In this document: one piece after another, positions 1-64,000 of the stretch
Layout of the letters: every line of letters begins with the position of its first letter
How positions within the stretch are numbered: position 1 is the first letter of the stretch
Origin: Nocardioides zeae
Lineage (GTDB): Bacteria > Actinomycetota > Actinomycetes > Propionibacteriales > Nocardioidaceae
Reading direction: 5' to 3'
Assembly (NCBI RefSeq): GCF_010686755.1
Contig: NZ_JAAGXA010000004.1
Coordinates: 62,001 to 126,000, forward strand
Length of the DNA stretch: 64,000 nt
Translations under genes and position numbers: made by a program
The notes under the pieces: generated by a model
Told to the model about the DNA's origin: nothing
The model's database searches: none
What the model saw: only the letters and a program-made list of their open reading frames with translations

Positions 1-237
1 ATCCGCGCCCAGGGCTTCGAGCCCGACGCCATCCCCACGGAGGACCGGACGAAGGCGTTCGGCGAGGTCGTGCGCCAGTCCCCGGCCGAGGGCCGCACCC
101 TCCGCCAGGGCGACACGGTGACGATCGTCTACAACACCTACCGGGCACCCGAGCCGCCCCCGGAGACGACCGAGCCGCCGGCGACCGATCCCCCGACCAC
201 CGAGGAGCCCGATCCCGGCGGCGGACTGATCCCGTAG
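1..237 (+). CDS. pknB: PASTA-domain Ser/Thr protein kinase, C-terminal end (partial)
   Basis: The gene enters from the left edge in frame 1 and stops at TAG 235-237, so only the last 78 residues are seen. They read as the end of a PASTA repeat: a GF-x-P segment, then a VxxQSPAEG turn and a GDTV strand ending in VTIVYNTY. A Pro/Thr/Glu-rich tail follows, as on extracellular PASTA tails of PknB-type kinases that bind peptidoglycan fragments. The kinase domain is outside the window. The neighbours DUF881, crgA, rhomboid and ppiA match the conserved Mycobacterium order Rv0014c (pknB) to Rv0009 (ppiA), which supports PknB over another PASTA protein such as a penicillin-binding protein. Confidence 0.75.
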   Translation: MRAQGFEPDAIPTEDRTKAFGEVVRQSPAEGRTLRQGDTVTIVYNTYRAPEPPPETTEPPATDPPTTEEPDPGGGLIP

Positions 238-243
238 CGCACG

Positions 244-276
244 CGAGCCCCCCGCCCGATCCGGGCGGGGGGCTCG
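244..276. terminator. Bidirectional hairpin between convergent pknB and DUF881 genes
   Basis: Perfect 15-bp arms (CGAGCCCCCCGCCCG and its complement) flank a 3-nt loop, just after the kinase stop and 36 bp before the end of the opposite gene. There is no U-tract, as is common in GC-rich actinobacteria. Confidence 0.7.
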
Positions 277-312
277 TGCGTGGGCGGCCCAGCGGCGTAC
301 CGGGGTGGGAGG

Positions 313-1089
313 TCAGTCGAGCGGCTCGGCGAGCTGGACGTCGAGGAGGCCGCGGTACTCGCTCGCGACGAGGTCGTCGTCCTCCTCCATCTCCCAACCG
401 ACGGCGATGCGCGGGTCGGCGGCCTGCTCGCGGTAGGTGTCGATGGTGGGGTCGCCGTCGATCGCGGTCTCGAGGGTGCTCGGGTCGCCGATCGCGGAGA
501 TGACGTACGGCTGCGGGTAGGCGATGCCCTGGAGCAGGATCGCGTTGCCCTGGCACTTGATGCCCGTCGTGGTGACGATGCGCTGGCCCTGGATGGTGAT
601 GGCCTCCGCACCGCCCGCCCAGAGGGCGTTGACGACCGTCTGGATGTCCTGCTGGTGCACGACGTGGAGGTTCTGGTTGAGGTCGGAGGACTCCCGCACC
701 GACAGGGGCGCGTCGCTCAGGGTGATCGTGACGCCCGCGCCGGCCACCTCGGTGAGACCCGCCGGGGCCCGCAGGGAGTCCACCTGGCTCTGCAGGTCGT
801 CGACCTGGGCGTCGCCGAGCCCCTCGGAGAGCTCCTGGACCTCCTGGTCGAGGTCGTTGACCCGCTCCGTCAGCGCCTCCGCCTGCGCGGCCTCGTTGCT
901 GACGAGGCCGGCCAGGTCCTGGTAGCGCCCCGGACGGAGGTCCGTGCCGTCGCTGCTGAGGGCGCTCGTGACGAACAGTCCGCCCGAGAGCAGCAGCACC
1001 ACCGGCGTGCCCCAGCGCCACGACCGGGACCGCGCGCGCGGAGGGCGCGGCGCGTCGCTCGGCGGGCTCGGGTGAGGACCGGGGGGCAC
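313..1089 (-). CDS. DUF881 family membrane-anchored protein
   Basis: Protein of about 258 residues. It has a Pro/Arg-rich cytoplasmic N-terminus, one transmembrane segment near residues 28-46, a coiled-coil stretch near 60-95 (alternating Glu/Gln/Leu), and a C-terminal DUF881 domain. Landmarks of that domain are the GAGVTITLSDAP strand, the DLNQNLHVVHQQDIQ segment and the AITIQGQRI segment. DUF881 proteins (Rv0012 type) sit beside crgA near the origin and are thought to belong to the envelope or division machinery; their function is not established. The start is a GTG at 1087-1089 without a strong ribosome-binding site. The open frame extends further upstream, but that would overlap the divergent crgA-like gene. 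Confidence 0.8.
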   Translation of the reverse strand: MPPGPHPSPPSDAPRPPRARSRSWRWGTPVVLLLSGGLFVTSALSSDGTDLRPGRYQDLAGLVSNEAAQAEALTERVNDLDQEVQELSEGLGDAQVDDLQSQVDSLRAPAGLTEVAGAGVTITLSDAPLSVRESSDLNQNLHVVHQQDIQTVVNALWAGGAEAITIQGQRIVTTTGIKCQGNAILLQGIAYPQPYVISAIGDPSTLETAIDGDPTIDTYREQAADPRIAVGWEMEEDDDLVASEYRGLLDVQLAEPLD

Positions 1090-1152
1090 GGCGACTACGC
1101 TAGCCCGCGGCGTGCGAACCTGCACGACCGCGTCGTTCGGCGAGGAGATGTC

Positions 1153-1785
1153 GTGAGCAAGTCCCAGTCCGATCCCGAGAGCACCTCGGAGACGTCGAAG
1201 ACCACGGGCACGTCGAAGGCGTCCGCCCAGGAGTCGAAGGCGTCCGCCAAGGAGTCGAAGGCGTCCGCCAAGGACGGGACGCCCGCGAAGGCGACGGCTG
1301 CCGGTGGGCTGCGCGGTCGCCTGCAGAGCCGCCGCGACCCGCTCGCCGGGGAACGTCCGCCGCTGCTCAGCGTGCGCTTCGTGCTCATGGTGCTGCTCGT
1401 CGTCGCCGGCATCGCGTGGATCGCGCTCACCTGGCGGTCCCTCGGCCTCGACACGTTCGACGAGTGGAGCCTGATCCCCGACGGCGAGCAGCCGCGGCGC
1501 TGGGTCTGGGAGCTCGGGCTGTGGAACTACGCGATCGGCTTCGGCGCGATCCTGCTCGGCCTCATCGTCGGCGCGCACCCCTCCACCCCGCTCGGCCGCG
1601 GCAACGGCGTCGTCGTCGGCATGCTCGCCTGCTTCGGCATCGGCCTGCTGTGGATCTGCACCTTCTACCTGTTCGCCGACGACATCTCGTCGATCTGGGT
1701 CTTCGGCGCCCTCGGCCAGTGGAACCTCGTCGTCGGCATCGCGTTCATGGCGGTGGGGTTCTCCTACGCCACCAAGTGGGAGTAG
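1153..1785 (+). CDS. crgA: CrgA-like cell division membrane protein with two CrgA modules
   Basis: Protein of 210 residues; the GTG start follows AGGAG at 1143-1147. CrgA is a roughly 90-residue two-helix division protein that recruits peptidoglycan enzymes to the septum. Here four transmembrane helices are visible (about 75-93, 125-142, 152-172, 190-206). The signature Trp-Asn that opens the second CrgA helix occurs twice, at 124-125 (WNYAIGFG) and 190-191 (WNLVVGIAFMAVGF), and the protein ends in the typical TKWE. It therefore reads as a tandem CrgA duplication. The first 60 residues are low-complexity Ser/Lys/Ala and include a repeated ESKASAK heptad (26-41). The gene is divergent from DUF881. 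Confidence 0.8.
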   Translation: MSKSQSDPESTSETSKTTGTSKASAQESKASAKESKASAKDGTPAKATAAGGLRGRLQSRRDPLAGERPPLLSVRFVLMVLLVVAGIAWIALTWRSLGLDTFDEWSLIPDGEQPRRWVWELGLWNYAIGFGAILLGLIVGAHPSTPLGRGNGVVVGMLACFGIGLLWICTFYLFADDISSIWVFGALGQWNLVVGIAFMAVGFSYATKWE

Positions 1786-1802
1786 CCCACCCCGCTCACG
1801 CC

Positions 1803-1835
1803 ACGACGCCGGCCCGCACCGCGGGCCGGCGTCGT
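1803..1835. terminator. Strong hairpin after the crgA-like gene
   Basis: Perfect 15-bp arms ACGACGCCGGCCCGC and complement enclose a 3-nt loop 17 bp after the crgA stop. A T-containing stretch (TTCGTATTT) follows, so this is close to a classical intrinsic terminator. Confidence 0.75.
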
Positions 1836-1870
1836 TCGTATTTCCGCCCCTTGTGGAGGGTGGGCGGGCC

Positions 1871-1902
1871 GACACTTTCCCCGGTCGACCGGGGAAGGTG
1901 TC
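1871..1902. repeat. Palindrome copy 1, TTCCCCGGTCGACCGGGGAA core
   Basis: Near-perfect 32-bp palindrome with a 20-bp perfect core at 1877-1896 and GACAC/GTGTC flanks. The same 20-bp core recurs at 1939-1958. It lies in the convergent crgA/rhomboid gap. Confidence 0.8.
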
Positions 1903-1930
1903 GCTTCGACCATCAATGTTGATGCGCGAA

Positions 1931-1966
1931 GCGGCGTGTTCCCCGGTCGACCGGGGAACATGCCGC
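1931..1966. repeat. Palindrome copy 2, TTCCCCGGTCGACCGGGGAA core
   Basis: A 36-bp near-perfect palindrome (GCGGC/GCCGC flanks) with the same 20-bp core as copy 1, 62 bp centre to centre. A smaller inverted repeat, CATCAA-TG-TTGATG at 1911-1924, lies between them. DnaA-box-like sequences follow directly. Confidence 0.8.
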
Positions 1967-1970
1967 CCGG

Positions 1971-2002
1971 TTATCCACAGGAGTTATCCACAGTGTGGAG
2001 AA
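1971..2002. promoter_or_regulatory. Cluster of DnaA-box sequences
   Basis: Two exact TTATCCACA boxes occur at 1971-1979 and 1984-1992. A third site in opposite orientation (TGTGGAGAA, one mismatch) is at 1994-2002. TTATCCACA is the classical high-affinity DnaA box. Three sites in 32 bp of a GC-rich genome are unlikely by chance. A minor DnaA-binding locus near the origin is plausible; this is not a complete oriC. Confidence 0.6.
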
Positions 2003-2024
2003 CTTACACGCGTGTCATTCGCCC

Positions 2025-2951
2025 TCAGACGAGCTCGGCGACGCGCAGCGCGACCAGTCCGATCACGACCGCGGCGACGGCCAGCAGCCCGCTGGCCTGC
2101 CACAACAGCCGGTTGCGGCGGGGAGCCAGCACGATCACGCTCGCTGCCGCGATGCCGCCCAGGAGGCCGCCGAGGTGGCCCTGCCAGGAGATGCCGCTGC
2201 CGCCGGCCACGGTGATGACCACGTTGAGGCCGAGCCAGAGCGCGAGCTGGCGGGGATCGCCGCCGACGCGCAGCACGACGACGAGCGCGGCGCCGATGAG
2301 CCCGAAGATCGCGCCGGAGGCACCGAGCGTCGAGGAGTAGGGCTCGGAGAGCCACATGACGGCCGCCGACCCGGCGAGCAGCGACACGGCGTAGATCGCC
2401 AGGAACCGCCACCGACCCGTCACCCGCTCGACGAACGGACCGAGGAAGTAGAGCGCGAGCATGTTGCCCGCGATGTGCCAGATCGCGACGTGCGAGAACC
2501 CGCTCGTCACGAGCTGCCAGAAGGCGCCGGTCGTGACGCCCTCGGTCCACGAGCCACCGGGCGCGAAGCCGCAGGTGGTGGCGTTGGAGATGTCGACGTA
2601 CACCTGCCCACCGCCCGCCTCGCACGCCCCGCGGGGCGTCAGGAGGAGCAGGCGGCCGAGGGCGCTGTTCGCGCCGCCCACCGCGAGGAGGGCGACGAAG
2701 ACGGCCGCGTTGAGCGCGATCAGCACGTACGACGTGAGCTCGGGCCGCGCCGTACGTTCGCCCCCGAAGGGGGCCGTCGGTCGGCGGATGCTCCGCTGAC
2801 CGGCGGCGACGCAGTCGGGGCACTGGAAGCCGACGGAGGCCTCCCGCATGCAGTCGGGGCAGATGTGCCGCCCGCAGCGCTGGCACGCGATGTGCGACTC
2901 CCGGCCGGGGTGGCGGTAGCAGACCGGCACCCCGGCCGGGACGTCGTTCAC
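2025..2951 (-). CDS. Rhomboid family intramembrane serine protease with zinc-ribbon N-terminus
   Basis: Protein of 308 residues. The N-terminus (11-47) has paired Cys/His sites (C11, H14, C23, C26, C31, C34, C44, C47) forming a B-box or zinc-ribbon-like module typical of actinobacterial rhomboids. A multi-helix rhomboid core follows. The catalytic Ser is in GASGAIFG (Ser212) and the catalytic His in GHLGGLLGG (His259); HIAGNMLALYFLG is the conserved HxxxN helix. It should cleave membrane-protein substrates within the bilayer; the substrate is unknown. The GTG start overlaps the ppiA stop as GTGA (2948-2951), so the pair is translationally coupled. Confidence 0.9.
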   Translation of the reverse strand: MNDVPAGVPVCYRHPGRESHIACQRCGRHICPDCMREASVGFQCPDCVAAGQRSIRRPTAPFGGERTARPELTSYVLIALNAAVFVALLAVGGANSALGRLLLLTPRGACEAGGGQVYVDISNATTCGFAPGGSWTEGVTTGAFWQLVTSGFSHVAIWHIAGNMLALYFLGPFVERVTGRWRFLAIYAVSLLAGSAAVMWLSEPYSSTLGASGAIFGLIGAALVVVLRVGGDPRQLALWLGLNVVITVAGGSGISWQGHLGGLLGGIAAASVIVLAPRRNRLLWQASGLLAVAAVVIGLVALRVAELV

Positions 2952-3475
2952 GAGCGGGTGATCTCCACCGACTCGATGACGACCGGCTCGACCGGGCGGT
3001 CGCCGGCGGCGGTCTTGGTGGTGCCGATGGCGTCGACGACCTTCTTCGACTCCTCGTCGACGACCTCGCCGAAGATCGTGTGCTTGCGGTTCAGCCACGC
3101 GGTCGGCGTCGTGGTGATGAAGAACTGCGAGCCGTTGGTGCCCTTGCCCATGCGGGTGCCGGCGTTGGCCATCGCGAGGAGGTAGGGCTTGTCGAAGACG
3201 AGCTCGGGGTGGATCTCGTCGTCGAACGTGTAGCCCGGGCCGCCGGTGCCCGTGCCCAGGGGGCAGCCGCCCTGGATCATGAAGCCGTCGATGACGCGGT
3301 GGAAGCCGAGGCCGTCGTAGTACGGCACGCCGCTGCGACCGGCGTCGTCCTTGTAGTCCTTCGTGCCCTCGGCGAGCCCGACGAAGTTGTCGACCGTCTT
3401 CGGCGCGTGGTTGGGGAAGAGGGTCACCACGATGTCGCCGCGGTTCGTCTTCAGGGTGGCCTTGAGGTCAGCCAT
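2948..3475 (-). CDS. ppiA: Peptidyl-prolyl cis-trans isomerase, cyclophilin type
   Basis: Cytoplasmic cyclophilin of 175 residues with no signal peptide. The catalytic FHRVIDGFMIQGG segment, the GSQFFITT strand and the HTIFGEVV motif are all present. The active-site Arg is in FHRV; the position often held by Trp is in TAWLNRKHTIFG. It catalyses proline isomerisation in protein folding. The ATG at 3473-3475 follows GGAAAGG at good spacing. It is first in a two-gene unit with the rhomboid protease, in the conserved origin-proximal block. Confidence 0.93.
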   Translation of the reverse strand: MADLKATLKTNRGDIVVTLFPNHAPKTVDNFVGLAEGTKDYKDDAGRSGVPYYDGLGFHRVIDGFMIQGGCPLGTGTGGPGYTFDDEIHPELVFDKPYLLAMANAGTRMGKGTNGSQFFITTTPTAWLNRKHTIFGEVVDEESKKVVDAIGTTKTAAGDRPVEPVVIESVEITRS

Positions 3476-3627
3476 GTCAGCCTTTCCGTTCGTCTGCTCG
3501 GACGGCCGTTCCGCCGCCCACGCCATGCTCCCACGGAGACGCAACGGCCCCCACGCGGGACGCAGGTGTACGACCCCGCTTGGCACGGCATGATCGAATG
3601 AGTTGAACGCGACGAGAGAGGACTGTG

Positions 3628-4281
3628 ATGGGCTTCCGGAAGAAGAAGACGATCCTCGAGCAGGCACAGGAGAAGGCGAGCGACCTCGCTGACTCCGTGC
3701 GGCCCCAGATCGAGGCTGCGGTCGAGGCCGCGAAGGAGAAGTCGGCTCCGGTGATCGCCGAGGCGCGCGACAAGGCGGCCCCGCACATCGCCGACGGCAA
3801 GGCGAAGGCCGCGGCCACCGCCGGTGCCGCCGCGGCTGCGGCTGCGCCGTACGTCGCGCAGGGCCGCGCCAAGGTCATCGACAGCAAGGACCTGGCCGCG
3901 GCCAAGGCCCTCGCCGGTCTGCAGAAGGCGGAGGCGAAGGTCGCCGACCTGCAGAGCGACCCGCCGAAGAAGAAGGGACGCCTGCGCAAGCTGGTGCTCT
4001 TCACGCTCCTCGCGGGCGGTGCCGCGTTCGCGGTCAAGAAGCTGACGAGCAGCGGTGGCGACAACTGGCAGTCGACCTACACCCCGCCCCCACCGCCGGC
4101 TCCGGCCAGCAACCCGGCGACGAAGCCGGCCGCTGCGGCCGACCCCGACGCCCCGCAGGCCGACGAGAGCGGCGGCGCGGGCCCGGGCGAGGCGCTGGCC
4201 GACTCGGCCGAGCAGCCGCACCCCGTGACCACGCCGGACGAGCCGGCCGAGGTCGTCGAGATCAACGACGACAAGGCCTGA
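3628..4281 (+). CDS. Ala/Lys-rich membrane-anchored hypothetical protein
   Basis: Protein of 217 residues, family not recognised. Residues about 10-105 are Ala/Lys/Glu-rich amphipathic helix with repeated AxEAAKEK/ARDKAAP-type heptads, resembling apolipoprotein or LEA-like coiled regions. A basic patch (PKKKGRLRK) leads into one transmembrane segment (LVLFTLLAGGAAFAVKKL, about 118-133). The rest is a Pro/Ala/Glu-rich acidic tail. The ATG at 3628 follows GAGAGAGGA; a GTG one codon earlier is possible. It is divergent from ppiA. It may be an envelope-associated structural protein. Confidence 0.7.
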   Translation: MGFRKKKTILEQAQEKASDLADSVRPQIEAAVEAAKEKSAPVIAEARDKAAPHIADGKAKAAATAGAAAAAAAPYVAQGRAKVIDSKDLAAAKALAGLQKAEAKVADLQSDPPKKKGRLRKLVLFTLLAGGAAFAVKKLTSSGGDNWQSTYTPPPPPAPASNPATKPAAAADPDAPQADESGGAGPGEALADSAEQPHPVTTPDEPAEVVEINDDKA

Positions 4282-4299
4282 GCCCGACCCGCACCGCAC

Positions 4300-4334
4300 G
4301 AACGGCCGCCCCGATCCGATCGGGGCGGCCGTTC
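4300..4334. terminator. Hairpin terminator after the Ala/Lys-rich gene
   Basis: Perfect arms GAACGGCCGCCCCGAT and complement with a 3-nt loop, 18 bp after the stop codon. Confidence 0.75.
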
Positions 4335-4573
4335 AGCGTCCCGGGGGAGGAAAGTGCGCGGGCGGCGGTCGTGGGGGGAAGAAAAAGCGGGCCCCGGGGC
4401 GCGACACGCCGCGGCGCGGGGGGGGGCGGGCCGCGGTCGTTCGGTAAACAAAACGCGGACCCGGGGACGCGACACGCCGAGGCGCGGGATCGTCCGGTCC
4501 GCGTTTTCTTTCCCGGCCGCGCGGCCCCGTCCGCGTTTTCCTTCCCGACCGACCGCGTACGCCGCGGCGCGCG
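4335..4573. repeat. Convergent intergenic gap with nested inverted and direct repeats
   Basis: No gene is seen. Perfect 12-bp arms AAAACGCGGACC (4450-4461) and GGTCCGCGTTTT (4496-4507) enclose 34 bp. The loop sequence CCCGGGGACGCGACACGCC is a near-copy of one at about 4391-4410. GTCCGCGTTTTC-TTCCCG occurs twice in direct orientation (from 4497 and 4529). This resembles the structured gaps at 6.7, 23.2 and 43.6 kb. Confidence 0.65.
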
Positions 4574-4984
4574 TCAGGCCGTCGGGCCTGCGGTGGCGCG
4601 GGGGGCGAGCTCGTCGGCGTACTCCCGGCGCACCCGCTTCGTCGCCCGGTGCTCGGCCCAGAAGGACAGCAGGGGGATGGTGCCGCAGAGCAGCGTGACG
4701 ACGGTGAACCCCGGCTCCCACAGCGCCTTGCGCGCCAGGAGGAACGCGGTGACGAGGAAGATCATGTAGAGCCACCCGTGCGCCACGCCGAGGTAGTGCG
4801 TGATGTCCTCGCCGAGCTGCTGGGGCCCGGAGCCGGGGGTGACCCACGCCGGGGTGCTGGGGATGAAGCCCCACATCGACGAGCCGTCGAAGTTCGCCAG
4901 CGGGACGCCGACGAGGATCAGCACGACCAGCAGGACGCCGACGATCGTGGCCATGACGCGGTAACGGAGCAGGGTTCCTCTCAC
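4574..4984 (-). CDS. DUF3817 family integral membrane protein
   Basis: Protein of 136 residues with about four hydrophobic helices. It opens with the family-typical LLRYRVMATIVGVLL segment and contains HYLGVAHGWLYMIFLVTAFLLA, the conserved DUF3817 His-containing helix. The function is unknown. The GTG start (4982-4984) overlaps the stop of the SURF1 gene as GTGA. This coupling suggests a role linked to respiration or membrane assembly, though that is inference from position. Confidence 0.82.
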   Translation of the reverse strand: MRGTLLRYRVMATIVGVLLVVLILVGVPLANFDGSSMWGFIPSTPAWVTPGSGPQQLGEDITHYLGVAHGWLYMIFLVTAFLLARKALWEPGFTVVTLLCGTIPLLSFWAEHRATKRVRREYADELAPRATAGPTA

Positions 4985-5835
4985 GGGGAGGACGCTACTG
5001 CCGCTTCCTGAGCGTCCCCCGCCGGGTCGGCGTGGCCCTCCTCGCCCCCGGGGCCGTCGTCCGGCCCCTCCTCGAGCGCACGTGCCTTCTCGACCTCGTC
5101 GCGGGCGAAGCGCCACCACACGAAGGCGGCGAAGGCGGCGAAGACCCACCACTCGATGGCGTAGAGCAGGTTGCGCAGGCTCGTGTTGGGCGCGACCTCG
5201 GGGACCTGGTCGGGCGTCACGGCGCGCAGTCCCTCGGCGGCCGCGTTGTCCGCGGCGACGCCGGTCTCGCCGTCGATGTCGAGCACCAGGTAGCCCGGGT
5301 AGATGTCCGCGTCGACGAGCCGCACGACATCTGCGAGCCGCAGCTGGGGCAGCACCCGGTCGGTCGGGTCGTCGTCCACCGCGCCCGTGCCCTCACCGGG
5401 CTGCAGCCAGCCCACGCCGGTGACGGTGCCCTCCGCCGCCGGGGCGGCGGCGGGGTCGGTGGTCCACCCGCGCACGACGGGCAGCAGGGCCCCGGCACCG
5501 TCCGTCGTCTCCACGGGCGTCACCACCCAGCTGCCCGCAACACCGTCGACACGCCGGTCGTCGACGAGGAAGGTGAGGTCGTCGCGCCACGTGCCCTCGA
5601 CCTCGGCGGGAGCGCCGACGTCGGTTCCCGGGAACCCCTCGCCGGGCACCAGGAGGTCGGCCAGCGGCGCGGGGTCCTGCGTGCTCACCTCGGCGGCCGC
5701 ACGCTCGCGGTGGGCCTGCCACGCGCCGTACTGCCACAGTCCCAGCGACAGCGCCACCACCACGGCGGCGACGCCGATCAGGTGGAGCGGCCAGACCCGT
5801 GGCCGCAGCACCGGGTGGAGGCGGGACGGGGGCAC
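4981..5835 (-). CDS. SURF1 family cytochrome oxidase biogenesis protein
   Basis: Protein of 284 residues with the SURF1 layout: an N-terminal transmembrane helix ending in LGLWQYGAWQAHRER (about 18-45), an extracytoplasmic domain (FPGTDV, GSWVVTPVETTDGAGALLPVVRG), and a C-terminal helix preceded by NLLYAIEWWVFAAFAAFVWWR. A charged tail of about 40 residues is rich in Asp/Glu/Gly. SURF1 proteins help insert haem a into cytochrome c oxidase. The GTG start has only a weak upstream ribosome-binding site. It is first of a two-gene unit with DUF3817. Confidence 0.88.
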   Translation of the reverse strand: MPPSRLHPVLRPRVWPLHLIGVAAVVVALSLGLWQYGAWQAHRERAAAEVSTQDPAPLADLLVPGEGFPGTDVGAPAEVEGTWRDDLTFLVDDRRVDGVAGSWVVTPVETTDGAGALLPVVRGWTTDPAAAPAAEGTVTGVGWLQPGEGTGAVDDDPTDRVLPQLRLADVVRLVDADIYPGYLVLDIDGETGVAADNAAAEGLRAVTPDQVPEVAPNTSLRNLLYAIEWWVFAAFAAFVWWRFARDEVEKARALEEGPDDGPGGEEGHADPAGDAQEAAVASSP

Positions 5836-5907
5836 GGGTCAAGAGTACGGACCTGCTCGGCCGGGCCTGCGACGCGGACGCCGACCCATCTGACAGAATC
5901 GCGCATT

Positions 5908-6690
5908 GTGGAGCCAGGAGTCGCGGGGGACGGCAGCCCTGATCGTCGTGCCCTCGTCGTGGAGGACGATGCCGACATCCGTTCGTTGATCGACCTGACG
6001 CTGTCGGCGCAGGGGTTCGTGATCCGCACGGCGGCGACCGGACGCGACGGTCTCCAGCTCGCCCGCGAGTGGGAGCCCGACCTCATCACCCTCGACCTCG
6101 GCCTCCCGGGCATCGACGGTCTCGAGGTGTGCCGGCGCGTGCGCGAGTTCTCCGACGCCTACCTGGTGGTCGTCTCCGCCCGCCAGGACGAGGTCGACCG
6201 GCTCATGGCCCTGCAGACCGGCGCCGACGACTTCCTCGTCAAGCCCTTCAGCCCGCGTGAGCTCCAGGCCCGCGTGACCGCGATGTTCCGCCGCCCGCGC
6301 AGCGCACCGACCGGCCAGGCCACCGATCCCGCGGCGGCCGGTGGCGAGCCGGTCGTGCTCGGCGGCATCGCCGTGCCCGACGGCCACGAGGTGCTGCGGC
6401 ACGGCGTCGTCGGGATCGACGTCGACGGTCGCCGCGCGTTCGTCGACGACGCCGAGGTCGACCTCACGCGCACCGAGTTCGACCTGCTGACCCACCTCAT
6501 GCGCACGCCCGCCCGGGTCTGGACCCGCGAGGCGCTGCTGCGGACCGTGTGGGGCAACGACTGGGTCGGCGACTCGCACCTCGTCGAGGTCCACATCGGC
6601 AACCTGCGCCGCAAGCTCACGCAGGCCTCCGGCGACAAGTCGATCATCCACACCGTGCGGGGCGTCGGCTACCGCATGTCGGCTGCCTGA
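5908..6690 (+). CDS. OmpR-family response regulator
   Basis: Protein of 260 residues. The receiver domain has the acidic pair D20/D21, the phospho-acceptor D63 (TLDLGLPG) and K112 (VKPFSP). A winged-helix DNA-binding domain follows at about 150-258 (LTRTEFDLLTHLMR, HLVEVHIGNLRRKL, IHTVRGVGYRM). No sensor kinase is adjacent, so it is an orphan in this window. The GTG at 5908 has no clear ribosome-binding site, which would suit a leaderless transcript. It is divergent from the SURF1 gene. Confidence 0.88.
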   Translation: MEPGVAGDGSPDRRALVVEDDADIRSLIDLTLSAQGFVIRTAATGRDGLQLAREWEPDLITLDLGLPGIDGLEVCRRVREFSDAYLVVVSARQDEVDRLMALQTGADDFLVKPFSPRELQARVTAMFRRPRSAPTGQATDPAAAGGEPVVLGGIAVPDGHEVLRHGVVGIDVDGRRAFVDDAEVDLTRTEFDLLTHLMRTPARVWTREALLRTVWGNDWVGDSHLVEVHIGNLRRKLTQASGDKSIIHTVRGVGYRMSAA

Positions 6691-6756
6691 GCTTCCCCGC
6701 CGGGCACCCCGCGCGCCGGCTCTGCGCCGGACGCCCCCGCCGGGCATCCCCGGAAG

Positions 6757-6810
6757 TGTGCAGCAGGGACACGCCCCGCGCGATCCGAGCAGCACCAAGC
6801 GCACAGTTCC
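6757..6810. repeat. 54-bp direct repeat, copy 1
   Basis: Begins TGTGCAGCAGGGACACG and ends AAGCGCACAGTTCC, so the outer ends TGTGC/GCACA are inverted. It is identical over 54 bp to copy 2 at 6908-6961. The distal half (GCACCA..CGCACAGTT..CC) recurs in diverged form near 23367-23387. Confidence 0.85.
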
Positions 6811-6843
6811 CGCGCCTCCCCCGGCCGGCACCCCCCAGCCGCC

Positions 6844-6891
6844 GGACGTCATGCGCAGCGGTCGCCCGGGGCACCGAACCGCATGACGTCC
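6844..6891. repeat. Intergenic stem-loop, GGACGTCATGCG family, copy 1
   Basis: Perfect 12-bp arms GGACGTCATGCG (6844-6855) and CGCATGACGTCC (6880-6891) around a 24-nt loop containing CGGTCGCCCGGGGCACCG. It lies between the two 54-bp repeats. Related elements are at 23421-23469 and 43771-43822. Confidence 0.85.
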
Positions 6892-6907
6892 CGGTACGGC
6901 CCGGCAA

Positions 6908-6961
6908 TGTGCAGCAGGGACACGCCCCGCGCGATCCGAGCAGCACCAAGCGCACAGTTCC
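6908..6961. repeat. 54-bp direct repeat, copy 2
   Basis: Identical to copy 1 at 6757-6810, same orientation, 151 bp apart start to start. Confidence 0.85.
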
Positions 6962-7079
6962 GACCCCCCCGCACCCACCCACGCACCCCCGGCAGCACAC
7001 GACCGACGGGCGGCAGGACTCGTGGTCCCGCCGCCCGTCGGCGTCGGAGGTGGCGTCGGAGTGCGGCGTACGCCGCGGG

Positions 7080-7823
7080 TCACGCCTCGGCGAGGATGCC
7101 CTCCATCAGCTGCTTCGGCGCGGTGAAGCCCTGCACGATCGCCTCGTGCACCATCTGCAGCGCGATGAACGCGGCACCGTGCTCGACGGCCAGGCGCTTC
7201 TCGGCCTCGGACCACGCGGGGAGCACCCACGGCTTGTCGGCGGCCTCGGCGAGCTTCGCGATGTGCGCGATGTCGGCGAAGTCCTCCTCGCTGCGCGTGT
7301 AGTGGCCGCGTCCGCGGCGGAGCGACAGGTCGGTGGGCCCGATGAAGACGCCGTCGACGGTGTCGAGCGCCAGGATCGCCTCGGCGTCGTCGAAGGCGCC
7401 CGCGTCCTCGATCATCGGGAAGACGAGGGTGGTGGCGTCGGCGTTGCGGTACCACTCCTCGGAGAACCCGCCGTAGCCCACGGTGCGGCCGCCGGCCGCG
7501 CTGCGGTCGCCGAGCGGGGGGAACTTCGCGTAGCTCGTGATGAGCTTCGCGTGCTCGAGGTTCTCGATGTGCGGGATGATCACGCCGTCGGCGCCGAAGT
7601 CGAGGGCCTGCTGGATGGGGCCCCGCTCCGGCACGAGCACCTTGGCGAGCACCTTCAGGCCGAGGCCCTTCAGCACGGGCATGAAGCGCTCGAGGGTCTC
7701 GAGGTCGAACGGGCCGTGCTCGATGTCGAGGATGACGAAGTCGTAGCCGAGCTTCGCCACGATCTCCGCCACGGCGGTGTTGGAGTCGGAGAGCCAGGCA
7801 CCCAGCTGCGGGGTCGTGGTCAT
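7080..7823 (-). CDS. HpcH/HpaI aldolase / citrate lyase family protein
   Basis: Protein of 247 residues with the TIM-barrel features of class II metal-dependent pyruvate aldolases. It has LGAWLSDSN at the start, the DIEHGPFD strand carrying the general-base region, a GADGVIIPHIENLEHA segment, the metal ligand Glu in FPMIEDAGAFDDAEAI, and GVFIGPTDLSLRRG with the second metal ligand Asp. The family cleaves 4-hydroxy-2-oxo acids to pyruvate plus an aldehyde. The ATG follows AAAGGACC. It is the last gene of a long minus-strand block (ABC importer, LysR, nitrilase), so its substrate probably derives from the imported compound. Confidence 0.85.
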   Translation of the reverse strand: MTTTPQLGAWLSDSNTAVAEIVAKLGYDFVILDIEHGPFDLETLERFMPVLKGLGLKVLAKVLVPERGPIQQALDFGADGVIIPHIENLEHAKLITSYAKFPPLGDRSAAGGRTVGYGGFSEEWYRNADATTLVFPMIEDAGAFDDAEAILALDTVDGVFIGPTDLSLRRGRGHYTRSEEDFADIAHIAKLAEAADKPWVLPAWSEAEKRLAVEHGAAFIALQMVHEAIVQGFTAPKQLMEGILAEA

Positions 7824-7882
7824 GGGGAGGTCCTTTCGGGGAACGTGCGGGGTCGGGTACGGCGCGGGGAAGCGCCGGCCGC

Positions 7883-8671
7883 TCACGCGATGCGGTAGCG
7901 GCGGTTGGCCAGGCTGGGGTTGCTCGCGCGCACCACGCCGGTGCGGGCGGTGTCGACGTCGAAGACGGTCACGTCGACCGCCTCGGCGAGCTCGGCGAGC
8001 ACCGTGCCCATCGGGTCGACGGCGACGGCGGAGCCGATGCCCATCGGCGGTGCCTGGGAGACGCCGGCGACGAAGACGGTGTTCTCGATGGCGCGGGCGA
8101 GCAGGAGGGTCTTCCAGTGGTACTCCTTGCGGGGCCCGGGCACCCACGAGGCGGGGTAGAGCACCACGTCGGCGCCCGCGTCGACGACGCGACGGGCCGC
8201 CTCGGGGAAGCGCAGGTCGTAGCAGGTCAGGAGGCCGACGGTGACGCCGTCCACCACGAACGTCTCGGGGGCGTCGAGGTCGCCGGGGCAGATGAACTCC
8301 GACTCCTGGTAGCCGAACGCGTCGTAGAGGTGCTGCTTGCGGTACGCCGCGACCCGCTGCCCGTCGGCGTCGAGCACGAGCAGCGAGTTGTAGGCCCGGT
8401 CCGGGTCGGGCGAGGTCTCGACGAGGCCGAAGACGATCGCGACGCCGTGCTCCTTGGCGAGCTGGGCGACCTGGCCGGCGAAGGGCCCGTCGAGCGGCTC
8501 GGCGGCGGCGACGAAGTCCCGCGACATCGCCGGCAGCTCGAACATGGCGAACTCCGGGAAGACGAGCAGGTCCGCCCCGCGGGCGACCGCCACCTCGGCG
8601 AGGCGGGCCATCTGCGCGAGGTTGGCCTCCTTGTCCTCGGTGGTCAGCATCTGGCAGAGCGCGATCCTCAT
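7883..8671 (-). CDS. Carbon-nitrogen hydrolase (nitrilase superfamily)
   Basis: Protein of 262 residues with the full catalytic triad: Glu40 (FPEFAMFE), Lys112 (YRKQHLYD) and Cys150 (LTCYDLRFPE). Such enzymes hydrolyse amides, N-carbamoyl compounds or omega-amides. The DLRFPE context and length are close to the omega-amidase/Nit group, but the substrate cannot be read from sequence. The ATG (8669-8671) follows GAGGAG and overlaps the LysR stop as ATGA. The importer upstream suggests it deamidates or decarbamoylates the imported molecule. Confidence 0.88.
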   Translation of the reverse strand: MRIALCQMLTTEDKEANLAQMARLAEVAVARGADLLVFPEFAMFELPAMSRDFVAAAEPLDGPFAGQVAQLAKEHGVAIVFGLVETSPDPDRAYNSLLVLDADGQRVAAYRKQHLYDAFGYQESEFICPGDLDAPETFVVDGVTVGLLTCYDLRFPEAARRVVDAGADVVLYPASWVPGPRKEYHWKTLLLARAIENTVFVAGVSQAPPMGIGSAVAVDPMGTVLAELAEAVDVTVFDVDTARTGVVRASNPSLANRRYRIA

Positions 8672-9711
8672 GCGCTGTTCTCCTCTCGGGAGCGGAACGG
8701 GACGGTGGTCGACGCGGGTGCGTCGGGGGAGGGCAGCCACGGGTCGTCGCCGTCGCGGTGGCTGTGGCGCCCCTCGACGGCGAGCGCGTCCTGGTAGGCG
8801 GGCATCCAGGGCCGCTCGGCGTCGGCCTCGCGCTGGTAGGCCGCCACGACGACGTCGAGGAAGCGCTGGACCTCCGGGGTGGCGCGGTCGGGGTGCCAGA
8901 CCAGGTAGGCCGTCGCCGTGAGGCGGGGCTCCACGATCGGGCGGTAGACGACGTTGGGCAGCCGCGTGGCGGCCAGCGACCGCGGCAGGAACGACACGCC
9001 GGCACCGGCGGCGACCATGCCGATGTGGTCGAGGTAGGAGCCGGCCGCGACCGGTCCGCGCGGGGAGAACCCGGCCTTCATGCACGCCACCACGAGAGCG
9101 TCGTGCACCTCGGGCGCGGCGTGCCGCGGGATGGTGATGATCTGCTCGTGGCGCAGGTCGGCGACGGCGACCTCCGTGCGCTCCGCCAGCGGGTGGTCCG
9201 CCGGCAGCGCGAGGAGGTAGGGCTCGGCGTACAGCTCCACGCACGCGAAGCCCTTGTCGGTGTGGCGGGTGTAGAGCACCGCCACGTCCTGCCGCCCGCC
9301 CTCGAGCTCCTCGAGGATCTGCACGGTGGTCGAGTAGGTGATGGGGAGGTCGACCCGCGGGGAGGCGTCGCGGAACTCCTTGATCACCGCGGGCAGGTGC
9401 CCGTAGACGAGCGCGCGGGTCAGCGCGACCCGCACCCGGCCGAGCTCGCCGGCCTGGAGCTCGTTGAGCAGTCCCTCGAGGCCGTGCACCTGCTCGAGCA
9501 CCGAGCGGCACCGCAGGTAGAACTCGCGCCCGGCCGCGGTCACCGTGAACGGGCGGGTGGAGCGGTCGAGCAGCTGGATGCCGAGGTCCGACTCCAGGCG
9601 GATGATCTGCTGGCTGAGCGCGGGCTGGCTGATGAAGAGCTGCTCCGCCGCCGTGCGGAAGCTCTGGGCGTCGACGAGCGACACGTACATCTCGAGCCGT
9701 CGGGTCTCCAC
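8668..9711 (-). CDS. LysR family transcriptional regulator
   Basis: Protein of 347 residues. The N-terminal winged helix-turn-helix (about 1-60) carries SFRTAAEQLFISQPALSQQI and LGIQLLDRSTR. A periplasmic-binding-like effector domain follows (PITYSTTVQILEELEGGRQDVAVLY). The tail of about 40 residues beyond the usual 300 is acidic and His/Asp-rich. The gene lies within the operon it presumably controls, 3 nt after the ABC ATPase stop and overlapping the nitrilase start. The effector is unknown, perhaps a product of the aldolase/nitrilase pathway. Confidence 0.9.
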   Translation of the reverse strand: METRRLEMYVSLVDAQSFRTAAEQLFISQPALSQQIIRLESDLGIQLLDRSTRPFTVTAAGREFYLRCRSVLEQVHGLEGLLNELQAGELGRVRVALTRALVYGHLPAVIKEFRDASPRVDLPITYSTTVQILEELEGGRQDVAVLYTRHTDKGFACVELYAEPYLLALPADHPLAERTEVAVADLRHEQIITIPRHAAPEVHDALVVACMKAGFSPRGPVAAGSYLDHIGMVAAGAGVSFLPRSLAATRLPNVVYRPIVEPRLTATAYLVWHPDRATPEVQRFLDVVVAAYQREADAERPWMPAYQDALAVEGRHSHRDGDDPWLPSPDAPASTTVPFRSREENSA

Positions 9712-9714
9712 GGG

Positions 9715-11391
9715 TCAGCCGGCCAGACGCTGGGCGCGGCGCTGCGCCTGCAGGTCGGGGTCGGGCACCGGGGCGGCGGCGATGAGGCGGCGCGTGTAGT
9801 CCTCCTGCGGGTCGTTGAGCACCCGCGCGGTCGGACCCTGCTCGACGACCCGACCGTGCTGCAGCACGACGACCGAGGTCGCGAGCTGCTCGACGACCGA
9901 GAGGTCGTGGGTGATGAAGAGGCAGGAGAAGCCGTGCTCGCGCTGCAGCTCGGAGAACAGGTCGAGCACCGCGGCCTGCACCGACACGTCGAGGGCCGAG
10001 GTCGGCTCGTCGGCGACGAGCAGGCGCGGGTTGGTCGCCATCGCGCGGGCGATGCCGACGCGCTGGCGCTGTCCGCCGGAGAGCTCGTGGGGGTAGCGGT
10101 CCACCCACTCCTTCGGCAGCCGCACGTCGTCGAGCAGCTCCTGCGCCCGGGCCCGGCAGGCCTTCGTGCTCGTGAGCTTCCGCGTCCACCGCAGGGGGTC
10201 GGTGATCGACTGGCCGATGGTGCGGCGGGGGTCGAGCGAGGAGGCCGGGTCCTGGAACACCATCGAGACCTGCGAGCGGATGTGGACGAGGTCGGCCCGC
10301 GACCCGGCGGAGACGTCGCGGCCGCCGACCTCCATCCGGCCCGCGGCGACGGGCAGCAGCCCCATCGCGAGCCGCCCGATGGTCGACTTGCCCGAGCCGG
10401 ACTCGCCGACCAGGCCGACGATCTCCCCGGGGGCGACGCTGATGTCGAGGTCGTGGCCGGCGCGGAACCCGGACTTGCGCCAGGAGCCCGGGTACTCGAT
10501 GGCCACGCCCTCGAGGTCCAGCACGGGGGGCGCCGAGCGGTCGGCGACGGCGGAGCTCGTCGTACCGGAGCCGAGGCGGGGGACGGCCTCGAGGAGCGCC
10601 GTCGTGTAGTCGTGCTGCGGGCGGGCGAAGAGCTCGCGCGACGGGGCGGTCTCGACGACGCGACCGTCGCGCATGACGACCACGCGGTCGGAGACGTCGG
10701 CGACGACGCCCATGTCGTGCGTGATGATGAGGACGCCCATCCCGGTGCGCTGCTGCAGCTCGCGCACCAGGTCGAGGATCTCGGCCTGGACGGTCACGTC
10801 GAGCGCCGTCGTCGGCTCGTCCGCGATGAGGAGCCGCGGCTCGGAGGCCATCGCCATCGCGATCATGGCGCGCTGGCGCTGCCCGCCGGAGAGCTGGTGG
10901 GGGTAGTGCTTCACCTTCTCCTCCGGGCTCGGCATGTGCACCTGCCGGAGGAGGTCGACGGCCTTCTCCGCGGCCTCCGCCTTGGAGACGTCGCGGTGGC
11001 TGCGGATCGCCTCGGAGAGGTGGTGCCCGATCGTGTAGACCGGGTTCAGCGCCGTCATCGGCTCCTGGAAGATCACGGCGACGTCGCAGCCGCGCACCTG
11101 CCGCAGCCGCTTCTCGCTCGCCCCGACGAGCTCCTCGCCGTCGAGGCGGATGGAACCGGTACGGCGCGCGTTCGCCGGCAGCAGGTCGAGGATCGCCATC
11201 GCGGTGACGGACTTGCCCGAGCCGGACTCGCCCACGAGGGCGACGGTCTCCCCGGGCGCCACGGAGAAGCTGATGCCGTGGGTGACGGGCTTCCACTTCT
11301 TGCCGCCGCCGAACTCGACGGACACGTCGTCGATCTCCAGCAGCGCCGTGGCGGGCGGCGGCGGGGCCTTCTCGAGCACGGGCTGGGTCAT
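9715..11391 (-). CDS. Fused double ATPase of an oligopeptide-type ABC importer
   Basis: Protein of 558 residues made of two OppD/OppF-like ABC domains in one chain. Each half has a GESGSGKS Walker A (first at 54-61), an LSGGQRQR signature and an ADEPT Walker B. The insertions typical of the Dpp/Opp family, such as FQEPMTALNPVYTIG and FQDPASSLDPRRTIG, are present. It energises uptake through the two permeases just upstream. The ATG (11389-11391) overlaps the permease stop as ATGA. Confidence 0.93.
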   Translation of the reverse strand: MTQPVLEKAPPPPATALLEIDDVSVEFGGGKKWKPVTHGISFSVAPGETVALVGESGSGKSVTAMAILDLLPANARRTGSIRLDGEELVGASEKRLRQVRGCDVAVIFQEPMTALNPVYTIGHHLSEAIRSHRDVSKAEAAEKAVDLLRQVHMPSPEEKVKHYPHQLSGGQRQRAMIAMAMASEPRLLIADEPTTALDVTVQAEILDLVRELQQRTGMGVLIITHDMGVVADVSDRVVVMRDGRVVETAPSRELFARPQHDYTTALLEAVPRLGSGTTSSAVADRSAPPVLDLEGVAIEYPGSWRKSGFRAGHDLDISVAPGEIVGLVGESGSGKSTIGRLAMGLLPVAAGRMEVGGRDVSAGSRADLVHIRSQVSMVFQDPASSLDPRRTIGQSITDPLRWTRKLTSTKACRARAQELLDDVRLPKEWVDRYPHELSGGQRQRVGIARAMATNPRLLVADEPTSALDVSVQAAVLDLFSELQREHGFSCLFITHDLSVVEQLATSVVVLQHGRVVEQGPTARVLNDPQEDYTRRLIAAAPVPDPDLQAQRRAQRLAG

Positions 11392-12224
11392 CGGTTGCTC
11401 CTCGACTTCGGGTCGAGCCCCGAGCGCAGGGCGTCGCCGACCAGGCCGAAGGCCAGGATCGTCAGCACCACGAAGGCTCCGGGCACGAGCAGGACGTGCG
11501 GGTCGCTGGACAGGTAGCGCTGGCCCTGGGCCACCATCGAGCCCCACGAGGGGGTGGGCGGCACGACGCCGAGCCCGAGGTAGCTGAGGCCGGACTCGAG
11601 CAGGATCGCGGTGGCGATGGTGAGCGAGACCTGCACGATGAGCGGGGCGGAGATGTTGGGCAGGATCACGCCGAAGAGCCGGGTGCGGGTCGGGGCGCCG
11701 AACGCGGTGGCCGCCTCGACGAACTCGAGCCGCTTCACCGAGATCACCTGGCCGTAGGCGATGCGGGCGAAGGTCGGCGCGAAGAGCACGCCCATCGCCG
11801 CGATGAGGGTGCCGGTGCCGGGACCCCGGAGGGTCACCGCGAGCAGCACGAGGATGATCGGCGGGAAGGCGAGCAGCACGTCGACGACGACCCGCATCGT
11901 GATGACCTCGACGATGCCGCCGAAGTAGCCGCCCAGGAGCCCGAGCAGGGTGCCGAGGAGCATCGACACGAGCGTCGCGCCGAGCGCGATGAGCAGCTCG
12001 ACCCGGGCGCCGTAGATGATCCGGCTGAGGATGTCGCGGCCCAGCTCGTCGGTGCCGAGGACGTGCGCTCCGCCGGGGGAGGCGAGGCGGTCGGCCACGT
12101 CCTGCGAGAGCGGGTCGGCCGGCGCCAGCAGCGGGGCGGCGACGAGCACGAGGAGCATGAGGCCGACGTACACCAGGGCGGCGAGCCGCAGCGGGGTCAG
12201 CGCGTGAGCCAGACGGCGTCGCAT
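11388..12224 (-). CDS. ABC transporter permease, DppC/OppC type
   Basis: Protein of 278 residues with the N-terminal helix and HVLGTDELGRDILSRIIYGAR segment characteristic of DppC, five further helices, and the EAA loop EFVEAATAFGAPTRTRLFGVILPN (contacts the ATPase). It pairs with the DppB-type permease 1 nt away. The ATGA junction with the ATPase shows co-translation. Confidence 0.92.
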   Translation of the reverse strand: MRRRLAHALTPLRLAALVYVGLMLLVLVAAPLLAPADPLSQDVADRLASPGGAHVLGTDELGRDILSRIIYGARVELLIALGATLVSMLLGTLLGLLGGYFGGIVEVITMRVVVDVLLAFPPIILVLLAVTLRGPGTGTLIAAMGVLFAPTFARIAYGQVISVKRLEFVEAATAFGAPTRTRLFGVILPNISAPLIVQVSLTIATAILLESGLSYLGLGVVPPTPSWGSMVAQGQRYLSSDPHVLLVPGAFVVLTILAFGLVGDALRSGLDPKSRSNR

Positions 12225-12225
12225 G

Positions 12226-13176
12226 TCAGCGCCTCACTCTCGGGTCGAGCACCCCGTAGAGCACGTCGACGATGATGTTGATGGACACGAAGAGCACGGC
12301 GATGGTGATGACGACGCCCTGCACGACGGGGTAGTCGCGGGCCGTCACCGCGTCGACCAGCAGGCTCGAGAGGCCGGGGTAGCTGAAGACCTTCTCGACC
12401 AGCACCGTCGAGCCGAGCAGGGTGCCGACCCCGATGCCGACCGTGGTCACGACCGGGTTGAGCGAGTTGCGCAGCACGTACTTGCGGAAGACCGTGCGCC
12501 GCGACAGGCCGAGGGACCGCGCCGTGCGGACCCAGTCCTGGTGGAGCATCTCGAGCACCGCGGAGCGGGTCATGCGGGCGATGGTCGAGGCGAAGCCGAC
12601 CGCCAGCGCGATCGCCGGCATGATGAGCAGCTGGGCGTGGCGCCCCGGGTCGTCGCCCCACTCCGTGAACCCGCCGGCGGGCAGCAGCCCGAGCTCGAGC
12701 GAGAACAGCAGCACGAGCAGCGAGCCGAAGACGAACACCGGCAGCGCGACGCCGATCGACGTCAGCACGGACGTGACGGAGTCGAACCAGCCGCCCTTGC
12801 GGGCCGCCAGCGCGCCCCACGGCACGCCGACGACGACCGCGATGAGGGTGGCCAGGCCGACGAGCTCGAGCGTCCGAGGGAGACGCTCGCCGATCGCCTC
12901 GGAGACGGCCTGACCGTTGCGGAACGACTCTCCGAGGTCGCCGGTGAGGGCACCGGAGAGGAACTGCCAGTACTGCGTCAGCAGTGGCTGGTCGAGCCCG
13001 AGCTGCTCCCGCACGCGGGCGACCGCGTCGGGGGTCGCGGAGCCGCCGTCGCCCTGCGAGAGCAGGAGCATCGCCGGGTCACCGGGCACCAGGTGCAGGG
13101 CCAGGAAGATGAGCGTCAGGACCAGGAGGACGAGTCCGACACCCACCCCGATCCTGCGCAGCACGTATGTGGTCAC
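12226..13176 (-). CDS. ABC transporter permease, DppB/OppB type
   Basis: Protein of 316 residues opening with the family-typical YVLRRIGVGVGLVLLVLTLIF helix. It has the HLVPGDPA loop, LGLDQPLLTQYWQFL, and the EAA loop DWVRTARSLGLSRRTVFRKYVLRNSL. Six transmembrane helices are expected. The GTG start follows AGAGGAACC. It forms the channel with the DppC-type subunit. Confidence 0.92.
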   Translation of the reverse strand: MTTYVLRRIGVGVGLVLLVLTLIFLALHLVPGDPAMLLLSQGDGGSATPDAVARVREQLGLDQPLLTQYWQFLSGALTGDLGESFRNGQAVSEAIGERLPRTLELVGLATLIAVVVGVPWGALAARKGGWFDSVTSVLTSIGVALPVFVFGSLLVLLFSLELGLLPAGGFTEWGDDPGRHAQLLIMPAIALAVGFASTIARMTRSAVLEMLHQDWVRTARSLGLSRRTVFRKYVLRNSLNPVVTTVGIGVGTLLGSTVLVEKVFSYPGLSSLLVDAVTARDYPVVQGVVITIAVLFVSINIIVDVLYGVLDPRVRR

Positions 13177-13200
13177 GACAGGTTCCTCTCCGGCGCTCTC

Positions 13201-14766
13201 TCAGCGCTCGATGGAGGTGTTCGCCAGCGTGTAGCCGCTGAAGAACGTGTGGAAGCCGGGCAGGTTCGAGAAGCCCTCGACGTCGTCGCTGTAGGCCCAG
13301 GCCTGGTCGCGGGTGTCGATCGAGGCGAAGGGCACGTCGGTCGCGAAGAGGTCGAAGGCCTCCTCGTACGCCGCGGCGCGGGTCTCGTCGTCCGTCGCCC
13401 GCAGGCCGTCGGTCAGGGACGCGGCGATCTCCTCGTTCGCGTAGCCGAAGCTGCGGTTGAAGTTGTCCGGGCCCTGCACGAAGGACAGCAGGTAGATCGG
13501 GTTGGTGACGATGCCGACGTCGCCCGAGACGGCGAGGTCGTAGTCGCCCGCGGCGCCCTTCTCGAGGCGTCCCGACCAGTCGGGGGCGTCGAGGGTGACG
13601 TCGATGCCGACCGCCTGGAGGTCCTGCTGCACCGAGAGCGCGGTGTCCTGGAGGAAGGTGTACTGCGACGTCGCGAGCAGCGTCGCCGAGAAGCCGTCGG
13701 GGTAGCCGGCCTCGGCCAGCAGCTCCTTCGCGCGGTCGGGGTCGTAGGTCCACAGCTCGTCGCCGAGGCCCTCGAGGGCCGGGTCGTTCGAGGTGACGAC
13801 GCCCTCGAGCGGCTGGCCGTTGCTCTGGAAGGCGGCGGTCAGCGCGTTGTCGCGGTTGATCGCGTAGGCCACGGCCTCGCGCACCAGCGGGTCGGCGAAG
13901 GGGCCGTCGGTGACGTTGAACTGCACGTACTGGAACGGGCCGGGCTGGGCGGCGAGCTCGACGCCGTCGGTGTCGCCGACGCGGTCGAAGTTCTCCCAGG
14001 TGACGTAGTCGATCATGTCGACGTCGCCGCTGACGAGGGCGTTCGCGCGGGCGTCGCCGTCGGGGTAGTAGGCCACGTCGATCTCGTCGAGCGCGACGTC
14101 GTCGGCGTCGTAGAAGCCGTCGAACTTCGCGAGCGTCATGCCGACGCCCTCGTTCTGCTCCTCGATCTCGAAGGGCCCGGCACCGACGATGTTGGGCGTG
14201 TCGGCGTTGAGGCTCGCGTCGGGCACGATCGCGGCGGTCGGCACGGCCAGGAACTCGAGGAACGCGTTGTTGGGCGCCTCGAGGGTGACCGTCACCTGGG
14301 TGTCGCTGTCGGCGGTGATGGACGCGATGTCCTGCAGGCCGGCGATGAGGGTGGAGCCGTTGTCGGGGTTCGCGTAGTACTCCAGCGAGTTCTTCACGTT
14401 GGTCGCCGTGAGCGGCGAGCCGTCCGAGAAGGTCAGGCCCTCGTGGAGCGTGAAGACGTACGTCGTGGGGTCCGGCGTGTCGACCGACGCGGCCAGGCCG
14501 GGGACGAGCTCGCCGTCCTCGTCGAGCGTCATGAGCCCGCGGTGGATGAGGGTCAGGACGAAGTTCGTGGCGGAGCCCTGCCAGACGCCGGTCGTGAGGG
14601 TGACGGGCTCGGCGGACAGACCGAAGCGGAGCGTGCCGGCCTCGCCGGAGCTGCCGCTGCCGCCACCACAGGCGGCGAGGGTCATCGAGGCGACGGCCGC
14701 CGCCGTGAGCGCTGCCGTGCGGGGACGGGCCGCGGCGCGGAGCCGGGACGTGAGGGAGGTGCGCAT
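13201..14766 (-). CDS. Extracellular solute-binding lipoprotein, family 5 (Dpp/Opp type)
   Basis: Protein of 521 residues with a lipoprotein signal peptide ending in LAAC (Cys about 33) and a Gly/Ser linker. The family-5 binding fold follows: YVFTLHEGLTFSDGSPLTATNVKNSL, PDGDARANALVSGDVDMIDY and VREAVAYAINRDNAL. It should capture a peptide-like or amide-like substrate. The ATG follows GAGAGGA. It is the first gene of the importer operon, and its 5' region holds the best promoter and operator candidates. Confidence 0.92.
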   Translation of the reverse strand: MRTSLTSRLRAAARPRTAALTAAAVASMTLAACGGGSGSSGEAGTLRFGLSAEPVTLTTGVWQGSATNFVLTLIHRGLMTLDEDGELVPGLAASVDTPDPTTYVFTLHEGLTFSDGSPLTATNVKNSLEYYANPDNGSTLIAGLQDIASITADSDTQVTVTLEAPNNAFLEFLAVPTAAIVPDASLNADTPNIVGAGPFEIEEQNEGVGMTLAKFDGFYDADDVALDEIDVAYYPDGDARANALVSGDVDMIDYVTWENFDRVGDTDGVELAAQPGPFQYVQFNVTDGPFADPLVREAVAYAINRDNALTAAFQSNGQPLEGVVTSNDPALEGLGDELWTYDPDRAKELLAEAGYPDGFSATLLATSQYTFLQDTALSVQQDLQAVGIDVTLDAPDWSGRLEKGAAGDYDLAVSGDVGIVTNPIYLLSFVQGPDNFNRSFGYANEEIAASLTDGLRATDDETRAAAYEEAFDLFATDVPFASIDTRDQAWAYSDDVEGFSNLPGFHTFFSGYTLANTSIER

Positions 14767-14903
14767 GGGGTCCTCTCGGGGGTGTGCAGGTCGGCTCGGG
14801 GGTGCCGACGTGACCGCCTTTGAACCGAGCGTCAGGCGGAGGGGTCGAGAGGACTATGCGCGGCCCGCAACATATGCGTCCAATAGATCTACTGCGGACC
14901 AGA

Positions 14904-14919
14904 ATAAGGATCCGCTTAT
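14904..14919. promoter_or_regulatory. Candidate regulator site ATAAG-N6-CTTAT
   Basis: The inverted repeat ATAAG-GATCCG-CTTAT lies in the A+T-rich promoter region 138 bp upstream of the solute-binding protein gene. Its dyad size suits a LysR-type binding site, and the operon encodes a LysR regulator. The assignment is inference. Confidence 0.4.
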
Positions 14920-14989
14920 GTAATGAGCCCGTCACGAGGGCGCAACCCGGGAGACACGAGGCGAACGGATCTGCGCGATCCGGTTGCAC

Positions 14990-15003
14990 CGCGGTTAACC
15001 GCG
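14990..15003. repeat. 14-bp perfect palindrome CGCGGTTAACCGCG
   Basis: A perfect palindrome in the same intergenic region, about 127 bp after the end of eutC. It could be a regulator site or a transcript-end structure. Confidence 0.4.
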
Positions 15004-15129
15004 CAGGTCATCGCTGTGAGGCGAGTCTCGGGCACGCCGCCCGACCGGCCGCGGTGGCGCCGGTCACAGGGGTGGCGACCGGCGTCACACCGAGCGCCCG
15101 GTCGGGTCACATGGTGGACGAGCCGTGGG

Positions 15130-15891
15130 TCAGGAGAGCGTGACCGGGCCGTCCGCGGCGGCGTCCAGCGAGCGCGACGTGTCCTTGAGCCGCACGCCGG
15201 ACTCCCCCAGGTCGCGCGCGCCGGCCACGAGGGCGTCGACGATGCGGGCGGCGTGGGCGTGGTCGAGCCCGTCGGGCGGGTGCACGTTGGAGATGCAGTT
15301 CCGCTCGGAGTCGCGACGGCCGGGGCGCGGGTGGTGGGTGAGGTAGATGCCGAGGCTGCTCGGCACGGACAGGCCGGGCCGCTCCCCCACGAGCACGAGG
15401 ACGGTCTCGACGCCCAGGTGGGCCCCCACGTGGTCACCGAGCGCCACCCGGGCGTTGGTGGCCACGACGAGGGGCGCGAGGGAGTAGCGGGGGGTCAGCC
15501 GCTCGACGAGGGCCGCGACCAGGGCCGGGGCGTGGTCGGTGAGCGCCTGGCCCGAGAGCCCGTCGGCGAGCACGATCCCGAGGTCGGCCCCGGTGTCGCG
15601 CGGGAGGTGGTCGAGGTCGCGTGGCTGACGCCCGAGGTCGGGCCGGCGCAGGTACTCACCACGGTCGGCGACCTGGCTGGCCACGAGCAGCGGCGTACCG
15701 AGTCCGCGGGACTCGAGGTCCGCCACCAGGGCGTCGACGTCGACCGGCACGTGCACGGCGTCGCGGGCCTGCGCGTGGGCGGCGCGGAAGGCGAGCACAT
15801 CGCCGAGCGCCATCGTGTCGCCGGCGCGGCCGAGGCCGATCCGCGACTGGGTGGTGCGGCGCAGCGCGGCCCAGAAGTCGTCGTCGCTCAT
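15130..15891 (-). CDS. eutC: Ethanolamine ammonia-lyase, small subunit
   Basis: Protein of 253 residues. It has the EutC landmarks TQSRIGLGRAGD near the start, LAFRAAHAQARDAVHVPVD, the ADGLSGQAL stretch and RNCISNVHPPDGL near the C-terminus. With EutB it forms the adenosylcobalamin-dependent enzyme that converts ethanolamine to acetaldehyde and ammonia. The ATG overlaps the eutB stop as ATGA (15888-15891). No permease, reactivase EutA or microcompartment gene is present nearby. Confidence 0.93.
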   Translation of the reverse strand: MSDDDFWAALRRTTQSRIGLGRAGDTMALGDVLAFRAAHAQARDAVHVPVDVDALVADLESRGLGTPLLVASQVADRGEYLRRPDLGRQPRDLDHLPRDTGADLGIVLADGLSGQALTDHAPALVAALVERLTPRYSLAPLVVATNARVALGDHVGAHLGVETVLVLVGERPGLSVPSSLGIYLTHHPRPGRRDSERNCISNVHPPDGLDHAHAARIVDALVAGARDLGESGVRLKDTSRSLDAAADGPVTLS

Positions 15892-17327
15892 GCGCCCGCT
15901 CCCAGCGTGCGGAGCACCGAGGTGCTCGGGTCGACGGGCAGCACCCGCCCGCTCTCCGACATGAGGCCGCAGCGGGTGAGCCACTCCTCGAACTCGGGCG
16001 CGGGGCGCGTGCCGAACAGGTCGCGGGCGTAGAGGGCGTCGTGGAAGCCGAGGCTCTGGTAGCCCAGCATCACGTCGTCGGCGCCCGGCACGCAGATGAC
16101 GAAGCCGACGCGGGCGGCGGCCAGCAGCGTGAGCAGCACGTCCATGTCGTCCTGGTCGGCCTCGGTGTGGTTGGTGTAGCAGACGTCGGCGCCCATCTGC
16201 AGGCCCAGCAGCTTGGCGCAGAAGTGGTCCTCGAGCCCGGCGCGCACGACCTGCTTGCCGTCGTAGAGGTACTCCGGGCCGATGAAGCCCACCACCGTGT
16301 TGATGAGGAAGGGGTCGAGGTCGCGGGCCACGGCGTACGCCCGGGCCTCCAGCGTCTGCTGGTCGACGGGACGCCCCTCGGTGCCGCGGTGGGCGTCGGC
16401 GGACAGCACGGAGCCCTGGCCGGTCTCGAGGTACATGACGTTGTCGCCCACGGTGCCGCGGCGCAGCGAGCGCGCCGCCTCGTTCGCCTCGCGGAGCAGG
16501 TCGAGCGTGACACCGAAGCCCTCGTTGGCCCCCTGCGTGCCGGCGATGGACTGGAAGACGAGGTCGACCGGGGCGCCGGCCTCGATGAGCCCGATGGACG
16601 TCGTGACGTGGGTGAGCACGCACGACTGGGTGGGGATCTCGTAGCGCTGACGCACGTCGTCGAGGAGGTGCAGCAGGTCGCTCACCGCCTGCGGGGAATC
16701 GGTCGCCGGGTTGATGCCGATGACCGCGTCACCGGCGCCGAGGAGGAGCCCGTCGAGCGTGGCCGCGGTGATGCCGCGGGGGTCGTCGGTCGGGTGGTTG
16801 GGCTGCAGCCGGGTCGAGAGCCGGCCCGGGAGGCCGACCGTCGTGCGGAACGCCGTCGTCACCTGCACGGCGCGGGCGACGGTGACGAGGTCCTGGTTGC
16901 GCATCAGCTTGCTGACCGCGGCCACCATCTCGGGCGTGAGCGCCCAGCGGATCCCCGTCAGGCGGTCGGCGGCGTCGTCGCGGGTGACCGTGTCGAGGAG
17001 CCAGTCGCGGAGGCCGCCGACGGTGAGGTGGGAGATCTGCCGGTACGCCGCCGCGTCGTGCTGCTCGAGGATGAGGCGCGTGACGTCGTCGGTCTCCGCG
17101 GGCACGAGCAGCTCGGTGAGGAAGAGGTCGAGCGGCACGTCGGCGAGCGCCCACTGCGCGGCCGCCCGCTCGGCGTCGGTCTCCGCGGCGCACCCGGCGA
17201 GCTCGTCGCCCGAGCGGCGCGGCGAGGCCTTGGCCATGAGGTCGACGAGGTGGTCGAAGGTGTAGGTCGTCGGCCCGAGGGTCTGTCGGAACACGGTCAC
17301 GGTGCGACGGTAGGCCGGTCCTGTCAC
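15888..17327 (-). CDS. eutB: Ethanolamine ammonia-lyase, large subunit
   Basis: Protein of up to 479 residues with the EutB core: FRQTLGPTTYTFDHLVDLMAKASP at the start, GLLLGAGDAVIGINPATDS, GANEGFGVTLDLL, the LETGQGSVLSADAH substrate-site segment and NHTEADQDDMDVLLTLL. It holds the cobalamin and substrate sites. The GTG at 17327 gives nine extra residues; a GTG at 17300 would start closer to the family consensus. The upstream dyads GAACCGGTTC (17341-17350) and TGCACGGATCCATGCA (17352-17367) may be regulator sites. Confidence 0.93.
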   Translation of the reverse strand: MTGPAYRRTVTVFRQTLGPTTYTFDHLVDLMAKASPRRSGDELAGCAAETDAERAAAQWALADVPLDLFLTELLVPAETDDVTRLILEQHDAAAYRQISHLTVGGLRDWLLDTVTRDDAADRLTGIRWALTPEMVAAVSKLMRNQDLVTVARAVQVTTAFRTTVGLPGRLSTRLQPNHPTDDPRGITAATLDGLLLGAGDAVIGINPATDSPQAVSDLLHLLDDVRQRYEIPTQSCVLTHVTTSIGLIEAGAPVDLVFQSIAGTQGANEGFGVTLDLLREANEAARSLRRGTVGDNVMYLETGQGSVLSADAHRGTEGRPVDQQTLEARAYAVARDLDPFLINTVVGFIGPEYLYDGKQVVRAGLEDHFCAKLLGLQMGADVCYTNHTEADQDDMDVLLTLLAAARVGFVICVPGADDVMLGYQSLGFHDALYARDLFGTRPAPEFEEWLTRCGLMSESGRVLPVDPSTSVLRTLGAGA

Positions 17328-17397
17328 CCGCGTGTTACACGAACCGGTTCATGCACGGATCCATGCACCATCAGGCGGGGTGCTTATGGAGGCTGCG

Positions 17398-17519
17398 CCG
17401 AGTTGTCACGTACGCCGCGTCGCGCGCCGAGTTGTCACGTACGCCGCGTCGCGCGCCGAGTTGTCACGTACGCCGCGACGACTCGACGCCCCCGCCGCGG
17501 CGTACGTGACAACTCGGCG
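17398..17519. repeat. 29-bp tandem repeats with an inverted copy (GAGTTGTCACGTACGCCGCG element)
   Basis: Three direct copies of CCGAGTTGTCACGTACGCCG begin at 17398, 17427 and 17456 (period 29 bp; the first two full units end TCGCGCG). An inverted copy, CGCGGCGTACGTGACAACTC, is at 17497-17516. The third direct copy and the inverted copy can form a stem of about 22 bp. It lies in the divergent eutB/HAD gap. A single copy is also at 42694-42713. Confidence 0.85.
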
Positions 17520-17536
17520 AAGGTACGGTCGCCCGC

Positions 17537-18199
17537 GTGACCCACCAGGAGCAGCCCCCGCACCACGCCGTGTTCGACTTCGACGGGGTGCTGGTGCGGC
17601 GGGACTCGACGGTCGAGCTGCTCCGCCGCCGGTTCCACCGCCGGCCCTGGCTCCTGCCGCTCGCCCTCGGGCCGCTGACCGCGTACGCCGCGACCGTCGC
17701 CGCCCCGCCCCTCCAGGCGCCCGCGTCCCGGGTGGTCGTGCGCGCCGCGCTCGCCGGCACGACCCGCGCCCGCGTCGAGGCGTCGGGCCGCGCCCTGGGC
17801 GCCGAGCTCGCCGGCGACGACCGGTGGCGCGTCGACGCCGCCGTCGAGGCCGTCCGCACCCACCTCGCCGCGGGCGCCGTCACCGTCGTCTCGGCGGGCC
17901 TCGACATCACGGTCCGCGCCTACCTCGACGCGCTCGACCTCCACGACGTCGCCGTGGTCGCCTCCCGCCTCGACGGCCGGCTCGGGGGGGTGCACCTGAC
18001 CGACCACACGTACGGCGCGGCGAAGGTCGTGCGCGCCGCCGCGGCGGGGCTGCACCGCTGGGACGTGGCCTACACCGACGCCGCGTCCGACTTCCCGCTG
18101 CTCGCCCCGGCCCGACGCAAGGTGCTCGTCAACGCCCGGCCCGCGGTCGTCGCCGCCGCCCGCCTCCGCTGGCCCGACGTCGAGGTCGTCACCTGGTGA
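17537..18199 (+). CDS. HAD-IB family (SerB-like) phosphatase
   Basis: Protein of 220 residues. HAD motif I is FDFDGVLV (Asp14 nucleophile, Asp16). Motif II is VVSAG. The conserved Lys lies in TYGAAKV and motif III is YTDAASDFPLL with its two Asp residues. A helical cap of about 80 residues follows motif I. The family hydrolyses phosphomonoesters (phosphoserine-like or lipid-head-group phosphates). The substrate is not evident. The GTG start lies just after the inverted repeat. The 3' end overlaps the convergent gntR gene by 11 bp. Confidence 0.85.
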   Translation: MTHQEQPPHHAVFDFDGVLVRRDSTVELLRRRFHRRPWLLPLALGPLTAYAATVAAPPLQAPASRVVVRAALAGTTRARVEASGRALGAELAGDDRWRVDAAVEAVRTHLAAGAVTVVSAGLDITVRAYLDALDLHDVAVVASRLDGRLGGVHLTDHTYGAAKVVRAAAAGLHRWDVAYTDAASDFPLLAPARRKVLVNARPAVVAAARLRWPDVEVVTW

Positions 18200-18926
18200 C
18201 GTCCGCCTCCACCTCGAAGACGGCGCGGTCCGAGCGGTAGACGTCGCGGGCGAACTCCACGCAGCGTCCGTCCGCGTCGTACGCCGACCGCTCCAACCGC
18301 GTGCCCGGCGTCGCCGCGACCGCGTCGAGCAGCCGGCACGACTCGTCGTCCAGGACGACGGAGGCCAGGGTGGCGCGCGCGGTGGTGACCACCACGCCGT
18401 ACGTCGCGGCGAGCAGCTCCCACAGCGAGCCCGTCAGGTCCGCCTCGAGGAGGTGGGGGGTCAGCGCGACGGGGAAGACGGAGGTCTCCAGCGCGATGGC
18501 CTCGGCGTCGGCGCTGCGGCGGCGGCGCACGACGTGGACGGGGGCGCCCGGGACGAGGCCGAGCGCGGTGGCGGCCGCGGCATCGGCCTCCCCCACCTGG
18601 GCGGAGAGCACGACGGCCGCGGGGGTCTTGCCGCCCCGCTCGACCTCGCGGCTGAAGCTGCCGATGCGGAAGACGTGCCGCTGCTCGGCGACGAAGGTGC
18701 CGCGGGGGGTGCGCCGGTAGACGTAGCCCTCGTTCGCGAGGACGGTGAGGGCGTGGCGGGCCGTCATCCGCGAGACCCCGTGGAGCTCGGACAGCTCGCG
18801 CTCCGAGGGCACGAGCGTGTGGGGCGCGAGGTCCTCCTCGACGATGCGTCGGCGCAGGTCAGCGGCTATCTCGGCGTACCGCGGCACGCTCCCGCGCGGG
18901 GTCGGGGAGGACGCGGTCGGCGGCAC
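18189..18926 (-). CDS. GntR family regulator with UTRA domain (HutC subfamily)
   Basis: Protein of about 245 residues. The N-terminal winged helix (YAEIAADLRRRIVEEDL, VPSERELSELHGVSRMTARHAL, GYVYRRTPRGTFVAEQ) is followed by a UTRA ligand-binding domain (FSREVERGGKTP, ALETSVFPVALTPHLLE). It is divergent from the FGGY kinase operon, with a perfect dyad (18969-18980) between them, so it probably represses that operon and senses a sugar or polyol phosphate. The GTG at 18926 is chosen; a GTG at 18887 (VPRYAEI) would also fit. Confidence 0.88.
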   Translation of the reverse strand: MPPTASSPTPRGSVPRYAEIAADLRRRIVEEDLAPHTLVPSERELSELHGVSRMTARHALTVLANEGYVYRRTPRGTFVAEQRHVFRIGSFSREVERGGKTPAAVVLSAQVGEADAAAATALGLVPGAPVHVVRRRRSADAEAIALETSVFPVALTPHLLEADLTGSLWELLAATYGVVVTTARATLASVVLDDESCRLLDAVAATPGTRLERSAYDADGRCVEFARDVYRSDRAVFEVEADVTR

Positions 18927-18968
18927 CGCCGCAACGTAGCACTTGCGCCGGACTTGGCCTAGGGCGCA

Positions 18969-18980
18969 TGGTATATACCA
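18969..18980. promoter_or_regulatory. GntR operator candidate TGGTATATACCA
   Basis: A perfect 12-bp palindrome in the short divergent region between gntR and the FGGY kinase gene. GGTATATACC-type dyads are typical of the HutC/UTRA branch of GntR regulators. It is 26 bp upstream of the kinase start, where binding would block transcription. Confidence 0.7.
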
Positions 18981-19006
18981 ACTACCGACCACCCGAGGAG
19001 CTGCCG

Positions 19007-20458
19007 ATGCACGTGCTCGCGATCGACCAGGGCACCTCCGGCACCAAGGCCGTCGTGGTCGCCCCGGACGGCACCGCCCTCGCCGCGACCGAGGTCGCCC
19101 ACGCCCCCCGCCACCTCGCGGACGGCGGCGTCGAGCACGACCCCGCGGTGATCTGGCAGGCGGTCGTCGACACCGGTCGTCGGGCACTCGCCGCGGCCGC
19201 CCTGCCCGACGGCGCCCTCGCCGCGGTGGCGCTCGCCAACCAGGGCGAGACCGTGCTCGCCTGGGACCGGGCGACCGGCGTCCCGCTCTCGCCCGCCGTC
19301 GTCTGGCAGGACCGGCGGGCCGCCGCCGTCACCGACGCCCTGCGGGCCCGCGGCGCGGCGGACGAGGTCGCGCGGCGTACAGGTCTGGTGCTCGACCCCT
19401 ACTTCTCGGCGCCGAAGCTGCGCTGGCTGCGCGACCACGTCACGCGCGACGGGGTCGTCACCACGCTCGACACGTGGCTGGTCCACCGGCTGTGCGGCGC
19501 GTTCGTCACCGACGTCTCGACCGCCGGCCGCTCGATGCTGACCACGCTGGACGACCCGACGACCTGGGACCCCGCGCTGCTCGACCTCCTCGGGCTCGGC
19601 GCCGAGGAGCTGCCCACGATCGTCGCCAGCGACGACGTCGTCGGCACGACCGACGTCTTCGGTCCGCGCGTTCTGGTGACCGGGCTCGTCGTCGACCAGC
19701 AGGCGGCGCTCCTCGCGCAGGGCTGCTGGGACGCCGGCACGGTGAAGTGCACCTTCGGCACCGGCGCCTTCCTCCTGGCGCAGACCGGCACCGACCCCGT
19801 CCTGTCCTCGAGCGGGCTGACGACCTCGCCCGCCTGGCGCCTGCGCGACGAGACGCGGTTCTGCGTCGACGGGCAGGTGTACACGGCGGCCTCGGCCGTC
19901 GACTGGCTCGCTGGTCTCGGGGTGCTCGGGAGCGCCAGCGAGGTCGACGCCGTGGCCGCCGACGACGCCGGCGGCGTGCAGTTCGTGCCTGCGCTCACCG
20001 GGCTCGCCGCCCCGTGGTGGCAGCCCGCCGCGACGGCGTCGCTCACCGGCCTGCGGCTCGGCACCGGCCGCGGCGAGGTCGTGCGCGCCGTCGTCGAGGG
20101 CGTCGCCGCCTCGGTCGCCCACCTGCTCGAGGCCGTCCGCGGTGACGGCGCGCCCGTGGCGAGCCTCCGCGTCGACGGCGGCCTCACCCGCTCCCGCGTG
20201 CTCGTCCAGGCGCTCGCCGACCGGGCGCAGGTCGCCGTCGAGGTCCATCCCTCCGCGCACGCCACTCCCCTGGGCGCGGCGGTCGCGGCCCGGCTCGGTC
20301 TCGACGCCGCGCTCACCCCCGCCGAGGCGCTGCCCCGCGTCGTACCCCGTCACGTCGTCCATCCCACCTGGTCCCCCGACCGGGCCGCCTCCGAGCAGCG
20401 CCGCTGGCACGACGCCGCCGCGCTCGTGGCCCGCACCGAACGAACGGAGCACCCGTGA
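19007..20458 (+). CDS. FGGY family carbohydrate kinase (glycerol kinase-like)
   Basis: Protein of 483 residues. It has the N-terminal phosphate loop DQGTSGTKAVVV, the ANQGETVLAWD and PAVVWQDRRAA segments, GTGAFLL, and the C-terminal LRVDGGLTRSRVLVQALAD ATP-site signature. It phosphorylates a polyol or sugar with ATP. The pairing with glycerol-3-phosphate-dehydrogenase-like FAD proteins favours glycerol or a related polyol. The ATG follows GAGGAG. It is the first gene of a three-gene operon with GTGA and ATGA overlaps. Confidence 0.88.
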   Translation: MHVLAIDQGTSGTKAVVVAPDGTALAATEVAHAPRHLADGGVEHDPAVIWQAVVDTGRRALAAAALPDGALAAVALANQGETVLAWDRATGVPLSPAVVWQDRRAAAVTDALRARGAADEVARRTGLVLDPYFSAPKLRWLRDHVTRDGVVTTLDTWLVHRLCGAFVTDVSTAGRSMLTTLDDPTTWDPALLDLLGLGAEELPTIVASDDVVGTTDVFGPRVLVTGLVVDQQAALLAQGCWDAGTVKCTFGTGAFLLAQTGTDPVLSSSGLTTSPAWRLRDETRFCVDGQVYTAASAVDWLAGLGVLGSASEVDAVAADDAGGVQFVPALTGLAAPWWQPAATASLTGLRLGTGRGEVVRAVVEGVAASVAHLLEAVRGDGAPVASLRVDGGLTRSRVLVQALADRAQVAVEVHPSAHATPLGAAVAARLGLDAALTPAEALPRVVPRHVVHPTWSPDRAASEQRRWHDAAALVARTERTEHP

Positions 20459-21879
20459 GCACCCCCTCCCCCGCAGGCGCGCCCCGCAGCGTCGACGTCG
20501 CCGTGATCGGCGGCGGCGTCGTGGGGACGGCGATCGCCCGCCGCCTGGCGGGCGCCGACCTGAGCGTCGCGATCGTCGAGGCGCGCAGCGACGTCGGCGA
20601 CGGCACGAGCAAGGCCAACACCGCGATCCTCCACACCGGCTTCGACGCGAGCCCGGGCACCGTGGAGTCGCGGCTGGTCGCCGAGGGCTACCACCTGCTC
20701 GGCGACTTCGCCGCGGCCACCGGCATCCCCGTCGAGCGCACCGGCGCGCTCCTCGTCGCCTGGAGCGAGGAGGAGCTCGCCGCCCTGCCGGGCCTGCGGG
20801 ACAAGGCGCGGAGGAACGGGTACGACGCGTGCGCGATCGTCTCCGCCGAGGAGGTCCGCGCGGCGGTGCCGGCGCTCGGGCCCGGCGCGCTCGGCGGGCT
20901 CACCGTGCCGGGCGAGTCGATCATCTGCACCTGGTCGACGACCATCGCGCTGGCGACCGACGCCGTGGCGCGGGGAGCCGAGGTGCTGCTGGAGCACCGG
21001 GTGACGGCGGTGGACGCCACGACCGACGGCAGCGTGCTGCGCACCACGGGCGGCGACGTGCGCGCGCGGTGGGTCGTCAACGCCGCCGGGCTGCACGCCG
21101 ACACGATCGACGGGCTGTTCGGGCACGACCGCTTCACCGTGACGCCGCGCCGGGGCGAGCTCCTCGTCTTCGACAAGCTCGCCCGGCCGCTGGCGCCGCT
21201 CATCGTGCTGCCGGTGCCGTCGTCGCTGGGCAAGGGCGTGCTGGTGAGCCCGACGGTCTACGGGAACGTGATGCTCGGCCCCACCGCCGAGGACCTCGAC
21301 GACAAGACGGCGACCGGCACCTCCGCCGCGGGGTTCGCCTTCCTGCGCGAGAAGGGCGAGCGGATCATGCCCGCCCTCTTCGACGAGGAGGTGACGACGA
21401 CCTACGCCGGGCTCCGGGCCGCCGTGCCCGGCGGCGACTACCTGCTGGAGCGGGACGACGAGCAGCACTACGTGCTCGTCGGCGGCATCCGCTCGACGGG
21501 CCTGACGGCCTGCATCGCGATCGCCGAGCACGTCGCCGGGCTGCTCGCCGAGGGCGGTGTCGACGTCGCGCTCCGCGACGACCTCCCCGCCCCGCCGCGG
21601 ATCCCGAACATCGGCGAGGCCGGCCCGCGCCCCTACGCCGACGCCGAGCGGATCGCCGCCGACCCGGCCTACGGCCACGTCGTCTGCTTCTGCGAGCGCG
21701 TCACGGCGGGCGAGGTGCGGGACGCGTTCGACTCGGCGATCCCGCCCCGCGACATGGACGGTCTCCGTCGTCGTACCCGCCTCATGAACGGCCGCTGCCA
21801 GGGCTTCTTCTGCGGCGCCGACGCCCAGGCCGCGCTCGAGACGCGCGGCGCCAGCCTCCTCGCAGGAGCCGACCGATGA
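20455..21879 (+). CDS. FAD-dependent oxidoreductase (GlpA/LhgO-like) with BFD-type [2Fe-2S] domain
   Basis: Protein of 474 residues. The N-terminal dinucleotide fold is VIGGGVVGTAIARRLAG, followed by the family segment NTAILHTGFDA and a DAO-type substrate domain. The last ~70 residues have four Cys in BFD arrangement (VCFCERV, then NGRCQGFFCGAD), expected to hold a [2Fe-2S] cluster. The layout matches the catalytic subunit of anaerobic-type glycerol-3-phosphate dehydrogenases and LhgO-like proteins. The GTG start overlaps the kinase stop (GTGA). Confidence 0.87.
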   Translation: MSTPSPAGAPRSVDVAVIGGGVVGTAIARRLAGADLSVAIVEARSDVGDGTSKANTAILHTGFDASPGTVESRLVAEGYHLLGDFAAATGIPVERTGALLVAWSEEELAALPGLRDKARRNGYDACAIVSAEEVRAAVPALGPGALGGLTVPGESIICTWSTTIALATDAVARGAEVLLEHRVTAVDATTDGSVLRTTGGDVRARWVVNAAGLHADTIDGLFGHDRFTVTPRRGELLVFDKLARPLAPLIVLPVPSSLGKGVLVSPTVYGNVMLGPTAEDLDDKTATGTSAAGFAFLREKGERIMPALFDEEVTTTYAGLRAAVPGGDYLLERDDEQHYVLVGGIRSTGLTACIAIAEHVAGLLAEGGVDVALRDDLPAPPRIPNIGEAGPRPYADAERIAADPAYGHVVCFCERVTAGEVRDAFDSAIPPRDMDGLRRRTRLMNGRCQGFFCGADAQAALETRGASLLAGADR

Positions 21880-23168
21880 CCGTCCCTGCCACCGCGCCCG
21901 CCGCCGCGCCCGCCACCGCGCCGCTCACCCGGGCCGACGTCGTCGTCGTCGGGGGCGGCCCCTCCGGCCTCACCGCGGCCGCCGCTCTGGCCGAGGCCCT
22001 CGGGCCCGACGCGACGGTGCTCGTGCTCGACCGCGAGCGCGAGGCGGGGGGCATCCCGCGGCACAGCGACCACACGGGCTACGGCATCCGCGACCTCCAC
22101 CGCGTCCTCCGCGGCCCGGCCTACGCCCGGGTGCTCGTGGACCGTGCTCGCGAAGCCGGTGTCGTCGTCGAGACCCGCGCGATGGTGACGGGCTGGGCGG
22201 GCGAGCGCGCGCTCGAGGTCACCGCGCCGACGGGGCGCCGCGTCGTCGAGGCGGCCGCGGTCGTGCTCGCCACGGGCGCCCGCGAGCGGGCCCGCCCGGC
22301 GCGCCACATCCCCGGCGACCGACCCGACGGCGTGCTCACGACCGGGCAGCTGCAGAACCTCGTCCACCTCCACCACCGCCCCGTGGGCGAGCGCGCGGTC
22401 GTCATCGGCGGCGAGCTCGTCAGCTGGTCGGCCGTCATGACGCTCCGCGAGGCCGGCTGCCGCACGGTCGCGATGGTCACCGAGCACGAGCGCTCGGAGT
22501 CGTACGCCGCGTTCCGCCTCCTCGGCCGCCTCGCCCTCCGCGTCCCGGTGCTCGCCCGCAGCCGCGTCGTCGCCATCGAGGGCCGCGGTCGCGTGACCGG
22601 CGTCGTGGTGGAGGAGCGGGACGGGTCGCGCCGTACGGTCCCCTGCGACCTCGTCGTCACCACCGGCGACTGGATCCCCGACCACGAGCTCGCCCGCTCG
22701 GGCGGGCTGGAGCTCGATCGCGGCACGCGGGGCCCGCTGGTCGACGCCGCGCTCCGCACCACCGCGCCGGGCGTGTTCGCCGTCGGCAACCTCCTCCACC
22801 CCGTCGACACCGCCGACGTCGCGGCGATCGACGGGCGGCAGGTCGTGCCGGCGGTGCTGGGCTGGCTGGGGCGGGAGACAGCCCCACCCTCGCTGTCCGG
22901 TGTGCGCCTCCGGGTGGAGGCGCCGTTGCGCTGGGTGGCCCCGCAGGTCGTCGATCCCACGGGTCCGGCCCCGGCCCGCGGGCGGCTCCTGCTCTGGACC
23001 GACGCCTGGGTCGAGCGCCCTCGCGTCGAGGCCGTGCAGGACGGGGAGGTCGTCGGCTCACGACGGCTGCCCTGGCCGGCGGCGCCCGGTCGGGTCTTCC
23101 GCGTGCCGAGCGCGATCCTCGACGCCGCGCGACCCGACGGCGGGGACGTCACGCTGCGGCTCGCCTGA
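21876..23168 (+). CDS. NAD(P)/FAD-dependent oxidoreductase, partner of the GlpA-like subunit
   Basis: Protein of 430 residues. An Ala/Pro-rich leader precedes the FAD motif VVVGGGPSGLTAAAALAEAL, then the GIPRHSDHTGYG segment, the VVLATGARERARPARHIPG strand and a second nucleotide fold (ERAVVIGGELVSWSAVMTLREAG). The family passes electrons between the GlpA/LhgO-like subunit and a carrier. In Firmicutes such pairs are usually completed by a DUF1667 protein, which is absent here. The ATG overlaps the previous stop as ATGA. Confidence 0.85.
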   Translation: MTVPATAPAAAPATAPLTRADVVVVGGGPSGLTAAAALAEALGPDATVLVLDREREAGGIPRHSDHTGYGIRDLHRVLRGPAYARVLVDRAREAGVVVETRAMVTGWAGERALEVTAPTGRRVVEAAAVVLATGARERARPARHIPGDRPDGVLTTGQLQNLVHLHHRPVGERAVVIGGELVSWSAVMTLREAGCRTVAMVTEHERSESYAAFRLLGRLALRVPVLARSRVVAIEGRGRVTGVVVEERDGSRRTVPCDLVVTTGDWIPDHELARSGGLELDRGTRGPLVDAALRTTAPGVFAVGNLLHPVDTADVAAIDGRQVVPAVLGWLGRETAPPSLSGVRLRVEAPLRWVAPQVVDPTGPAPARGRLLLWTDAWVERPRVEAVQDGEVVGSRRLPWPAAPGRVFRVPSAILDAARPDGGDVTLRLA

Positions 23169-23507
23169 GTCGTGGGGGCCCGCCGGCGGAAAGCGTGAGC
23201 CGGGGGGCCGGGCGGCGCGGGGGGGGGGGGACTCCCCGCGGCGGCCCGCTTGCGTGGGGGCCCCGGCGCGACGATACCCGTCGCGGGGGGCCCACGGCTG
23301 GCGATGGGGTCCGGCGGGCGCCGTCGTCGGAAATGGGACCCTGGTGCGGCTCGGACTCGGCCGGGGCCGCACCAGCCGCACAGTTTCCGCGCCCGACCCC
23401 GCCCGACCCCGCCCGACCCCGGAACGTCATGCATCGCGGTGCCCCCGGCCCGCGGTTCGCATGACGTCCGCGGGGCGAGGCGAACAGAGGCGTGGGTACG
23501 TCTCCGC
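23169..23507. other. 339-bp convergent gap, no gene, repeat-rich
   Basis: No coding region is supported. It contains a run of 12 G (23219-23230) and an element ending CAGCCGCACAGTTTCC (to about 23387) related to the 54-bp repeats at 6.8 kb. Three exact tandem copies of GCCCGACCCC follow (23391-23420), then a stem-loop of the GACGTCAT family. Confidence 0.7.
23421..23469. repeat. Intergenic stem-loop, GGACGTCATGCG family, copy 2
   Basis: Arms GGAACGTCATGC (23421-23432) and GCATGACGTCC (23459-23469) pair apart from one extra A in the left arm. The loop contains CGCGGTGCCCCCGGCCCGCGGTTC, similar in order to the other copies. Confidence 0.75.
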
Positions 23508-25229
23508 TCAGCCGCGGAACGCCAGCCGGGTGGCCGCGACCTCCTCCACCAGCGACCGGGGCCGCCCGGCGACCGCGGCCAGGAACTCCTCGCGCCCGAG
23601 TCCGAGCACCACCGTCGGCTCGAGCGCCGTGACGGTCGCCGTGCGGGGGATGTCGTGGACCAGTGCGATCTCGCCGAAGTAGTCGCCCGCGCCCTGCTGG
23701 CGCAGCACCCGTCCCTCCTGGGTCACCTCCACGCGCCCGGAGGCGATGAGGAAGAACGTGTCGGCCGGGTCGCCCTCCCGCACCACCGCGACGCCGGACG
23801 GCACCTCCTCGCGCCGCAGGGACCGGGCCAGCGTCTCCTGCACCGCAGGGGCGAGGAGGCGGAACCAGGGCACCTCCTGCACCAGCGGCAACCCTGCCGG
23901 GGCCTCGAGACGGGCGTCCAGGCGCCGCATCCGCGGCACGCTGAGGGCAGCCACGGCCGCGACCGGGACCGCCACCACGACCAGCGACCACCGCACCCCG
24001 ACGAGCACGAGCAGGGGGGCCATGACGAGCGACCCGAGGGCCTGCGTGGCGATGTAGCAGGTGTCGAGGGCCCCGAACACCCGCGCCATGGTCGCCTCGG
24101 GGGTCATGCGCTGCACGATCGTGTCGAGGTTGACGTCGACCACCGGGTTGGCGGCTCCCACGACCACGAGGGCGACCACCAGCACCACCGGCGAGGGCCA
24201 GGCGGCGACCGCCAGCAGGGGCAGCGACCACAGCAGCACCCCGGCCGCCAGGTCACCGCCCAGCCGCTGGCGCGACGCGCGGGCCAGCGTCAGCAGTCCC
24301 CCGACGACCGCGCCGACGCCGAGCACCGCCTCGAGGAGCCCGACGCCCCCTGCGTCGGTGCCCAGCACCTCGACCGCGAGCACGACCAGGAACACCTTCG
24401 ACGCTCCCCCCACGAAGGTCTGGGCACACACCTGACCGGCGACGTTGCGGAGGTCCGGGTCCCGCCCGACGGTGGCGAACCCGGCGGTGAGCTCGCGCAG
24501 GAGGCCGGGCCCCGGCACGGGGTCGTCTCCCGGCTCGCCCGGGGCGTCGGGACGCCGACCGCCGCGTCGTACGCGGACGATGAGCAGCATCGACACGGCG
24601 AAGGTGACGACGTTGAGCGCCAGCACCGCCGGGACGCTGGCGACGAGCACGAGCATGCCTCCGAGCGCCGGACCGATGAAGACCGCGAGGCTCTCGAGGG
24701 TGCCGCTGGCCGCGTTCGCGGCCGACAGCTCACGGGGGTCGTCGGCGAGCGCCGGCATCCAGGCACGCTGCGCGGACCGGAAGGGCGCGGCGAAGATCCC
24801 CGCGAGCGTGGCCAGCACGTAGACGGGCCACGGGTCGTCCGCCCCGGTGACCAGGTACGCCGCGGCAGCACCGATCAACAGGGCCCGTAGCCCCGAGGTG
24901 ACGAGGAGGGCCGTGCGTCGGCTGACCCGGTCGCTGACGACCGCCGCCACCGGCGCCGTCACGGCGGCGGCCGCCAGTCGGACGGCGGTGAGCAGCGCGA
25001 CCGCGCTCGCCCCACCGACCGTGTAGGCCCAGACGGTCACGGCCGTGGCGCACGCGAAGTCACCGATGAGAGAGGTGACGAGGGCGAGCTGCACCCGCCG
25101 CAGGTCGGGGTTGCGGACGACCGCTGCGAGCGAGGTGCGCGTCTCGACCAGCACCGCTCCGACCGGCATGCGTCGCGACCGCCGACGTCCTCCGTCGTCG
25201 GGACGGCGGACCTCGTCCCCACCCACCAC
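23508..25229 (-). CDS. MFS transporter fused to a C-terminal cyclic-nucleotide-binding domain
   Basis: Protein of 573 residues. About 12 hydrophobic helices (30-430) resemble MFS exporters, with SDRVSRRTALLVTSGLRA in the loop-2 position. Residues about 440-570 form a cNMP-binding fold: REGDPADTFFLIASGRVEVTQ, then the phosphate-binding cassette YFGEIALVHDIPRTATV with the Glu and Arg that contact cyclic nucleotide. Transport may therefore be gated by cAMP. The start is the first of two GTG codons after GAGGAGG. It is divergent from an adenylate cyclase gene. Confidence 0.88.
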   Translation of the reverse strand: MVGGDEVRRPDDGGRRRSRRMPVGAVLVETRTSLAAVVRNPDLRRVQLALVTSLIGDFACATAVTVWAYTVGGASAVALLTAVRLAAAAVTAPVAAVVSDRVSRRTALLVTSGLRALLIGAAAAYLVTGADDPWPVYVLATLAGIFAAPFRSAQRAWMPALADDPRELSAANAASGTLESLAVFIGPALGGMLVLVASVPAVLALNVVTFAVSMLLIVRVRRGGRRPDAPGEPGDDPVPGPGLLRELTAGFATVGRDPDLRNVAGQVCAQTFVGGASKVFLVVLAVEVLGTDAGGVGLLEAVLGVGAVVGGLLTLARASRQRLGGDLAAGVLLWSLPLLAVAAWPSPVVLVVALVVVGAANPVVDVNLDTIVQRMTPEATMARVFGALDTCYIATQALGSLVMAPLLVLVGVRWSLVVVAVPVAAVAALSVPRMRRLDARLEAPAGLPLVQEVPWFRLLAPAVQETLARSLRREEVPSGVAVVREGDPADTFFLIASGRVEVTQEGRVLRQQGAGDYFGEIALVHDIPRTATVTALEPTVVLGLGREEFLAAVAGRPRSLVEEVAATRLAFRG

Positions 25230-25364
25230 TGCGACGTCCCTCCTCGGTCGAGGGCCGCACGGTCCTCGTCGTGCACATTAGAGACATCTCCGGGGTAACG
25301 AAGGCGAATCGCGCATATGCTCGCGGCGCGGTCCGCCCGGCCGCCCGACGTGGGGAGGACACCG

Positions 25365-28300
25365 GTGGTCTGCTCGTCGTGCGCGTCGCCCCTGCTCCCC
25401 GGCGCCCGCTTCTGCGCCGGGTGCGGGACGCCGGCGCCGCCGGCCTGCGCCTCCTGCACCGGTGTGCTGCCCCCCGGCGCCCGCTTCTGCCCCGCGTGCG
25501 GGCGGGAGGTCGACGACCGGCTCACGCCGCTCACGCCCGGCCCGCCCGCCACCCCCGCCGCGCCCGTGGCGCAGCGGCGGGTCGTCTCGGTGCTCTTCTG
25601 CGACCTCGTCGGGTTCACGGGCCTGGCCGCGCTGAGGGACCCGGAGGAGGTGCGTGAGCTGCTGACGGCGTACTTCGACCGGGCCCAGGAGATCGTCGCG
25701 CGCTACGGCGGGACGATCGAGAAGTTCATCGGCGACGCCGTCATGGCGGTCTGGGGTGTCCCGACGGCGCACGAGGACGACGCGGAGCGGTCCGTGCGCG
25801 CCGGTCTGGACCTCGTGGACGCCGTGGCCCGGCTGGGCGAGGACCTGGGCGTCCCCGCCCTGGCCCTGCGGGTCGGCATCGTCACCGACGAGGTCGCCGT
25901 CACCGTGGGCGCCGTCGGGCAGGGCATGGTCGCCGGCGACCCGGTCAACGTCGCCGCCCGCGTGCAGGCCGCGGCGACCCCGGGAACCGTGTGGTGCGAC
26001 CACGCCACCGCGCGGCTCGTGGCGAGCACCTTCGACGTCCGCGACGCGGGCGACCACGACCTCAAGGGGAAGGCCGAGCCCGTGCGCCTGCACGCGGTCG
26101 CCGGCGCGACCCCCACCGCGACGGGGCTCGACCGGCTGGACGTCCCGCTCGTCGGGCGCGGCCGCGACCTCGCCCTGCTCCAGCAGCTCCTCCACGCGGC
26201 CGTGGAGGAGGGGCGTCCGCGGATGGCCGTCGTCACGGGGGCCGCGGGCATCGGCAAGTCACGGATCGCCCGCGAGCTCGAGGCCTACGTCGACGGCCTC
26301 CCCCAGCCGGTGCTGTGGCACGGGGGACGCTGCGTCTCGTACGGCGACGGCGTCGCCTTCTCCGCCCTGAGCGCCGCCGTGCGGGTGCGCGCGGGGATCG
26401 GCGACGACGACGGCCCCGAGGAGGCGCGCGAGCGACTGCACACGGTGCTCGCGGACCTCGTGCCGGACGTCACCGAGCGACGATGGATGGAGGCGCACCT
26501 GCTGCGGCTGCTCGGTCTGCCGGCGCAGGGCGACGAGCTCGCCGACACCGGGCGTGACGACCGGTTCGCCGCCTGGGTCCTCTGGTTCGAGCGGCTCTCC
26601 GAGCGCCACCGCGCGCCCGTCGTGTGGATCGTCGAGGACGCCCACCACGCCGACGCGGGGTTCCTCGACTTCGTCGGTCACCTCGTCGCCCGGGGGCGCT
26701 TCCCCGGGTTCGTCGTCGTGCTGGCCCGGCCCGAGCTGCTCGAGGCGCGCCCGCGCCTCGCGACCCACGGACGCACCGCGGTGCTCAACCTCGAACGGCT
26801 GTCCCCGGAGCAGCTGCGCACGATCGTCGACGAGCTCGTCGCCGCCCTGCCCGAGGCGGTGGCCGACCTGCTCGTGCACCGCTCGGAGGGTCTCCCGCTC
26901 TTCACGGTCGAGATGGTGCGCGCGCTGCACGACCAGGACTTCCTCGAGCCGAGCGGGCAGGCCCAGCGGCCCCCGCTGCGCTGGTGCGCCGCTGCCGACT
27001 CCACCGCGGTGGAGTCGATGCGCGCTCCCACCAGCCTCCAGCTCCTCGTCGCGAGTCGTCTCGACCTCCTCGCCCCTGCGCCACGACGGATCGTCGACGC
27101 CGCCGCGGTGCTGGGGCAGACGTTCACCCTCGCCGGGTTGTGCGCGCTGACGGGAGCGGAGGCACCGGAGGTGGAGGCCCACGTGGCCGACCTCTGCGCG
27201 CGCGAGCTGTTCGTGCGCGTGACGGACCGTCTCAGCGCCGACCACGGCCGGATCGCGTTCGTGCAACCGACCGTGCGGGTCGTGGCCTACGAGGGCCAGG
27301 CCCGGCGCGATCGGGCCGATCTCCACCTGGCTGCCGTGCGGCACCTCGAGGCGGTGCCCGGAGCGCACGGCGAGCTGGGGGCCGTGATCGTGCAGCACCT
27401 CCTCGACGCCCACGCCCTGCTGCCCGCGGCCGACCCGCGTCGCGACGGGCTCGGGACGAGGCTGGTGGCGTGGCTGGCCACCGCGATGGCCCAGGCCGCG
27501 GAGATGGGAGCGGCGCAGGAGGTCCTGCACCTCGGTGACCAGCTGCTGACGCACGCCGACGGTCTCACGGTCCCCGCCGTGCGCGCGCGCATCGCGATGG
27601 CCGAGGCGGCCACCGACCTCGCGCGGCTCGACCTCGTCGTGGACGTGCTCGCGCCGGTGCTCGCCACGCCCGTCCCGGGCGCCGCCACCCCCGACGACCG
27701 AGCCCGCTCGGCGGCGCTCGCGAGCCGTGCCCACGGCCTGCGCGGCGACGTGGAGGCCCAGGGCGCGGCGCTCCGGCCGTTCCTGGGACCCGATGGACTC
27801 GAGCGCGTGGGGCCCGGAGCCGCCGCCACGCTCTGCGTGCAGGCGGTGCTGTGGCACGAGGGACGCGCGGACTGGTCGGCCGCGCTCGTGTGGCGCGACC
27901 TGATGCTGACCCACGCCGAGCGGAGCGGGCAGCCGCCCGTCGTGGCCGTGGCGCTGTGCACCGCTGCCCAGTCCGTGAGCCTCCGGGGCCAGCACCTCGT
28001 GGCCCGGGAGCTGCGCCGCCTCGCCGTGGACTACGCCCGCACGCACCACCTGACCGCGCAGCTGACCCACAGCCTGCTGGTGGCGCTCGCGTTCGGCATC
28101 GCCGACGACGTCGCACAGGCGGTGGCCGTCGGCGAGGAGGCCGTCACCACGGCGGGCCGCGCGGGCGGCCGGCCGATGCTCGAGCAGATCGTGTCCAACC
28201 AGGTGCTGGCCCTCCGTCTGGCGGGGCGCTGGACAGAGCTCGACGCCCTCGCCGAGGCACATCCCGACCTCGAGGACCACGTCGCCGCCATGATGACGCG

Positions 28301-28814
28301 GGTGCAGCGGGCGCTCGCCGCGGACACCCGGGGGCGGTCGGCGGAGGCGCTCGGGCACCTCGACGCCCCGGTCCGGGACGACCTCGACGGCTACGACCGG
28401 CTGTGGCTCGACGCGACGCTCGCCCTGCAGGCCCACCTCGAGGGGCGCCGCTCCGAGGCGCTCGACCGGGCCGAGCAGCTCTGCGCCCTCGCCCTGCACC
28501 ACTGCGGTCTCGTCGACGACTACCCGCACCACCTCACGATGGTCGCCCCGTGGTTCCTCGAGGCGGGTGAGCACGACCGCCTCCGTGCCCTGCTCGCGCC
28601 GGTGCTCGACGAGCCCGGCCTCACGCCGCTGCTGCGGGCGCAGGCGCTGTGGTTGCGGGCCGCCCTCGAGGACGCCGACCCCGCCTCCGCGCTCGACGCG
28701 CGGGCCGTCGACGCGCTCTTCGACCAGGCGGTGGAGGCGCTCGCGGCGGTGGGCGCCGCCGCCGACCTCACCCGAGCCGACGCCGCTCGCCGGGCCCGCC
28801 GCGCCCGCGCCTGA
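25365..28814 (+). CDS. Class III adenylate cyclase with AAA/NTPase and TPR-like regions
   Basis: Protein of about 1149 residues. Two zinc ribbons (CSSC..CAGCG, CASC..CPACG) lead a class III cyclase domain with all key residues: first metal Asp in LFCDLVGFTG, Lys and second Asp in EKFIGDAVMAVWG, and Asn/Arg in NVAARV. An AAA-type ATPase follows (Walker A GAAGIGKS, Walker B-like VWIVEDAHH), then several hundred residues of helical TPR-like repeats. It makes cAMP and is probably a signal-transducing NTPase. GTG 25365 follows GGGGAGG (25352-25358); an ATG at 25317 would add 16 residues. Confidence 0.88.
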   Translation: MVCSSCASPLLPGARFCAGCGTPAPPACASCTGVLPPGARFCPACGREVDDRLTPLTPGPPATPAAPVAQRRVVSVLFCDLVGFTGLAALRDPEEVRELLTAYFDRAQEIVARYGGTIEKFIGDAVMAVWGVPTAHEDDAERSVRAGLDLVDAVARLGEDLGVPALALRVGIVTDEVAVTVGAVGQGMVAGDPVNVAARVQAAATPGTVWCDHATARLVASTFDVRDAGDHDLKGKAEPVRLHAVAGATPTATGLDRLDVPLVGRGRDLALLQQLLHAAVEEGRPRMAVVTGAAGIGKSRIARELEAYVDGLPQPVLWHGGRCVSYGDGVAFSALSAAVRVRAGIGDDDGPEEARERLHTVLADLVPDVTERRWMEAHLLRLLGLPAQGDELADTGRDDRFAAWVLWFERLSERHRAPVVWIVEDAHHADAGFLDFVGHLVARGRFPGFVVVLARPELLEARPRLATHGRTAVLNLERLSPEQLRTIVDELVAALPEAVADLLVHRSEGLPLFTVEMVRALHDQDFLEPSGQAQRPPLRWCAAADSTAVESMRAPTSLQLLVASRLDLLAPAPRRIVDAAAVLGQTFTLAGLCALTGAEAPEVEAHVADLCARELFVRVTDRLSADHGRIAFVQPTVRVVAYEGQARRDRADLHLAAVRHLEAVPGAHGELGAVIVQHLLDAHALLPAADPRRDGLGTRLVAWLATAMAQAAEMGAAQEVLHLGDQLLTHADGLTVPAVRARIAMAEAATDLARLDLVVDVLAPVLATPVPGAATPDDRARSAALASRAHGLRGDVEAQGAALRPFLGPDGLERVGPGAAATLCVQAVLWHEGRADWSAALVWRDLMLTHAERSGQPPVVAVALCTAAQSVSLRGQHLVARELRRLAVDYARTHHLTAQLTHSLLVALAFGIADDVAQAVAVGEEAVTTAGRAGGRPMLEQIVSNQVLALRLAGRWTELDALAEAHPDLEDHVAAMMTRVQRALAADTRGRSAEALGHLDAPVRDDLDGYDRLWLDATLALQAHLEGRRSEALDRAEQLCALALHHCGLVDDYPHHLTMVAPWFLEAGEHDRLRALLAPVLDEPGLTPLLRAQALWLRAALEDADPASALDARAVDALFDQAVEALAAVGAAADLTRADAARRARRARA

Positions 28815-28824
28815 GCCCCACCCC

Positions 28825-28850
28825 CGTCAGGCCACCCCAGCGGCCTGACG
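28825..28850. terminator. Hairpin between convergent cyclase and glycosyltransferase genes
   Basis: Perfect 9-bp arms CGTCAGGCC/GGCCTGACG with an 8-nt loop span the stop codon of the minus-strand gene, 10 bp after the cyclase stop. Confidence 0.65.
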
Positions 28851-30143
28851 GCGGCGCACCTGCTCCTCGACGTCGTCGACGAACCCCACCGGTCCCGGCG
28901 ACGTCGCGATGGCGTCCCCGATGGCGCGGCTGGCGCGGGCGTACGACGGGTCGCCCAGGATCCGCTGCACCGCGGCGCGCACCTGCGCGACCGTCGGCGT
29001 GCTCGTGCCCAGCCGGATCCCGGCCCCCGACCACGCGACCCGCGCCGAGGTCTCCACCTTGTCCTCGGAGTCACCGGCGACCACGATCGGGACGCCGTGC
29101 TGGAGGGCGTGGTGCAGCCCGCCGTACCCGCCGTTGGTCACCAGCACGTCGGTGAGCGGCAGCAGCTTGTCGTAGGGCAGGAACTCGCCGACGTGCAGAC
29201 GCTCGGGCCGCGGGGCGAGGCCGGCCAGGTCGTCCGTCAGCGCGGCGACGGGCCGACCTCCGGTGGTGACGACGACGTCGACGTCGAGGTCGGCGAGGGC
29301 CTCGACCGTCGGCCGCACCAGCTCGGTGAAGTCGGTGTTCGCGACCGTCCCCTGCGTGACGTGGACGACCGGCCGGTGCTTGCCGAGCTCCGCGAACCAC
29401 GGCGGCGCCTCGAGCCCGCTGCGCTCGACGCGGGTCATGGGGCCGTAGTACCGCAGCGACTCCGGCGCGTCGCTGCGCGGGAACTCGAACGCCGGGACGG
29501 TGAACTGCGCGTGGAGGTCCGCGCTCCGCAGGACGTCCATGAAGAACCGGCCGCGCAGGCCCGGCGCCCCCATGTCGGCGAGCATCCGGTCGGCCGCCCG
29601 GTGCACGGGGCGCAGGACGAGCCGGGTCGCGACGGCGGTGAGCACCGCGTTGCGCACCCGGTTCGGCACGGTGCGCCGCAGCGGGGTGATCCCGAGCCCG
29701 TACGGCGGCGTGTCCCGGCTCGACAGCCCGAGCGGGATGATCCCGCACATCGCGACGAAGGGCCGCTCCGCGGGGGCCAGCCGGTGCAGGGCCTGCACCC
29801 CGACGAAGGTCGGCTCGTGCAGCACCACGTCGGTCGGTTCCTCCGCGAGCAGGGCGAGCAGTGCCTGGCCGGCCAGCGGCGCCGGCGCGAAGAACGCCTG
29901 CTCGACCCCGGAGTTGATGGCGTCGCGGCCGCGCTTGCGATCGCCGGCGCCGAGCTCGTCGAGGGTGTCGGCCTCGGGCGGGAGCGGCACGAAGTCGACC
30001 CCCGCCGCGCGCACCATCGAGGCGTAGCGCGCACCCGTCAGCATCCGCACCCGCCACCCGCGCGCCTGGAGCTCGGCGGCGACGACGAGGAGAGGGCGCA
30101 CGTGGCCCTCGGCCGGCATGCTGCAGATGACGGCAGTGGACAC
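28827..30143 (-). CDS. MGT-type glycosyltransferase (GT1 family, GT-B fold)
   Basis: Protein of 438 residues. The N-terminal acceptor domain begins STAVICSMPAEGHVRPLL. The C-terminal donor domain has the GT1 nucleotide-sugar signature region (VTTGGRPVAAL, VGEFLPYDKLLPLTDVLVTNGGYGGLHHALQHGVPIVVAG). Such enzymes glycosylate macrolides, drugs or other small molecules. The GTG start follows GGGAGG. The TetR regulator next door, with shared direct repeats between, suggests induction by the acceptor compound. Confidence 0.88.
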   Translation of the reverse strand: MSTAVICSMPAEGHVRPLLVVAAELQARGWRVRMLTGARYASMVRAAGVDFVPLPPEADTLDELGAGDRKRGRDAINSGVEQAFFAPAPLAGQALLALLAEEPTDVVLHEPTFVGVQALHRLAPAERPFVAMCGIIPLGLSSRDTPPYGLGITPLRRTVPNRVRNAVLTAVATRLVLRPVHRAADRMLADMGAPGLRGRFFMDVLRSADLHAQFTVPAFEFPRSDAPESLRYYGPMTRVERSGLEAPPWFAELGKHRPVVHVTQGTVANTDFTELVRPTVEALADLDVDVVVTTGGRPVAALTDDLAGLAPRPERLHVGEFLPYDKLLPLTDVLVTNGGYGGLHHALQHGVPIVVAGDSEDKVETSARVAWSGAGIRLGTSTPTVAQVRAAVQRILGDPSYARASRAIGDAIATSPGPVGFVDDVEEQVRRRQAAGVA

Positions 30144-30162
30144 GGGGCCTCCCGATGACGAG

Positions 30163-30196
30163 CGATAATTCGATACCCCGATAGGGCTTTCGATAC
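30163..30196. promoter_or_regulatory. Probable TetR operator with four CGATA repeats
   Basis: CGATA occurs at 30163, 30171, 30179 and 30191. Within this, TTCGATAC is repeated exactly at 30169-30176 and 30189-30196, 20 bp apart (two helical turns). It lies in the 71-bp divergent region between the glycosyltransferase and tetR. Confidence 0.6.
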
Positions 30197-30214
30197 ACAG
30201 CGTAGCCTTCCCCT

Positions 30215-30856
30215 GTGCCCGAGGGGAAGAAGCGGTCCTACGACAACTCCCGTCGCAGCGCCCAGGCCAGGCTGACACGGACCGAGGTCTACCGGGCGGC
30301 GTTCCGGCTCTTCGGCGAGCAGGGGTACGCAGCCACCTCCCTCCCCCAGATCGCCGCCGCCGCCGGCGTGTCCGTCGAGACGGTGCGCAAGATGGGCCCC
30401 AAGAGCGGTCTGCTCGGCGGCGCGCGCGAGGTCGCCGTCTTCGACGAGAGCGGCGTCGACGACATGCTCGACACCACCTTCCTCCGCGAGGTCGCCGCGC
30501 AGCAGGACCTCGCCGGCGCGGTCGACGTGCTCGTCGACTTCTACGCCACGTCCAACCAGCGCGCGGCGGCGTTCTGGCAGGCCTGGCGCGCCGCTGCGGC
30601 CGGCGACCCGGTCGTGGCCGCCGCCTGGGAGCGCGAGATGGCGTCGGCGCACGGGGGGTTCCGCACGGGCATCGAGTACGCCGCGGGGCGCGGCTGGCTC
30701 CGCCAGGACGTGTCGGTCGAGGAGCTCGCCGCCACGCTCTGGGTGCTCGCCGCCAGCGAGACCTACACGCGCCTCACGGTCGACGCCGGCCTCACCGACG
30801 AGGACTACCGCGCGTGGCTGCGTCGGATGCTCCTCGAGCAGCTCGCGCCGCGCTGA
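30215..30856 (+). CDS. TetR family transcriptional regulator
   Basis: Protein of 213 residues. The basic N-terminus leads a TetR helix-turn-helix (about 20-66: EVYRAAFRLFGEQGYAATSLPQIAAAAGVSVETVRKMGPKSGLL). The usual Tyr-x-His/Phe after the recognition helix is replaced by KMGPK. The remainder is a helical ligand domain. It probably represses the divergent glycosyltransferase through the CGATA repeats between them. Confidence 0.87.
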   Translation: MPEGKKRSYDNSRRSAQARLTRTEVYRAAFRLFGEQGYAATSLPQIAAAAGVSVETVRKMGPKSGLLGGAREVAVFDESGVDDMLDTTFLREVAAQQDLAGAVDVLVDFYATSNQRAAAFWQAWRAAAAGDPVVAAAWEREMASAHGGFRTGIEYAAGRGWLRQDVSVEELAATLWVLAASETYTRLTVDAGLTDEDYRAWLRRMLLEQLAPR

Positions 30857-30875
30857 GCCGGCAGGCGCGACTGCA

Positions 30876-31658
30876 CTAAGCCCGCACGCGGGTCACCGTC
30901 GGTCCGGCGTCCACGAGGAACGCGTCGCCGCTGCTCGCCGCGATCCGCCCCTCGACGAGGTCCCACGTCGCCGACGCGACCTCCGCGGCGGTCGTCAGCC
31001 GACCGCTCGGTGCGAAGCCGGCAGCGAACCCCGCCTTGTCGTCCGGGGCGCCACCGGTCAGCCGGTCGACCATCGGCGTGTCGATGACCCAGGGACAGAT
31101 CGTGTAGACCGCGATCCCGACCTCGGCGAGCAACGGCGCCGCGCTCCGCCCGGCGGCGACGACGCCCGCCTTCGCCGCGGCGTACGGCACCGCGATGGGC
31201 ACGGCCAGCGCCGTGCCCACGAAGGAAGCCGTGTTCACCACCACCCCGCCGCTGCGCAGGTGGTCCGCCGCGTGGCGCAGGCCCGAGAGCACGCCGAGGA
31301 GGTTGACGTCGAGCACCTCCCGCAGTGCAGCCTCGCCCCAGGTCGACAGGGGCCCGATCGGACCCTCGGTGCCGGCGTTCGAGAACCAGAGGTCGAGCGG
31401 CCCGTCCGCGCTCGCCCGCTCGGCGAGCCGCCGGACCTCGGCATCGACGGCGACGTCCGTGGCCACGAACTCGGCACGGCCTCCGCGGGCCGTGACCTCC
31501 TGCACGACGTCGGCCCCCCGCCGCTCGTCGCGCCCGGCCACGACCACCCGCACACCCTCCTGCCCCAACCGCACGGCGAGTGCGCGGCCGATGCCGCTGG
31601 TGCCACCCGTGACCACGGCCGTCCGGCCGCCCTGCTGCTCCCCCACGTCCGACCCCAT
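30876..31658 (-). CDS. Short-chain dehydrogenase/reductase
   Basis: Protein of 260 residues. The NAD(P) motif is TGGTSGIGRALAVRLG. The ATDVAVD strand, the NAG segment (FSNAGTEGPIG), the catalytic Ser in NTASFVG and Tyr-x3-Lys (PYAAAKAGV) follow, so the active site is intact. The substrate is unknown. It is convergent with tetR. A perfect hairpin and about 120 bp of spacer separate it from the SulP gene upstream. Confidence 0.87.
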   Translation of the reverse strand: MGSDVGEQQGGRTAVVTGGTSGIGRALAVRLGQEGVRVVVAGRDERRGADVVQEVTARGGRAEFVATDVAVDAEVRRLAERASADGPLDLWFSNAGTEGPIGPLSTWGEAALREVLDVNLLGVLSGLRHAADHLRSGGVVVNTASFVGTALAVPIAVPYAAAKAGVVAAGRSAAPLLAEVGIAVYTICPWVIDTPMVDRLTGGAPDDKAGFAAGFAPSGRLTTAAEVASATWDLVEGRIAASSGDAFLVDAGPTVTRVRA

Positions 31659-31684
31659 GCTCGACCCCTGGCTCTCGTCAGCGC

Positions 31685-31703
31685 GGACCGTCAGCGACGG
31701 TCC
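31685..31703. terminator. Small perfect hairpin between SulP and SDR genes
   Basis: Arms GGACCGTC/GACGGTCC with a 3-nt loop lie 80 bp after the SulP stop on the minus strand. It could end the SulP transcript or sit in the SDR leader. Confidence 0.4.
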
Positions 31704-31782
31704 GGGTACCTCAGCGGCACGCGGTGATCATATTCGAGACCCGACTGGGGTATCTGAATTTTCGACGACCCCGCGTGTCGCC

Positions 31783-33273
31783 TCAGTGCTCCCCCAGCCG
31801 CCCGGACAGCCGCTCGTGCCGGTCGGCGCTCGCGCCGTCGAGCCCGACGATCTCCACGACGGTCCCGCGTCGCTCGTACTTCGTCGTGATCGCGTCCAGC
31901 GCCGCCACCGACGAGGCGTCCCAGACGCGGGCGGCGCTGAGGTCGATGACGACCCGCGCGGGGTCCTCCGCGTAGGCGAACTGCGTCGTGAGGTCGTTGC
32001 TGGAGGCGAAGAACAGCTCGCCGGTGACCCGGTACGACGCCGTACCGCCCTCGACGGCCCGCTCGGTCTGCGTCAGGTGGGCGACGCGGCGCGCGAAGAG
32101 CACCATCGCCACCAGCACGCCGACGCCCACGCCGATCGCGAGGTTGTGGGTCCAGACCGTGACCACCACGGTCGCCACCATGACGGCGGTCTCCGACCGC
32201 GGCATCCGGCGCAGCGTCGCGGGCCGGATGCTGTGCCAGTCGAAGGTGCCGACCGAGACCATGATCATCACCGCCACGAGCGCCGCCATCGGGATGAGCG
32301 CCACGACGTCGCCGAAGCCGACGACCAGCACGAGCAGGAAGACGCCCGCGAGGAAGGTCGAGAGCCGCGTGCGAGCGCCCGAGACCTTCACGTTGATCAT
32401 CGTCTGCCCGATCATCGCGCAGCCGCCCATGCCGCCGAAGAAGCCGGTGACGATGTTCGCCGCACCCTGGCCCCACGCCTCGCGGGTCTTGTCGGAGCCG
32501 GTGTCGGTGATGTCGTCGACGAGCTTCGCGGTGAGCAGCGACTCCAGCAGGCCGACGAGGGCCATGGCCAACGCGTAGGGCGCGATGATCTCGAGCGTGG
32601 CCAGCGTCCACGGCACGTCGGGCACGAACCACGACGGCAGGCTCTCGGGCAGCCGGCCCTGGTCGCCGACGTCGGGCACCGCGACCGAGCCGACGACGGC
32701 GAAGGCCGTCAGCGCGACGATCGCGACGAGCGGCGCGGGCACCACCGAGCTCACGCGCGGCAGCCCCACGATGACGGCGATGCCGACGGCCGTCATCGGG
32801 TAGACGGCCCACGGCACGTCGACGAGGTGCTCCAGCTGCGCGACGAAGATGAGGATCGCCAGCGCGTTGACGAACCCGACCATGACCGACCGGGGGATGA
32901 AGCGCATCAGCCGCGCCACCCCCAGAAGCGCGAGCACGACCTGGAGCGCACCGCCGAGCAGCACGGTCGCGATGAGGTAGTCGTAGCCGTGGTCCCGCAT
33001 CACCGGCGCGATGACCAGCGCGACAGCGCCTGTCGCGGCCGAGATCATCGCGGGTCGGCCCCCGAGGAACGAGATCGCGACGGCCATGGTGAACGACGCG
33101 AACAGCCCGACCCGCGGGTCCACGCCCGCGATGATCGAGAACGCGATCGCCTCGGGGATGAGCGCCAGCGCCACGACGAGACCGGCGAGCACCTCGGTGC
33201 GGAGCAGGCGGGGCGAGCACAGCGCGGCGCGCACGGTGGGCGTGCCGCCGGTGGGTACGGGCGCGTTCGACAC
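31783..33273 (-). CDS. SulP family anion transporter with STAS domain
   Basis: Protein of 496 residues with 11-14 hydrophobic helices. It has the SulP signatures ALIPEAIAFSIIAGVDPRVGLF, GGMGGCAMIGQTMINVKV and RTRLSTFLAGVFLL. A short C-terminal STAS domain begins near residue 410, with FASSNDLTTQF and the VVIDLSAARVWDASSV strand. The family carries sulfate, bicarbonate or other anions; specificity cannot be told. The GTG start overlaps nothing upstream. It is divergent from the MerR regulator. Confidence 0.9.
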   Translation of the reverse strand: MSNAPVPTGGTPTVRAALCSPRLLRTEVLAGLVVALALIPEAIAFSIIAGVDPRVGLFASFTMAVAISFLGGRPAMISAATGAVALVIAPVMRDHGYDYLIATVLLGGALQVVLALLGVARLMRFIPRSVMVGFVNALAILIFVAQLEHLVDVPWAVYPMTAVGIAVIVGLPRVSSVVPAPLVAIVALTAFAVVGSVAVPDVGDQGRLPESLPSWFVPDVPWTLATLEIIAPYALAMALVGLLESLLTAKLVDDITDTGSDKTREAWGQGAANIVTGFFGGMGGCAMIGQTMINVKVSGARTRLSTFLAGVFLLVLVVGFGDVVALIPMAALVAVMIMVSVGTFDWHSIRPATLRRMPRSETAVMVATVVVTVWTHNLAIGVGVGVLVAMVLFARRVAHLTQTERAVEGGTASYRVTGELFFASSNDLTTQFAYAEDPARVVIDLSAARVWDASSVAALDAITTKYERRGTVVEIVGLDGASADRHERLSGRLGEH

Positions 33274-33386
33274 GGGCAGGCTCCGTTCGGCAGGGTGAGG
33301 GTCGTACGGCGGGCGCCGCGTCCGCAGCGACCCTAACGTCGCGTGAGGGTTGCGACCGCACCCGCGAGGAAGTGAGCCCGACCACC

Positions 33387-33794
33387 ATGAGCGACCCGCT
33401 CGGCAGCAGCACCCCTCCCGCCGTCATGCACATCGGCGAGGTCGCCGCGCGGACGGAGCTGTCGCTGCGGTCCCTCCGGCACTGGGAGGAGGTCGGGCTG
33501 CTCCAGCCGTCGGGGCGCACCGACGGGGGCTTCCGGCTCTACACGGAGGACGACGTCGAGAAGATCCTCGTGATCCGGCGGATGAAGCCGCTCGGCTTCA
33601 GCCTCGAGGAGATGAGGGACGCCCTCGCCGACGTCGAGGTGCTCCGCGACCCCGCCGCCACCCCCGAGGCCGTCGCCGCCGCCCGCGAGCAGCTGGCCGC
33701 CGTCCACGCCGACGCCGTCGAGCGCCGCGCCAAGCTCGTGCGGCAGCTCGCGATGGCCGACGAGTTCCTCGCGATCCTCGCCCGCGAGATGTGA
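33387..33794 (+). CDS. MerR family transcriptional regulator
   Basis: Protein of 135 residues (140 if the in-frame GTG at 33372 is used). The N-terminal MerR helix-turn-helix is HIGEVAARTELSLRSLRHWEEVGLLQPSGRTDGGFRLYTEDDVEKI, followed by a dimerisation helix (DPAATPEAVAAAREQL). No effector-binding Cys pair is visible, so it is not an obvious metal sensor. It is divergent from the SulP transporter, its likely target. Confidence 0.87.
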   Translation: MSDPLGSSTPPAVMHIGEVAARTELSLRSLRHWEEVGLLQPSGRTDGGFRLYTEDDVEKILVIRRMKPLGFSLEEMRDALADVEVLRDPAATPEAVAAAREQLAAVHADAVERRAKLVRQLAMADEFLAILAREM

Positions 33795-33819
33795 GGCCCT
33801 GACCCCCAGCCCCTGACCC

Positions 33820-34713
33820 TCAGCCCCAGGCGCGCAGCTTCTCGGGGTTGACGCACAGCCACACGTCGACGATCCGCCCCTCCTCGACGCGGAACGCCGC
33901 CACACCGTGGATCCGCCCGTCGACGGTCATCCGGTAGCCCAGCCCGTCGGCGGTCGCGACCTCCTCGAGCACCATCGCCGGCTGCTTCGTGCGGATCCCG
34001 AGCAGGAACCGCAGCACCCGGTCGGCGCCGTGGACCGGCTTGCGCGCCGCGCTCACCAGACCGCCGCCGTCGCTGCGGAGCACGACGTCGGGCGCCAGCG
34101 CCCGCAGTAGCCCGTCGAGGTCGCCGCGTCCCGCTGCGGCGACGAACGCCCGCACGACCGTGTCGTGGTCCTGGGGCACGACGACCGTCGACCGCTGCTC
34201 CCGCACGTGCCGGCGGGCCGACGTGGCGAGCTGACGGGTGGCGGCGACCGAGCGCCCGACGACGGCGGCGACCTCGTCGTACGGGACCGCGAAGACGTCG
34301 TGGAGCACGAAGGCGACCCGCTCCGCCGGGGTCATGGCCTCGAGCACGACGAGCAGCGCCGTGCTGACGGCGTCGTCGAGGGTCACCCGGTCGGCCGGAT
34401 CGGGAGGGGGAGCCGGTGCCGTGCCGCTGAACAGGTCGGCCGGGACGGGCTCGGGGAGCCACTCGCCGACGTACCGCTCCCGGCGCGCCCGCGCCGACGT
34501 CAGCTGGTCGAGCGCGACCCGGCTCGCGACCCGCGTCAGCCACCCGGCGGGGTTCGCGACGGCGGCGCGCTCGGGGTCGTCGAGGCGGTACCAGCGCACG
34601 TAGGTCTCCTGCACGACGTCCTCGGCGTCGGCGAGCGTGCCGGTCATGCGGTAGGCGAGCGCCAGCAGGCGCCGCCGCTCCTGCGCCACCTCGGCGAGCG
34701 TCTCCTCGGCCAC
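33820..34713 (-). CDS. ECF41-type RNA polymerase sigma factor with SnoaL-like C-terminal domain
   Basis: Protein of 297 residues. Sigma region 2 (LALAYRMTGTLADAEDVVQETYVRWYR) and region 4 (AFVLHDVFAVPYDEVAAVVGRSVAATRQLATSARRHV) are intact. The linker holds WLPEP. The C-terminal SnoaL-like domain has DGGGLVSAARKPVHG and ends NPEKL. These WLPEP, DGGG and NP(D/E)KL motifs define ECF41, whose C-terminal domain tunes activity in place of an anti-sigma factor. The GTG follows AAGGGGG; an ATG at 34737 is the alternative. Confidence 0.9.
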   Translation of the reverse strand: MAEETLAEVAQERRRLLALAYRMTGTLADAEDVVQETYVRWYRLDDPERAAVANPAGWLTRVASRVALDQLTSARARRERYVGEWLPEPVPADLFSGTAPAPPPDPADRVTLDDAVSTALLVVLEAMTPAERVAFVLHDVFAVPYDEVAAVVGRSVAATRQLATSARRHVREQRSTVVVPQDHDTVVRAFVAAAGRGDLDGLLRALAPDVVLRSDGGGLVSAARKPVHGADRVLRFLLGIRTKQPAMVLEEVATADGLGYRMTVDGRIHGVAAFRVEEGRIVDVWLCVNPEKLRAWG

Positions 34714-34822
34714 GGTTCCCCCTTCGTCGACGGGCATCTTCCTCCGTACGACGACGCAGCGCCCCGAGACGTGAGGTCGCCCGGCGGTTGGGGCCCCCGG
34801 CACGCCGGGCACGGGGCTGCGC

Positions 34823-35038
34823 ATGGCTTCCCGTGCGCGCAACGAGTTCGACGTCAAGAAGACGGCCTTCACCTGGGAGCTCGACACCTCCGTGCTCATC
34901 ACCCCGACGCCGCAGGGCTCCCACGTGGCCATCGACCTCGACACGATGCGGGGCCGGAAGAAGGCACTCCTCGACGGGCGCAGGAACAAGAGGGCCGCGC
35001 AGCGCCTCGCCGACCAGATCCAGGCCGCCATCGCCTGA
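34823..35038 (+). CDS. Small basic hypothetical protein
   Basis: Protein of 71 residues, family not recognised. Composition is ordinary and soluble, with a hydrophobic strand pair (SVLITPTPQGSHVAIDL) followed by a basic helix (MRGRKKALLDGRRNKRAAQRLADQIQAA). The C-terminal helix suggests nucleic-acid contact. Third positions are almost all G/C, which supports real coding. It sits between the divergent ECF41 sigma gene and the FAD oxidoreductase. Confidence 0.55.
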   Translation: MASRARNEFDVKKTAFTWELDTSVLITPTPQGSHVAIDLDTMRGRKKALLDGRRNKRAAQRLADQIQAAIA

Positions 35039-35068
35039 CCGCTTGGCCGCCTCGCCCATGCTGGCGTC

Positions 35069-36343
35069 ATGGTGACCGAGTCCGACGTCGTCGTGGTGGG
35101 TGCCGGCCTGGCCGGCCTGCGGTGTGCGCACGAGCTGGAGCGTGCCGGGCTCGACGTCGTCGTGCTCGAGCGCTCCGACGCGCCCGGGGGCCGGATCCGC
35201 ACGGAGACCGTCGACGGGCACCTCCTCGACCGCGGCTTCCAGCTGCTCAACCCGGGATACCCCGCCGTACGCCGCTGGGTCGACACCGACGCCCTCGACC
35301 TCCACGCGTTCGACGCGGGCGTCGCCCTGCGGGACGCGACCGGGACGCGGCGGCTCGGCCACCCCTGGCACGCGCCGCACCTGCTGGGCGCGTCGGCCGC
35401 CGCGGTGGCGGGGGACGTGCCCTCCGGGCTGCGGCTCGCCCGCTGGCTCGCGCCGGTCCTGCGCCCGTCCCGCAGGACGCTGACCGCGCGCCTGCTCGTG
35501 AAGCCCGACGCCGACCTGGCCGGCAGCCTCGACGCCGCCGGGGTGCGGGGCGTCCCGCGCACGCTGCTCGACCGGTTCCTCGCCGGGGTCGTGCTCGACG
35601 ACACCGGTGCGACGTCGGCGCAGTTCGCCCGACTGCTCATCGGCTCGTTCGTCGCCGCCACCCCGGCCCTGCCCCGCGAGGGCATGGAGGCGCTCCCCCG
35701 GCAGCTCGCGGCGCGCCTGGCCGCACCCGTGCGCACCCGCGTCGAGGTCGAGGGGGTCGTGCGGGGCCGGACCCCCGTCGTACGCACCTCCGACGGCGAT
35801 CACCGGGCCCGCGCCGTCGTGGTGGCCACGGCCGCCCCGGCGGCGGAGGACCTGCTGGGCACGCCCGCGCCGCCGCAGCGCGGGGTCGTGACGGAGTGGT
35901 ACACCACCGACGAGCCGCCCGCGCCTCCCGAGCGGGCGCGCCTGCTCCACGTCGACGGCCACGACCGCCCGACCGGGCCGCTGGTCAACACGGCGGTGAT
36001 GTCGGCGGCGGCGCCCGGCTACGCCCCGCCCGGCAAGCACCTGGTCGCGGCCTCGGCCCTGCTCGGTCCCGACCGCCCCGTCCCGTCGTCCGCCGCCATG
36101 CGGGCCCACGCCGCCGAGCTGCTCGGCGCGGACGCCGGCGCGTGGCGGCTCCTGCGCCGCGACGACGTGCCCCACGCGCTGCCGGCCCAGCTGCCGCCGC
36201 TGACGCACCGGCGCCGCACGGACCTCGGCGACGGCGTGTTCGTCGCCGGCGACCACCGCGACACCACCTCCATCCAGGGTGCGCTCGTCAGCGGTCACCG
36301 GGCCGCGGCGTCCGTCCTCGCGGCGCTGGGGGTGGCCCGGTGA
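35069..36343 (+). CDS. FAD-dependent amine oxidase / phytoene desaturase-like protein
   Basis: Protein of 424 residues. The FAD motif VVVGAGLAGLRCAHELERAGLDVVVLE is followed by GGRIRTE and DRGFQLLNPGYPA. The C-terminal FAD-binding signature is GVFVAGDHRDTTSIQGALVSGHRAA. The family includes protoporphyrinogen oxidases, carotenoid desaturases and flavin monoamine oxidases; the substrate is unknown. ECF41 factors often neighbour oxidoreductase genes they control, so this may be a target. Its stop overlaps the next gene as GTGA. Confidence 0.87.
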   Translation: MVTESDVVVVGAGLAGLRCAHELERAGLDVVVLERSDAPGGRIRTETVDGHLLDRGFQLLNPGYPAVRRWVDTDALDLHAFDAGVALRDATGTRRLGHPWHAPHLLGASAAAVAGDVPSGLRLARWLAPVLRPSRRTLTARLLVKPDADLAGSLDAAGVRGVPRTLLDRFLAGVVLDDTGATSAQFARLLIGSFVAATPALPREGMEALPRQLAARLAAPVRTRVEVEGVVRGRTPVVRTSDGDHRARAVVVATAAPAAEDLLGTPAPPQRGVVTEWYTTDEPPAPPERARLLHVDGHDRPTGPLVNTAVMSAAAPGYAPPGKHLVAASALLGPDRPVPSSAAMRAHAAELLGADAGAWRLLRRDDVPHALPAQLPPLTHRRRTDLGDGVFVAGDHRDTTSIQGALVSGHRAAASVLAALGVAR

Positions 36344-37286
36344 ACCCCGTGCTCGTCGTCGGTGCCGGCATCGCGGGCGTCGCCTGCGGCCGCGCGCTCA
36401 CCGATGCCGGCGTGCCGGTGCGCCTCGTCGACCGCGGCCACCGCGTCGGCGGGCGGATGGCGTCCCGGCGCATCGCGGAGCGGCCGGTCGACCTGGGCGC
36501 GTCGTACTTCACCGTCCCCGACGACGACCCCGCCTTCGCCGAGGTGGTCGAGCGGTGGCGCACGGCAGGGCTCGCGCGGGCGTGGACGGACACCTTCCAC
36601 GCCGTCGCCGACGGCGCCCTCACGCCGAAGCCCGGGCCCGTGCGGTGGGGTGCCCCCGGCGGGTTGCGCTCGCTGGTGGAGGACCTGGCGGCTCCCCTCG
36701 ACGTACGGCGCGGGGCCGTCACCTCCGTCGATGCCGGTCCCGAGGGTCCGGTGGTCGACGGCGAGCCGGTGCGCGCCGTCGTGCTGGCGATGCCCGACCC
36801 GCAGGCCCACCGCCTGCTGGCCGATCCGCTCGCGGACCCGCCGCCCGGCTGGACCGGGACTTCGAACCGGTGCTGGCGCTCGTGGCGTCGTTCGCGGAGC
36901 GCACCTGGGGCGTCGACGGCGTCTTCGCCGACGGTCCGGGGCTGTCGTTCGTCGCCGACGACGGGCGGCGACGCGGCGACGACGCCCCCGTGCTCGTCGC
37001 GCACTCGACCCCGGAGCTGGCGCGGCAGCACCTCGACGATCCCGACGCGGCCGGCCCGGCGATGACCGCCGCCCTGCGTCGTCTGCTCGACCTGCCCGAG
37101 CCGGCGGACACCGTCGTCCACCGCTGGTCGTTCGCGCGGCCGACCGGGGACCGCGCGGCGCCGTACCTCCTCGACGACCGCGGCATCGGCGTCTGCGGCG
37201 ACGGCTGGGGCCCGACCCCGCGCGTCGCGACCGCGTGGCGCTCGGGGCACGAGCTGGGCGCGGCGATGGCGGAGCGCCTCGGCTGA
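36340..37286 (+). pseudogene. Renalase-like FAD oxidoreductase, interrupted by a frameshift
   Basis: The GTG start overlaps the previous stop. Frame 1 reads an FAD motif (VLVVGAGIAGVACGRALTDAG), RVGGRMASRR and DLGASYFTVPDDDPAF, then loses homology after PPPGWTG near 36858. The homologous C-terminal half (DFEPVLALVASFAERTWGVDG through GVCGDGWGPTPRVATAWRSGHELG) continues one frame back to 37286. Restoring one C in GGACCGGGAC (36851-36860) joins the halves as GWTRDFEPV. So either a 1-bp deletion has inactivated the gene or the base was missed in assembly. An intact product would have about 315 residues. Confidence 0.85.
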
Positions 37287-37292
37287 GGGCTG

Positions 37293-37368
37293 TTCCGCTG
37301 GGGCGGAAAACGCACGCCCGACCCCCCGCGATCGGGCCCTCCGAGCACCCGTTCTCCGCTTCGGCGGA
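37293..37368. repeat. Two small hairpins with TTCCGC/GCGGAA arms
   Basis: TTCCGC-TGGG-GCGGAA at 37293-37308 and TCCGC-TTCG-GCGGA at 37355-37368 (UUCG-type tetraloop) lie in the gap before the siderophore-interacting gene. The two halves are also inverted relative to each other over about 17 bp. They may end transcription of the FAD operon. Confidence 0.55.
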
Positions 37369-37414
37369 ACACCCCCGGCCCGGCCGGGGTCACCCGAACT
37401 GGTAGCAACGTCCC

Positions 37415-38269
37415 GTGCCCGACGCCCGCTTCGCCGACTCGCCCAACCGTCTCTTCGCGGTGACGGTCGCGCGTCGGGAGCAGCTCTCGCCCTCCTTCGT
37501 GCGGCTCGGCCTGACCGGCCCGGGCCTCGCCGCCTTCGCCCCCGCCGGCCGCGACCTGCGCGTCAAGATCCTGCTGCCGACGTCGGACGGCTACCCCGCG
37601 ACGCTCGTCGACGGCCTCACGGAGGCCGCGTGGCGCGCCGCCTGGCGCACGCTCGCCGCGGCGGACCGGCCGGTCATGCGCAGCTACACCGCACCGCGCG
37701 TCGACCCCGACGCGCGCTGGCTCGACCTGGACGTCTACCTCCACGAGCCCGCCGGTCCGGCGAGCGCGTGGGCGGCCGCCGCTGCGGTCGGCGACCCGCT
37801 GCTCGTCTCGGCCCCGGCCGCCGGGGTCGGTGACCCGTCGTACGGCGTGCAGTGGGACCCCGGCACCGCGACCCGCGTCGTCCTCGGCGCCGACGAGACG
37901 GCGTTCCCGGCCGTCGCCGGCATCCTCGCCACGCTCGACTCGGACACCACGGCGACGCTCCTGCTCGAGGCCGCCGACCCGGCGGACACCCTCCCGTTCG
38001 TGGCCACCGACGATCCCCGCCTCGAGGTGCACCACGTGCGCCGCGCGGGGCGGCCCGGCGGCGTACCGCTCCTGGAGGCGGGGCGCGCCTGGGCGGAGCG
38101 GTACGGCGCGGGCGCCGCCGCCGCGGGCCCGGCGTTCTACGGGTGGTTCGCCACGGAGAGCGTGCAGGTGGCGGAGCTGCGCCGCTCGCTGCTGGCGGTC
38201 GGGATCGGTGCGGACCGCGTGCACACGCAGGGCTACTGGATCGACCGGGAGGGTCGCGCGCGCGACTGA
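37415..38269 (+). CDS. Siderophore-interacting protein (FAD-binding ferric-siderophore reductase)
   Basis: Protein of 284 residues. An N-terminal FAD-binding_9 barrel (FVRLGLTGPGLAAFAPAGRDLRVKILLP, MRSYTAPRVD) is followed by a SIP NAD(P)H domain (VVLGADETAFPAVAGILATL, FYGWFATESVQVAELRRSLL, GYWIDREGRA). It reduces imported ferric siderophores to release Fe2+. It lies just upstream of the siderophore ABC importer, although no iron box is visible before this gene. The GTG start is used. Confidence 0.92.
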   Translation: MPDARFADSPNRLFAVTVARREQLSPSFVRLGLTGPGLAAFAPAGRDLRVKILLPTSDGYPATLVDGLTEAAWRAAWRTLAAADRPVMRSYTAPRVDPDARWLDLDVYLHEPAGPASAWAAAAAVGDPLLVSAPAAGVGDPSYGVQWDPGTATRVVLGADETAFPAVAGILATLDSDTTATLLLEAADPADTLPFVATDDPRLEVHHVRRAGRPGGVPLLEAGRAWAERYGAGAAAAGPAFYGWFATESVQVAELRRSLLAVGIGADRVHTQGYWIDREGRARD

Positions 38270-38294
38270 CGCGCGGCCTCCGGAGTGCCGCCCC

Positions 38295-38801
38295 TCAGCC
38301 GAAGCGGAGGACGGTCGCGTCGGCCGGCGGCTCGACCGGCGCGCGCCGGGCGGCCCGCGTCGGAGCGGCCCACGGGATCCCCGTCACGACGGCGCTCCGA
38401 CCCGGGGCGGTCATGGTGACGAACATGTCTCCCTCTCCCGACCTGCGGTCCCACGCGACCTGCACGGGGGGACTCGCGCTCTGGGCGGCGATCGTGGTCG
38501 TCGCCACGATTCCGGGGCTGTTGTGGTCCATGGCCCAACCGGGCCACAGGGTCGCGGACGTCAGCCAGGTCGTCGCGTTGACGTAGGGCAGGGAGATGGT
38601 CAGCACCAGGGGGTCCGCCTCCAGGTTCGTCGCCTGGAACACGACGTTCCCGTCACCGGTCCGGGTGACGATGTCGAGACGCGCGCCGACCGGCAGGGTG
38701 CCGGATGCCGCGTGCGCTGGTGCAGCAGCCACCACCGCGACGGCGGGAGCTGCCCATGCGGCAGCTCGAATTACAGTACGGCGCTGAGGTAAGGAAAGCA
38801 C
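38295..38801 (-). CDS. Secreted hypothetical protein with Tat-like signal
   Basis: Protein of 168 residues. The N-terminus has a twin-arginine motif (QRRTVIRAA), a hydrophobic Ala/Val stretch and a probable AHA cleavage site near residue 32. The mature part is a beta-rich domain (LDIVTRTGDGNVVFQATNLEADPLVLTISLPYV). The family is not recognised. The GTG start follows GAGAAGG; its first codons are unusually A/T-rich and overlap an iron-box-like half site (TGAGGTAAGG, 38785-38794), hinting at iron control. It is divergent from the siderophore-binding protein. Confidence 0.72.
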   Translation of the reverse strand: MLSLPQRRTVIRAAAWAAPAVAVVAAAPAHAASGTLPVGARLDIVTRTGDGNVVFQATNLEADPLVLTISLPYVNATTWLTSATLWPGWAMDHNSPGIVATTTIAAQSASPPVQVAWDRRSGEGDMFVTMTAPGRSAVVTGIPWAAPTRAARRAPVEPPADATVLRFG

Positions 38802-38895
38802 GACCCGACCTTCTCACCTTCTCCGCCCGTCGTCTCGCGAACGGCGAGGACGACGTCGTCGACCCGTCGTCACCTGGTCGCGTCACGGGCCTGAC

Positions 38896-38914
38896 TTAGG
38901 TATTGCTAACCTTC
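38896..38914. promoter_or_regulatory. IdeR/DmdR-type iron box
   Basis: TTAGGTATTGCTAACCTTC closely matches the actinobacterial DtxR/IdeR consensus TTAGGTTAGGCTAACCTAA. It lies 35 bp upstream of the iron-siderophore binding protein gene, within the A/T-rich part of the divergent region. It implies repression of the uptake operon when iron is plentiful. Confidence 0.88.
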
Positions 38915-38949
38915 CCTGCCGTCCGCTCGTCCCACCCGAAAGGGTCCCC

Positions 38950-39870
38950 GTGAACCTGCACCGCCGCGCGACGGCGCTCACCGTCTCCGCCCTCACCTGC
39001 CTGGCCCTCGCCGGCTGCGGCAACCCCGCCGACGCGGGCGACGACGCCGCGGACGACGAGCGCGAGGTCACCCATGCACGCGGCGCGACCGCGGTGCCGG
39101 CCGACCCGCAGCGCGTCGTCGTGCTGGAGCCGGTGCAGCTCGACACCGCGGTCGCGCTCGGCGCGACCCCCGTCGGCGCCGCGGTGCTCAACGAGGCGGC
39201 GGGCGTGCCGGCCTACCTCGGTGACGGGGCCGCCGACGTCGAGACCGTCGGCACGGTGACCGAGCCCGACGTCGACCGGATCGCGGCGCTCCGCCCCGAC
39301 CTCATCATCGGCACGGAGACGCGCCACTCGGCGCTCTACGACCAGCTCAGCGACGTGGCGCCGACCGTCTTCATGGCGTCGCAGTCCGACCCGTGGCAGG
39401 ACAACGTGCGCTTCGTCGCCGAGGCGCTGGGCGACCCCGAGGGCGCCGACGAGCTGCTGGAGGGCTACCAGGAGCGCTGCGACGAGATCGCCGAGGAGTT
39501 CTCGACCGAGGGACAGACCGCGCAGCTCGTGCGGCCGCGGGACGGGCTCGTGACGCTCTACGGCCCGACGTCGTTCGCCGGCAGCACGCTCGAGTGCGCC
39601 GGCTTCACGACCCCCGACCGGCCGGAGTGGGCCGACGAGATCTCGTCCGACCTCTCCCCCGAGCGCGTGCTCGAGGCGCAGGCCGACCTCGTGCTCGTCA
39701 CGACGACGGACGTCGACGACCCGTCGACGCTGCCCACCGCCTTCACGGCCAACGCCGACGCGTTCCCCGACCTCCACCTCGTCGACCAGTCGTTCTGGAT
39801 CACCGGCGTCGGCCCCCTCGGCGGCCAGGCCGTGCTCGACGACCTCGAGCGGATCCTGTCCGGCTCGTGA
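38950..39870 (+). CDS. Iron-siderophore ABC transporter substrate-binding lipoprotein
   Basis: Protein of 306 residues with a lipoprotein signal ending LAGC (Cys about 23). A class III binding-protein fold follows: RVVVLEPVQLDTAVALGATPVG, DVDRIAALRPDLIIGTET and a connecting long helix. The FecB/FhuD-type layout agrees with the FecCD permeases and ATPase downstream. The stop overlaps the next start as GTGA (39867-39870). An iron box precedes the gene. Confidence 0.93.
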   Translation: MNLHRRATALTVSALTCLALAGCGNPADAGDDAADDEREVTHARGATAVPADPQRVVVLEPVQLDTAVALGATPVGAAVLNEAAGVPAYLGDGAADVETVGTVTEPDVDRIAALRPDLIIGTETRHSALYDQLSDVAPTVFMASQSDPWQDNVRFVAEALGDPEGADELLEGYQERCDEIAEEFSTEGQTAQLVRPRDGLVTLYGPTSFAGSTLECAGFTTPDRPEWADEISSDLSPERVLEAQADLVLVTTTDVDDPSTLPTAFTANADAFPDLHLVDQSFWITGVGPLGGQAVLDDLERILSGS

Positions 39871-40859
39871 CCCGTCGGCGGTTCCCGCTGCTGCTCCTCG
39901 TCGCCGCGATCCCGGCGGCGGTGGCGCTGTCCCTGTTCGTCGGTTCCAACCCGGTTCCTCCGGGCGACGTCTGGGCGGCGCTGACGGGCGGCGGGGACCC
40001 CACCGCGGCGTACGTCGTCGACCACCAGCGCCTCCCGCGCACCGTCGCCGGCGTCGTCGTCGGCCTCGCGCTCGGCGTGTCCGGCGCGCTCATGCAGGCC
40101 TACACGCGGAACCCGTTCGCCGACCCGGGCCTGCTCGGCGTCAGCGCGGGCGCGTCGTTCGCGGTCGCGATCGCGGTGGCGTACGTCGGCGTGACGCAGC
40201 CCGCGGCGTACGTCTGGTTCGCCGTCGTCGGCGCCCTCCTCGCGAGCCTGCTCGTGGTGGTGCTCGGGCGGCCGACCGACCCGCGGGTGCCGCCCACGCG
40301 GCTGGTGCTCACCGGCGTCGCCGTCGGCGCGGTGCTCGCGGGCCTCACCACGGGCATCTCGCTGAGCGACCCCGACGCGTTCGAGCGGATGCTGACGTGG
40401 CACGCGGGGAGCCTGATCGACCGGGGGTACGACGTCACGCTCGCCGTCCTCCCCCTCCTCGTGCTCGGCGGGATCGCCGCGGCCCTCACCTCGCCGGCGC
40501 TCAACGCCGTGGCGCTGGGGCGGGACGTGGCCCAGGCGCAGGGCGTCGACCTGCGGCGGGCGGACGCCCTGACCCTCGTCGCGGTGACCTTCCTGGCGGC
40601 CGGGGCGGCAGCGGTCGCGGGGCCGGTCGCGTTCGTCGGTCTCGTCGTGCCCCACGTGGTGCGGTGGTGCGTGGGCGTCGACCAGCGCACGATCCTCGCG
40701 GTGTCGGCGGTCGCCGGGATCGTGCTGGTGCTCGTCGCCGACGTCGTCGGCCGGGTCGCGGTGCTGCCCGGGGAGATGCCGGCCGGCATCGTGACCGCGT
40801 TCCTCGGGGCGCCCGTGCTCGTGCTGCTGGCGCGCCGTTCGAGGGCGACGGGCCTGTGA
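39867..40859 (+). CDS. FecCD-family iron-siderophore ABC permease, first subunit
   Basis: Protein of 330 residues with about 9-10 helices. FecCD landmarks are RLPRTVAGVVVGLALGVSGALMQAYTRNPFADPGLLGVSAGA, the GRDVAQAQGVD loop that contacts the ATPase, and GPVAFVGLVVPHVVR. It pairs with the second permease to carry ferric siderophore across the membrane. The GTG start overlaps the binding-protein stop. Confidence 0.93.
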   Translation: MTRRRFPLLLLVAAIPAAVALSLFVGSNPVPPGDVWAALTGGGDPTAAYVVDHQRLPRTVAGVVVGLALGVSGALMQAYTRNPFADPGLLGVSAGASFAVAIAVAYVGVTQPAAYVWFAVVGALLASLLVVVLGRPTDPRVPPTRLVLTGVAVGAVLAGLTTGISLSDPDAFERMLTWHAGSLIDRGYDVTLAVLPLLVLGGIAAALTSPALNAVALGRDVAQAQGVDLRRADALTLVAVTFLAAGAAAVAGPVAFVGLVVPHVVRWCVGVDQRTILAVSAVAGIVLVLVADVVGRVAVLPGEMPAGIVTAFLGAPVLVLLARRSRATGL

Positions 40860-41896
40860 GCCGGCCCCTGCTCCTCGGGAGCCAGCGGGCCCACGTCGGT
40901 GTCGACCGGCGGGAGCTCGCGGTGTGCGCGGTGCTGCTCGTCGCGGCGCTCGGGCTCGGGTTCGTCGGGCTGTGGGCCGGCGACTTCCCCGTGACGCCGG
41001 GCGAGGTGGCCGGTGCGCTCCTCGGGGCGCCGTTCCCGGCGGTGGAGCCGATCGTCTACACCGTCGTCGTCGAGTGGCACCTGCCGCGCGTGGTCGCTGC
41101 CCTCGTGTTCGGCGCGGCGCTGGCGGCGTCGGGCGCGATCTTCCAGACCATCACGCGCAACCCCCTGGCGAGCCCCGACGTGATGGGGCTGGCCAACGGC
41201 TCGTTCACCGGGATGCTGCTCGGCCTCGTGCTCCTCGGCGGGGCGTGGGCCGGGATCATGGCGGGCGCGCTGGTGGGCGGCCTCGTGACGGCGGGGCTCG
41301 TCTACGTGCTGGCGCTGCGCGACGGGCTCCGCGACTTCCGGTTCATCGTCGTCGGCATCGGCGTCTCCGCGTTCCTGGCCGCGCTGAACTCGTGGATCCT
41401 GCTGCGCATCGACGTCGAGACCGCGCTGTTCGCCTCGGCGTGGGGAGCGGGCACGCTCAACAACGCGACGGCGGGAGCGGTGTGGCCGGCGGCGTCTGTG
41501 CTGGTGGTGCTCCTGCTCCTCCTGCCGTGGGGCGTGGCGTCGTTGCGCCAGCTGGAGCTCGGCGACGACCTCGCGCGGTCGACCGGCCTGGCGCTCGACC
41601 GCCACCGCGCGGCGCTGCTGCTGCTCGCCGTGGCCCTGGTGAGCGCGGTGACGACGGTGGCCGGACCGATCGCGTTCGTCGCGCTCGCGGCGCCGCAGAT
41701 CGCGCGGCGGCTCGTGCGCTCGCCGGGCATCCCGCTGGCGGCGAGCTGCTGCACCGGCGCCGTGCTGCTCCTGGGGGCCGACCTCGTGGCCCAGCACGTC
41801 GTCCCCCTCACCGTGCCCGTCGGCGTCGTCACCGTGGTGATCGGCGGGGCGTACCTGACCTGGCTCCTGCGACGAGAGATGCGGACCGACCGATGA
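40856..41896 (+). CDS. FecCD-family iron-siderophore ABC permease, second subunit
   Basis: Protein of 346 residues. It has HLPRVVAALVFGAALAASGAIFQTITRNPLASPDVMGLANG, the GDDLARSTGLALDR ATPase-contact loop and GPIAFVALAAPQIAR. The hydrophilic N-terminus (about 20 residues) is as in FepG/FecD. GTGA overlap with the first permease and ATGA-type overlap with the ATPase show a single transcript. Confidence 0.93.
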   Translation: MSRPLLLGSQRAHVGVDRRELAVCAVLLVAALGLGFVGLWAGDFPVTPGEVAGALLGAPFPAVEPIVYTVVVEWHLPRVVAALVFGAALAASGAIFQTITRNPLASPDVMGLANGSFTGMLLGLVLLGGAWAGIMAGALVGGLVTAGLVYVLALRDGLRDFRFIVVGIGVSAFLAALNSWILLRIDVETALFASAWGAGTLNNATAGAVWPAASVLVVLLLLLPWGVASLRQLELGDDLARSTGLALDRHRAALLLLAVALVSAVTTVAGPIAFVALAAPQIARRLVRSPGIPLAASCCTGAVLLLGADLVAQHVVPLTVPVGVVTVVIGGAYLTWLLRREMRTDR

Positions 41897-42687
41897 CCCC
41901 TGCTCCTCCCCGCCTCGTGGCGGAGGGCCTGACGCTGCGGTACGACGCGCGCACCGTCGCCACCGACCTGAGCGTCGTGGTGCCCGACGACCGGTTCACC
42001 GTCGTCCTCGGCCCCAACGCCTGCGGCAAGTCGACCCTCCTGCGGGCGCTCTCGGGGCTGCTGGCCCCGGCGGCGGGTCGGGTGCTGCTCGACGGGGCGC
42101 CGCTGTCGTCGTTGCCGGCGAAGGAGCGGGCCCGACGGATGGCGCTGCTGCCCCAGACGATGAGCGCACCGGAGGGCATTACCGTGCGCGAGCTCGTGCA
42201 CCGCGGCCGGTTCGCCCACCAGCGGGTGCTGCGACGTCACTCCGCCTCCGACCGCGACGCCGTCGCCGCGGCGCTCGAGGAGACCCACGTGGCCGACCTG
42301 GCCGAGCGTCGGCTCGACGAGCTGTCGGGCGGCCAGCGCCAGCGGGTGTGGATCGCGATGACGCTCGCCCAGGACACCCCGCTCGTGCTGCTCGACGAGC
42401 CCACGACCTTCCTCGACCTGCCCCACCAGATCGAGGTGCTCAACGTGCTGCACCGGCTCGTGGCGCGGGGCCGGACCGTCGTCGCGGTGCTCCACGACCT
42501 CAACCTGGCGGCGCGCTACGCCGACCACGTGGTCGCGATGCGCTCCGGGGCGGTGGTCGCCGAGGGCCCGCCGTCCGCGACGATCACGGAGCCGCTGCTG
42601 CGGTCGGTGTTCGACCTCGAGGCCACCGTCCTCCCCGACCCCCTCACCGGCGCCCCGATGGTCGTGCCGGCCGACTCCCGCGACTGA
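41893..42687 (+). CDS. Iron-siderophore ABC transporter ATP-binding protein (FecE/FepC type)
   Basis: Protein of 264 residues. Walker A is GPNACGKST, the Q-loop LLPQ, the signature LSGGQRQRVWIAM, Walker B LVLLDEPT and the switch His in AVLHDLN; all are intact. The FLDLPHQIEVL segment is typical of the siderophore-family ATPases. The ATG overlaps the permease stop. It powers ferric-siderophore import. Confidence 0.94.
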   Translation: MTPAPPRLVAEGLTLRYDARTVATDLSVVVPDDRFTVVLGPNACGKSTLLRALSGLLAPAAGRVLLDGAPLSSLPAKERARRMALLPQTMSAPEGITVRELVHRGRFAHQRVLRRHSASDRDAVAAALEETHVADLAERRLDELSGGQRQRVWIAMTLAQDTPLVLLDEPTTFLDLPHQIEVLNVLHRLVARGRTVVAVLHDLNLAARYADHVVAMRSGAVVAEGPPSATITEPLLRSVFDLEATVLPDPLTGAPMVVPADSRD

Positions 42688-42693
42688 CGCGTC

Positions 42694-42713
42694 GAGTTGT
42701 CACGTACGCCGCG
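42694..42713. repeat. Single copy of GAGTTGTCACGTACGCCGCG
   Basis: Identical over 20 bp to the tandem units at 17.4 kb. A related half-phrase, GTCGAGTTGCGAGAAACGCG, follows at 42722-42741, and a variant, GTCGAGCTGCACGAAACGCT, is near 43656-43675. Confidence 0.75.
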
Positions 42714-42776
42714 GCAGGTGCGTCGAGTTGCGAGAAACGCGCGCGGCGGGTCGCGGGCCCGGCGCAGCATGTCTCC

Positions 42777-43571
42777 ATGGGGGACGAGTCCGAGAAGGTC
42801 CTGCGGCTCCGCCGCGACGACACGTGCCGGGTGTGCGCCGCTCCGCTCGCTGCCGGCGCCACCGCGACGTACGAACGCGCCAGCCGCACCGTCCGCTGCC
42901 TCACCTGCCCGGCGGAGGACGCCGTCGTCGACCCCGGTACGGCGGGTGCGTCCGCCCGACGGGAGCACGAGCGGCGGCGGGATCGGCGCGAGCAGCGCGT
43001 GCGGGAGAAGCACCCGCGCATCGGCGGCTTCCTGCTCGCGGTGACCGACGACCCGGCATCGACGCGGGCGTGGGCGACCGGCGCCACCGGTGAGGAGCGC
43101 CTCGGGGCTCGGCTCGACGGCATCGCCTCCGCGACGGTCCGCGTGCTGCACGACCGCCGGATCCCCCGCAGTCGCGCCAACATCGACCACCTCGTCGTCA
43201 CCCCGGGAGGGGTGTGGGTGGTGGATGCGAAGCGGTACGCCGGCCGCCCCGCCCTCCGCGTCGAGGGAGGGCTGCTGCGCCCGCGCGTGGAGAAGCTGGT
43301 CGTCGCGGGTCGTGACCGGACGAACCTCGTCGACGGGGTGCTCCGGCAGGTCGAGGTGGTGACCGGGGTGCTGGGTGACGTGACCCCGGTGCGCGGTGCG
43401 CTCTGCTTCGTCGAGGCCGACTGGCCGTTGATCGGCGGAGCCTTCGTGACCCGCGGGGTCGAGGTGCTGTGGCCGAAGAAGCTGGCGGCGATGGTGACCG
43501 AGCCCCGCGGAGCGCTGCTCGACGTCGCGGCGGTCCACCAGCAGCTCGCGGCCGCCCTCCGCCCGGCCTGA
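42777..43571 (+). CDS. Zinc-ribbon and NERD (nuclease-related) domain protein
   Basis: Protein of 264 residues. An N-terminal CxxC pair (CRVC..CLTC, about 18-44) suggests a zinc ribbon, followed by a highly charged Arg/Glu linker. The NERD domain reads GEERLGARLD, IDHLVVTPGGVWVVDAKRYAGRP with the Asp and Asp-Ala-Lys residues expected for a PD-(D/E)XK-like site. NERD proteins may act on DNA or RNA; the role is unproven. The ATG at 42777 lacks a clear ribosome-binding site. Confidence 0.85.
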   Translation: MGDESEKVLRLRRDDTCRVCAAPLAAGATATYERASRTVRCLTCPAEDAVVDPGTAGASARREHERRRDRREQRVREKHPRIGGFLLAVTDDPASTRAWATGATGEERLGARLDGIASATVRVLHDRRIPRSRANIDHLVVTPGGVWVVDAKRYAGRPALRVEGGLLRPRVEKLVVAGRDRTNLVDGVLRQVEVVTGVLGDVTPVRGALCFVEADWPLIGGAFVTRGVEVLWPKKLAAMVTEPRGALLDVAAVHQQLAAALRPA

Positions 43572-43580
43572 CCGGACGGA

Positions 43581-43639
43581 AGTCCTGCGGAACAGGTGCA
43601 GTTCTGGCCCGGTCGGAATCGCATCCGTTCCGCAGGACT
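43581..43639. repeat. Stem-loop with AGTCCTGCGGAAC arms
   Basis: Perfect 13-bp arms AGTCCTGCGGAAC (43581-43593) and GTTCCGCAGGACT (43627-43639) flank a 33-nt loop, 10 bp after the NERD gene stop. It may act as a terminator. Confidence 0.75.
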
Positions 43640-43770
43640 CGTCGCCGGTGGGGTGTCGAGCTGCACGAAACGCTCAGGCGGGCACCACGCAAAGGGGCAC
43701 GAACGACAGCGGCCCGCGCCAACCCGCCGTCGTACGTGACCCTTTTCCGGAGCTGGCCAGGGCGCCGCTC

Positions 43771-43822
43771 GCGGACGTCATGCGCCCCGGCCGCCCCGGG
43801 CACCGCACCGCATGACGTCCGC
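43771..43822. repeat. Intergenic stem-loop, GGACGTCATGCG family, copy 3
   Basis: Perfect 14-bp arms GCGGACGTCATGCG (43771-43784) and CGCATGACGTCCGC (43809-43822) enclose a 24-nt loop. The loop CCCCGGCCGCCCCGGGCACC is nearly the loop of copy 1 at 6856-6879. Confidence 0.85.
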
Positions 43823-43891
43823 AGCGACGCCGCAGCGACGCCGCCACCGCCGCCACCGCCGAAAACTTTTTGTCAATCTGACTCAAACCCC

Positions 43892-43920
43892 TTGCCTCCC
43901 GATTAATTGTCGCACAGACT
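43892..43920 (+). promoter_or_regulatory. Promoter of the pseudokinase cassette
   Basis: TTGCCT (43892-43897), a 17-bp spacer and CAGACT (43915-43920) would start RNA at about 43927-43928, exactly the ATG of the pseudokinase, so the transcript would be leaderless. A dyad GACT-ATT-AGTC (43917-43927) overlaps the start and could be an operator. Confidence 0.5.
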
Positions 43921-43927
43921 ATTAGTC

Positions 43928-44965
43928 ATGAGCACCGACACGGACCTCCTCCACCAGGTCGAGGCAGCCACCACCCCGGCGGACCTCTTCGGCCCGCAGG
44001 ACGGCTCGGACCAGGCGCGGCGTCGCGCGCGGCGTACCCACCGCGTCATCGCCACCGCCCTCCACCCCGACCGGCGCGACCCGACGATCGACGCCGCCCG
44101 CGGGGACGCCGCGTTCGCCAAGGCCACGACGTTCTTCGAGCAGTGGAGCAACGGCGTCGAGGCCACGGACGAGGGCACGATCATCGGCACGAACGGCACC
44201 TGGACCATCGGCGCCCAGGTCGGCCGGGGCACCGTGGCGAACCTCTACGCCGTCCCCGGCGGCGACGCGGTCGTCAAGATCGCCCGCCGGCGCTCGTCGT
44301 CGCGCTACCTCCGCAACGAGCGGACGGCCCTGACCCGGCTCAGGGAACAGAGCGAGAGCTGGCTCGCGCCGTACCTCCCCCGCCTCCTCGACACCGCGAC
44401 CCTGCGCAGCCCCGACGGGAGCAAGAACGAGCAGCGCGAGGCCAACGTGCTCGGCTCGCTGACCCGCGCCGACGGGTTCGTGCCGTTGACCGCCGTGCAG
44501 GCGGCGGCCCCCGACGGGCTCGACGGCCGGGACTGGGCCTGGATGCAGCGGCGGATCATCCGCGCGCTCGCCGCGGTCCACGCGATCGGGATCGTCCACG
44601 GCGCGCTGCTGCCGGAGAACGTCCTCATCCATCCCGAGGAGCACGGGGTCGTCCTCGCGGGCTGGTCGTTCGCGACCCGGCCCGGCCGCCCGGCGGAGGG
44701 GGTCGTCGCGTCGCAGGCCGCGGCGTACCCGCCCGAGGTCACCGGTGGCGTCGTCACCCCGGCGACGGACGTCGCGATGCTCGGCGCGCTCGGGCTGGCG
44801 ATGCTGCGGCCCGACCAGCGGGTGCAACGGCGGTTCTCCGCCGGCCTGCGGCAGGACGCCCCGGGCATGCGGCCGCGGGCCGCTGACCTGCAGGGGGAGT
44901 ACGACGAGCTGCTCGACCGGCTCTACGGGCCGCGGCGGTTCCGCCCCCTCGACCTGGCCGTCTGA
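43928..44965 (+). CDS. J-domain-like pseudokinase
   Basis: Protein of 345 residues. The N-terminal helical region carries HPD (46-48, in IATALHPDRRDP), the J-domain hallmark that stimulates Hsp70. A protein-kinase-like fold follows: glycine loop VGRGTVAN (98-105), Lys117 (VVKIA) and Glu131. The catalytic loop is HGALLPENVLI (224-234), so the HRD Asp is lost while Asn231 remains. The DFG region reads LAGWSF (243-248), losing the metal Asp. It is probably a binding pseudokinase. It heads an operon with a VWA protein (51 nt away) and a PurA paralog. Confidence 0.8.
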   Translation: MSTDTDLLHQVEAATTPADLFGPQDGSDQARRRARRTHRVIATALHPDRRDPTIDAARGDAAFAKATTFFEQWSNGVEATDEGTIIGTNGTWTIGAQVGRGTVANLYAVPGGDAVVKIARRRSSSRYLRNERTALTRLREQSESWLAPYLPRLLDTATLRSPDGSKNEQREANVLGSLTRADGFVPLTAVQAAAPDGLDGRDWAWMQRRIIRALAAVHAIGIVHGALLPENVLIHPEEHGVVLAGWSFATRPGRPAEGVVASQAAAYPPEVTGGVVTPATDVAMLGALGLAMLRPDQRVQRRFSAGLRQDAPGMRPRAADLQGEYDELLDRLYGPRRFRPLDLAV

Positions 44966-45016
44966 ACGGCCCCCGCACACCCACACCGAAGCGACAGACA
45001 CGAAAGGAACAGGACA

Positions 45017-46000
45017 ATGGGCAACGGAGCATGGAGCGACCGGACCTTCGCCGCATCGGCGGGCGCCCGCCAGCGCAGCGGTCGGGCGGCCTTCGGCTAC
45101 AGCGACGACGTACGCCGCAAGCCGGTCGCGCAGTGGAAGGCGCACCCGACGCTCGACCCGAAGGGCCTCACCGTCCGCGAGTCGCGCGACTCGGCCGAGC
45201 ACCCGAACAGCACCCCGATCGCCGTCTTCTTCGACGTGACGGGCTCGATGGGCACGGTCCCGCAGCAGATGCAGGGCGAGCTGTCGAAGCTGCACGGGCT
45301 GCTGCAGCGGAAGGGCTACGTCGACGACCCGCAGATCATGTTCGGCGCGGTCGGCGACGCGGACACGGACTACGTGCCGTTGCAGGTCGGCCAGTTCGAG
45401 TCGGACAACCGCATGGACTCCCAGCTGCGGTCGATCTTCCTCGAGGGCAACGGCGGCGGCCAGATGAGCGAGTCCTACGAGCTGGCGGCCTACGTCATGG
45501 CCCGCCACACCGCGACCGACGCGTGGGAGAAGCGCGGCAAGAAGGGCTACCTGTTCGTCATCGGCGACGAGATGGGCAAGCCGAAGATCCGGGCGCGGCA
45601 GCTGCGCGACATCCTCGGCGTGAAGGCGCGGGAGGACGTGCGGTCGGAGGACCTGTGGCGCGAGGTCGAGGAGCGCTGGGAGGTGTTCTTCATCCTGCCG
45701 CGCCAGACGGCGCACTACGACAACCCGCAGGTCAACGACTACTGGCGCGCGATGCTCAGCGAGCGCCTGCTGCGCCTCGACGACCCGCGCGCGGTCTGCG
45801 ACCTGATCGCCCTGACGGTCGGCCTGCTCGAGGACGCCATCGACCTCGACGAGGGCCTCGAGGACCTGCGCGACGTGGGCAGCACGAGCGGCGGCGCGGT
45901 CTCGCGGGCGCTCGCCACGGTCGGTACGGCGCGGGGCACCGCCACGCTCCCCGCTCACCTCGCGCGCGACCTGGGCGCGGAGCCGGACGACCTGGCCTGA
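45017..46000 (+). CDS. VWA-fold protein of the pseudokinase cassette
   Basis: Protein of 327 residues. FFDVTGSMG (71-79) is a MIDAS-type metal site (Asp73-x-Thr-x-Ser77), followed by MQGELSKLHGLLQRKGYVDDPQIMFGAVGDADTD and GGGQMSESYELAAYVMARHT, which could supply the other metal ligands. YLFVIGDEMGKPKI and WEVFFILPRQTAHYD continue the alternating strands. It likely mediates metal-dependent protein contact, perhaps scaffolding the other two products. The ATG follows AGGAACAGGACA. The exact family is not recognised. Confidence 0.78.
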   Translation: MGNGAWSDRTFAASAGARQRSGRAAFGYSDDVRRKPVAQWKAHPTLDPKGLTVRESRDSAEHPNSTPIAVFFDVTGSMGTVPQQMQGELSKLHGLLQRKGYVDDPQIMFGAVGDADTDYVPLQVGQFESDNRMDSQLRSIFLEGNGGGQMSESYELAAYVMARHTATDAWEKRGKKGYLFVIGDEMGKPKIRARQLRDILGVKAREDVRSEDLWREVEERWEVFFILPRQTAHYDNPQVNDYWRAMLSERLLRLDDPRAVCDLIALTVGLLEDAIDLDEGLEDLRDVGSTSGGAVSRALATVGTARGTATLPAHLARDLGAEPDDLA

Positions 46001-46036
46001 GCCGGGCCCGAGCACACGAACGAGAGGAGAAGCGCG

Positions 46037-47299
46037 ATGACCACCCAGCCGCACCGCATCGTCGTCGGCCTCGGCTTCGGCGACGAGGCCAAGGGCGCGA
46101 CCGTCGACCGGCTCTGCGCGGAAGGCGGTGTGGCGGCGGTCGTCCGCTTCTCCGGCGGCCCGCAGGCGGCGCACAACGTGGTCGTCGACGGGGTCCACCA
46201 CACGTTCCGGCAGTTCGGGAGCGGGACGCTCGCGGGGGTGGCGTCCTACCTGAGCCGGTACGTGCTGGTGAGCCCCGAGGCGCTGGGGGCCGAGGCGGAC
46301 GAGCTGGCCGCGCGCGGCGTACCGGATCCCCTCGCCATGATCGCCGTCAGCCCCGACGCCCTGGTCGTCACGCCGGTGCACCGCGCCGCGAACCGCACGC
46401 GGGAGGACCTGCGCGGCGACGCGCGCCACGGGTCGTGCGGCCTGGGGGTCGGGGAGACGCAGCTCTACGCGCTGCCCGAGAACGGAGGCGCGGCGGCGAT
46501 CCGGGTGCGGGACTGCCTCGCGCCGGACGTGCTGCGCGTGAAGCTGGCGGCGCTGCTGGAGCACTACGCGCCGCTGCTCGCGCAGGGGTGCCACGAGGTG
46601 CCGACCCTGCGGGAGATGGCGGTGGACCTGCTGGAGTTCGGGGCGGCGGTGGCGATCGTCCCCGACGTCGCGTACCTGACGGCGGCCGCCGCGGCCGGGT
46701 CGCTCGTCCTCGAGGGCTCGCAGGGCGTGCTGCTCGACGAGTGGCGCGGGTTCCACCCGCACACGACGTGGTCGACGGTGACGCCGGCCCCGGCGCAGGC
46801 CCTGCTGGCGGAGGCGGGCCTCGGCCGGGGCGAGGTCTGGGGCGCCGTGCGGTCCTACGCCACGCGCCACGGGGCCGGCCCCTTCCCGACGGAGGACCGC
46901 ACGCTTGAGCTGCCGGAGGAGCACAACGGGTACGGCGCCTACCAGGGCGACTGGCGCACCGGGCACCTCGACCTCGTGCTGCTCGACTACGCGGCGCGGG
47001 TGTGCCGGGCGTCGGGCGGCCTCGACCTGCTGGCCGTCAGCCACCTCGATGCGGCCCCGGTGGGGGTGGCGACGGGCTATGCCTCCCTGCCGCTGGGGGA
47101 CTTCACCGACCTCGACCACCAGTCGCGGTTGACAGCCGCCCTGGCGGCGGCCCGGCCGCAGGTCATGCCGCTGGAGGGCCCGGTCGACGAGGTCATCGCG
47201 CGGTGCGTCGGGGTCCCGGTGGGCATGCGGGCGTACGGCGCGGCCCGCGCCGACCGGGTGCTGGAGGTCGGCACGCGCGGAAGGGTCGTGGCGGCGTGA
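46037..47299 (+). CDS. Divergent adenylosuccinate synthetase (PurA) paralog
   Basis: Protein of 420 residues. PurA landmarks kept are GDEAKG (15-20, catalytic Asp16), GGPQAAHN (40-47, catalytic His46), EGSQGVLLD (226-234) and GAGPFPTE (279-286). Two substrate loops differ. The IMP-contact GTTGRGIGPAY region reads HGSCGLGVGE (131-140). The aspartate-binding GATTGRPRR loop reads GAYQGDWRTG (300-309). The protein therefore probably ligates a different amine donor or acts on a different purine. It is encoded 36 nt after the VWA gene with GAGAGGAG before the ATG. Confidence 0.85.
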   Translation: MTTQPHRIVVGLGFGDEAKGATVDRLCAEGGVAAVVRFSGGPQAAHNVVVDGVHHTFRQFGSGTLAGVASYLSRYVLVSPEALGAEADELAARGVPDPLAMIAVSPDALVVTPVHRAANRTREDLRGDARHGSCGLGVGETQLYALPENGGAAAIRVRDCLAPDVLRVKLAALLEHYAPLLAQGCHEVPTLREMAVDLLEFGAAVAIVPDVAYLTAAAAAGSLVLEGSQGVLLDEWRGFHPHTTWSTVTPAPAQALLAEAGLGRGEVWGAVRSYATRHGAGPFPTEDRTLELPEEHNGYGAYQGDWRTGHLDLVLLDYAARVCRASGGLDLLAVSHLDAAPVGVATGYASLPLGDFTDLDHQSRLTAALAAARPQVMPLEGPVDEVIARCVGVPVGMRAYGAARADRVLEVGTRGRVVAA

Positions 47300-47302
47300 G
47301 CG

Positions 47303-48121
47303 TCAGGACCCCGCGCCCTTGCCGAAGCCGAGCGTGAGGCCCCCGTCGACCACGAGCTCCACGCCGGTGACGTACTTCGCGCGGTCGCTGGCGAGGAAGA
47401 GCGCCGCGTTGGCCACGTCCCAGGCGTCGCCCATGTGTCCCATGGGGACCTGGCGGTCGCGGGTGCGCCACATCTCCTCGACGTCCTCGCTGCTGTAGGC
47501 GTCGGTGATGCCGGCGACGCTCTGCACCATGGGCGTCTTGATGAGGCCCGGCAGCACCGCGTTGACGCGGACGTGACGGGCGGCGTACTCCGCGGCCGTC
47601 GTGCGCGTCAGGTGGTTCAGCGCGGCCTTGCTCGCGTAGTAGGCGGCGTAGGCGACGCCGCTCCAGCGGATGCTGGCGACGGAGGAGATGTTGACGACGC
47701 TGCCGCCGCCCTGGGCCTCCATCACGGGCAGGACGTGACGCATGGTCAGGAAGGCGGAGTCGACGTTGATCGCGAAGACGCGGCGCCAGTCCTCCGGCGT
47801 CACGTCCGCGACCCCGCCGAGGGCCGCGGTCCCGATGTTGTTGTCGAGCACGTCGATGCGCCCGTGGTCGCGCACGACGGCGCGGACGGCCTCGGCGACT
47901 TGGTCCTCGTCGGTCGCGTCGACCACCAGGGTCGACGCCGCGTGGCCCTCGGCCGCGATCATGGCCGCGGTCGCGGCGTTCGACTCGGCGTCGCGGTCGA
48001 TGCACACCACGTGGGCGCCCTCGCGGGCGAAGGTGAGGGCCGTGGCGCGACCGTTCCCCATGCCCTCGCCGATGCAGCCCGCACCGACGACGACGGCGAC
48101 CTTGCCGGTGAGCTCGTTCAT
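47303..48121 (-). CDS. Short-chain dehydrogenase/reductase of the acid-catabolism cluster
   Basis: Protein of 272 residues. The cofactor motif is GAGCIGEGMGNGRA, followed by DNNIG, the catalytic Ser in NISSVAS and Tyr-x3-Lys in YYASKAAL; the site is intact. The C-terminus VTGVELVVDGG is typical of FabG-like and 3-hydroxyacyl-CoA dehydrogenases. The ATG follows GAGAGGAA. It is the last gene of a cluster with acyl-CoA ligase and thiolase, suggesting the 3-hydroxyacyl-CoA oxidation step. Confidence 0.88.
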   Translation of the reverse strand: MNELTGKVAVVVGAGCIGEGMGNGRATALTFAREGAHVVCIDRDAESNAATAAMIAAEGHAASTLVVDATDEDQVAEAVRAVVRDHGRIDVLDNNIGTAALGGVADVTPEDWRRVFAINVDSAFLTMRHVLPVMEAQGGGSVVNISSVASIRWSGVAYAAYYASKAALNHLTRTTAAEYAARHVRVNAVLPGLIKTPMVQSVAGITDAYSSEDVEEMWRTRDRQVPMGHMGDAWDVANAALFLASDRAKYVTGVELVVDGGLTLGFGKGAGS

Positions 48122-48154
48122 GTCGTTCCTCTCGAGTGTGTCGTGCCCGACGGG

Positions 48155-49711
48155 TCAGATGGCGCGGTCGGCGGCGGCCCAGAACCGCTGGCGGACGTCG
48201 CGCTTCAGCACCTTGCCGTTGGCACTGCGGGGGAGCTGGTCGACGAACACGATCTGCTTGGGGGTCTTCACGCCGCTCAGCGACGAACGACAGTGGGCGA
48301 CCACCGCGTCCTCGTCGAGCGAGCGCCCGGGCTTGAGCTCGACGACGGCAGTGACGCGCTCGCCCCAGTCGGCGTCGGGGGCGCCCACCACCGCGCAGTC
48401 CTCGACCTCGGGCAGCGACCAGATCACCTGCTCGACCTCGCCGGGATACACGTTGAAGCCACCCGTGATGATCATGTCCTTCTTCCGGTCCGTGAGGTGG
48501 AGGTAGCCGTCCTCGTCGAGGCGCCCCAGGTCTCCGGTGTGCAGCCAGCCGTCGCGGATGGTCTCCGCCGTACGTTCCGGGTCGCGGTAGTAGCCCTTCA
48601 TCACCAGGTCGCCCTGCACGCAGATCTCCCCGGTCTCTCCCGGCGCGAGGACGGTGCCCTCGTCGGGGTCCTTGATCGCGACGCGCACGAGCGGGTAGGG
48701 ACGGCCGCACGACGAGAGCCGGTCGTCGTCGGCGACGACACCGTCGCGCAGGTGCTCCTCCGGACGCATGAAGGTGATGGCGGCCGGCGCCTCGACCTGT
48801 CCGTAGCACTCGATGAAGACGGGCCCGAGCCGCTCGATGCCCGCGCGCAGCTTCCTGCTCGACATCGGCGCGGCGGCGTACATGACGTACTTGAGGGACG
48901 AGGTGTCGACGACCCGGTCCGCGAGCACGTCGAGGAGGCGGTAGATCACCGTCGGCGGCAGGAAGAGCTCCGTGACCCCGTGCTTCTCGATCGCCGGCAG
49001 GATGTGCTCGGGCGTCGCCCGCGGCACCACGACGACCGTGCCGCCGCGGGCGGAGGTCTGCAGGCTGAACAGGCCCGCCGTGTGGGTCATCGGGGCAGCG
49101 GCCAGGTTCACGGGGTGCTCGTCCTCGGTGTAGGCGAGGGCCAGCATCTGGTGGACGACCATGACGGAGAAGCTGCGGTGGGTGTTCATGACCCCCTTGG
49201 GGACGCCGGTGGTCCCGCCGGTCGGGGAGATCGCGACGACGTCGTCCATCTGCTGCCCCACCACGACGGGCGGGTACGACGGGCGCCCGCCGAGCCAGTC
49301 CTCCAGGACCGTGACGTCCGCCGCGGGACGGAGCGCGACGAGGCGCAGGTCGAGTCCCTGCCGGACGAACTCCTCGACCTGGTCGGCGAGGGCGGGGTCG
49401 TAGAAGAGGACCTCGACGTCGAAGCGCCGCAGGAGGTCGGCGTTCTCGTGGGCCGGGTTCCCGGGGTTGAGCGGGACCCAGGCGCCGCCGGCGCGCCAGA
49501 CCCCGAGCACGCAGATCCACGCCAGTGGAGCGTTCGGGGACAGGACGGCGACCTTGCCCTCCCGCTGCAGGCCCTCGTCGAGGAGGGCGTGGCCGATGCG
49601 GCAGGACAGCTCGCGCGCCTCGTCGTAGGTCCAGCTCTCGTCGTCCGTGCAGTAGGCGACGGCGTCGGGGGAGGACGCCCAGCCCCGGTCGAAGAAGTCG
49701 ATGATGGGCAT
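48155..49711 (-). CDS. AMP-dependent acyl-CoA synthetase/ligase
   Basis: Protein of 518 residues of the ANL superfamily. The P-loop-like motif is SPTGGTTGVPKGVMNTH. A5 is FIECYGQVEAPAAITFM (usually YGxTE), A7 GWLHTGDLGRLDEDGYLHLTDRKKDMI, A8 GGFNVYPGEVEQ, and the catalytic Lys is in PRSANGKVLKRDVR. It activates a carboxylic acid to its CoA thioester via the acyl-AMP. It sits between thiolase and SDR genes. The ATG follows GAGGAG. Confidence 0.92.
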   Translation of the reverse strand: MPIIDFFDRGWASSPDAVAYCTDDESWTYDEARELSCRIGHALLDEGLQREGKVAVLSPNAPLAWICVLGVWRAGGAWVPLNPGNPAHENADLLRRFDVEVLFYDPALADQVEEFVRQGLDLRLVALRPAADVTVLEDWLGGRPSYPPVVVGQQMDDVVAISPTGGTTGVPKGVMNTHRSFSVMVVHQMLALAYTEDEHPVNLAAAPMTHTAGLFSLQTSARGGTVVVVPRATPEHILPAIEKHGVTELFLPPTVIYRLLDVLADRVVDTSSLKYVMYAAAPMSSRKLRAGIERLGPVFIECYGQVEAPAAITFMRPEEHLRDGVVADDDRLSSCGRPYPLVRVAIKDPDEGTVLAPGETGEICVQGDLVMKGYYRDPERTAETIRDGWLHTGDLGRLDEDGYLHLTDRKKDMIITGGFNVYPGEVEQVIWSLPEVEDCAVVGAPDADWGERVTAVVELKPGRSLDEDAVVAHCRSSLSGVKTPKQIVFVDQLPRSANGKVLKRDVRQRFWAAADRAI

Positions 49712-49714
49712 GGC

Positions 49715-50947
49715 TCAGGCTCCTCGCAGGATGATGACGGAGGTCACGGCTTCCTCACCGCGGTGGAACCCGCCGCCGTTCTCGGCCAGGGCGACGCGAG
49801 CGCCCTCCACCTGACGGGTGCCGGCACGGCCGCGCAGCTGCTCCGTGAGCTCGAAGACCTGGCCGAGACCGGTGGCGCCGAGGGGGTGCCCCTTGGACTC
49901 CAGACCGCCGGACGGGTTGATGGGGATGCGCCCACCGATGGTGGTCTCACCGGCCTCGGCGGCACGACCACCCTCGCCGGGCGGCACGAGGCCGAGCATC
50001 TCCGACTGCAGCACCTCGGCGAACGCGGTGGCGTCGTGCACCTCGGCCACGTCGACCTCGTCGGGACCGAGCCCGGCGCGCTCGTAGGCCCGCCGCGCGA
50101 CCCCCTGGGTGAGGTGACCCTCGAAGCGGGTGGTGTCGCGATCGTGACCGGTGCCCAGCACGGTGGCCAGCACCTCGACCGGGTGCTCCGCCCGGAGCCG
50201 AGCCAGACCGGCGTCGCTGCAGAGGACGACGGCTGCCGCTCCGTCGGTGACCGGGGCACACATCGGCACGGTCAACGGGTGGGAGAGCCGCCGCGCGCCC
50301 AGCACCTCCGCCACCGTCATCGAGCGCCGGTAGTGGGCCCGCTCGTTGTCGACGGCGTGGGCGTGGTTCTTCGCGGCGACCGCCGCGATCTGCTCGGGGG
50401 TGGAGCCGTAGAGGCGCATGTGCTGGCGGGCCATGGCGGCGTAGATGTCCATGAAGATGGACCGCGGGCCGAGGTCAGGTTCGTCCAGCTCCCCGCCGAG
50501 CTCCACGAGCGTCCGCTCGAGCGCGGCCCGGTCGGTCACGTCGAAGCCGGCCTCGAACAGCGACATGGTGCGGGCCGGGTCCCCGACGTGCATCTTCTCG
50601 GCGCCGACCGCCAGGGCCACGTCCGCCTCGCCGGCGCGCACGTAGGCGGCGGCGAGGTTGAACGCCGAGGCGCCCGTGGCGCAGGCGTTCTCGACGTTGT
50701 GCACGGGGATGCCCTCCAGGCCGAGGCCGCGCAGGGCGATCTCGCCGGAGATCGTGGCCTGGCCCTCCAGGAACCCGTGCGCCGCCGTGGCGTAGAAGGC
50801 GGCGTCGACTGCTGACAGCGACGCCCCTCCACCGGCGTCGGCGACGGCGTCGTGCACCGCCTGACGCGCCAGGTCGTGGTTGGTGCGGTCGGGGTGGACA
50901 CCGAACGCGGTCATCCCGACCCCGGCGATCCAGGTCCTGCTGCTCAT
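49715..50947 (-). CDS. Thiolase family protein (SCP-x / lipid-transfer type)
   Basis: Protein of 410 residues. The active-site Cys lies in NVENACATGASAFNLA. The C-terminal signatures are the His-containing EVHDATAFAEVLQSEMLGL and INPSGGLESKGHPLGATGLGQVFELTEQLRG. This HDAF-like variant marks the SCP-x thiolases used for side-chain or branched acyl-CoA cleavage. It lies 3 nt upstream of the ligase gene. The ATG follows GAGGAGCG. Confidence 0.9.
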   Translation of the reverse strand: MSSRTWIAGVGMTAFGVHPDRTNHDLARQAVHDAVADAGGGASLSAVDAAFYATAAHGFLEGQATISGEIALRGLGLEGIPVHNVENACATGASAFNLAAAYVRAGEADVALAVGAEKMHVGDPARTMSLFEAGFDVTDRAALERTLVELGGELDEPDLGPRSIFMDIYAAMARQHMRLYGSTPEQIAAVAAKNHAHAVDNERAHYRRSMTVAEVLGARRLSHPLTVPMCAPVTDGAAAVVLCSDAGLARLRAEHPVEVLATVLGTGHDRDTTRFEGHLTQGVARRAYERAGLGPDEVDVAEVHDATAFAEVLQSEMLGLVPPGEGGRAAEAGETTIGGRIPINPSGGLESKGHPLGATGLGQVFELTEQLRGRAGTRQVEGARVALAENGGGFHRGEEAVTSVIILRGA

Positions 50948-50975
50948 GCGGACGCTCCTCGGTCGATCGGTCGGG

Positions 50976-52277
50976 TCATCGCAGGGGCCGCTTGGCCGTC
51001 TCGGGCAGGAGGAAGTAGACGACCGTGCTCACGGCGGCGATCGCCGCGACGTACCAGCCGAACCGCTCCGCGTGGCCGATGTCGACCAGCCAGGTCGCGA
51101 CGTACGGGCCCGTGCCCCCGAACAGGGCGACGGCCAGCGCGTAGGGGAACCCGATGCCCGCGCCGCGCAGCCGCGCCGGAAAGAGCTCGGCGGCGGTCGC
51201 CGCACTGATGCTGGCCCAGCAGGCGATGAAGAGCAGTCCGGTCACCTGGACGAGGAGCAGGCTCGCCATCGTCGGCCGGAGGGACGACAGGAGCGGAACC
51301 GTCGCGATGACGAAGAACAGGCCGAACGCGATCAGCATCGGACGGCGACCCAGCTTGTCGGACAGGGCGCCGCAGACCGGGAGCGCGAGGAGGAAGACCG
51401 ACAGCGAGATGACGCCGGTGACGAGGCCCTTCGACACGTCGAAGCCGACGGTGATGCTGGCGTAGGTCGGCAGGAAGGCCGTCCACACGTAGAAGACCAG
51501 TGCGGGCGCGGCCGTGAGGCCGAAGATCTGCAGGGCTTCCTTCGGGTGCTCGCGGAAGAAGTCGAAGAGACCGACGCGGTCGCCCTTGGGCTTCTCGATG
51601 ACGTCCTCGTGGAGCGTCTCCTCCGCCCGCCGACGCACCCAGAGGCCCACGAACGCGGCGACCGAGCCGAGCAGGAACGGGACGCGCCATCCCCACGAGG
51701 TCATGGCGTCGGCGGCGAGGAGGTTGGCCAGCAGCGCGGCCATGCCGATGGCAGCGAGGTTGGCGACGGTGGCGCTCATGTAGAAGACGCTGGAGAACAG
51801 CCCGCGGCGCGCGCTCGGGGCGGACTCGATGAGGAAGGCGGACCCGGCGGCGTACTCGCCGCCCGCCGAGGCTCCCTGGATGATGCGGGCGACGAGGAGG
51901 ATGACCGGCGCGAGGATGCCGATCTGCTCGTAGGTCGGCGACAGACCGATCATCAGGCTGCCGACGCCCATGCCGACGATCGTCCCGCTCAGGGCGCGGC
52001 GGCGGCCGAAGCGGTCGGCGAGCACGCCGATGACGAGACCGCCGACGGGCCGGGCGAAGAAGCCGACGGCGAAGATGGCGAGCGTCGACAGGAGCGGGAC
52101 CAGGCTGTCATCGGTGGTCGCGGGGAAGAACTGGCCGGCGAAGTAGATCGCCAGGATCGAGTAGATGTACCAGTCGAACCACTCGACGGCGTTCCCGACG
52201 CACACCGCGAGCAGCTGTCGGGATCTGCTCGTGGGGCGTGCGAGGGCGGTCGGTTCGGCGACGCGGGGTTCGGCCAT
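50976..52277 (-). CDS. MFS transporter, metabolite:H+ symporter (MHS) family
   Basis: Protein of 433 residues with 12 helices. It has the MHS signatures GNAVEWFDWYIYSILAIYFAGQFFP, FFARPVGGLVIGVLADRFGRRRAL and RIIQGASAGGEYAAGSAFLIE. The family imports organic acids such as shikimate, alpha-ketoglutarate or aromatic acids, which fits the adjacent CoA ligase and thiolase. The ATG at 52277 follows GGAG at good spacing; an upstream in-frame GTG (52301) would add 8 residues. Confidence 0.9.
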   Translation of the reverse strand: MAEPRVAEPTALARPTSRSRQLLAVCVGNAVEWFDWYIYSILAIYFAGQFFPATTDDSLVPLLSTLAIFAVGFFARPVGGLVIGVLADRFGRRRALSGTIVGMGVGSLMIGLSPTYEQIGILAPVILLVARIIQGASAGGEYAAGSAFLIESAPSARRGLFSSVFYMSATVANLAAIGMAALLANLLAADAMTSWGWRVPFLLGSVAAFVGLWVRRRAEETLHEDVIEKPKGDRVGLFDFFREHPKEALQIFGLTAAPALVFYVWTAFLPTYASITVGFDVSKGLVTGVISLSVFLLALPVCGALSDKLGRRPMLIAFGLFFVIATVPLLSSLRPTMASLLLVQVTGLLFIACWASISAATAAELFPARLRGAGIGFPYALAVALFGGTGPYVATWLVDIGHAERFGWYVAAIAAVSTVVYFLLPETAKRPLR

Positions 52278-52341
52278 GGTCATCTCCGTTGCGCGGGACA
52301 CGACGGCTGCCGCAGCAGCCGGAAGTAGGACCCGACAACCA

Positions 52342-52357
52342 TGCGATGCAGATCACA
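52342..52357 (-). promoter_or_regulatory. CRP/GlxR-like site upstream of the MFS operon
   Basis: On the minus strand it reads TGTGA-TCTGCA-TCGCA, one mismatch from the CRP-family consensus TGTGA-N6-TCACA. It lies 65 bp upstream of the transporter start. A hairpin GGCTGC-CGCA-GCAGCC (52305-52320) sits between site and gene. cAMP-responsive control is plausible, since an adenylate cyclase is encoded in the window. Confidence 0.45.
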
Positions 52358-52408
52358 CCGTCATCTATGGAGAACCGCCCAGTCTTCGTTGGCCGACCTT
52401 GTGCCCTC

Positions 52409-53545
52409 CTACAAAACTCCCAGCTCGAGCGCGTGCAACGTGTGGGCCAGGTCCACGAGGGTGTCGGTGCTCGCCAGGGACCTGCCCGTCAGCTGCTCGA
52501 AGCGGGCGAGGCGGTAGCGCACCGTGTTGACGTGCACGTGCAGCACGGCGGCCGCCGACGCCAGGTTCCGCTCGTTCTCCAGGTAGGCGCGGAGGGCGTC
52601 CAGGATGGGTCCGCTGTGGCCTCGCGCGGTCTCCAGGGGCTCGACGTACGTGCTCCTCAGGTGCTCGCCCAGCCACGGGTCGTGGCGGACGGAGAGCCGC
52701 CACCCCAGCCGTCCCACGGTATAGGTGCCCGGCACCTCCGCCCCCGCGGTGTCGAGGATCCGTTGCGCCAGCTCGAAGCTCTCGGCCAGGCGATCGGGGG
52801 TCACGGCCGGCCCGACTCCCAGCACGAGCCCGTCGACGTCGGCGGGGACGGCCTCCAGGATGCCGGCCAGGCGCTCCTCGCCGGGGATGACCAAGCACAG
52901 CTGGCCCGAGAGCCGCTCCGCGATCCGCGCCTGAGCGTCCGCTGCGGAGAGCTCGTCGACGGGCTTCGCGCTGAACGCGACGTACGACGCGTCCGGAGCG
53001 AGACCGAGACCTGCGCGTGCGCGGTCGAGGGCGTCGTCGTCGAGCCCGCTCCCGGTCAGGACCGCCGAGACCCAGGTGTCCCGGACGCGTTGCTCGGCGA
53101 CGGCGCTCGCGACCGCATGCGCCCGGTAGGCCTTCGCCGCCTGAGCCGCGAAGACGTCGCTCAGCCTCCAGAGCAGGCGGGTGAGTCGCACGATCTCGGC
53201 GAGCTCCACCCCGAGCTCCTCGGCCGTCTCCGCGAGACGGTCCTGGATCGCGGCGATGGAGATGCGGAACCCCGACATGATGTCCTCGATCGGCAACCCG
53301 GCGGCGAGCCGTTCGAGCGTGGTCCGCTCGGCCTCCCAGATCTCGTCCTCGACGGGCACCGCTCCCTCGCGCAGGGTGCGCAACGCCCGTTCCCTGTTCC
53401 GTCCGAGGCTGACCACCAGTTGCTCGGTGGGGACGAGCGCGTAGGACGTGATCTCCGATCGGACGCGTCGGACCACGGGCTCGACCAGCTGCTCGTCCCG
53501 CGACAGGGCATCGACCAGAGCGGCCACGCGGTTCTCCTGGACCAT
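52409..53545 (-). CDS. PucR-type helix-turn-helix regulator
   Basis: Protein of 378 residues. The N-terminal half is a helical sensor region (RVRSEITSYALVPTEQL, ERTTLERLAAGLPIEDIMSGFRISIAAIQDRL). The middle is a GGDEF-like/CdaR domain, and the C-terminal PucR helix-turn-helix is TLRAYLENERNLASAAAVLHVHVNTVRYRLARFEQLTGRSL. Neighbours suggest it activates the transporter/ligase/thiolase genes downstream. The ATG at 53545 is chosen; an in-frame ATG at 53563 exists. Confidence 0.87.
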   Translation of the reverse strand: MVQENRVAALVDALSRDEQLVEPVVRRVRSEITSYALVPTEQLVVSLGRNRERALRTLREGAVPVEDEIWEAERTTLERLAAGLPIEDIMSGFRISIAAIQDRLAETAEELGVELAEIVRLTRLLWRLSDVFAAQAAKAYRAHAVASAVAEQRVRDTWVSAVLTGSGLDDDALDRARAGLGLAPDASYVAFSAKPVDELSAADAQARIAERLSGQLCLVIPGEERLAGILEAVPADVDGLVLGVGPAVTPDRLAESFELAQRILDTAGAEVPGTYTVGRLGWRLSVRHDPWLGEHLRSTYVEPLETARGHSGPILDALRAYLENERNLASAAAVLHVHVNTVRYRLARFEQLTGRSLASTDTLVDLAHTLHALELGVL

Positions 53546-53622
53546 CGGGCCATGGTGGCCCATGGGTGACCGGCCTCGGGCGGCTATCCGCACCGGCGTC
53601 GCCGGCGACCCCGCTGCGGGCC

Positions 53623-54201
53623 TCAGTGCAGCCCCGCGTCCGCCTCCGTCACGCGCCACGCGTGGAACCGCACGGCGAGCCCGGCCCGCGTCGGTGAGCA
53701 GAGGTAGGGCCCGGCCTCCGCGGCGCGCGCCCCGTCGAGCGGCGTGACCCTGACGAACTGCTGGTCCTCGCCCTCGAGCCCCGCCCGCACGACGAGCGCG
53801 TCGTCGGACCGGCTGACCCGCACGGTCACGCGCCGTCCCGACCAGTCGTCGACCGGCGCCACCGACCAGTCCGACCACCCGCGGGTCACGACGGCGCCGA
53901 GCTGCAGCAGCCCGTCGGAGCGCTCGAGGCCGGCCTTCACCCAGGTCTCCTCGTCGACAGCGACGAACACGCCCGCCTGGTCGAACTGCTCGGGCAGGTC
54001 GGCCGTGAAGGTCACCTCCAGCGCCGTACCGACCGCGAAGGGCGCCACCAGCGCGTGCGCGGAGTCGTGGACGAAGCCGTACGCCGTGCGTCGCCACGCG
54101 TCCGACCCCTCCGCTGCCGTCACGACGAGGTCGTCGCCGTCGGCGGTGGCCGTGACGGGGGCGTGGGTCCAGCGGCCAGTCGCCCAGGGCTGGTTCGTCA
54201 T
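53623..54201 (-). CDS. DUF1349 family protein
   Basis: Protein of 192 residues with the jelly-roll (concanavalin-like) DUF1349 pattern: DAWRRTAYGFVHDSAHALV, the conserved FDQAGVFVAVDEETWVKAGLE stretch, GAVVTRGWSDWSV and AVRFHAW near the end. No signal peptide is present. The function is unknown, though relatives resemble carbohydrate-binding folds. It is divergent from the secreted protein gene. Confidence 0.85.
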   Translation of the reverse strand: MTNQPWATGRWTHAPVTATADGDDLVVTAAEGSDAWRRTAYGFVHDSAHALVAPFAVGTALEVTFTADLPEQFDQAGVFVAVDEETWVKAGLERSDGLLQLGAVVTRGWSDWSVAPVDDWSGRRVTVRVSRSDDALVVRAGLEGEDQQFVRVTPLDGARAAEAGPYLCSPTRAGLAVRFHAWRVTEADAGLH

Positions 54202-54359
54202 GACCCCATCGTGATGGATGCGAGCGCCCGTGCAACCCGTCGACCCCGTGCTGCGTCTTCTCAGCAGAACGATCTCGGGCACGACGGTTCCCCGTCGCAG
54301 CCTCGTCGCCGCGCCCCCACCGGGCCGACGACCTCCCACCTCTGCACAGGAGAACTGTC

Positions 54360-55439
54360 ATGCGCGCACGCCTCGTCCCCACCCTCGTCGCCCTCGCCCT
54401 CGGCGCCCTGGCCGTCGGCGGCACGACCCTCGGAGCCAGCGCGGGAGCCGCGCCGGGCGCGAGCATGCCGTCGTACGACGCCGGTCCCATCACCCTCGAC
54501 CCCGACGCCCCGCAGGGTGCGGCCGCCGGTGTCGTGTGGGCCGACGGCACCACGGTCCACCTCGAGGACGGCACGTCGTTCGTGCTCCCGGACGACGGCT
54601 TCGACACGGTCATCGACGTGGCGGCGTTCGGCGACCGCGTCGCCGTGACCCGCCACGACTCCTCCGTCGTGGCCTGGGCCCCGCGCCTCTCGATCTTCGA
54701 CCGCGCCGGCACCCAGCTCGGGTGGACCGGTCTCGGCCGTGCCTCCGACGGCAACCTGGTGGCGGACGACGCCCACGCGAAGGTGGCCGTGCTGCAGCGC
54801 GGTCAGGTCGCCGTGATCGAGGCCGGTCGGCCGACCTGGACCCGGCTCACCGTGCCCGCCAGTGACTTCGGCGGCCTCCAGCGCATCGGCGCGCTCACCG
54901 GGGGCGCTTGCTCCGAGAGCGACTGCCGGGTCTACGTCTCGGACGGCGAGGAGAGCCACCGCCTCTCCCCCGGCCAGGCGCCGCGGTGGATGTGGACGCC
55001 CCAGATCCTCGTCGACGCGCGCGAGACGGCCGGCAACGACCAGCTGCTCGGCCTGCTCGACCGCGACCAGGAGGTCGACCCCGAGGTGCTCTTCTGGGGC
55101 ATCACCGACGAGGACAACGCCCAGGTCTGGGGCCAGCAGGACTACGGGGTGCTGTCGTTCTCGCCCGACGGCAGCCTGGTGCTCGGCGACGACTCCTACC
55201 GGGACGGCGCCGGCTCCGGCACGCTCGCCTTCCTCGACAGCGCCACGGGCGAGCCGGTCACCGCGTTCGAGCCCGCCGAGGGCTGGTGGGTCGCCGACAC
55301 CGCGTGGGAGGACGACGACCACGTGCTCGCGCAGCTCACCGACGCCGCCGACACGCTGGTGACGGTGCGCGTCGGCACCGACGGCTCGGTCGAGCACGTG
55401 CACACCGGCGGCTACGAGGACGTCGTCCTCGGCAGCTGA
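54360..55439 (+). CDS. Secreted protein with beta-propeller-like repeats
   Basis: Protein of 359 residues with a signal peptide (ARLVPTLVALALGALAVGG, cleavage near 28-33). The mature chain is beta-rich with recurring strand-turn units (GVVWADGTTVHLEDGTSFVLPD, DSSVVAWAPRLSIFD, GVLSFSPDGSLVLGDDSY, GTLAFLDSATGEPV) resembling WD/YVTN-like propellers. One Cys pair (GACSESDCR) may form a disulphide. No catalytic motif is recognised. The ATG follows CAGGAGAAC. A strong terminator follows. Confidence 0.75.
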   Translation: MRARLVPTLVALALGALAVGGTTLGASAGAAPGASMPSYDAGPITLDPDAPQGAAAGVVWADGTTVHLEDGTSFVLPDDGFDTVIDVAAFGDRVAVTRHDSSVVAWAPRLSIFDRAGTQLGWTGLGRASDGNLVADDAHAKVAVLQRGQVAVIEAGRPTWTRLTVPASDFGGLQRIGALTGGACSESDCRVYVSDGEESHRLSPGQAPRWMWTPQILVDARETAGNDQLLGLLDRDQEVDPEVLFWGITDEDNAQVWGQQDYGVLSFSPDGSLVLGDDSYRDGAGSGTLAFLDSATGEPVTAFEPAEGWWVADTAWEDDDHVLAQLTDAADTLVTVRVGTDGSVEHVHTGGYEDVVLGS

Positions 55440-55448
55440 CCTCAGACG

Positions 55449-55492
55449 ACCGTCGCCGAGCGCGCTCGCTGCGGGGCGCGCTCGGCGACGGT
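55449..55492. terminator. Hairpin between convergent secreted-protein and DUF4268 genes
   Basis: Perfect 17-bp arms ACCGTCGCCGAGCGCGC and complement enclose a 10-nt loop, 9 bp after the plus-strand stop and 10 bp before the end of the minus-strand gene. Confidence 0.75.
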
Positions 55493-55502
55493 GTGGGGTG
55501 GG

Positions 55503-56519
55503 TCAGAGCTCGGGGACTCCGGGTGCCTCCGGCTCGGCGGCCGGGCTGACCCAGCCCTCGGGCGGCTCGCCGGCCGGAAGCCCACCGGTGGCCTGCACGG
55601 CCGCGCGCAGACGCTCCTGCGTTCCGACCAGCCAGTCGAGCACGTCGTCCCACTGCTCCTCGTCGGTGATGACGGGGCCGACCCGGCGCATCTCGAGGCG
55701 ACACGCCCGCTTGTCCGGCAGGTACTCGAACCGCAGCTCCTCTGGGCCGACCCGTGCCGACAGGTCGGGCTCGCGCTCCTGCAGCAGGGCCAGCAGGTAC
55801 TCGTTGCGCCGCTTGTCGCCGGTGTCGATGTAGAGCTCGCTGCGACAGCCGCCGATCATGTACGAGACGCTCCACGTGTGACCCGGCGTCGTGGTCGACA
55901 GCGACCACCAGTTCGCGGCCGGAGCCGTGCCGGTCGTCCACCCCCGCGTGCGCGCGACCTCCCCGAACTTGGTCCAGAACCGCTTGTAGAGCTCGTTGCG
56001 GGGCGTCGCTCCCGCCGCGCCGGCGACGGCGTCCTGACGCGCGAGCTTCTCCCAGTCGTTCGGCGCGCAGACGAGCTCGAGCCGAGGCGCGACGAGGTTC
56101 TGGTCGGCTCCCTCCATCCGTACGGCGCCGAGCGAGATCCCGAAGAACTTGATGTCGGTGTTGGTGTTGGTGTTCAGCCAGTCGAGCGCGGCGCGGTGCT
56201 CCTCTCGGAAGATCTCCGCCATCCAGACGACGACCGCCGGGTTCGTGCCGCCCGCGTAGGTCATGATCTGCCCGAGGTGGGTGTGGTCGGTCGAGCCGAA
56301 CTGGTTCTCGACGATGACGATCTGGTCGCTCCCGACGACGCGGCCCTTGAGGTCGAGCGCGAAGTTGCCGACCCGGTGCTCGCGCTCGTCGAGCTTGACC
56401 TGCACACCCAGCACGTCGGACAGCGCCGCTGAGTTCTCCAGCAGCCACGGCGTGAAGTGGTGCGGCTCCGTGGGCCACACCTGCCGGATGTCCACCGGCA
56501 CCAGCTTGCTGATCTGCAC
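55503..56519 (-). CDS. DUF4268 protein with PD-(D/E)XK-like nuclease core
   Basis: Protein of 338 residues. The N-terminal half has the nuclease-like stretch FALDLKGRVVG then QIVIVENQFGSTDHTHLGQIMTYAGG. Asp, Glu and Gln stand in the D-x(n)-E-x-Q order of this superfamily. The C-terminal half is DUF4268 (YKRFWTKFGEVARTRGW, NEYLLALLQEREPDLSARVG, EEQWDDVLDWLVGTQERLR). Such genes are common in restriction and defence neighbourhoods. GTG 56519 follows AGGGGGA. The gene is divergent from the AlbA_2 ATPase. Confidence 0.83.
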   Translation of the reverse strand: MQISKLVPVDIRQVWPTEPHHFTPWLLENSAALSDVLGVQVKLDEREHRVGNFALDLKGRVVGSDQIVIVENQFGSTDHTHLGQIMTYAGGTNPAVVVWMAEIFREEHRAALDWLNTNTNTDIKFFGISLGAVRMEGADQNLVAPRLELVCAPNDWEKLARQDAVAGAAGATPRNELYKRFWTKFGEVARTRGWTTGTAPAANWWSLSTTTPGHTWSVSYMIGGCRSELYIDTGDKRRNEYLLALLQEREPDLSARVGPEELRFEYLPDKRACRLEMRRVGPVITDEEQWDDVLDWLVGTQERLRAAVQATGGLPAGEPPEGWVSPAAEPEAPGVPEL

Positions 56520-56669
56520 GAGTCCCCCTGGTCTGCCGACGGACCGGCGCCGTCGCGACGGAGTGATCATCGTCGACGGTGTTTCGGAGAGAGGGCTGAT
56601 TCACCAGAATTGCTAACCCGCGCGCGGCTGTCGGTGGTCTGCCCTAGCCTCCTGAAGGAGGCTGACGCG

Positions 56670-56741
56670 GTGGAGAAAGTGGCACTCACCGGAGCTGGGC
56701 CTGCTCAGCGACTGTGGCGGTCGCGCAGTGCACCGCGATGA
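56670..56741 (+). CDS. Possible small protein or gene remnant, 23 codons
   Basis: The GTG at 56670 is preceded by a perfect AAGGAGG (56655-56661) with 8-nt spacing, better than most real genes here. It encodes a 23-residue peptide starting MEKVALTGAG with an Arg-rich end. It may be a leader, a small protein, or the surviving 5' end of a deleted gene. The ribosome-binding site is also one arm of an inverted repeat. Confidence 0.25.
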   Translation: MEKVALTGAGPAQRLWRSRSAPR

Positions 56742-56779
56742 ACCGTCAGCAGACGACCGGGTTCTTGCCTGCGCAACAG

Positions 56780-56843
56780 TATGCATATCTATGATTACTG
56801 CTCGCCACCGCCGTTGCGACAGCCATAAATATGCATAAGTATG
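56780..56843. promoter_or_regulatory. Paired operators TATGCATA-N2-TATG before the AlbA_2 gene
   Basis: TATGCATATCTATG (56780-56793) and TATGCATAAGTATG (56830-56843) are near-identical direct repeats spaced exactly 50 bp, each containing the dyad TATGCATA. The second lies on the likely promoter (TTGCGA 56814, AAGTAT 56837). Binding by the helix-turn-helix of the encoded protein would give autorepression. Confidence 0.6.
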
Positions 56844-56848
56844 GGCAC

Positions 56849-58531
56849 GTGACACCTACACAGCTCAACCGCCTGATCGCTGCCGGCGAGACCTACACCG
56901 TCGAGTTCAAACGTGGGCAGCGTGCGGCGATGAGCGACAACGACATCGTCGATGCGGCCATCTGCCTGGCGAACGGCGACGGAGGCCTGCTGCTGATCGG
57001 CGTAGAGGACGACGGCCGAGTCACCGGACTGGAACCACGTCACGGCTCCGTCACGCAGCCACACTTGCTGCAAGCAATGATCTTGAACCGGACGGAGTCG
57101 CCGCTGGCCACGTCCATCGAGCTGGTGGAGCTCGAAGGCAAGGAGATCGCTGTGATCGATGTCCCCGACGTCGCCGTCCCTGTCGGTTCCAAGTCGGGTA
57201 AGTACGTGCGGCGGTCGCTCCGCGCGGACGGCAAGCCGGAGTGCGTCGCTTACCCACTGCACGAGATGTTGTCGGTCGGGCTCACGGCCCAAGGGCGCGA
57301 CTACGCTGCTACGCCCGCACGAGGTGCGTCACTCCGCGACCTCGACCGGGACGAGTTCGAGCGCTTCCGCCGGATGTGCGCCACGGGCAAGGGCGACCGG
57401 AGCCTCGCGGACCTCAGCGACGTCGAGATTCTGAAGAGCCTCCGGCTCGTGCTTCCGGAGCACGACAACCAGTTGACGCTCGGAGCCGTGCTCCTCTTCG
57501 GCTCAACTGGTGCTCTCGAACAGTACGTCCCTACGGCGGAGGTCGTCTTTCAAGAGATGCGAAACGGTTCGGTTGCGGCCAACGAGACGCTGAGGCTCCC
57601 CCTCCTCCGCGCGGCCGAACGACTGTTCCAGTTGATCAACGTCCGCAACTCCGAGCAAGAGCTCGTCCTCGGGCTCCACCGGATCGGGATACCCAGGGTT
57701 CCCGACGGGACCATCCGCGAGTCCATCGCGAACGCTCTGGTCCACCGCGACTACTCCGAGATCGGGCCAGTCTCGGTGCAGCTCAGTGAGGATCGGTTTC
57801 GCGTACGAAGCCCGGGCGGATTTCCGCCCGGCATCACCCTGCAGAACCTCCTCGACGACTCCAAGCCGCGCAGTCCGATCCTGGCTGAGGCATTCAAGCG
57901 CGCCGGCATAGTCGACCGCGCGGGCCGCGGTGTCCGCGAGATGTACACCCAGCTGCTCCGGGCCGGCCGCGGAGGACCGGACTACTCGGCGACCAACGAC
58001 AACGCGGTGATCGTCCAGATCAGCACGAGTGATGCCGACCTGGAGATGGTCCGCTTCGTCCTCGAGTACGAGGATGCCGACGGCCGATCACTCCTTCTGC
58101 CACAGCTGCAGATCCTCCACGAGCTCAAGGCGACCGGTCCGCAGACCACGGCCGAGCTCGTCGAAGCGCTCAGGGAGGCCGAGTCCTCCGTGAGGACACA
58201 CGTCGCCCGCCTTACCGAGATGGGCCTCGTGGAGTCCAGGGGAACGGGACGTCACCGGCGGCACCACCTGACCGCGGCCTTCTACCGGCTTGCTCAGTCG
58301 AGCGAATACGTCCGCCTCCGCGACACGGATCCGATCCAGCAAGAGCACATGATCCTGGCGTACGTCGACCAATTCGGCTCCATCACCCGGGGCAAAACGG
58401 CGGAGCTGTGCCACTTAAGTCCCGGACAGGCCCGCACCGTCCTGAAGCGACTGACCGAGGCTGGCGAGCTCGAGCTCCGCGGGGAACGACGGGGCGCTCA
58501 CTACGTACGGCGGTCGACACCGAGCGACTGA
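56849..58531 (+). CDS. AlbA_2 (Schlafen-like) ATP-binding regulator with HATPase_c_4 and HTH domains
   Basis: Protein of 560 residues. The N-terminal AlbA_2 domain is AAGETYTVEFKRG, ICLANGDGGLLLIGVEDDG, with ETYTVEFKR the conserved core. The centre has the GHKL-like segment IRESIANALVHRDYSEIGPVSV. Winged helices at the C-terminus (LRE-AESSVRTHVARLTEMGLVESRG and CHLSPGQARTVLKRLTEAGELELRG) should bind DNA. Such proteins are widespread, often in accessory loci, with unclear roles. GTG 56849 is favoured because the operator overlaps the earlier ATG (56831). Confidence 0.82.
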   Translation: MTPTQLNRLIAAGETYTVEFKRGQRAAMSDNDIVDAAICLANGDGGLLLIGVEDDGRVTGLEPRHGSVTQPHLLQAMILNRTESPLATSIELVELEGKEIAVIDVPDVAVPVGSKSGKYVRRSLRADGKPECVAYPLHEMLSVGLTAQGRDYAATPARGASLRDLDRDEFERFRRMCATGKGDRSLADLSDVEILKSLRLVLPEHDNQLTLGAVLLFGSTGALEQYVPTAEVVFQEMRNGSVAANETLRLPLLRAAERLFQLINVRNSEQELVLGLHRIGIPRVPDGTIRESIANALVHRDYSEIGPVSVQLSEDRFRVRSPGGFPPGITLQNLLDDSKPRSPILAEAFKRAGIVDRAGRGVREMYTQLLRAGRGGPDYSATNDNAVIVQISTSDADLEMVRFVLEYEDADGRSLLLPQLQILHELKATGPQTTAELVEALREAESSVRTHVARLTEMGLVESRGTGRHRRHHLTAAFYRLAQSSEYVRLRDTDPIQQEHMILAYVDQFGSITRGKTAELCHLSPGQARTVLKRLTEAGELELRGERRGAHYVRRSTPSD

Positions 58532-58534
58532 CGT

Positions 58535-58555
58535 CGGTTGGCTCCCGGCCGACCG
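58535..58555. terminator. Weak hairpin between convergent AlbA_2 and oxidase genes
   Basis: Arms CGGTTGGC and GCCGACCG (one G-U pair) with a 5-nt loop directly after the AlbA_2 stop. Confidence 0.35.
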
Positions 58556-58574
58556 GGCGTGGAGATAGCGGCAT

Positions 58575-60158
58575 TCAGACGACCACCCCCACGTCGTCCC
58601 GCACGATCCGCTTCATCGCCCGCTCGGCCACCGCCGCGATCGTCATCGAGGGATTGCACGCCGCGGCGGTGCCCGGCAGCAGCGCACCGTCGAGCACGTA
58701 CAGCCCCTTCTGCCCCAGCACCCGCCCCTCCAGGTCGCAGGCCTCGCCCATGTTGACCCCGCCGAGCGGGTGCCACGTCGAGGGCACGAGCGCGTTGGTG
58801 TCCACGAGCACCGAGCCCAGCCCGGCGATCTGGTGCGCGCGGGGCGCGATCGCGCCGTACTGCACCGCGTGGTCGCCCTCGGGCAGCCAGCGGAGGTTGG
58901 CGGAGTCGGTGAGGCCGTCGTAGGCGAAGTGCCCGCGCGCCGCGCTCACGCCGTAGCCGACCATCATCGTGCTGCGCGGGTCGAGGTCGAGCCCGGCGAT
59001 GCCGATGGGCGGGATCGACGCCTGGATGATGGTCGTCGCGCGCGCCGGGTCCGACCAGTCCTTGCTGCCGAAGACGACGGGGCCGCCCTGCGGCGTACCG
59101 AACCCGCGGAGCGGGTCCGACCACACGTAGATCCGGTCGGCGTTGGTGCCCCAGCCGCGGCCCACGGCGTCCGGGAGGTCGGGGATCGCGCCGGTCGCGG
59201 CGGCGCGCACGAGCATCTTCGTCGTGCCGACGCTGCCGGCGCCCATGACGAGCGTGGGCGAGGTGAGCACGACGGTCTCCTGGCGGGTGCCGCGCAGGTC
59301 GGTGCGCGCGGCGGTCACCTCCCACTCCCCCGCAGCGGTGCGCGCGACGTCGGTGACGCGGTGGAGGAGGCGTACCTCGAGCAGGCCGGTCTCCTCGGCG
59401 GCCTTGAGGTAGGTGACGTCGAGGCTGTGCTTGCCGCCGTTGTTGGCGCCGAGCGCGCAGTCGCCGTTGGTGAACGACGGCGGCAGCTCGTCGCGCAGCT
59501 CCCGCAGCGCGTAGCTCCAGTCGATCGGCATGGGGATCTTCTCGACGCTCTGCCCGGCGGCGAGGGCTCGCTCGCGGAAGGTGCGGGCGGCGCGGTACGG
59601 CGCGGAGGCGATCAGCTCGTCGGGAGCGGTGGCCAGGCGGAGCATGCGGGCGACCTCCGCGTAGTGCTCCGTCGCGAGCTCGTCGTAGTCCAGCCCCGCC
59701 GGGAACTCGTGCTCGAACACGGCACGGTCCGGCACGAGGCTCATGCCCTGGTAGGTGAGCGAGCCGCCGCCGTACCCCACCCCGCTCATCACCGTCATCG
59801 TCGGGCTGGGGGTGGCGTTGAAGATGCCGGCGTACGGCGCGGGGCTGAGCGGCCGGCCGAACAGCTCGGGGGCCGAGCCGTAGAAGAGCGCCCGCTCGTC
59901 GAGCGTGGCGACGGTCGGGAACGTGTCGCTGCCCGGGGCGACCGGCCAGCGGCGGCCCTGCTCGAGGAGGGTGACGGGTACGCCGGCCTGCGTCAGGCGG
60001 AGCGCGGCGACCGCGCCACCGAAGCCCGAGCCGATGATGACGACGCGGCGGCGGTCGCGGCGGACGGGGACAGTGGCCCAGGCGGGCCGGGCAAGACCGG
60101 CGACGGCAGCGGCAGCGGTGGCGCCTCCGATGAGGGCGCGACGGGACAGAGCAGGCAT
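58575..60158 (-). CDS. Cholesterol oxidase-like GMC flavoprotein, Tat-exported
   Basis: Protein of 527 residues. A twin-arginine signal (LSRRALIGGATAAAAVAGLARPAWA) suggests export. The FAD motif is VVIIGSGFGGAVAALRL, with GVGYGGGSLTYQGMS. The C-terminal GMC region (WHPLGGVNMGEACDLEGRVLGQKGLYVLDGALLPGTAAACNPSMTI) closely follows the Streptomyces cholesterol oxidase pattern with His and Asn of the active site. It probably oxidises a 3-beta-hydroxysteroid or related alcohol. The ATG follows GGGAGG. Confidence 0.87.
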   Translation of the reverse strand: MPALSRRALIGGATAAAAVAGLARPAWATVPVRRDRRRVVIIGSGFGGAVAALRLTQAGVPVTLLEQGRRWPVAPGSDTFPTVATLDERALFYGSAPELFGRPLSPAPYAGIFNATPSPTMTVMSGVGYGGGSLTYQGMSLVPDRAVFEHEFPAGLDYDELATEHYAEVARMLRLATAPDELIASAPYRAARTFRERALAAGQSVEKIPMPIDWSYALRELRDELPPSFTNGDCALGANNGGKHSLDVTYLKAAEETGLLEVRLLHRVTDVARTAAGEWEVTAARTDLRGTRQETVVLTSPTLVMGAGSVGTTKMLVRAAATGAIPDLPDAVGRGWGTNADRIYVWSDPLRGFGTPQGGPVVFGSKDWSDPARATTIIQASIPPIGIAGLDLDPRSTMMVGYGVSAARGHFAYDGLTDSANLRWLPEGDHAVQYGAIAPRAHQIAGLGSVLVDTNALVPSTWHPLGGVNMGEACDLEGRVLGQKGLYVLDGALLPGTAAACNPSMTIAAVAERAMKRIVRDDVGVVV

Positions 60159-60204
60159 GGAGGACCTCCCGAGAAGGGGCTCAGAGCACGCTTGTGCACC
60201 GGAA

Positions 60205-60218
60205 ACCTGACAGGTGTC
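60205..60218. promoter_or_regulatory. Operator-like dyads between oxidase and tetR
   Basis: ACCTG-A-CAGGT (60205-60215) and the overlapping GACA-GG-TGTC (60209-60218) lie in the divergent region, 41 bp before the tetR start. Confidence 0.5.
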
Positions 60219-60258
60219 TCACTTATCGTCAAGGGTTGGCGGTGGCTAGGCTCGCCGC

Positions 60259-60804
60259 ATGAGTCGCCCGGAGGCCCAGCGCGCCGACGGACGACGGAGC
60301 CGCGAGGCGATCCTGGAGGCGGCCGAACGCCTGCTGCTGGCCGGCGAGGGACTGAGCGTCAGCGGCCTCGCCCGGGAGGCGGGCCTGACGCGGGCGACGT
60401 TCTACCGCCACTTCAGCGGCACCGAGGCCGTCCTCGACGCCCTGACCCGCTCCATCGCCGACACCGTGCTGCCGCAGCTGCTGGACGGCCTCGCCGACCT
60501 CCCCCTGTACGACGCGCTCGACCGCTTGGCGCAGGAGGTCGTGGCGGTGGCCGAGGCGTACCGGCACGTGCTGGTAAGCCAGCCGCACTCGATCGAGGAC
60601 CTGGCGCGGTTGGTGGTGCCGGATGAGCCGATTGCTTCTTTTCTCGCAGATCGGCGGGCGGCGGGGGAGCTGGTGTCTGACTTGAGCGATGAGTGGCTGG
60701 CGCGGTGTGTGCGGGCGTTGTGCCTGGTGGCGATCACGGATGGGCGGACGGGGAACGTGGTCGCGGGTGAACTCGCCGGAGCGATGCAGCGGTTGATGCG
60801 ATAG
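60259..60804 (+). CDS. TetR family regulator
   Basis: Protein of 181 residues. The helix-turn-helix (about 15-55) reads SREAILEAAERLLLAGEGLSVSGLAREAGLTRATFYRHFSG, including the usual FYRHF. The rest is a short helical ligand domain. Its divergent position and the dyads between suggest it represses the cholesterol-oxidase-like gene. Confidence 0.87.
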   Translation: MSRPEAQRADGRRSREAILEAAERLLLAGEGLSVSGLAREAGLTRATFYRHFSGTEAVLDALTRSIADTVLPQLLDGLADLPLYDALDRLAQEVVAVAEAYRHVLVSQPHSIEDLARLVVPDEPIASFLADRRAAGELVSDLSDEWLARCVRALCLVAITDGRTGNVVAGELAGAMQRLMR

Positions 60805-60851
60805 CGCCAGAGGCAACGAGCCTCACGCCCGTCTGAGTCGATGCCCGACTG

Positions 60852-62222
60852 TCACATAGAGATCACTTCCTCCGGGCGCCTGTGAGTGATGGCGCCGGCG
60901 TAGCCGTCGATGGTCGCTGACAGAAGAGCGTCCAGATCACCGCCGTAGTTGGCCTGTGCCATGCGCCTGACCGTCGTCGCCAGCGTCTTCCCGGCAATCA
61001 GCACGACGGGGTACTGGTCGTCGATGATCTCGATCTGTGCCTGCTTAGAGAACGAGCCCGTGGTCACGTACACCCCGATCCACCCGCGGCGCAGGCGGGC
61101 GACGACTCGTGCCACCTGCTCGGGGGAGACGGACGATGTCGGTTGGATGCACTTTGCCTGGCCGAGGACGACGACCGGAGTACTTGCTGACAGGGACCCC
61201 ATGTCGATGCGCCCGATGAAGTCGACGCCGCCGTCGCCAGACGAACGCGAGAGCCATCCCTCCTTGTAGCGCGCTCCAGACTCTCGGAGCACCTCCGCAG
61301 CGACCTGGGAGGCGAGCAACTCGAAGGCGTGCTTACGGCCGTCATAGAACGTGTAGAGCGTCGAGAGAACGTCGGCATCGGGGGTTCCGGGTACCGGCTG
61401 CTGGTCCTTCGCCGCCTTCACGCTGCTCGCGAGAACGCGTCGACGCACGCCGGGTATCGCGACGCGACCCTCCTTCACCCACCGGACCCACGAGTCGGGC
61501 GCATACCGCAGAGCGGTCTCCGAATCGAGGTCGGGGTCGCGGCGGTCATCGATCCATCTCATGTCGATGCCGTCGATCTCGCGTCCGGCGACGACAGCGA
61601 GGTCCAATGCGATGTTCGGAAAGCTCTTTCCAGTCTCCGGGTCCCTCTGGACGACGTGTTCGAGGCGCTCAATGATCGCTGCGCCGCAGAACTCGACGTG
61701 ACCCTTTACGATCGCGCGGCCACCCCGATAGACGGTCGTCGACCGGAAAAGGAGCAGGGGCGGGGCGAGCAGACGCTCCTGCCGCGTCGTCCCGGCATGG
61801 AGGCGTGCAGCTTCGAGGAGTAGGCGATTGCCCTTCGTCGCACCGGGGAGCCCTACGGTCGAGGGCTTGTGGTCTCCGAAGTAGCGGACATGCCCGTGGT
61901 CCAGATCGAACTCGTCGTGCCACGGATTGCTCTCGTGACCAGCCTTCCAGGGGCTCGAACGAATCGCGACCAGCGGCCGGCGCTGCCCGTCCGACCCAAA
62001 CACCTCCGACGGTGCGTTGATACCGGCCTCCAGCATGACCTTCGGCCGACCGTTGGCGTCGGGACTCGTTAGCCAGTGATAGTTGATGAAGCCGTTGAGT
62101 TCGACGTCTCGCTGGTTGGCGCGTTGGGCGTAACGGAGCTCGTCGTGGACGAACACGTGCCGGGGGGTGTTGCCTAGACGCGCGCGGTCGTACCAACTGC
62201 TCTCGACCCGCTTGTCATCCAC
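60852..62222 (-). CDS. MspJI/AspBHI-type modification-dependent restriction endonuclease
   Basis: Protein of 456 residues from GTG 62222 (an upstream GTG at 62348 would add 42). The N-terminal half (WYDRARLGNTPRHVFVHDEL, GFINYHWLTSP, VRYFGDHK) fits the AspBHI/MspJI SRA-like recognition domain. The C-terminal Mrr-like nuclease has GGVDF (Asp334), exactly 20 residues, then QAK (355-357): the D(X)20QAK catalytic motif I recall for the MspJI family. It should cut DNA carrying 5-methyl- or 5-hydroxymethylcytosine. No partner methylase is present, as expected for this type. Confidence 0.87.
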   Translation of the reverse strand: MDDKRVESSWYDRARLGNTPRHVFVHDELRYAQRANQRDVELNGFINYHWLTSPDANGRPKVMLEAGINAPSEVFGSDGQRRPLVAIRSSPWKAGHESNPWHDEFDLDHGHVRYFGDHKPSTVGLPGATKGNRLLLEAARLHAGTTRQERLLAPPLLLFRSTTVYRGGRAIVKGHVEFCGAAIIERLEHVVQRDPETGKSFPNIALDLAVVAGREIDGIDMRWIDDRRDPDLDSETALRYAPDSWVRWVKEGRVAIPGVRRRVLASSVKAAKDQQPVPGTPDADVLSTLYTFYDGRKHAFELLASQVAAEVLRESGARYKEGWLSRSSGDGGVDFIGRIDMGSLSASTPVVVLGQAKCIQPTSSVSPEQVARVVARLRRGWIGVYVTTGSFSKQAQIEIIDDQYPVVLIAGKTLATTVRRMAQANYGGDLDALLSATIDGYAGAITHRRPEEVISM

Positions 62223-62497
62223 GGAGCTCAGCCTAGGGTCACGCAACCGATACGGTCTTGTACTCGCCGGCAGATCGACCCGTCGACCGGCCCTGCGAGC
62301 AGCGGCTAGCGGCCGGAATTGCTGAGATGTCGCGGCCAACCGGCGCACCGGGCCCCCACGTGTACCGCCTGTGCGTCAGCGGCTGACCGCATTTGCGTGA
62401 ACTGCCGCCTGATGCGAGCGCTCACTTGGCCCGATAAGGCGCGGGTGTGTTCGGCGCCGCGCTGATTCCTGGTAGTGCGCGCACTGAACCAATCTGT

Positions 62498-63436
62498 TCA
62501 GACCGAGATGGCGCGCGCCATCACCTCCAAGTGGTTCATGATCGAAAATTCTTTGACCTTGCCGAGGCCGGGGAAATGCTGCCGCGCGTGAAGATCAACG
62601 AATGCCGCCAGGCCACGATTCGTCCGAATACTTGAATCCGACGCAAACCTGACCAACTTTTCGAGCGCCTCTAGAAACTTCCCCCCGGGGTCGTCCTGGG
62701 TCTCGTTGCTATCAGAGCAGAAGTGGCGTATCCGCACCATAGACCCCACCTGATAGGTCAGGTGGATAGCGACGGCGTACGCTGGCCCGCCCCCAACCTG
62801 AAAACTTCTCCCTAAGGTCAGGAAGTCGCTCAAGCCTGCATAACCCGCAGAACGAAATCCTGCAACCTGAGAATTGAAGATACTCTCCCCAAGGTTCAGG
62901 TAATCTTTATTTCGCGGCAATGCAGGAAATGGGTCAACAGAAAGAACCACAGGAAGACCACTGAGCGGCAAACCATAGGCCGCCGGAATGGTCCGGTCGG
63001 TGGCAATATTGTATCGAATGCTCCGGTAAGTGCGGCCGCTTAACCGAACTGACAAATCTGGTTCATGGAAGATATCGACAGGAAAATCATCTCCCGCAGC
63101 CCGACGGCCCTCAATCCAAGCAGACATCGCTTCATGGTCGGCAGACGCGTTCGACAGAACTGTAAGACCATGCCTCCGTATCAAACCGCTCGTCTGGAGA
63201 AAATCAGCAAGTTGCCGCCATTCACCGGGTCCAGAGAAGTGCCCGACCGATGGATTCAGGATCAATGAGCAAGTCAGCCCCGAGTCAGCTATCAGGTTCA
63301 ACCTGGAGTCGAGCTTTGCATCCGGCTGCTGCACGATCTCAAAGATCGGCACCACGCTGCCGCCGACGAGGCTCGCGGCGGACGCGCGGACGCCTATAAG
63401 TTCATGTTGCCGCGCTCGCATCCTAGGAAAGTACAT
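62498..63436 (-). CDS. sce7725 family protein (beta protein-like)
   Basis: Protein of 312 residues. The start MYFPRMRARQHELIGVR is characteristic of the sce7725 family, named from Sorangium cellulosum. It resembles a TIM-barrel-like phage Beta protein fold with strands such as VVPIFEIVQQP and GLPVVLSVDPF. The family is nearly always encoded beside an sce7726 nuclease-like protein, as here. The function is not established; the genes are found in defence-like and mobile neighbourhoods. Codon usage is much less GC-biased than elsewhere in the window. Confidence 0.83.
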   Translation of the reverse strand: MYFPRMRARQHELIGVRASAASLVGGSVVPIFEIVQQPDAKLDSRLNLIADSGLTCSLILNPSVGHFSGPGEWRQLADFLQTSGLIRRHGLTVLSNASADHEAMSAWIEGRRAAGDDFPVDIFHEPDLSVRLSGRTYRSIRYNIATDRTIPAAYGLPLSGLPVVLSVDPFPALPRNKDYLNLGESIFNSQVAGFRSAGYAGLSDFLTLGRSFQVGGGPAYAVAIHLTYQVGSMVRIRHFCSDSNETQDDPGGKFLEALEKLVRFASDSSIRTNRGLAAFVDLHARQHFPGLGKVKEFSIMNHLEVMARAISV

Positions 63437-64000
63437 GCTTTACCTCCGTGTCTAACCAAATTCGCAAGCGCGCCATTTCAGTACGCTCTGGATCCAGACT
63501 CACCAACGCCGGTCGTAGCGGCGCCGGGAATCGTCGGAGCTCGGTTCGCGACATGTTCGTTCGCCTCCGCGAAAGCTGGCCCGCGAAGGCTCGATAGTAG
63601 TCCTCACGAACCAGTTCCACAGAAGAATCCAGAGCGGCCGCGAATATCCGCGTGTTCGGCAGATCCGGCAACTCCCGACCAGAATCCTTGAGAATCTGCG
63701 TGTACTCCGCTCGACGGAGCGATCGCATCATGGTGGAAACGTCCAGCGACTCGGCGGCGTAGGTGGCTTCGCGCACCTCGACCAACGACAGATCGTCATC
63801 GAGGGTGAGCAGACCGACATGATTGAACGCCGGTTCGGACATCACCCGGTTCATTACCCGTGGAGTTGCTACCAAACTGATTAGGGGCGCCACTTTGCCA
63901 TAGCTTCGCAATTGCGCGGGTAGGCGGCCGTACCCATCAAGGTCGCTCTTTATCTCTACCGCGTGTGCGTCCTTGCCCACGAATAGGTAATCCACTACTG
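63423..64000 (-). CDS. sce7726 family nuclease-like protein (partial)
   Basis: The reading frame is open through the right edge, so the N-terminus is missing; 192 codons are visible. KDAHAVEIKSDLDGYGRLPAQLRSYGKV gives the Glu-x-Lys of a PD-(D/E)XK-like site with the family-typical LPAQ helix, and LLTLDDD continues the core. Helical, charged C-terminal sequence follows. The 3' end overlaps the sce7725 start by 14 bp, so both are translated from one mRNA. The DNA is A+T-richer than the backbone. Confidence 0.82.
   Translation of the reverse strand, partial: VVDYLFVGKDAHAVEIKSDLDGYGRLPAQLRSYGKVAPLISLVATPRVMNRVMSEPAFNHVGLLTLDDDLSLVEVREATYAAESLDVSTMMRSLRRAEYTQILKDSGRELPDLPNTRIFAAALDSSVELVREDYYRAFAGQLSRRRTNMSRTELRRFPAPLRPALVSLDPERTEMARLRIWLDTEVKHVLS

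Follow-up and report, generated by a model that had tools for sequence, protein, structure and literature searches.

What might three genes achieve together when one encodes a J domain joined to a dead kinase, one a VWA protein and one a relative of PurA with altered substrate loops? This question is raised by positions 43928-47299 of the window (the whole 64,000-nucleotide stretch of DNA that was analysed), where the original prediction placed such a cassette and where all three open reading frames were found in place, on one strand (+), with gaps of 51 nt and then 36 nt. They encode a J-domain pseudokinase of 345 aa (43928..44965), a VWA protein of 327 aa (45017..46000) and a predicted PurA-like GTP-dependent ligase paralogue of 420 aa (46037..47299). 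The short gaps and the one operator/promoter-like region suggest that the three genes would share a single transcript. Tandem repeats and tRNAs around the locus offered nothing of note, and aimed literature searches found no published description of the three-gene operon.

The first product had been described as a J-domain-like protein with a kinase fold that lost both catalytic Asp residues, and it carries the corresponding marks of a J-domain protein and of a pseudokinase. The J domain spans approximately residues 1-81, where helices at residues 28-45 and 56-81 form an N-terminal hairpin bearing the HPD motif (46-48); in the kinase fold (approximately residues 82-334) HRD has become HGA and DFG has become GWS, with the VAIK Lys and the alpha-C Glu kept. 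The AF2 model (pLDDT 94.2, pTM 0.87) finds a DnaJ-PKA chimera as its best Foldseek match and the STK40 kinase-homology domain as its best VIA match (Z 23.8), and the sequence is matched by phrog_3043, labelled 'kinase', with 64 bits. Pfam DnaJ gave no match on the window protein, and on an Acetobacter relative it reached E 1.7e-4, under the model's cut-off. Across 111 rows of the family, HPD is present in 99, the window protein among them, the HRD Asp in 6 and the DFG Asp in 46, the window protein having neither Asp.

The VWA protein was found by phrog_2971 (265 bits) and not by Pfam, and its fold matches an integrin beta chain (Z 15.7 over 190 residues). The motif DVTGSMG named in the original prediction lies on this VWA fold (45233..45253, +) and supplies D73-V-T75-G-S77, with D184 as the loop-3 Asp, so that fold, DxSxS-type motif and Asp together predict a MIDAS metal site. 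Among 168 sequences, D73 and D184 occur in all, and T75 and S77 in 167 each. The N-terminus reads M-G-N-G-x-W, and the Gly at position 2 is likewise found in 168/168.

The third protein is recognized by Pfam Adenylsucc_synt (PF00709, 198 bits) and phrog_1211 (221 bits), and its VIA fold match to mouse AdSS reaches Z 44.3 over 382 residues at 2.2 A. Both loops that were said to be changed are present as named: the IMP loop HGSCGLGVGE (residues 131-140; 46427..46456, +), with T128->S and T129->C, and the aspartate loop GAYQGDWRTG (residues 300-309; 46934..46963, +), with T300->Y, T301->Q, R303 deleted and R305->W. PurA positions are given in E. coli numbering, anchored to published contacts, and the family signature compares 161 PurA-like proteins with 30 canonical PurA in an alignment of 192 sequences. 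The catalytic Asp and His, D13 and H41, are kept in 161/161, as predicted, and so are K16 and Q224, while T239 is kept in 158/161 and D333 in 159/161. The changes include N38->Q and T301->Q in 158/161 each, T129->C in 145/161 and K331 mostly replaced by His; a column labelled V273 fell on an invariant Arg and was left out of the signature. R303, which in E. coli PurA is reported to contact IMP O2′ and aspartate (PMC8342488), is present in 30/30 canonical PurA and a gap in all 161 PurA-like proteins. At R143, where the alignment is loose, Arg stands in 30/30 canonical and 3/161 PurA-like sequences, with Ala in the window; for H. pylori AdSS the IMP contacts are given as Asn37, Thr121 and Arg294 together with the neighbour's Arg135 (PMC11571797). 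By this comparison the protein combines the PurA fold and the residues predicted for GTP binding and 6-oxopurine phosphorylation with the loss of some of those that hold free aspartate and IMP, including the R303 aspartate loop and the IMP-contacting Arg143.

Such widespread loss of substrate contacts, next to a partner kinase that is mostly catalytically dead, might also be expected if the PurA-like protein were a GTP/IMP-binding sensor or scaffold and the operon a regulatory stress module. We consider this quite improbable, because the base D13, the acid H41, K16 and Q224 never vary, even between very distant members of the family, and a sensor would hardly need them.

The paralogue had also been linked to PurZ, and this part was not borne out. 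The PurA-like proteins group in a single clade, separate from both PurA and PurZ (SH-aLRT 99), in a tree made with a quick method that held one PurZ only (SH-Ab), on a long branch and on the other side of the dividing branch. The PurZ model NF038379 scores 30.4 bits against a cut-off of 300, and Asp13 is kept where SH-Ab PurZ has Ser; PurZ kinship was rejected on these grounds. The idea of a PurZ-style modification, in which an unusual deoxynucleotide would be built into phage DNA, is suggested by PHROG and GenBank names and by the presence of the gene in 189 Mycobacterium phage records and on many of the large viral contigs, but a family that is not PurZ, with chromosomal and plasmid copies in common occurrence, makes it the least probable of the readings considered here.

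The three genes belong together well beyond the window. In 171 loci fetched from bacteria and large phages, the PurA relative is accompanied by the VWA gene in 168 and by the pseudokinase in 113, and the order kinase-VWA-PurA recurs on one strand in 102 (the window and its near copies counted), a recurrence that excludes chance. With 168 of the 171 loci syntenic, the objection that the homologues might never be neighbours falls away; the 58 loci in which no pseudokinase was detected indicate that this gene is not essential. The gap between the VWA and PurA-like genes has a median of 16.5 nt, and in 87/164 cases the genes overlap or lie at most 20 nt apart. No ORF in the 171 loci matched two of the three family models, as a natural fusion would. 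The VWA and PurA-like reading frames are in frame in the window and the 27 relatives used, and a fold model of the two fused gave both domains confidently with a pTM of 0.60, so that no confident interface is predicted.

The distribution of the operon, which soil bacteria share with large bacterial viruses, is that of a mobile unit in several respects: it is patchy within the genus (5/196 genomes), it forms a 3.5-kb unit between unlike flanks, and the three-gene set is also borne by plasmids of Rhodococcus (with a homologue on a plasmid of Rhodococcus jostii RHA1), rhizobia and Acetobacter (among eight plasmid loci, the PurA match is missing in one and the kinase match in one). An AAA ATPase gene follows the Allorhizobium copy.

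A predicted regulator often accompanies the operon. An NrtR-type Nudix gene, found with an iterated Nudix HMM, is its neighbour at 76/80 bacterial loci (of the four misses, three are contig ends) and at six of eight plasmid loci, the other two giving no match; gene and operon come in three layouts. Pfam NrtR_WHD was called in the regulators of four loci (L095, L124, L233 and L239). In the common Nocardia-type regulator the Nudix box is degenerate, and its winged helix received no Pfam call in the two examples scanned (L030 and L236). The window locus is one without an adjoining NrtR gene; its genome has one homologue elsewhere, 37% identical to a cassette-linked one, beside what we take to be an alpha/beta-hydrolase-like ORF, with no NAD gene recognized by eye. 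NrtR-family regulators can sense other ligands, such as L-arabinose in Bacteroides, as reported in PMC4666351. In a six-frame clustering of neighbouring ORFs, which was noisy, the Nudix gene stood out among the clusters inspected, and in phages NAMPT and NADAR did.

The head of the operon carries palindromic sites. A palindrome with the consensus TTTTAGTC-N5-GACTAAAA is present at 60/81 operon heads, against 0/3834 random windows scoring at least 12/16. The first putative operator of the window, TTTTTGTC-AATCT-GACTCAAA (43867..43887, +), scores 14/16, and no other site in the 4.4-Mb genome comes within two mismatches of TTTTWGTC-N5-GACTMAAA (the reversed-pattern control gave 0). The second, TAATTGTC-GCACA-GACTATTA (43904..43924, +), is weaker, its 11/16 being also reached by 8/3834 background windows; it ends 3 nt before the start codon and would overlie a putative -10 region. 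All five Nocardioides copies that were compared retain the pair and its 37-nt spacing. The Nocardia-type palindrome is absent from the kinase/VWA heads of 19 Streptomyces-type loci (scores 6-8) and from the surroundings of their NrtR genes (scores 8-10). Near the NrtR gene of 18 Streptomyces-type loci, TTCTC-N5-GAGAA is found exactly in 11 and with at most one mismatch in 14 (background 0/934); it has the same build as the Nocardia-type palindrome in different letters. In five viral loci the surroundings of the NrtR gene gave no convincing site, and the occasional matches of 12-13/16 on other viral contigs, most of them AT-rich, appear to be chance. Judged from these genes and sites, an NAD-sensing type of regulator apparently controls the operon.

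Large phages themselves carry the operon. Of 50 large viral records, 11 have NAMPT-family genes, which lie at the cassette in 7 (expected 0.94), and 4 have NrtR, in every case at the cassette; NADAR, too, is near some phage copies, and at the majority of viral loci NAMPT and NrtR are both missing from the vicinity. An annotated metal-dependent phosphohydrolase lies about 7 kb from a Vibrio phage copy. Could the operon be an anti-phage or anti-defence system that acts during infection on NAD/ADP-ribose-modified targets, either to attack or to protect them? Its patchy presence in hosts and phages alike, its compact unit between unlike flanks, the NAD-related genes close to certain phage copies and the vWA proteins in predicted ADP-ribose conflict operons (described in PMC9503650) would suit this idea, but the operon holds no obvious effector gene and is not matched as a known defence system: PADLOC (2023 library) gave no match for the VWA or PurA-like proteins and partial, mostly kinase-domain matches for the pseudokinase. 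The flanks argue the same way. Flank ORFs were picked automatically, taking the longest ones greedily, which in high-GC DNA must include spurious ones. The scan took in 68 of these 125 ORFs, representing 27 of the 80 bacterial loci, without control flanks for comparison; PADLOC matched single ORFs or pairs only (DpdF, PDC-S48, PsyrT, mad3 and others), and the best 25 of 58 Pfam matches were to unrelated, mostly metabolic families. A defence-island setting, and with it the suggested co-occurrence with defence genes, is not supported by matches so scattered, and a conflict system appears very improbable.

The reading that we prefer, at a little under an even chance, is that the operon moves horizontally and encodes a GTP-driven PurA-superfamily ligase, that an NrtR-type Nudix protein represses it and that, through this repression, ADP-ribose/NAD-type metabolites switch it. 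Using GTP, the ligase would activate a nucleotide of the 6-oxopurine (hypoxanthine) type and couple it to an amine, not free aspartate, that the VWA protein may supply or present; the enzyme would then have a new amine partner and probably work in a protein complex. The J domain would recruit DnaK, with the pseudokinase serving as a scaffold while the complex or its target is remodelled. Expression would rise when NAD is consumed and ADP-ribose released, as may happen both under stress and in cells infected by phage. The chaperone-linked nucleotide-modifying or signalling system of the original prediction, possibly a conflict system, stands in part, carried by the synteny, the J-domain pseudokinase, the altered PurA loops and the carriage by phages, and without its PurZ kinship and defence-island setting. 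It had not included the NrtR-type regulator, the putative operators, the NAMPT and NADAR genes beside certain phage loci or the constant Gly2 of the VWA protein.

Two narrower proposals concern the amine itself. A conservative guess, given that PurA and PurZ use free aspartate, is that a free amino acid or small amine yields an N6-substituted purine nucleotide, as a signal or cofactor precursor, with the VWA and J proteins as assembly chaperones. The intact catalytic residues and the nucleotide/NAD genes near some phage copies agree with this, but by itself it leaves the near-constant VWA gene with its invariant Gly2 unexplained, and no PurB-like lyase was noticed, incidentally, among the conserved neighbours; we hold it to be unlikely, if the strongest of the rivals. 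Conversely, the alpha-amine of that N-terminal Gly, after Met removal, might take the place of aspartate, so that the VWA protein becomes linked to C6 of a purine nucleotide in a new protein modification. The VWA protein would then serve as a carrier or signal with a nucleotide tag, charged using GTP upon NAD breakdown and handled by the J-domain pseudokinase with DnaK. This last idea is a long shot.

If the preferred reading of a PurA-type ligase with a protein partner is correct, PurA chemistry (GTP-driven 6-oxopurine amination) would have been recruited a second time, separately from PurZ, and tied to a protein partner and a chaperone arm, with an NAD-type switch in control. The module occurs in bacteria and in hundreds of phages sequenced so far, many isolated mycobacteriophages among them, and phrog_1211, 2971 and 3043, phage families that are unnamed or loosely named, would gain a function, with a concrete and quickly testable substrate question for the PurA-like enzyme.

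Among known systems, PurA shares with the paralogue its fold, its P-loop and the conserved residues D13, K16, H41, Q224, T239 and D333, and differs in the aspartate loop (T300, T301, R303, R305) and the IMP residues N38, T129 and R143, which are replaced or deleted in the PurA-like protein. The latter stays far under the NCBIfam equivalog cut-offs (TIGR00184, 125 bits vs 395.6; PRK01117, 156 vs 402), and the host retains its own, canonical purA (600 bits, on another contig). The 2-aminoadenylosuccinate synthetases PurZ and PurZ0 of Z-DNA phages are likewise PurA-derived and phage-borne with an altered substrate pocket, and their best entries match the fold with Z 32-34, whereas the present family is a clade of its own that is widespread on bacterial chromosomes and plasmids. 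The MoxR AAA+/vWA pairs of group 2.2 jumbo phages include a VWA protein proposed as a cochaperone (PMC7824862), but the cassette of the window includes no AAA+ gene and its VWA partner is a PurA-like ligase; a MoxR chaperone pair was rejected on that basis. The ARG-Nudix/WYL-vWA ADP-ribose counter-systems bring Nudix-HTH regulators and vWA proteins into one neighbourhood (PMC9503650); a word search of the main text of that paper returned neither PurA nor adenylosuccinate. The mycobacteriophage Ronan (Bixzunavirus, cluster C) has the cassette itself, with kinase, VWA and PurA-like genes numbered 257, 258 and 260, in which an intein-like insert lies within the VWA gene, an extra small ORF separates VWA from PurA and the fetched stretch gave no match to NrtR. 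The genes are labelled 'serine/threonine kinase - hypothetical - PurA-like', three of the mycobacteriophage cassette genes being named in PMC9476963, and they correspond to phrog_3043, phrog_2971 and phrog_1211 in the same order as in the window: the same thing, in a phage.

The cassette occupies window positions 43928-47299, where three ORFs on the same strand encode the J-domain pseudokinase (P0001, 345 aa), the VWA protein (P0002, 327 aa) and the PurA-like paralogue (P0003, 420 aa), separated by gaps of 51 and 36 nt. The 4.4-Mb genome also encodes a canonical purA on a different contig, which scores 600 bits vs 198 for P0003. Upstream of the cassette lies a gene for a NERD (nuclease-related) domain protein (window 42348-43568), itself preceded by a siderophore-uptake gene set; convergent minus-strand genes at window 47303-52301 (short-chain dehydrogenase, AMP-binding ligase, thiolase-like and MFS) are perhaps a lipid/aromatic catabolic operon.

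Among 50,697 phage records searched with tblastn, P0002 was matched in 208, P0001 in 190 and P0003 in 226 (some few of the last being ordinary PurA from unverified records), and Mycobacterium phages account for 189 records in each search. In phage Ronan, genes 257 (kinase), 258 (VWA) and 260 (PurA-like) follow the order of the window. Rhizobium and Vibrio phages gave matches to P0002 and P0003 and none to P0001, and in a phage of each group the VWA gene is followed by the PurA-like gene. Profile scans yielded at least 516 relatives among 591 candidates on genome contigs and 260 on viral contigs, of which 80 each were kept; the set analysed, with six repeated contigs dropped, has 171 bacterial and large-phage loci, in which near copies remain (the window itself, N. 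alkalitolerans twice, near-identical phages and Nocardia strains). Iterated HMMs detected a PurA relative in 168/171 loci and a kinase relative in 113/171. Two of the three PurA-less loci (L031, L094) stop just past the VWA gene, and the third (L156) has no PurA relative in 3.3 kb; many of the 58 loci without a detected pseudokinase are from Nocardia. The order kinase-VWA-PurA on one strand is found in 102 of the 171 loci, and VWA-PurA-kinase in 8, every one viral. The VWA-PurA gap has a median of 16.5 nt, with overlap or at most 20 nt in 87/164 cases, and no ORF was found that fuses any two of the three proteins. Plasmids carry the cassette as well: 21 plasmid records match the VWA protein, and of the 8 plasmid loci fetched, 7 are hit by the kinase model, 7 by the PurA model and 6 by the Nudix model. 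Directly after the cassette of Allorhizobium S4 pAtS4e stands an AAA ATPase - DUF5682 - DUF4132 set (L233:10309-16705).

The distribution is patchy. Counting the genome under study each time, the VWA gene is present in 5/196 genomes of the genus, 7/293 of the order and, across the phylum, in 2 clear cases and 1 marginal one (19 bits) among 396 sampled genomes. Within the genus, one genome (G747) has only a 3.5-kb block in common with the window (43768-47263, 92.7% identity), which takes in the putative operators and nearly the full length of the three-gene stretch, and the fetched flanks do not align; another (G786) shares 8.4 kb at 92%, upstream flank included. The simplest reading is movement of the operon as one piece; the cassette is real, conserved and apparently mobile. 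A single TGA interrupts the VWA match in G018 (L184), possibly a decaying copy.

With an iterated Nudix profile, a same-strand Nudix gene adjoins the cassette in 76/80 bacterial loci, the misses being a Nocardioides locus (L023) and three loci truncated near the cassette by the end of the contig (L031, L034, L098). Where checked, the regulator genes belong to the NrtR type, a Nudix domain joined to a winged helix, with Pfam NrtR_WHD called in L095, L124, L233 and L239. In Nocardia-type copies the Nudix box is degenerate and the C-termini look alike by eye; the winged helix has no Pfam call in the two regulators scanned (L030, L236). The regulator gene lies (i) downstream of the cassette in Mycobacteriales and relatives, (ii) upstream of it, in the same orientation, in Streptomyces-type operons and (iii) upstream and divergent in four alphaproteobacterial plasmid loci, three layouts that point to repeated association with the cassette.

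Palindromes at the operon heads are putative operators, which suggests that the cassette is under NrtR-type control; both consensus strings were derived from some of the same loci later scored. The palindrome TTTTAGTC-N5-GACTAAAA, with a consensus taken from 14 operon heads, scores at least 12/16 at 60/81 heads (80 loci and the window) vs 0/3834 random windows, the 21 lower-scoring heads being 19 Streptomyces-type loci, L023 (11) and L026. A second class of predicted operator in Streptomyces-type operons is TTCTC-N5-GAGAA, of the same build with different letters, found near the NrtR gene exactly in 11/18 and with at most one mismatch in 14/18 (0/934 background windows); it lies upstream of that gene in L083, L085, L087-L092, L095, L099 and L100. 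The window palindrome scores 14/16, is the sole site in its genome within 2 mismatches of the pattern, and has a weaker companion site; the pair recurs at unchanged spacing in each of the five Nocardioides copies, where the first site scores 11-14. An NrtR homologue is encoded elsewhere in the window's genome (37% identity, NrtR_WHD confirmed), its start preceded by a putative site, TTGTC-N5-GACAA.

NAD-related neighbours were surveyed in the 50 longest cassette-bearing viral contigs, one copy of L125 being omitted. A NAPRT/NAMPT-family gene is present in 11/50 and absent in 39/50; 7 of the 11 fall within the fetched locus vs 0.94 expected (P 4e-6, uniform placement), an enrichment of smaller weight because two of the seven genes are 5.0 and 6.6 kb from the cassette and L124 and L125 are akin (mostly 80-95% DNA identity). 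NrtR_WHD occurs in 4/50 contigs, all four times at the cassette. Clustering placed NADAR in 6 loci, one of them confirmed by Pfam. Large-phage NAD clusters, with NrtR and NAMPT tight around the cassette, are seen at L116:7228-9962 (with a NadM-Nudix-like protein), L124:5512-6258 and L020:7559-8290. A link of cassette regulation to ADP-ribose is likely, not proven, because NrtR relatives can answer other ligands, as described for AraR (PMC4666351). Near some phage copies there are also TROVE/Ro-like and DUF7788/DUF2828 (VWA) proteins (L153:4813-6330; L012:11356-12873), perhaps an RNA-repair theme.

The AF2 model of P0001 (69 rows; pLDDT 94.2, pTM 0.87) has the DnaJ-PKA chimera 4wb7 as its best Foldseek match and the STK40 kinase-homology domain as its best VIA match (Z 23.8, level with PknB). 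The HPD motif is present in 57/57 bacterial and 42/54 viral members; of the 111 kinase relatives, 6 (every one viral) have the HRD Asp, 46 the DFG Asp and 86 the VAIK Lys.

P0002 has no Pfam match, and its model adopts a VWA/beta-I fold (Z 15.7 over 190 residues at 2.7 A). The MIDAS is intact (D73 168/168, T75 167, S77 167, D184 168). Gly2 is found in 168/168, with start codons picked by closeness to the profile start and Gly at position 2 not demanded by that choice; position 4 is Gly/Ser/Thr/Ala and position 6 aromatic. A fused VWA-PurA model (pLDDT 92.0, pTM 0.60) gave no confident interface. In Ronan the VWA protein of gene 258 (L011:4936-6720) is split by an intein-like insert, starting C..PDAPVWMADGS and ending SN|C, just ahead of the GDE metal-site segment, which is conserved; an HNH endonuclease is annotated at this position in some related records.

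In the PurA-like protein, residues were counted in E. coli numbering over 161 members of the family, a set with near copies in which the window figures twice, vs 30 canonical PurA and one PurZ. D13, K16, H41 and Q224 are each conserved in 161/161, T239 in 158 and D333 in 159. Elsewhere N38 is replaced by Gln (158), T129 by Cys (145), T301 by Gln (158), T300 by Tyr/Trp/Phe (154), S240 by Trp (118) and K331 by His (134); the R303 column is a gap in all 161, and Arg stands at R143 in only 3, in a loosely aligned stretch. As set out in two papers, R303 of PurA balances the O2' of IMP and also interacts with the aspartate (PMC8342488), and the H. pylori counterparts of N38, T129, R303 and R143 contact IMP (PMC11571797). 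A quick ML tree (71 family rows filtered from the 161, 30 PurA, 1 PurZ and 3 further PurA rows drawn from phage records) sets the family apart across a branch supported at SH-aLRT 99, and P0003 falls far short of the NCBIfam cut-offs for PurA and PurZ. Taken together, these sequence comparisons indicate a PurA-type active site whose GTP/phosphoryl-transfer half is kept and whose aspartate/IMP half is rebuilt. The ligase would presumably use an amine other than free aspartate. Since an invariant VWA Gly2 is encoded beside a ligase with a rebuilt amine pocket, there is a circumstantial case, of low probability, that the N-terminal Gly alpha-amine of the VWA protein might replace aspartate in ligation to purine C6; beyond the rebuilt active site, the VWA partner and the NrtR-type control, we infer the mechanism.

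A literature search, with subscription papers and preprints mostly outside its scope, found no description of the three-gene system, and by word search PurA and adenylosuccinate are absent from the main text of PMC7824862, PMC9503650, PMC7159879 and PMC12839542. One genome announcement counts the kinase, HNH and 'PurA-like' genes of the phage among those that cluster C1 conserves and that are found in it alone (PMC9476963).
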